The notes under the pieces are model-generated. The model saw only the letters and a list, made by a program, of their open reading frames with translations. It was not told the DNA's origin and did no database searches. 15,583 bases of DNA from an uncultured Methylobacter sp. (GTDB taxonomy: Bacteria; Pseudomonadota; Gammaproteobacteria; Methylococcales; Methylomonadaceae). The DNA lies in assembly GCA_903831545.1 (NCBI GenBank), contig CAIKYI010000522.1:1-15583 (forward strand), given 5' to 3'. The position numbers were made by a program, and so were the translations under genes. Position 1 is the first letter of the stretch. Each line of letters starts with the position of its first letter. This document shows positions 1 to 15,583 of the stretch, one piece after another.

Positions 1-57
1 CAGGGAACGGAGTATTTACGACAGTCCGGAAACTTGCTGGTCAAAAAAGCCCGCTAG
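1..57 (+). pseudogene. 5' in-frame part of the TPR-sulfotransferase, cut off by TAG at 55-57
   Basis: The frame of the downstream sulfotransferase is open from the window edge to a TAG at 55-57. The 18 residues before the TAG and the residues after it align without a gap to residues 95-128 of the paralog at 1595-3241. Shared positions include G, Y, L, Q, LL and A before the stop, and R, L, A, L and the QLxY block after it. Open sequence with paralog-like residues on both sides of the stop suggests that one longer gene carries a nonsense codon, its beginning lying outside the window. Alternatively, the downstream part is expressed alone from a non-ATG start. Confidence 0.55.
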
Positions 58-78
58 AGCCGCTATTCACAGCTTGCT

Positions 79-1374
79 TTGGATTTGGTTGATCAATTGC
101 ATTACTGTAGTGATTATTTGGGTGCGCTTGAGGTTTGCAAACAGGCGGTGCAGCTAAATCCGGCTCTTGTTCGCGGCTTTCAGTTACTTGCTTTAAGTCA
201 TTCGCGACTGAATCAAAAAAAACCTGCCTTGGCCGCCGGGCGAAAGGCTTTGAGTTTGGCTCCGAACAGCGCCGTGCTTACCATTTTACTGGCAACGCTG
301 GAAGCTGCCGACGGTCTTGCAGAAGAGGCTAAACATCGCTTGCAAAAAGTTCTGACTTATTCATTAATGACCCTTGAAGAACAATTCAGGGCGCATAAAG
401 AATTGGCGCGCATTCTCGATAAACTTGGCGAGTATGATCAAGTATTTAGCCATTTGCACAAATCAGCTGAACTGTCACTCCGGTTACCGGAAGTAATGCG
501 TCAGGATTTGAATTTGGTTCCGCAGATGCTGAAAACCAATAAAGCAGAGTTCGACCATGAGTTACTCGCGCGTTGGGCGGGCACCGAGTTTCCGGCAGAA
601 CAACCTGCGCCGGTATTTTTGTTAGGCTTTATGCGCACAGGTACAACCTTGACCCAGGAAGTAATGGGCGCACACCCCAGGGTTTTTGTCGCTGATGAAA
701 CCGATTTGATTGTGTCTGTAGTTCAGGAATTAAATAAGATCTCGCATTACCGGGGCAGCGTGCCTGAGCAACTTAGGTCGCTGGATTTGGCTGGCGTGCT
801 TTATTTGCGCGATTTCTACTGGAACAGAGCAAGAGCGCTATTTGGCGACAAAATCGGACAGCGCCTGCTGCTGGATAAAACGACAATGAATAGCATTGAT
901 CTGGGTTTGATCAATTGTCTGTTTCCTGATGCCAAGCTGGTATTTTTAGTACGAGATCCACGCGACGTCTGCCTGAGTTGTATGATGCAAACCATGATTC
1001 CTACGCCATCAACAATACATTTACTAAGCTGGCAAGGCACTGCAAAGTTTTATGCCCAGGTCATGGATTGGTGGATGACTATTAAACCCCAATTGACACT
1101 TGATTTTGTCGAGTTTCGCTATGAAGATGCCGTGTTTGAATTTGAGCCTGCTTTTCGTAAAGTCTTTGCCTTGCTGGATTTGGAGTGGGTGCCTGAGGTT
1201 GCCGATTTCCATACAAAAGTTGCAGGCAAATACATCGCCAGTCCCAGTTTTAACCAGGTAGCGCAACCGCTGTATTCTTCATCAGTTGGACGCTGGCGAG
1301 CCTATGAAAAGGAATATGCCCAAATTTCAACTTACCTGCAACCCTATATTGCTGCTTATGGGTATGAGGTCTAA
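79..1374 (+). CDS. TPR-containing sulfotransferase (Sulfotransfer_3-like), probably 5'-disrupted
   Basis: This is a predicted PAPS-dependent sulfotransferase with TPR-like helices at its N-terminus (about residues 5-135). The 5'-phosphosulfate loop is visible at 182-190 (LGFMRTGTT). The 3'-phosphate motif is at 291-301 (VRDPRDVCLSC). The family moves sulfate from PAPS to a protein, glycan or lipid; the acceptor cannot be read from the sequence. It is a clear paralog of the next sulfotransferase (1595-3241), sharing FxxGFxRxGTTLTxxVxGAHP, the RDPRD block and the tail QPxYSSxVxRWxxYEKxxxxI. The start is doubtful: position 79 is a TTG with no Shine-Dalgarno sequence, the first in-frame ATG comes only at about codon 97, and an in-frame TAG at 55-57 interrupts sequence homologous to the paralog. 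It may therefore be a pseudogene or a shortened product. Confidence 0.8.
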   Translation: MDLVDQLHYCSDYLGALEVCKQAVQLNPALVRGFQLLALSHSRLNQKKPALAAGRKALSLAPNSAVLTILLATLEAADGLAEEAKHRLQKVLTYSLMTLEEQFRAHKELARILDKLGEYDQVFSHLHKSAELSLRLPEVMRQDLNLVPQMLKTNKAEFDHELLARWAGTEFPAEQPAPVFLLGFMRTGTTLTQEVMGAHPRVFVADETDLIVSVVQELNKISHYRGSVPEQLRSLDLAGVLYLRDFYWNRARALFGDKIGQRLLLDKTTMNSIDLGLINCLFPDAKLVFLVRDPRDVCLSCMMQTMIPTPSTIHLLSWQGTAKFYAQVMDWWMTIKPQLTLDFVEFRYEDAVFEFEPAFRKVFALLDLEWVPEVADFHTKVAGKYIASPSFNQVAQPLYSSSVGRWRAYEKEYAQISTYLQPYIAAYGYEV

Positions 1375-1427
1375 TAGTTTTTTTATCAGCTATTTACGAA
1401 TATTTTAAAGCTATATTTAAATAACCG

Positions 1428-1598
1428 ATGAAAAACTTAAATAAACCCGGGCTCTTTATGGTTCCTGTCTTAAAATGGGGCACGGTTACCTTTACGGATT
1501 ACAAAAGCAATATTGGCTACACCGATCTGCAAAACCTGTTGGGTAGTTCTTATAATCTGATTGAGGTAGATTGGACTGACCGTGGACAAAATACATGA
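1428..1598 (+). CDS. small hypothetical protein (56 aa) overlapping the downstream sulfotransferase start
   Basis: An ATG at 1428 opens a 56-codon frame rich in aromatic and beta-type residues (for example KWGTVTFTDY and LIEVDWTDRG). It ends with TGA at 1596-1598, overlapping the ATG of the sulfotransferase at 1595 as ATGA, a typical translational-coupling arrangement. No strong ribosome-binding site precedes 1428. The internal ATG at 1458, about seven bases after a GGG, could be the true start, giving 46 residues. I do not recognise the family. The compact overlap and non-random composition argue for a real gene; the alternative is a remnant of a longer protein. Confidence 0.5.
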   Translation: MKNLNKPGLFMVPVLKWGTVTFTDYKSNIGYTDLQNLLGSSYNLIEVDWTDRGQNT

Positions 1599-3241
1599 CC
1601 CAAACTGCTACCAACAAAATCCGCCGCAATGAGCCCTGCCCTTGCGGCAGCAGAAAAAAATATAAAACGTGCTGTGCCAACGCAACCGATCAACAGGGTA
1701 TTTCCCCTATTACCGACATTGCAACTTTGAATCAGTTTGCCCAGCAGGCTATTGCCAGCTCCGATTTTGTCCAGGCCGAGTCCTGGTTTAGAGAGTTACA
1801 TAAAGCCAAACCAGCCGATGCTTATTTTTTAGCCAGCCTTGGTCAGGCACTTTGTTGGCAAAGACGCCTTAAAGAAGGTATCGCTTATTTACTGCAAGCA
1901 GCAAAACTACTGGAACGGCAAGCCCTTAAAACCCGTGATCCCAGTTTGGCTCAGGAATTATCCGCCCAGTTGCTATATTGGGGAGAAGCAAAAGCCGCCG
2001 AGCGACTGGCTCGACTGGCGTTGACTTTGGCCCCTGAATCCCCATCTGCCTTGAATAATATGGTGCTGTGCCTTACCCGGGTTAACAATAATGCCGAGGC
2101 ACTGCCGCTGGCACAGCAGGTTTGCAAGTTGTTGCCAGACCATCCTGGCTGTCACGTTTTGCTGGCGTTGATTGAAGACAAGACCGGCCAAACCGACGCG
2201 GCTTTACAACGCTTACAGCAAGTCATTGCCCGCAACGTTGATGTCGAACAAACGGCACGGGCCAATCTGGAATTGGGGGTTATTCTCGACAAACAGGGCC
2301 GCTATGAGGAAGCTTTTACCGCTTTAACCACATCTGCAGCCAGCAATTATGCGGCATTGAAGCAACACCCCGCTGAACGTGAGTATTTGTTTGATACCCT
2401 GGCCCGCAGCAGCGAAAATTTTACCCGTCAACTTTTGCAACGCTGGTCTGTGGCTGAGTTAAGTAATGATGGCTTGCCGGTGCCGGCATTTTTGATGGGC
2501 TTTTTGCGGTCAGGTACTACCTTGACCGAACAAGTATTGGGTGCTCATCCGCAAATTATAGCCACTGACGAAAGCAGTATTGTTCATGAGTTAACCCAGG
2601 AGTTGCAAAAGCTTGGCGGTAATGATCACGCAACAGCTTTACAGTCGATAACAGTGCCAGAGATAAAGCTGCTGAGGCAGTTTTACTGGCGACGACTGCG
2701 TGAAGAATATGGTTCGCAAGTAATGCACAAACAGGTGGTTGACAAGAATGCGCTAAACACCATGGATGTGGGTGTCATCAGTGTGATTTTTCCGGAAGCC
2801 AAAATTTTGTTTGCCTTACGCGATCCACGCGATATTTGCGTCAGTTGTTTTATGCAGGCTTTTAGCCCAGCACCTGCGACGGTTAATTTACTGTCATGGG
2901 AAGGCATAGCCAGGCAATATGCGGCGGTGATGGGTTATTGGTTGCTGTTACGAGGTAATATTCAACCGGCTTATTTAGAATTGCGCTACGAAGATACGGT
3001 TGCTGATTTTGAAACCACTTATCGGCGGGTTTTTGAGTTTTTGGACTTGCCCTGGCATCCAGGTGTCGAGCAATTTCATGAGCGGACCAAAGGGCGTTAT
3101 ATTTCAACCCCCAGTTTTGCAGCCGTTTCGCAACCTGTTTACAGCAGCGCAGTGGCGCGTTGGAAACATTACGAAAAGCAGTTTGAGCCGATTATTTCAG
3201 AGTTGGAACCGTTTATTAAAGCCTTTAGTTATTCGGCATAA
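1595..3241 (+). CDS. SEC-C / TPR / sulfotransferase multidomain protein
   Basis: This 548-residue protein has three parts. The N-terminal SEC-C zinc motif is at 14-27 (PCPCGSRKKYKTCC, four cysteines). TPR-like helical pairs occupy about 45-250. The sulfotransferase domain covers about 295-548, with the PAPS loop MGFLRSGTT at 301-309 and the 3'-phosphate motif ALRDPRDICVSC at 407-418. The predicted reaction is sulfate transfer from PAPS; the acceptor is unknown, and TPR plus SEC-C suggest protein contact. The ATG at 1595 overlaps the stop of a 56-codon ORF, so the two are probably co-translated. No signal peptide is present, so it should act in the cytoplasm. It is a paralog of the preceding gene and keeps the region that the TAG disrupts there. 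A cysC gene about 9 kb away could provide PAPS. Confidence 0.9.
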   Translation: MTQTATNKIRRNEPCPCGSRKKYKTCCANATDQQGISPITDIATLNQFAQQAIASSDFVQAESWFRELHKAKPADAYFLASLGQALCWQRRLKEGIAYLLQAAKLLERQALKTRDPSLAQELSAQLLYWGEAKAAERLARLALTLAPESPSALNNMVLCLTRVNNNAEALPLAQQVCKLLPDHPGCHVLLALIEDKTGQTDAALQRLQQVIARNVDVEQTARANLELGVILDKQGRYEEAFTALTTSAASNYAALKQHPAEREYLFDTLARSSENFTRQLLQRWSVAELSNDGLPVPAFLMGFLRSGTTLTEQVLGAHPQIIATDESSIVHELTQELQKLGGNDHATALQSITVPEIKLLRQFYWRRLREEYGSQVMHKQVVDKNALNTMDVGVISVIFPEAKILFALRDPRDICVSCFMQAFSPAPATVNLLSWEGIARQYAAVMGYWLLLRGNIQPAYLELRYEDTVADFETTYRRVFEFLDLPWHPGVEQFHERTKGRYISTPSFAAVSQPVYSSAVARWKHYEKQFEPIISELEPFIKAFSYSA

Positions 3242-3305
3242 AGCTTGGCAAAATAAAGTGCATTATGGCTATGGCATACTGCAACCCGGCGCGTTTTTAC
3301 TGCAT

Positions 3306-3332
3306 TCCAACGTAGCGCGTGGGAACGAGATA
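3306..3332. repeat. REP-like imperfect palindrome
   Basis: The intergenic stretch between two convergent genes contains an imperfect inverted repeat (TTCCAACG followed by CGTGGGAACG). It resembles the dispersed CGTTCCCACGC-type repeats common between genes in gammaproteobacteria. Only one copy is seen here, so the repeat assignment is an inference. The position between convergent genes would also fit a weak terminator, though no T-run follows. Confidence 0.3.
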
Positions 3333-3389
3333 AAAGCTGTTTTAATCCGAGCTTAATGGCAATAACCTAACACTTTGGCGCAGTAATGC

Positions 3390-3812
3390 TTAATACGTCA
3401 TTTGAAAACCATGCTGGGTATCTGATAAATGCTCGCTAAGATCGTGATTCTCTTGATCGAACTTTATACCATATTGATAAGGTAAGGTATTTGTTCGATA
3501 AGCGATACTGGCCGGCATCTTAAACGTTATATTTGAATAAAACCTGATATTTAATATAATTTTCTGGCGAGTGGAAATATCATGGCTGCTGCTAAAGGAC
3601 AAGCCATTGCGATTAATGTCGTTTAAGATTACAAAATCAATGAACTGCTCTTTACCGTAGCTAAGGGGAGTAATCTCGCAAAGTGCTACGGAAATATCGG
3701 CTCTTACATAACGAGTGATCAGGCGTTCATTTTTAATTGGTGTAAATAATTGATTTTCATCATATAATTCTTGGTTTATGTTATGATTTAGTGATACTTG
3801 AATGTTAGGCAC
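3390..3812 (-). CDS. PilZ-domain protein, putative c-di-GMP receptor
   Basis: This 140-residue protein matches the PilZ layout. An arginine-rich RxxxR element lies at 30-37 (RLITRYVR), followed by beta strands and a second element at 65-70 (DINRNG). The latter fits (D/N)xSxxG except that Asn replaces Ser. A closing strand runs YQYGIKFDQ at 112-120. In characterised PilZ proteins these two elements hold a c-di-GMP dimer; the Ser-to-Asn change may alter affinity. The GTG start is supported by AAGGA about seven bases upstream on the minus strand. There is no signal peptide, so the protein is cytoplasmic. It lies about 2 kb from GEMM-like leaders that may sense the same nucleotide. It is convergent with the sulfotransferase and downstream of a 12-bp-arm hairpin. 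Confidence 0.75.
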   Translation of the reverse strand: MPNIQVSLNHNINQELYDENQLFTPIKNERLITRYVRADISVALCEITPLSYGKEQFIDFVILNDINRNGLSFSSSHDISTRQKIILNIRFYSNITFKMPASIAYRTNTLPYQYGIKFDQENHDLSEHLSDTQHGFQMTY

Positions 3813-4140
3813 TTCTATATCCTTAAAATTAATTATAATTATAAATTCTTAACTGCTATAGGTTTTCAATCGTTCTTGGTTAGAGATTGCTATATATTTG
3901 TAATTCAGGCTTAAGAGTGTTTGAAAGTAGTGATGAATCCATTTCAATTATATTTTAACAAATTGACTAATATTGAAATATAGAAGTTCAAACCAAGGTT
4001 TGAACTTCATTACTGATTATTCTGGTAGCCTCCTAACTCAGTTATTTAGTGGCAAATTAGCTTGCTGTTGTATCCGGCATTGCTATTAAGTCTGCGAACT
4101 AATTTCAAGTCAAAAACTTCCGAATCAAATAGTAAACACT
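3813..4140. other. AT-rich intergenic region
   Basis: This 328-base stretch separates two minus-strand genes. It holds the strong hairpin at 3983-4008 and AT-rich sequence suited to the promoter of the PilZ gene. I see no open frame of note, no sigma-54 site and no copy of the structured leader found further on. Confidence 0.5.
3983..4008 (-). terminator. 12-bp-arm hairpin, possible terminator
   Basis: GAAGTTCAAACC and GGTTTGAACTTC form a perfect inverted repeat around a central AA. On the minus strand it lies downstream of the 4141-4596 gene and is followed by TATATTTC, a weak T-rich tail. It could terminate that gene. Its near-perfect dyad symmetry would equally suit a regulator-binding site for the PilZ gene. 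Confidence 0.45.
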
Positions 4141-4596
4141 TTAATTTCTCTCGTCCTCGTTTGGAAATAAAGGAGCAGGAGTTGGAGAAAGTAACGGCGA
4201 ATAACGTGTACCGCTAGACGTTCCTTGAACCCCAAAGTTATTTTCAAATTTCCCAATGTAGGAATTTTTATCTGGCGTAAACTGAATGTCAAAGTTTGAT
4301 TCGACCGGACCAAAGTTCATGCTCATAACCGCTGAACAATTGGTGTTAATAGTCGCCGTGCCATTAACCGGGCCATTATAGTTGGCATCGCCACTTACAG
4401 TGGGGTCAAATGCGCAGTGGCCGGTTAACAGACCTTTGTTTATATTGATTTCGCATTTTCCGGTATGAAAATGGTGATTAATGGCGGCCTGGTAGGTTAC
4501 ATAATTACCATTTAAATCGGAAGCTTTACAGCCTGCAGCCGCATTGGCCTGACTGGATATTAAAAGTGTGGTGGCAATAAATAATAGTTTTTTCAT
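4141..4596 (-). CDS. small secreted protein with four cysteines, unknown function
   Basis: The 151-residue product begins with a classic signal peptide (MKKLLFIATTLLISSQANA, likely cut near residue 19 or 20). The mature part is rich in Asn, Gly and Thr, looks beta-stranded, and has four cysteines (C23, C48, C61, C87) that could make two disulfides in the periplasm. The C-terminus is proline-rich and has no CTERM sorting helix, unlike its neighbours. I do not recognise the family. The ribosome-binding site is weak. It lies about 115 bases downstream of a CTERM-protein gene on the same strand, with a hairpin between them, so it may be partly co-transcribed. Confidence 0.65.
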   Translation of the reverse strand: MKKLLFIATTLLISSQANAAAGCKASDLNGNYVTYQAAINHHFHTGKCEININKGLLTGHCAFDPTVSGDANYNGPVNGTATINTNCSAVMSMNFGPVESNFDIQFTPDKNSYIGKFENNFGVQGTSSGTRYSPLLSPTPAPLFPNEDERN

Positions 4597-4636
4597 GATG
4601 AATGAATTTTCAAGTGTGTAAATAGATTTTAAAAGA

Positions 4637-4662
4637 CCCTGCCAAAGTCCGTTCCGGTAGGG
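4637..4662 (-). terminator. candidate rho-independent terminator of the 4712-5704 gene
   Basis: On the minus strand CCCTACC and GGCAGGG pair with one A-C mismatch around a 12-base loop. TCTTTT follows immediately. The hairpin sits between the stop of the upstream gene and the start of the small secreted protein, which fits a leaky terminator. Confidence 0.45.
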
Positions 4663-4711
4663 GGTTTAGGATTGTTTTGCCAAAGCGAAATAATCTTTCA
4701 GCTCAAAATTG

Positions 4712-5704
4712 TTAAGCGACTTTTTTGTTGCGACACAAACCCATAAAGCCGGCGATGGCAGAACCGAATAACCAGACTGCGCCAGGGACGGGGACGGGGG
4801 CAACGCCAGCTTGGCTAATATTTAATTGATAACCGTCAAGAGTAGCGCCCCAATTGCCATTTTTGTAGCCACCCAAGAATATTTGGTATATTTGGCCTGC
4901 ATTAGCGTTGAAACTGATGGTGTTCAGATTACTTGGGCTTGCACCACCGATACTATAAGCAACAATATTGGCAGTGCTAAGTCCTGTTCCGGCAAGTGCT
5001 GCAGCAACAGGAATGGGGTTGGAGTTACTGGTGATACCTCCAGTGTTATTGTTGGTATTCCAAGATCCATGATGGTTATAGCCTGTAGCAGCATCCATGC
5101 CGCTAAAAATGGTAAAGCCGAAATTGGTGCCTGTTTGTACTATACCTGAAGCGCTTAGTGTGACTAATCCAGTGGTGTCTGATTTGAATAAGCCAGTATC
5201 CAAATCATGTCGCCATCCTGCAGATGCTGTTTGCGATGCTAATGTTGCTCCTGAGTTGTCACTCCAAGCGCCTTTTGCTGTGTCGATGTCCGCATAGGTT
5301 CCATATCTATTAAAAGCATCAAAGGTAGAAATGGTACCGATGCCGCCAATACCGCCAGTGATATTAACACCCCAGTTCATATGGGCACCAATATAACCAA
5401 ATGGTGTAGCCGTAGCGCTACCGGTACCGGCCCATTTTTGACTAGCGATGTCTCCTACGGTACTGGAGGAGTTAGCATCGGCACCATTTGTCCACCCATC
5501 AGTTGCGCCGTAATAGTTGCTATTCCAGACTCCACCTAGGGTAGGGTCAATACTAGCACCGCTTATGTCAGTGCTATTACCGGTACTAAGGTTATACATA
5601 GTTGTTACAGCTGCCGAAGCGGTAGAAACAGAACCGGCTGTTAACGCCGCGCCTGCCAGTGCAAAAGCTACTGCTTTGGCTAATTTGGTTTTTGTTAAAG
5701 ACAT
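4712..5704 (-). CDS. VPLPA/PEP-CTERM-type exported protein (Trp/His-motif family, paralog 1)
   Basis: This 330-residue exported protein has a signal peptide (cut near ASA, about residue 31) and a C-terminal sorting signal. The sorting signal consists of APVPVPGAVWLFGS from 302, a short hydrophobic helix and a basic tail (RNKK). Such tails are recognised by exosortase-type systems, which place proteins at the cell surface or in exopolysaccharide. It is paralogous to the divergent gene at 6372-7286. The two share TKLAKAV at the start, a HxNW element (108-111), RYGT, GAWSDN (146-150), GWRH (163-166), HHGSWN (211-216) and a Trp near 285. The ATG has a good AAAGGA ribosome-binding site. A sigma-54 promoter and a GEMM-like leader precede it. 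Biochemical function is unknown; conserved Trp and His suggest ligand or metal binding, which is inference. Confidence 0.85.
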   Translation of the reverse strand: MSLTKTKLAKAVAFALAGAALTAGSVSTASAAVTTMYNLSTGNSTDISGASIDPTLGGVWNSNYYGATDGWTNGADANSSSTVGDIASQKWAGTGSATATPFGYIGAHMNWGVNITGGIGGIGTISTFDAFNRYGTYADIDTAKGAWSDNSGATLASQTASAGWRHDLDTGLFKSDTTGLVTLSASGIVQTGTNFGFTIFSGMDAATGYNHHGSWNTNNNTGGITSNSNPIPVAAALAGTGLSTANIVAYSIGGASPSNLNTISFNANAGQIYQIFLGGYKNGNWGATLDGYQLNISQAGVAPVPVPGAVWLFGSAIAGFMGLCRNKKVA

Positions 5705-5736
5705 TAAAAATTCCTTTAAATAATAATTAATGCTGG

Positions 5737-5815
5737 GGTGATGCGACCATCTCGGTGAGATCTCGTATTTTCCGTGCCCGCCTCACAACGGGGTTAGCTT
5801 TTTCCTAGCGGCTGT
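5737..5815 (-). promoter_or_regulatory. structured 5' leader, divergent GEMM/c-di-GMP-I-like riboswitch candidate
   Basis: Read on the minus strand, this leader has the same hairpin as the two copies at 6185-6270 and 7704-7788: CCCG, a short helix, a GTGA (GNRA) tetraloop, then GGCGGG and a CGGAAA element. The next helix (ATCTC with GAGAT) matches the others with a compensatory T-A to C-G change. It lacks the GCCACGG and GCCGGGTTGCC elements of the other copies, so it may be a decayed or altered-specificity version. The region lies about 32 bases upstream of the start codon and about 30 bases into the transcript predicted from the sigma-54 promoter. Confidence 0.45.
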
Positions 5816-5855
5816 TATGCAAAATTGGTAATTACTTGAATTACATTAAGATAAA

Positions 5856-5871
5856 AGCAATTTAGATGCCA
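5856..5871 (-). promoter_or_regulatory. sigma-54 (-24/-12) promoter of the 4712-5704 gene
   Basis: The minus strand reads TGGCATCTAAATTGCT, a match to TGGCA-N6-TTGCW with GG and GC exactly 12 positions apart. Transcription would start near 5845, giving a leader of about 140 bases that includes the structured element. Sigma-54 promoters need an AAA+ activator bound upstream. Confidence 0.75.
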
Positions 5872-6089
5872 ACACTCTGTGGGCATCAATTTAAAAAGGA
5901 TTTATGTTGATTTTGGGTATGAGCTTTTATATTGAGTGTGTGATATGACCTATTTTTTGGAATTATCAGGTTAAATAACATAGTTTTTTTATTTTTCCTG
6001 AAAATAATAAGCTAATTGATGCAGGTTTAATCGAAATATAATATTTATCCTATTGAATTAATTAATAATTATTTTTTATTTTTAAATTA
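5872..6089. promoter_or_regulatory. shared upstream activating region between divergent sigma-54 promoters
   Basis: About 218 very AT-rich bases separate the two outward-facing sigma-54 promoters. This is the expected place for enhancer-binding sites of one AAA+ activator serving both genes. A weak ACACTC/GAGTGT inverted pair (5872-5877 and about 5934-5939) is visible, but I cannot define a convincing operator. Confidence 0.35.
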
Positions 6090-6105
6090 TGGCATTAAAT
6101 TTGCT
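6090..6105 (+). promoter_or_regulatory. sigma-54 (-24/-12) promoter of the 6372-7286 gene
   Basis: The sequence TGGCATTAAATTTGCT carries the full -24 TGGCA and -12 TTGCT elements at correct spacing. It is nearly the same as the divergent promoter at 5856-5871. Transcription should begin near 6115, giving a leader of about 255 bases that contains the GEMM-like element. Confidence 0.78.
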
Positions 6106-6184
6106 TTATAGATTGCAGGCAGGTTTCAAACAGGCAGCCTCCTCGTTTGAGCTCAGGGATGAGTAACCCGCCATGGATTGTCGT

Positions 6185-6270
6185 AGAGTTCAACGCTCTT
6201 AAGCCACCCCCGTCGTGAGGCGGACTCGGAAAGCCACGGATCTTGTGTTTGACAAGATGGCCGGGTTGCC
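6185..6270 (+). promoter_or_regulatory. GEMM-I/c-di-GMP-I-like riboswitch candidate
   Basis: In order, this leader shows a small AGAG/CTCT hairpin, AAGCCACC, and a hairpin closed by CCG/CGG with a GTGA (GNRA) tetraloop. CGGAAAGCCACGG follows, then a helix ATCTTG/CAAGAT, and it ends GGCCGGGTTGCC. The order of GNRA hairpin, (C/G)AAAGCC, second helix and GCCGGGTTGCC matches the known c-di-GMP-I (GEMM-I) fold. The 5' strand differs from the usual CAGGGCAAACC, so the ligand is uncertain (c-di-GMP, a related dinucleotide or another). A T6 run at 6279-6284 could be part of an expression platform. It precedes a CTERM exported-protein gene by about 100 bases and is almost identical in its core to the copy at 7704-7788. 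Confidence 0.62.
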
Positions 6271-6371
6271 TTCTTCGTTTTTTGGCGTGGGAGGGCTCAG
6301 TGATTTACTGGTAACTTAAAGATTGTTATCAGCAGACGCTGAATGATTTTAAAAATAACGAGATATTAAGC

Positions 6372-7286
6372 ATGAACAAAACAAAATTAGCCAAAGCAGT
6401 TTCCATGATAATTGCGGGGGCCGCGCTGACTGCGGGAGCTTCTAGTGCTTTTGCTTCCACTACTATGTACAACACTTTTACAACGGCTGCAGCTAGTGAT
6501 ACTGATGGCTGGACGCGTACCTATGATAGCACTGGCGCAACCGCAGGTACCGGTCCTGCAAGTCAGGGTAACAAAGGCACTATTGTGCCTTGGCTGGGCA
6601 CTTCAGGTGGAGCTTTACCACTTAACTATACCGGCTCATCACATTTGAACTGGGCGGTACAATTGGGCAGCACAGGGGACTCGGCCACTATTTCTGCAGC
6701 TGATTCTTTGTCGCGTTACGGCACGGCTGCCGAAATCGACACCGGCGGTGGAGCCTGGAATGACAACGGCTTAAATGCATCCGGTGTTGCTACTGCAACG
6801 GGTCCTACCGGTTGGAAACATCAAACCGATATCGGTATTATTCAATCAGATGTTGCTCAATACATTACTTTAAATCTTTCAACTATAAGTAATACCTTCA
6901 GTCGTTTTGGTGTGACAGTATTTGATGGCGTTGACACCAATACCGGAAATTATAGTCATCATGGTGCTTGGAATGCTCCAGGCGCAGCAACACCCGCACT
7001 ATTTACAAAAAACAACCCATTTGGAACAACCGGACTTACCAATATTGGTTATTCTGATAATGTTGATGCTGTTAATGGTTATAGCTTTTTGGCTGAAGCC
7101 GGTAAACAGTATTCAATTTATTTGGGTGGTGTAGGTTTTTCCAGATGGAATACCGGTGTTGATGGTTACGCTTTAAATATTTCAACTTCTGCTACTGCCC
7201 CCGTCCCTGTTCCAGGTGCAGTCTGGTTGTTCGGTTCTGCCATGGCGGGTTTTGCTGGCATGCGTCGCCGTAAATTAGCGGCATAA
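6372..7286 (+). CDS. VPLPA/PEP-CTERM-type exported protein (Trp/His-motif family, paralog 2)
   Basis: The 304-residue protein has a signal peptide (cut near AFA, residue 28). It ends with APVPVPGAVWLFGS (276-289), a hydrophobic helix and RRRK, the layout of exosortase-sorted proteins. Shared family motifs are HLNW (91-94), RYGT (115-118), GAWNDN (127-132), GWKH (147-150), HHGAWN (196-201), LGG and a Trp at 259, and DGYxLNIS near the end. It has no cysteine. A full sigma-54 promoter, a GEMM-like leader and a clear terminator make it a single-gene unit. The ribosome-binding site is weak. The role is unknown; the paralog at 4712-5704 faces the other way with a mirrored control region, indicating duplication by inversion or strong selection for co-regulation. 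Confidence 0.85.
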   Translation: MNKTKLAKAVSMIIAGAALTAGASSAFASTTMYNTFTTAAASDTDGWTRTYDSTGATAGTGPASQGNKGTIVPWLGTSGGALPLNYTGSSHLNWAVQLGSTGDSATISAADSLSRYGTAAEIDTGGGAWNDNGLNASGVATATGPTGWKHQTDIGIIQSDVAQYITLNLSTISNTFSRFGVTVFDGVDTNTGNYSHHGAWNAPGAATPALFTKNNPFGTTGLTNIGYSDNVDAVNGYSFLAEAGKQYSIYLGGVGFSRWNTGVDGYALNISTSATAPVPVPGAVWLFGSAMAGFAGMRRRKLAA

Positions 7287-7324
7287 CAACTCTAGGGTGC
7301 TGATGGAATCAATTTAACAATAAT

Positions 7325-7358
7325 CCGGTACTTTTATGGAGTGAGGTGCCGGTTTTTT
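7325..7358 (+). terminator. rho-independent terminator of the 6372-7286 gene
   Basis: CCGGTAC and GTGCCGG form a 7-bp stem (one T-G pair) with a 14-base loop, followed by six Ts. It lies about 40 bases after the stop codon. Confidence 0.8.
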
Positions 7359-7703
7359 GTTTGGGGGATTTGATAGTTTTGCCGGCAATCATAGAGGGTA
7401 AAACAACTTACTTATCCTGCACTTTATCGTTACGATCTGTTGCCTGGATAGCGATAAAACTCCTGGGGATAAAGAATTAAGGCATTTAACCTGTTTTAAG
7501 TTAAATAACACTGTTATTTTAATAAAATTAAAAAACAAAACCCGCGCCAAGAATAATTTTTAAATAAATATAGTTAAAAAATTCATAATCATTTTTTTAC
7601 TTAATAGCTGATGCTACGCACCGACTACGAACTATCAATAACTTACGTCTATTTTTTGCTTTGTAAGTTGTTGATTTTTGGTTTGCCCGCCAAGGAATAA
7701 TTT
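7359..7703 (+). other. intergenic region, promoter of third CTERM gene expected
   Basis: These 345 bases hold no convincing open frame. They become very AT-rich toward the right and must contain the promoter for the leader at 7704-7788. A scan for GG and GC spaced 12 apart found no sigma-54 site here, in contrast to the two other family members. Confidence 0.5.
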
Positions 7704-7788
7704 AGAGTCAAGTACTCTTAGCCACCCCCGACGCGAGGCGGGTTCGGAAAGCCACGGATCTTGTGGGTATCAAGATAGCCGGGTTGCC
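7704..7788 (+). promoter_or_regulatory. GEMM-I/c-di-GMP-I-like riboswitch candidate (second close copy)
   Basis: This copy is almost the same as the one at 6185-6270. It has an AGAGT/ACTCT hairpin, TTAGCCACC, a CCCG/CGGG stem with a GCGA (GNRA) tetraloop, then CGGAAAGCCACGG. A helix ATCTTG/CAAGAT and a final GCCGGGTTGCC complete it. Substitutions relative to the first copy fall mostly in loops or keep pairing (loop GTGA to GCGA), which supports a conserved RNA. The element ends about 110 bases before the ATG at 7899. Confidence 0.62.
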
Positions 7789-7898
7789 GCCTCCCTGCAT
7801 TGTAAAAAGAGAGATACTCCAGTGACCTAAAAAATGAATCAATAACCCATTTTACAGATCTTGCTGATTAATAAACTTAAATTTAAACAAAAAATACG

Positions 7899-8912
7899 AT
7901 GAACATGATGAGAACTAACAACACTAATAAAGTAAATAAAGCACTGCATAAAGCAATTATTGCCGCATTAAGCGCGTCAGCAACCCTGGTTTATTCAGGT
8001 CAGGCTGCGGCGATCAGTCCATCCACAATACCTACTTTGAGTGCAGGTGTTGTGGATACGGTAACGGGAAATGCGCCTAAACGGGCGTGGTCTGATTATG
8101 GTACCAATAACAATTATGGTTGGACTCATACCGCGCAATTTAGGATTTTTCAGGTAGGAAGTGATACTGATCTACTTGCCGGCACTCGCTTTGATGTGAA
8201 TGTTGATCTTAAAGGTAATGGTACAGTTGGTTCGGTTACACCGATGACGTCTCCCGCTTTTACGATCTGGACTAGTGGAACAACACCTCTGGTTACTGGT
8301 GCTGCAAATGGCTCTGGCTATGGACATTCCTGGAGTCAGGTGCGTGGTGGCTTTGGTGATGGTGGTGTTGCCGATGATCCTTGTGGTTTGGGTGGCAATT
8401 GTGCGTTGGGCAGTAATGGTTGGTTGGGAACCGGCGGTGGCGGCAATATTCTTGACGGCCATGCTGGCTGGATTGGTTATGCCAATGCGGGATTTTCTTT
8501 TGTTAATGGCGATGGCGATTTAATACAGGGATTAACAGCGGGTGTAACCAATCCCACCAATATCGGTCAATACGGTGGTGGTGCCAGCGACCCCTTAAAT
8601 GGTACCGCAATTACCAATGTAAACGGCTCTTCGGCTTATGTAAATGGCGGTTCGGCAACTTTAAGTGCTGGAGAGGCAATCTTGAACTTGGCGGGACTTA
8701 AGGCCGGTTATTACCTGATCGGTTATGCAGGAGCTTGTGCTGATAATAATGCTAATGGGCAGGCCTGTGCTACAGCAGGAGCTCGTACTTACAATCTGAC
8801 CATCAGTAACGCAGGTGTCAGTTCCGTGCCTTTACCGGGCGCTATTTGGTTGTTTGGTTCGGCTTTGGCTGGTTTTACGACATTGGGTCGCAGGAAATTA
8901 GCTAAGGTTTAA
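7899..8912 (+). CDS. VPLPA/PEP-CTERM-type exported protein (distant Trp/His-motif paralog 3)
   Basis: The 337-residue protein has a long basic start and a signal peptide (cut near QAAA, residue 38). The ending is SVPLPGAIWLFGS (309-321), a hydrophobic helix and RRK. It shares with paralogs 1 and 2 the pattern AWSDYG (63-68), GWTH (74-77), a C-terminal beta segment ending YNLTIS, and the leader RNA. It differs by having two cysteine pairs (C162/C168, C280/C290) and Gly-rich loops. Three ATGs lie close together (7899, 7905, 7908) and none has a strong ribosome-binding site. It is followed after 196 bases by the large di-heme peroxidase on the same strand. The pairing recalls methanotroph CorA-CorB or MopE-SACCP, but I see no direct sequence match to CorA or MopE. 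Confidence 0.82.
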   Translation: MNMMRTNNTNKVNKALHKAIIAALSASATLVYSGQAAAISPSTIPTLSAGVVDTVTGNAPKRAWSDYGTNNNYGWTHTAQFRIFQVGSDTDLLAGTRFDVNVDLKGNGTVGSVTPMTSPAFTIWTSGTTPLVTGAANGSGYGHSWSQVRGGFGDGGVADDPCGLGGNCALGSNGWLGTGGGGNILDGHAGWIGYANAGFSFVNGDGDLIQGLTAGVTNPTNIGQYGGGASDPLNGTAITNVNGSSAYVNGGSATLSAGEAILNLAGLKAGYYLIGYAGACADNNANGQACATAGARTYNLTISNAGVSSVPLPGAIWLFGSALAGFTTLGRRKLAKV

Positions 8913-9000
8913 ATATTATCCTCTTGATCTCTCATTCCTGCGCGCTGCTTGGGAATGCAGTTAATTTCTAGCCAGCGTCAAAACAGGATGCAGCTTGGGT

Positions 9001-9033
9001 GCCCTGATTTCCTGTAGCCTCCGAAATCAGGGC
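9001..9033 (+). terminator. perfect 11-bp hairpin between CTERM gene and peroxidase gene
   Basis: GCCCTGATTTC and GAAATCAGGGC pair perfectly around an 11-base loop. No T-run follows on either strand, so intrinsic termination is uncertain. It may instead stabilise the 3' end of the upstream message or separate two expression levels in one operon. Confidence 0.5.
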
Positions 9034-9108
9034 AACTTGCGTTATAGGCGGCACTTAAATTAACGCAGTTTTGCTGTAAAAAATTATATTTAGATAATAG
9101 GAGTAACA

Positions 9109-11352
9109 ATGCCAAATTATAAAGCCATAGTAGTCTTTGCCGGTTTGCTGATGCTGCAAACGACCTTTGCCCATGGTCCTACACCCGTGTCCTTACAAAA
9201 TGTGCCTGTTCCTCCGGTACCAGGACTTACCGATGGAGTTGATCCGATTGTGGTTAACAAAACGGCGGCGATTGCCCTGGGCAAGGCGCTGTTTTGGGAT
9301 ATGAACGTGGGTAGCGATGGTATGGCTTGCGGATCCTGTCATTTTAGTGCGGGCGTTGACAGTCGCGTTAAAAATCAAATTAATCCGGGAATCAAAAGTA
9401 GCAAGCCCAGTGGGCAAACGTTTGATGTTTTGCCTTCCGGTACAGGTGGCCTCAATCACACCTTAACATTGGCAGATTTTCCTTTGCATCAACTGAGCAA
9501 TCCTGCCGATAAATTTAGTCCGGTCACCTTTACCACAGACGATGTAGTGTCTTCAGCAGGCACCTTTAGCGGTACTTATACCGGTTCTTCAAAATTAACG
9601 GGTATGAATGATGAATGTGCCCGGAGTGCTGATCCGGTATTTCATGTTAATAACATTGGAACACGACGCGTTGAACCCAGAAATGCGCCAAGTATGATTA
9701 ATGCGGTTTTTAGCCATCGTTTATTTTGGGATGGTCGTGCCAATAACATTTTTAATGGCAGCAGTCCTTGGGGCGAACGTGATCCTGATGCGGGTGTATG
9801 GGTTAAGGTTAATGCAAAAAGTGTCATAAAACAGCGTTTGCATTTGGAAAACTCGGCGCTGGCCTCGTTGGCAACAGGTCCGGGTTTAAGCGATCTGGAA
9901 ATGAGTTGTCGCCAACGAAAATGGTCAGACGTGGGTCGTAAATTGTTAATGCGTCAACCCTTGCAAAACCAGAAAGTGCATAATGAAGACTCTGTATTGG
10001 GGGCTTTAAGCTTAAGCACGGCAGGCAATTTAAAACCCGGCTTAAATACCATTTATAAAAATCTAATTACCCAGGCATTTAACCAAAAATATTGGGCTTA
10101 TACCGGTCTTGGGTCTTTTGGCACGGCGCCGGGACAAACACCTTATAATCAAATGGAAGCCAATTTTTCGATGTTTTTTGGTTTGGCTTTACAGCTTTAT
10201 GAGACAACCTTGGTTTCTGACCAAGCGCCTTTCGATTTAAGTCCTGTGGATGCAGCCATAAGACCCACCTGGACAGGTTTGGGTAAAACAGTTGAAGAAA
10301 TTGCCCAGCTCAAACGTGGCAACGCTCTGTTTTTTAATAATCACTGTAATCTTTGTCATACCGGTCCAACCATGAGCTTGGCTGCGGTAGCAACCAACGC
10401 CTCATTATTGACGCCTACACCGGGTAAAACGTTTGGTCCGGTTACAACGCCCATTACTTATGGACCTAATGCTTTTGGTACGGGCAATGCGGCCTATGCA
10501 GCCGGCATGACCCAGTACGTCAATGTGGTTACGCGTGACTATAACGTATTTATTGAGCCTAAATTAATCGACCTTGGCTATACCAATACTGCGGTTGGCG
10601 ATGCTGATGCGGATCCCGGTTTGGGAGGTGTTGATGATTTTGGTAATCCTTTGTCTTTTGCTGCGCAATATCTTCAGTATTTGCAGGGAAATGCCACCGC
10701 TGTTCATGATTTAGTAGTCAATAAAATTCGTGCCTGTGATTTCATGGCCCCCCTGGCGATTAATACCACTAATCCGGAAGATTTTTATTTCACAGGGCTA
10801 GATGAATTGATTGCTGACGGCAGCAGGGAAGGAGTACTTAAAGATCAAAATTGTGCGGATCCAACTACTGCTTTTATACCCTCAATTGCGACAGCAAAAG
10901 CTGCAGTTGCTGATCCCAAAATGGCTTTTTCAACCAAAGCGGCTTTTAAAATTCCTACCTTGCGCAATATTGAGTTGACCGGTCCTTACATGCATAACGG
11001 TAGTATGGCGACACTTGAGCAGGTGGTGGAATTTTATGCAAGACATGGCAACTTTCACAGTGAGGATCTTAATTTTAATTTGGCGAGTATTTCCTCTTCG
11101 GTTAATTCACCAGTCAATCGCGCAGATCTTATTGCGTTTTTAAAGTCATTTACCGACGAGCGCGTTAGATATGAAAAAGCACCGTTTGATCATCCTGAGG
11201 TAACGGTACCCAATGGCCATAAAGGTAATGAGCAGTTAGTTTTACAAGGCAATCCGTTGAATAATAATCTTGCCCAGGAAGATAAGCTCATAGTACCAGC
11301 TGTGGGCACTAATGGATCGGCAACTCCTGTTAAACCATTCCTGGCGCCTTGA
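9109..11352 (+). CDS. large di-heme cytochrome c peroxidase / MauG family protein, SACCP/CorB-like
   Basis: The 747-residue protein has a signal peptide (cut near TFA, residue 21) and two c-type heme motifs: CGSCH at 74-78 and CNLCH at 413-417. Family landmarks are ALGKALFWD (57-64), RNAPSMINAVFSHRLFWDGRA (191-211), and FKIPTLRNIELTGPYMHNGSM (613-633), where Met628 or Tyr627 could be a heme ligand. Ordinary bacterial peroxidases have about 330-400 residues; here large inserts lie at about 95-180 and 420-605. The size of about 80 kDa fits surface-associated SACCP/CorB enzymes of methanotrophs. Family members reduce peroxide or, like MauG, oxidise tryptophans in partner proteins. The start has a strong AGGAG site. 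Its neighbours are CTERM surface proteins, possible substrates (inference). It lacks a CTERM tail itself. Confidence 0.88.
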   Translation: MPNYKAIVVFAGLLMLQTTFAHGPTPVSLQNVPVPPVPGLTDGVDPIVVNKTAAIALGKALFWDMNVGSDGMACGSCHFSAGVDSRVKNQINPGIKSSKPSGQTFDVLPSGTGGLNHTLTLADFPLHQLSNPADKFSPVTFTTDDVVSSAGTFSGTYTGSSKLTGMNDECARSADPVFHVNNIGTRRVEPRNAPSMINAVFSHRLFWDGRANNIFNGSSPWGERDPDAGVWVKVNAKSVIKQRLHLENSALASLATGPGLSDLEMSCRQRKWSDVGRKLLMRQPLQNQKVHNEDSVLGALSLSTAGNLKPGLNTIYKNLITQAFNQKYWAYTGLGSFGTAPGQTPYNQMEANFSMFFGLALQLYETTLVSDQAPFDLSPVDAAIRPTWTGLGKTVEEIAQLKRGNALFFNNHCNLCHTGPTMSLAAVATNASLLTPTPGKTFGPVTTPITYGPNAFGTGNAAYAAGMTQYVNVVTRDYNVFIEPKLIDLGYTNTAVGDADADPGLGGVDDFGNPLSFAAQYLQYLQGNATAVHDLVVNKIRACDFMAPLAINTTNPEDFYFTGLDELIADGSREGVLKDQNCADPTTAFIPSIATAKAAVADPKMAFSTKAAFKIPTLRNIELTGPYMHNGSMATLEQVVEFYARHGNFHSEDLNFNLASISSSVNSPVNRADLIAFLKSFTDERVRYEKAPFDHPEVTVPNGHKGNEQLVLQGNPLNNNLAQEDKLIVPAVGTNGSATPVKPFLAP

Positions 11353-11382
11353 TGCCTTTTAATTTGCAAGCGTATTAATGAT

Positions 11383-11423
11383 GTGTCACTCCGACAGATG
11401 CTGCCAAGGTGACACGTTTTGTT
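11383..11423 (+). terminator. rho-independent terminator after the peroxidase gene
   Basis: GTGTCAC (11383-11389) and GTGACAC (11409-11415) form a 7-bp stem, followed by GTTTTGTT. It lies 31 bases after the stop, so the next gene is probably separately or only partly co-expressed. Confidence 0.7.
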
Positions 11424-11447
11424 AAAAACTAACAATTTGGAATATTT

Positions 11448-12203
11448 ATGTACCACAATAGCAAAAAACATTATTTAATGTCCGTTGCCTTGCTCGGTAG
11501 CGCCTTGCTTGGCGCTCAGGCAGCACAGGCAAATACCACGTTTGCAGGTTCTTCCATACTGACTTTTACCATTAACAGCATTACCAACCTTAACGAAGCG
11601 CATCCAACGGATTTATCGGGTCTTGAGATATTGGGTTCATTTTCACAACCGACTGACGAATTTTCTTTATATGCCATTACCACCGGCGATGGCGCAGTAA
11701 TCGCCAATAATCAAGATGTTGCGCCTTTTGCTGTGACCAGCAATTTCAGTAAAACCTTTGCCGTCAGCGGCAGTGTGTTGGATGGCAGTGTCGATTCTTA
11801 CCATACCGGTTTATATAACCTGGCCTTTAATAATATCGGATCGGATGATTATGCCATTAATCTGACCCTGGCTTATCAGTTAAACGCCTCAGCAAATGAT
11901 CTTACGGCGGTCAGTAATGTTGCTGTGGATTATTATAACCAAAACTTTAGTATCTCAGACTTAGCTACAGTTGGGGCTTTTACTTTGGCTGAGTCTTTAA
12001 CGGATAAGCAAAGTGTAATTGGTTCGTTTGCGCCTTATACTTTTATGCTTAATGCGGGCAGTAATGAGCTGATATCAGCGGATGTGGTTATTACCGGGAA
12101 TTTACAGGCGGCTCCTGTGCCTTTACCTGCTGCAACCTGGCTGTTTCTCACCGGTTTGATGGGTGTGTTAGGTTTTAATAAACATAAAACAAAACGCGCA
12201 TGA
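11448..12203 (+). CDS. VPLPA-CTERM sorting domain protein, unknown function
   Basis: The 251-residue protein begins with a signal peptide (n-region MYHNSKKHYL, cut near AQA, residue 28). It closes with APVPLPAATWLFLTG (222-236), a hydrophobic helix and a basic tail KHKTKR, the most canonical VPLPA-CTERM signal in the window. The mature part has no cysteine and looks like a beta-sandwich rich in Asn, Ser and Thr. It does not share the AWxDN/GWxH motifs of the three other CTERM proteins, so it belongs to a different family. GGA lies seven bases before the ATG; an internal ATG at 11478 is a possible alternative start. It has no GEMM-like leader. It probably sits at the cell surface or in the matrix together with the peroxidase. 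Confidence 0.83.
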   Translation: MYHNSKKHYLMSVALLGSALLGAQAAQANTTFAGSSILTFTINSITNLNEAHPTDLSGLEILGSFSQPTDEFSLYAITTGDGAVIANNQDVAPFAVTSNFSKTFAVSGSVLDGSVDSYHTGLYNLAFNNIGSDDYAINLTLAYQLNASANDLTAVSNVAVDYYNQNFSISDLATVGAFTLAESLTDKQSVIGSFAPYTFMLNAGSNELISADVVITGNLQAAPVPLPAATWLFLTGLMGVLGFNKHKTKRA

Positions 12204-12647
12204 TTTAGGCGCAGTCATTAAGCCCCCCCTCTCTTAGAAAAAAGGCATCCTCACAACTCGTCATCCCGGCAGGCAGAGCAAAGTGTTAGTTGCCGTGATC
12301 CAGATGCCATGGATGGCAAACTTGGGAAATTGCATTTCTTTTGCTCACCTTGCAGGAATGATGTAGATTTTATATGCTGAAAACAGGGTTAGGAGAGAAC
12401 CTATCTCAAACCGACGTACACTCAATAGCTTTTTGATTCACGATCAAAAGTCGGTGATATATTTTGTTAAAAAATATTATTGATCTCTTCAGCTACAGAA
12501 CAAACATCGCGTCCCCACAACTAAAAAACCGATAAGATTCATCAATGGCATGACTATACCCATCGGTGCTATCAGGTAATTAATTGGCGGGAAACATGGC
12601 AAAAGCCCCAAAGATTACATAAATAAGGACGAATAGCTACTGCCAGG
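12204..12647. other. intergenic region with repeat fragment
   Basis: This 444-base stretch separates two convergent genes. It holds the repeat-like element at 12259-12321 and short inverted pairs (ACCGAT/ATCGGT near 12528-12574). No coding frame longer than about 40 codons is credible. The mixed composition suggests eroded mobile or repeat DNA. Confidence 0.4.
12259..12321. repeat. dispersed intergenic repeat (REP-like), single copy
   Basis: The run CGTCATCCCGGC, then TGCCGTGATCCAGA, matches the look of widespread CGTCATcCCGGC...GCCGGGATCCAGA intergenic repeats. Its two sides can fold as ATC-CGGCA with TGCCG-GAT. It is the only copy in the window, so this is by resemblance. Confidence 0.4.
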
Positions 12648-13262
12648 CTAGGCATCGACAATTGGCAAGAAAAAACCACGTGTTCGCAAAACATCAATTA
12701 TCTTTTCCACACACTCATCTAAAGACCACTGTCCGGTGTTTAGGATCAATTCTGGATTAATAGGCTCCTCGTAAGGGGATGAAATGCCGGTAAAATTTGC
12801 AATCTTGCCTTGTCTTGCTTGTTCATATAAACCTTTGACGTCGCGATTTTCACAAACAGTAATATCGCAACGACAGAAAATCTCGATGAAATCTTCGGGA
12901 TTAACCAAGTTTCTCGCAAATTGCCTTTCTGCACGAAAAGGCGAAATAAACGCGGCCAGGGTTATTACTCCGGCTTCCAACATTAACTTTGAAATTTCGG
13001 CGATTCGGCGAATGTTTTCCTTTCTGTCTTGATCGCTAAACCCCAAATCCTGGCATAAACCATGACGAATATTGTCTCCGTCAAGGACAAATGTTCGAAG
13101 GCCTAAGTGATGTAAGCGTTCTTCAACAGCATGAGCCAGTGTAGATTTCCCCGACCCAGATAATCCAGTAAACCATAACATGACAGATTTGTGGCGGTTA
13201 AGTTGTTCTCGCTGTTGGCGTTTTATTAAAGAATTTTCCCAGTAAATATTTGTTTTAGACAT
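12648..13262 (-). CDS. cysC: adenylyl-sulfate (APS) kinase
   Basis: This enzyme phosphorylates APS at the 3' position with ATP to give PAPS. Residue numbers here count from the TTG at 13268; the ATG at 13262 (third codon) is the better start and gives 204 residues. Key motifs are the P-loop GLSGSGKST (35-43), DGDNIRHGL (63-71), DLGFSDQDRKENIRR (74-88), FISPFRAER (107-115) with the phosphate-accepting Ser109, and DVKGLYEQARQGKI (143-156). Length is close to E. coli CysC (201 residues). No CysDN is adjacent. In this window the obvious consumers of PAPS are the two sulfotransferases at 1-3241; otherwise it could serve cysteine synthesis. The gene stands alone and converges with the CTERM cluster. 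Confidence 0.95.
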   Translation of the reverse strand: MSKTNIYWENSLIKRQQREQLNRHKSVMLWFTGLSGSGKSTLAHAVEERLHHLGLRTFVLDGDNIRHGLCQDLGFSDQDRKENIRRIAEISKLMLEAGVITLAAFISPFRAERQFARNLVNPEDFIEIFCRCDITVCENRDVKGLYEQARQGKIANFTGISSPYEEPINPELILNTGQWSLDECVEKIIDVLRTRGFFLPIVDA

Positions 13263-13513
13263 AGTCAATGAAGCTAATAACTGATGAGTAATAAGTGACA
13301 GTTGCCCTTAGAACAATCGAGAGTGATACCGAAAAGTACTAACGTGCAAATTAAAATATTAGACGGAATAAATATTGTACCATTCACTATGGTTGTTACC
13401 ATTCATGCATTCACCCAGCGTTGTATCTGCCCAAGACCGAGATATCAGCAAACATTTCCAAACTACGCGCTCAAATATTAACTCAGAATAAAGCTTCAAT
13501 CGTTACATAACTA

Positions 13514-13691
13514 CACCTCATCGGGATGATGGGAGATGTTATCAATAACGCACCAAATACCATTAGCATCCCGGTCAACTGCATGTTTGCTCTATCGCTT
13601 GTTTGGTGTTTTGTTAAAGCCGATGATTACAAGTGCTGCAATGGCTATGTCTTCGGTAATAAAAGTAACTAACGCTAATTGCCTGGGCTGA
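13514..13691 (+). pseudogene. remnant of a copper P1B-type ATPase (CopA-like), deleted and frameshifted
   Basis: The frame starting at 13523 reads GMMGDVINNAPNTISIPV. This joins a decayed GDGINDAP hinge motif directly to NTISIP, which in CopA lies about 50-60 residues later in the YNxxxIP membrane segment. A +1 frame change near 13584-13590 continues into LYRLFGVLLKPMITSAAM and SSVIKVTNA, ending at TGA 13689-13691. That segment matches the CopA C-terminal pattern LLxPMIAxAAMAxSSVxVVxNA. A TAA lies just upstream in the same frame. The gene is therefore a short, non-functional scar with at least one internal deletion and one frameshift. I infer copper specificity from the family; decay makes it uncertain. 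Confidence 0.62.
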
Positions 13692-13729
13692 ACAAAGTTT
13701 GATGACAATACCAAAAATTTATAGGTTAG

Positions 13730-14479
13730 TTAATCCTTATCCAACTCAGCAATTGCTTCCTCACAGCTAATTATTTTTTCCTTATGATTAACAATATAAT
13801 CAGCCAGACGTACAATCGACCGCCAATATCTCGGTGAGTTTATGAACTCAAAAGCATGGTTAAATAGCTGAGCTATTTTTTCTTGGTGACGAGTCCTGTC
13901 TGCAATATAATTTTCCAGATATTCATAAACCTTATTAAGATCAGATGTCCCACCGTAATTATACAAGGCATTGATATTAACTAATTGGGCATTAAATGGT
14001 TCATCATCACGAAGGGCGACATGTTTTGCTTCTGCCAAAGGACCTATTAATAAATTAATCATATCGGCTTCAAAAGCAGTCTGATAAGCATCTTGATCTT
14101 TTGCCGAGTAATAATTTCCACTTTCTAGCAGAGCAATGGGCAGACCTTGAATCAAATGCCCTCCTTCTAAAACTGCTGCATAATTATCACAAACTAACGA
14201 TCTGGAATTAAGATAACTGTCTTTATCACATTCCAAAGACGTTATCGTGATCTGAAAAAATACTGGAGGCAGTTGTTTTTGTTTATTGTAGAGATAAATA
14301 CCCGCAGCATGACCAGCTTCATGGAAAGCAGTTTGTACGATAAAATCTTGTTCATTAATAGAATAGGGTGGATCAGGTTGACAATTCCGTTTCATGATTT
14401 CACCCGTTAAATAAAAAGATGCGGCCAGGGCTGTGGCCGCATTAAACTGGAACGATATAGCAGTTAACTCTTGTCTCAT
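13730..14479 (-). CDS. stand-alone M41 (FtsH protease domain)-like zinc peptidase
   Basis: The 249-residue protein contains a zinc motif HEAGH (53-57, in TAFHEAGHAAG). A GPLAEAKH segment (146-153) and YGGTSDL (175-181) follow. In FtsH these correspond to HExxH, the GxxAE helix and the GASNDL segment that gives the third zinc ligand Asp. No AAA+ ATPase domain, P-loop or clear membrane anchor is present, so it is a protease-domain-only protein whose substrate is unknown. Two starts are possible. The ATG at 14479 has no ribosome-binding site and lies within an inverted repeat. The ATG at 14395 (Met29) follows GGGTG by five bases and still keeps all motifs. The neighbours are a CopA remnant and a long palindrome. 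Confidence 0.7.
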   Translation of the reverse strand: MRQELTAISFQFNAATALAASFYLTGEIMKRNCQPDPPYSINEQDFIVQTAFHEAGHAAGIYLYNKQKQLPPVFFQITITSLECDKDSYLNSRSLVCDNYAAVLEGGHLIQGLPIALLESGNYYSAKDQDAYQTAFEADMINLLIGPLAEAKHVALRDDEPFNAQLVNINALYNYGGTSDLNKVYEYLENYIADRTRHQEKIAQLFNHAFEFINSPRYWRSIVRLADYIVNHKEKIISCEEAIAELDKD

Positions 14480-14503
14480 TAGGAAGGAGCTGAAACAAGA
14501 GTT
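14466..14503. repeat. 9-bp inverted repeat surrounding the first start codon of the M41-like gene
   Basis: AACTCTTGT (14466-14474) and ACAAGAGTT (14495-14503) are perfect complements separated by 20 bases that include the ATG at 14477-14479. It could be a regulator site or an mRNA hairpin that hides that start. Confidence 0.4.
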
Positions 14504-14843
14504 GTGTGTATTCTAGTGACTAAAATTAACATTTAAAATGTGACAAATTGACGCGCGACAATTAGCCGCCACTATTGGCATAGTAAGTGCTATTTACAAT
14601 TAGTTTGTACTGCAGAAATACAAACAAAAGCCCATACTAAGAGGAATGAAACTAACTAATAAATACAAAAATTGTGTCATATGACCTATTTGTATAGGTC
14701 ATATGACACATTAACCTTGTTTTGGCCAATGGGATGAATTTTAATGAATCCTTGAATTCAATATAATTAAATTGAAACATCACTCATGCAAGGAATAATG
14801 ACGGCAACCTAGAAACTAAGAAATATGGAAAAAACCTTATCTC
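14504..14843. other. intergenic region between divergent genes
   Basis: Apart from the palindrome at 14673-14710, this stretch holds a 7-bp inverted repeat (GTTTGTA/TACAAAC, 14603-14625) and AT-rich promoter-like sequence. I see no coding frame. Confidence 0.4.
14673..14710. repeat. 16-bp-arm palindrome, each arm itself palindromic
   Basis: TGTGTCATATGACCTA and TAGGTCATATGACACA are perfect complements around the loop TTTGTA. Each arm contains the self-complementary decamer GTCATATGAC. On the minus strand ATTTTTG follows, so it could terminate leftward transcription. Paired operators or a miniature-element relic are alternatives. Confidence 0.6.
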
Positions 14844-14934
14844 TGGATGGTGCATAAGACAATAACACTCTCGCTTGAGTTTTATAAAACCAATTGAAAG
14901 CTGTTAAGAAAACTCAACGCATCCAATCTTATGC
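14844..14934 (+). promoter_or_regulatory. structured leader of the truncated P-type ATPase gene
   Basis: Nested helices are available: GCATAAGA (14852-14859) with TCTTATGC (14927-14934), and inside it TTGAGTTTT (14875-14883) with AAAACTCAA (14909-14917). A third pairing, TGGATG (14844-14849) with CATCCA (14920-14925), crosses the outer helix, so it makes a pseudoknot or an alternative fold. The element ends 21 bases before the ATG. It does not match the yybP-ykoY or other metal leader patterns I know. Confidence 0.4.
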
Positions 14935-14948
14935 TTAGCTGTTTTGGA

Positions 14949-14955
14949 GTAAATA
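14949..14955 (+). promoter_or_regulatory. ribosome-binding site for the 14956 start
   Basis: GGAG at 14946-14949, seven bases before the ATG, firmly fixes the start of the truncated ATPase fragment. Confidence 0.6.
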
Positions 14956-15168
14956 ATGGAATCTCAAAAGTCAGACTGGCATAACCGGTCCGAAGAAGCA
15001 CTGACAACAAGTTTGCATGTTGATGTTAAACGGGGTTTGGACAAAGCCGAGGTGCAACGCCGTCTCGATCAATATGGCCCTAATCATCTGACCCCGCGAC
15101 GCGGAAAAAACCCGTTGCGCTTGCTACTTGAGCAATTTAATCAACCGTTAGTGTATATCCTTTCCTGA
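14956..15168 (+). pseudogene. truncated cation-transporting P-type ATPase (N-terminal domain only)
   Basis: The 70 residues match the Cation_ATPase_N module of P2-type Ca2+/Mg2+-class pumps. They contain EEALTTSLHVDVKRGL, then AEVQRRLDQYGPN, a basic linker, and LLLEQFNQPLVYIL, which is the entry to the first membrane helix. A TGA stops it there. Complete enzymes are about 850-900 residues, so more than 90 percent is missing and nothing after the stop resumes the family. The ATG has a strong GGAG site and a structured leader upstream. The domain is absent from CopA-type pumps, so this remnant is a different gene from the one at 13514-13691. It may still be translated as a short soluble peptide. 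Confidence 0.72.
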
Positions 15169-15396
15169 TTACCTATAAAGAACAGCCATAATCACAAAAA
15201 TACTATACTGATAATACCTCTCATAAAAATAAAAAAATGATAACATTTAATAACATAGAACTGTCAGGTTCAAGATCTAAGATTTCTATCGAGCTATTGT
15301 CTATTCACAAAAATACATTGAAGCATTCAGGGATGAACGCGACCCCCAGTGAAGTGCGTACGATTTTCTTAGCACTGAGCGCGAGGGCCCATTTAA

Positions 15397-15537
15397 TTAG
15401 CTATCCGCTTTCTGCTTTTGATGTTCTTCCAGCAGTTTATCGATTAATTTTGTCAATGGAATATCAAAATCGAGTGCGATTTGTTTCAGTTGTTTATAGG
15501 TTTCGGTTTTAACGCGAAGCATTTTATAATCTTGCAT
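15397..15537 (-). CDS. ribbon-helix-helix (CopG/antitoxin-like) small protein
   Basis: This 46-residue frame reads MQDYKMLRVKTETYKQLKQI, then ALDFDIPLTKLIDKLLEEHQ and a basic end. The beta strand LRVKT, helix TYKQLKQIALDF, turn DIP and helix LTKLIDKLLEEH are the ribbon-helix-helix DNA-binding layout seen in CopG-type regulators and antitoxins. No clear ribosome-binding site precedes either ATG (15537 or the one five codons later). No toxin is seen downstream on the same strand, so a partner, if any, lies outside the window. It runs opposite a longer plus-strand frame at 15237-15512, which I consider a shadow. Confidence 0.55.
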   Translation of the reverse strand: MQDYKMLRVKTETYKQLKQIALDFDIPLTKLIDKLLEEHQKQKADS

Positions 15538-15583
15538 GGGGAATATAGTTACAATAAGGCTGTTCGATGTATAATAGTTTACA

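Follow-up and report, generated by a model that had tools for sequence, protein, structure and literature searches.

Divergent sigma-54-type promoters and c-di-GMP-I-type leader RNAs between two paralogous PEP-CTERM-type protein genes of an uncultured Methylobacter

Organization of the locus

The window, meaning the whole 15,583-nt stretch of DNA analyzed, belongs to a draft assembly of an uncultured Methylobacter sp. (3.64 Mb, 72.7% complete) and contains two divergently transcribed genes for exported proteins, between which lies the region considered here. The minus-strand gene (4712..5704) encodes a PEP-CTERM-type protein of 330 aa with a C-terminal sorting tail, detected in a profile search with TIGR02595 (PEP_CTERM) at 17.0 bits against a cut-off of 16. 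The plus-strand gene (6372..7286) encodes a paralogous protein of 304 aa with a VPLPA-CTERM-like tail, for which the TIGR03370 score of 24.3 bits is slightly below the cut-off of 25.35. The two proteins are 42% identical, and these values bear out the view, taken in an earlier sequence-only reading of the locus, that they are divergent CTERM paralogs. Both hallmarks of exosortase-sorted proteins are present, namely the sorting tails and a genome-encoded EpsH exosortase (239.9 bits; cut-off 25.7).

The leader of the plus-strand gene contains a c-di-GMP-I (GEMM-I) aptamer at 6193..6273 (RF01051, 44.6 bits; gathering score 35), which is of the type referred to below as C15 (loop ACC/CTC) and scores 81.9 bits with our aptamer-only covariance model R1, a model for which it is itself one of the 25 building sequences. 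It keeps the equivalents of G20, A47, and C92, which we take to be contacts of the ligand. The aptamer is preceded by a structured 5′ leader (6116..6192, from the expected transcription start), in which a GGA-loop hairpin, CTCAGGGATGAG, occupies positions 6152-6163, and is followed by a putative expression platform (6274..6371) whose predicted fold allows pairing with strands of the aptamer. The platform has a single weak terminator-like hairpin at 6329-6342, and 5650-6450 as a whole has two terminator-like sites, against 0.8 ± 0.9 in shuffled sequences; a strong intrinsic terminator was rejected as the platform.

The minus-strand gene is preceded by a diverged, GEMM-I-like leader RNA (5733..5807) with a GNRA hairpin, P1, P1a, and altered P2/P3 elements, matches to which are sub-threshold: RF03167 gives 29.2 bits (gathering score 59; E 3.2e-4 in 2.5 kb) and RF01051 gives 21.3 bits, which is under its gathering score of 35. 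The earlier suggestion of GEMM-like leaders on both sides is thus upheld at Rfam grade for the plus leader and only as sub-threshold, diverged kinship for the minus leader, the GNRA hairpin being common to both.

Further downstream, a second Rfam-grade c-di-GMP-I aptamer, the third riboswitch of the window, is found at 7711..7791 on the plus strand (RF01051; C15 type, ACC/TTC). The gene 3′ of it (7899..8912, plus strand) encodes a VPLPA-CTERM-like protein with sub-cut-off profile scores (TIGR03370, 22.1 bits against 25.35) that weakly resembles the flocculation protein PepA (NF033554, 26.7 bits, below the cut-off of 80). No -24/-12 site precedes this aptamer (best matrix score 1.3), and it seems either to have lost its promoter or to use another. 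The whole genome yields 16 RF01051 matches at E ≤ 10, ten of them over the cut-off; one match (L016, 18.1 bits) was judged to be a false aptamer and removed before loci were counted.

Related blocks in the same genome and in Methylobacter psychrophilus

A second divergent promoter-leader block is present on another contig of the same genome (C482), 81% identical to that of the window over 697 nt and containing both promoters, both leaders, and a perfect copy of the central dyad described below. Its counterpart of the minus-strand promoter site is TGGCACTTAATTTGCT (score 17.4) and that of the plus-strand site is TGGTATTAAATTTGCC, which is weaker (8.8) and, as in the window, is 87 nt away from its aptamer. 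The gene behind the plus leader of this block differs from that in the window.

In a DNA search of 237 genomes of the family with the minus leader, the only long match besides itself (178 nt) was to the C482 copy, the nine other matches listed being of 32-35 nt and mostly in the hairpin region. The two copies differ at few positions; with the pairs drawn by hand and only two sequences to compare, pairing is kept in P1 (C-G to U-A), P1a (C-G to U-G), and P3 (U-G to C-G), and a single A-C mismatch occurs in P2. The retention of these pairings suggests that the minus leader is a kept but altered RNA and not debris; it is best regarded as related to the aptamer but diverged, and its function as less certain.

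A comparable arrangement is found in Methylobacter psychrophilus Z-0021 (L234), where two aptamers likewise accompany a divergent gene pair, together with two -24/-12 sites (14.0 and 14.5). One member of this pair (L234:1243-2229) encodes a protein 50% identical to the minus-strand protein of the window and 39% identical to the plus-strand protein, with relatives of two further proteins of the window, one of 151 aa (56%) and a TPR-sulfotransferase (79%), encoded beside it. The gene nearest to that of the minus strand thus sits behind a full aptamer (72.5 bits) in that species. The closest relative of the plus-strand protein (81% identity) is encoded elsewhere on the same M. psychrophilus contig (L236:4989-5903), with a C15 aptamer and a site scoring 12.3 in front of it. 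The earlier proposal would have been undermined had the leader been missing from homologous loci; the M. psychrophilus pair retains both aptamers and sites.

The outward-facing -24/-12 sites

Two sigma-54-type sites face outward from the center of the region, TGGCATCTAAATTGCT on the minus strand (5871-5856; score 15.5) and TGGCATTAAATTTGCT on the plus strand (6090-6105; score 15.1), as scored with a weight matrix with a maximum of 20.1, written from what we take to be the -24/-12 consensus. Both show the GG at -24, the GC at -12, and the fixed spacing of sigma-54 promoters, and each has a single mismatch to TGGCAC-N5-TTGCW. The sequence-only reading was therefore right about the coordinates, strands, and outward orientation of these sites, which are near-consensus and not, as it had put it, full-consensus. 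RpoN is encoded in the genome (487.7 bits; cut-off 277.35), and transcripts from the two promoters would be expected to start near 5845 on the minus strand and 6116 on the plus strand.

Within the window alone, such sites could be random consensus matches in A+T-rich DNA: 0.93 one-mismatch sites are expected per window, and two or more occurred in 45 of 200 shuffled sequences. Since the consensus on its own proves little, the claim was tested in relatives, where controls for strand, spacing, and replication (below) speak against chance so clearly that we regard it as a highly improbable explanation and have rejected it.

Association of C15 aptamers with sigma-54-type promoters

At E ≤ 0.001, c-di-GMP-I aptamers were detected in 125 of the 237 genomes of the family. 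A first set comprised 61 genomes with 94 aptamers, together with two weaker aptamers of the host genome (L014 and L015); L002, which has just 33 nt of upstream sequence, was dropped from the count. A site was called when a score of at least 11 was reached within 250 nt upstream of the aptamer. By this measure, sites precede none of 43 AAA/GRY aptamers and 21 of 52 others, against 3.4% of 884 control windows. Both the cut-off and the division into C15 and AAA types were chosen after the scores of this set had been seen, and for this reason a second set was taken from 35 genomes outside the first 61, at the same threshold and using R1.

The second set followed the R1 ranking, leaving out the genomes of the first set and L143, which was counted in the repeat described below. 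Sites were called at 32 of 65 C15 aptamers, none of three AAA aptamers, and the single aptamer of another type (control windows, 2.7% of 662); the C15 value includes a lower-ranked locus, G084:C66:17061 (14.5), which was added as it lies within a stretch already taken and without which it is 31 of 64. In a repeat with 26 further top-scoring loci, a site was called at one of 25 AAA aptamers (L146, 15.5) and not at the single C15 aptamer (L148), L147 being counted both here and in the second set. Clustering of the pooled sets by leader similarity reduced 164 loci to 122 clusters, and sites are present in 32 of 64 C15 clusters, one of 44 AAA clusters (L091, 12.0), and five of 14 others. The difference between C15 and AAA clusters is significant (Fisher p 2e-8), in a pooled test that includes the first set. 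The search for -24/-12 sites upstream of the leader in related genomes, which had been proposed as a check, has thus had a positive outcome.

The sites depend on orientation and spacing. Among the 92 C15 loci with 250 nt of upstream sequence, 47 have a site in the sense orientation and one in the antisense orientation, and stepwise lengthening of the spacer, from 1 to 5 extra nt, reduces the 47 to 3, 2, 2, 4, and 1, respectively. This behavior of strand and spacing is the mark of real -24/-12 elements. Near-sites scoring 8-11, which were excluded from the counts, occur at a further 16 of the 92 loci. In half of the C15 clusters no site reaches the cut-off, and in the host genome one of six C15 aptamers (L007) attains it, three have weak sites (8.8-9.5), and two, including the third riboswitch, have none. 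Judged from these comparisons of sequence, the C15 aptamer subtype is linked to sigma-54-type promoters throughout the family.

The link might in principle reflect nothing more than proximity, with riboswitch and promoter as unrelated neighbors and C15 aptamers carried along, uncoupled, in copied leader cassettes. Haft et al. (2006; PMC1569441) reported sigma-54 sites in front of 99 out of 167 PEP-CTERM genes from proteobacteria; a gene in the host genome (on contig C606) has a PEP-CTERM-like tail, dyads, and a strong site scoring 15.8, and RF01051 has no match between that site and its ATG; and the duplicated block carries a different gene behind its plus leader. Against this, where leaders precede genes with a PEP-CTERM tail, sites are found at 41 of 79 C15 leaders and at none of 16 AAA leaders, in a count that used a simple tail pattern and excludes 24 AAA leaders, whose reading frame continues past the end of the stretch, and six C15 leaders. 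Moreover, the link survives clustering of the leaders and extends over ten genera of the family, plus a single genus from a different family of the order. Mere adjacency is on balance unlikely.

When one genome of each of 84,980 species was scanned for an exact pattern that combines the site and, 80-110 nt further on, the core of a C15 aptamer, 12 stretches matched; as the spacing is fixed in the pattern, this number undercounts the arrangement. Ten of these contain an aptamer and come from eight genomes by title, all of them methanotrophs by title (Methylococcaceae, Methylobacter, or Methylomicrobium; Methylobacter belongs to the Methylococcales according to a taxonomy look-up). The other two, L235 (an Opitutia MAG) and L244 (Rheinheimera), have no aptamer and were taken as chance matches. 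The one genus from outside the family in which a site precedes a C15 aptamer (genome G057) belongs to another family of the same order. R1 matches were found in eight of 398 genomes of the phylum, the host genome included, and of the two C15 aptamers that this search detected beyond the order, L224 and L231, neither has a -24/-12 site. The link is accordingly claimed for the methanotroph family and its one relative within the order.

Features and expected ligand of the C15 aptamer

What sets the C15 type apart from the usual form is the internal loop adjoining the GNRA hairpin. Where position 15 is C it faces C or U at position 34 in all of 92 loci, and where it is A, position 34 is A, G, or U in 46, 16, and five loci, respectively (three of the 164 loci were left out of this parsing). 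The window's plus aptamer shares the fold, the GNRA hairpin, and the ligand-contact positions of Rfam c-di-GMP-I (RF01051), the usual form of which has A15 with A or G at position 34; the C15 type differs from this form in having C15 with C or U34 and in its tie to sigma-54 promoters. With the Rfam models of the GGC and UAU variants, the window aptamer does not reach the gathering scores. Changes on both sides of a base pair support 14 of the 21 pairs of the aptamer fold.

The changed loop, together with the loss from most clusters of the A-rich stretch before G20 (AAA occurs at positions 8-10 in three of 64 C15 clusters) and a shifted bulge in P2/P3 of the minus leader, could mean that C15 aptamers, or the diverged leader, sense another ligand. 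The equivalents of G20 and C92, two of the presumed c-di-GMP contacts, are nevertheless kept in 64 and 63 of the 64 clusters, respectively, and A38 is invariant in all 25 aligned rows. The retention of G20 also sets these RNAs apart from cGAMP-type variants, which carry A20. A change of ligand therefore appears quite unlikely, and c-di-GMP is the expected ligand of the C15 aptamers.

A candidate activator site between the promoters

Between the two promoters, at 5973..5989, lies a dyad, AAATAACATAGTTTTTT, which has one mismatch to AAATAAC-N3-GTTATTT and is centered 110 bp from the -24 element of the minus-strand promoter and 109 bp from that of the plus-strand promoter, making it a candidate for a shared activator site. 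Five leaders of the host genome have the dyad 100-102 bp upstream of a -24-like site, the scores of which are 15.1 (L007), 15.5 (L015), 17.4 (L014), 9.5 (L005), and 8.8 (L010), the last two falling below the later cut-off of 11. All three perfect copies in the 3.64 Mb genome are located upstream of C15 riboswitches, one of them upstream of the third riboswitch of the window (7503..7519). Copies with up to two mismatches (66 in the genome) hardly exceed those of a reversed control (53), and the idea that the dyad is a general repeat was accordingly rejected, only the perfect copies being informative. No convincing -24/-12 site (best score 9.9) was detected near the one-mismatch copies on contigs C98, C437, and C720. 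At the C606 gene mentioned above, dyads are found 89 bp (outer) and, by eye, about 55 bp (inner) before the site.

Across the family, 52 clusters bear a site scoring at least 8, and the dyad core AAC-N3-GTT is present in 13 of them, compared to 39 of 928 control windows (4.2%), which were not matched for A+T content. Eleven of the 13 cores lie 104-140 bp from the -24 element in steps of approximately ten (104-109, 119, 129, and 140). Such steps are as expected of an activator bound to a single face of the helix, several of the cases being from one genus and hence not independent.

The sequence-only reading cited the PrsK-PrsR system, through which sigma-54 control of PEP-CTERM genes has been reported in exosortase-bearing bacteria. 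Of 101 genomes sampled from the family, 41 encode PrsR with a TIGR02915 score over the cut-off, which makes it a possible activator. In the 72.7%-complete host genome, no protein exceeds the cut-off (best 377.9 against 502.6). Non-canonical aptamers with a site occur in 28 genomes, which include 13 of the 41 genomes with PrsR and, from the 20 genomes without PrsR that were listed out of 60, the host genome alone (Fisher p 0.024 on those 61 genomes, outside which the remaining 14 of the 28 fall). The published PrsR-linked motif 1 ends in TTTACA and is separated from the sigma-54 site by a mean of 62.8 nt (32-92; PMC1569441); by eye, TTTACA does not occur between the dyad and either promoter of the window, and the dyad lies at 100-102 bp, for which reasons this motif was rejected as the activator site here. 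Across the family, TTTACA was found at one of 39 loci, and its reverse complement TGTAAA is raised (seven of 39, against 38 of 1087 controls). PrsR may thus be considered a candidate activator and not a finding.

A possible contribution of CsrA

The GGA-loop hairpin CTCAGGGATGAG resembles what we take to be the CsrA consensus, and csrA is encoded in the genome. CsrA/RsmA could therefore be a third input, acting on GGA-loop hairpins between promoter and aptamer such that sigma-54, CsrA, and c-di-GMP signals are integrated. Within 100 nt upstream of 64 C15 aptamers, CANGGA occurs 28 times, compared to 5.3 ± 2.3 in shuffled sequences (the largest of 50 shuffles giving 11) and two on the opposite strand, whereas before 44 AAA aptamers it shows no enrichment (four, against 4.2 in shuffles). 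This contrast must be set against shared descent of the leaders, which clustering removes incompletely, a mild rise of the shorter AGGGA before AAA aptamers also (ten, against 4.8 ± 2.2), and the absence of a CANGGA/AGGGA-type motif from the minus leader. A role of CsrA as third input is consequently a lead, possible though rather doubtful. The same tentative standing applies to a broader proposal, in which aptamers with C15 and C or U34 would constitute a distinct subtype that evolved with sigma-54 promoters in methanotrophs, under the combined control of activator, CsrA, and c-di-GMP and with mirrored promoters sharing an activator site.

Proposed mode of control

The reading that we favor, with a probability of roughly 0.75, sees the region as a mirrored block of control elements for two paralogous, exosortase-sorted surface proteins, in which control is stacked: initiation by sigma-54 RNA polymerase at promoters with a shared activator site would be followed by c-di-GMP sensing through the promoter-linked aptamer subtype. 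An enhancer-binding protein would most likely bind the central dyad and drive sigma-54 RNA polymerase at both outward -24/-12 promoters, and the resulting transcripts would carry GEMM-I-type leaders that sense c-di-GMP and set the amount of surface protein. As the aptamer lies 3′ of the site, the two devices, if each is functional, would have to act on the same transcript, and the outcome would presumably be AND-like, with high c-di-GMP raising rather than lowering expression. The recurrence of sigma-54-type promoters feeding GEMM-I leaders in the family makes stacked two-input control the natural reading. Two-input control was also the interpretation of the earlier note, which is partly supported by this recurrent stacking and by the presence of rpoN, an exosortase, and csrA; its underlying observation of mirrored promoters and leaders is confirmed, and was even understated.

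Relationship to known systems

Sigma-54 control of PEP-CTERM genes has been described for the PrsK-PrsR regulon (Haft et al., 2006; PMC1569441), where single PEP-CTERM genes likewise have a sigma-54 site in the long intergenic stretch in front of them, accompanied by an upstream candidate activator site. In the portion of that paper covered no riboswitch is evident, whereas a c-di-GMP-I leader is present here, and the activator-site candidates differ, motif 1 being replaced by a dyad core, AAC-N3-GTT, 104-140 bp from the -24 element in 11 of 13 cases. The pepA gene of Aquincola tertiaricarbonis (PMC9850573), a PEP-CTERM gene comparable to those of the window, is RpoN1-dependent and has a mapped start and a -24/-12 site; c-di-GMP is not mentioned in the main text of that paper, and no riboswitch is apparent in the part of it covered. 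Conversely, c-di-GMP riboswitches have been noted beside PEP-CTERM/VPLPA-CTERM genes in Methylophaga nitratireducenticrescens GP59, in four entries of a table published in 2025 (PMC12530212). That case shares the adjacency of riboswitch and CTERM gene; the part of the paper covered names no promoter type, and the organism is not a methanotroph of this family. Sigma-54 promoters at PEP-CTERM genes and c-di-GMP riboswitches beside such genes are hence each known separately.

The nearest arrangement in the literature covered is that of pgcA in Geobacter sulfurreducens, a member of another phylum than the host of the window. Here, a GEMM RNA motif lies downstream of predicted sites for IHF (PMC7962754), a protein that often assists sigma-54 promoters; pgcA is a cytochrome gene (PMC5732950), and no sigma-54 site is named for it in the text covered of PMC7962754. 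No report of a sigma-54 promoter stacked on a c-di-GMP riboswitch was found in open-licence full text, subscription papers lying outside this scope. The sources covered, in part, include the Geobacter literature (PMC7962754, PMC3495685, PMC2725144, PMC2996986, and PMC10599522), a riboswitch review (PMC7266159), a survey of sigma-54 (PMC3162934), and a transcript map of Methylosinus (PMC12403871). The earlier remark that the pairing of the two devices is little described holds for this literature, in which the stacking is unreported.

Implications for methanotrophs

The arrangement joins on single surface-protein transcripts two signaling routes that are usually studied apart, control by sigma-54 activators and sensing of c-di-GMP by RNA. 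The correlation of an internal loop of the aptamer with the type of promoter is unexpected and directly testable, and predicts that tuning of the aptamer, in affinity, speed, or partner proteins, depends on the mode of transcription start. If the coupling is functional, methanotrophs could limit the production of costly surface proteins to conditions in which the signal of the activator coincides with the messenger state of attached life.

Promoters and leaders

Upstream of the third riboswitch, a c-di-GMP-I aptamer on the forward strand, lies a perfect copy of the dyad AAATAAC-N3-GTTATTT, the candidate activator site (the two together spanning window positions 7503-7791), and matrix scoring of the window found no -24/-12 site before this aptamer. 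Its paralog on C162, another contig of the same genome, lies in a 79% identical stretch and has a weak -24/-12 site (score 9.5), 101 bp from the dyad. From sequence, the third riboswitch looks like a case of promoter decay or replacement. On contig C606, also of this genome, one long inverted repeat (about 1280-1335) encloses two dyads; it is located upstream of a sigma-54 site belonging to a gene whose product carries a PEP-CTERM-like tail, and the dyad region shares 20 identical bases with window positions 5970-5989.

Between promoter and aptamer of the forward leader is a structured domain (6116-6192) with CTCAGG..GAG and CAGGGA elements, to which an Rfam search of the window assigned no family; a domain with these elements occupies the same interval in a number of C15 leaders. 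In the gene behind the copy of this leader on contig C482 (locus L010, near 1086-1225, reverse strand), no ATG was found near the expected start, and TTG opens the listed frame. A similar gene of Methylobacter psychrophilus (L236:6528-7529), compared by eye, has an ATG start, farther upstream than in the C482 gene.

Neighboring genes

The 140-aa protein encoded near the riboswitches (3390-3812, reverse strand) is a possible c-di-GMP-binding protein, judged from a weak PilZ match below the cut-off (20.5 bits; cut-off 22.5). The surface-protein genes are flanked by two TPR-type proteins with sulfotransferase similarity, encoded on the forward strand at 79-1374 (Pfam Sulfotransfer_3; weak NF052394) and 1595-3241 (weak NF052394), and an adenylylsulfate kinase (12648-13268, reverse strand). 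Sequence comparison detected a 79% identical TPR-sulfotransferase in M. psychrophilus, close to the divergent pair. The TPR-sulfotransferase-like proteins and the kinase may serve in sulfation of the surface proteins or of a polymer.
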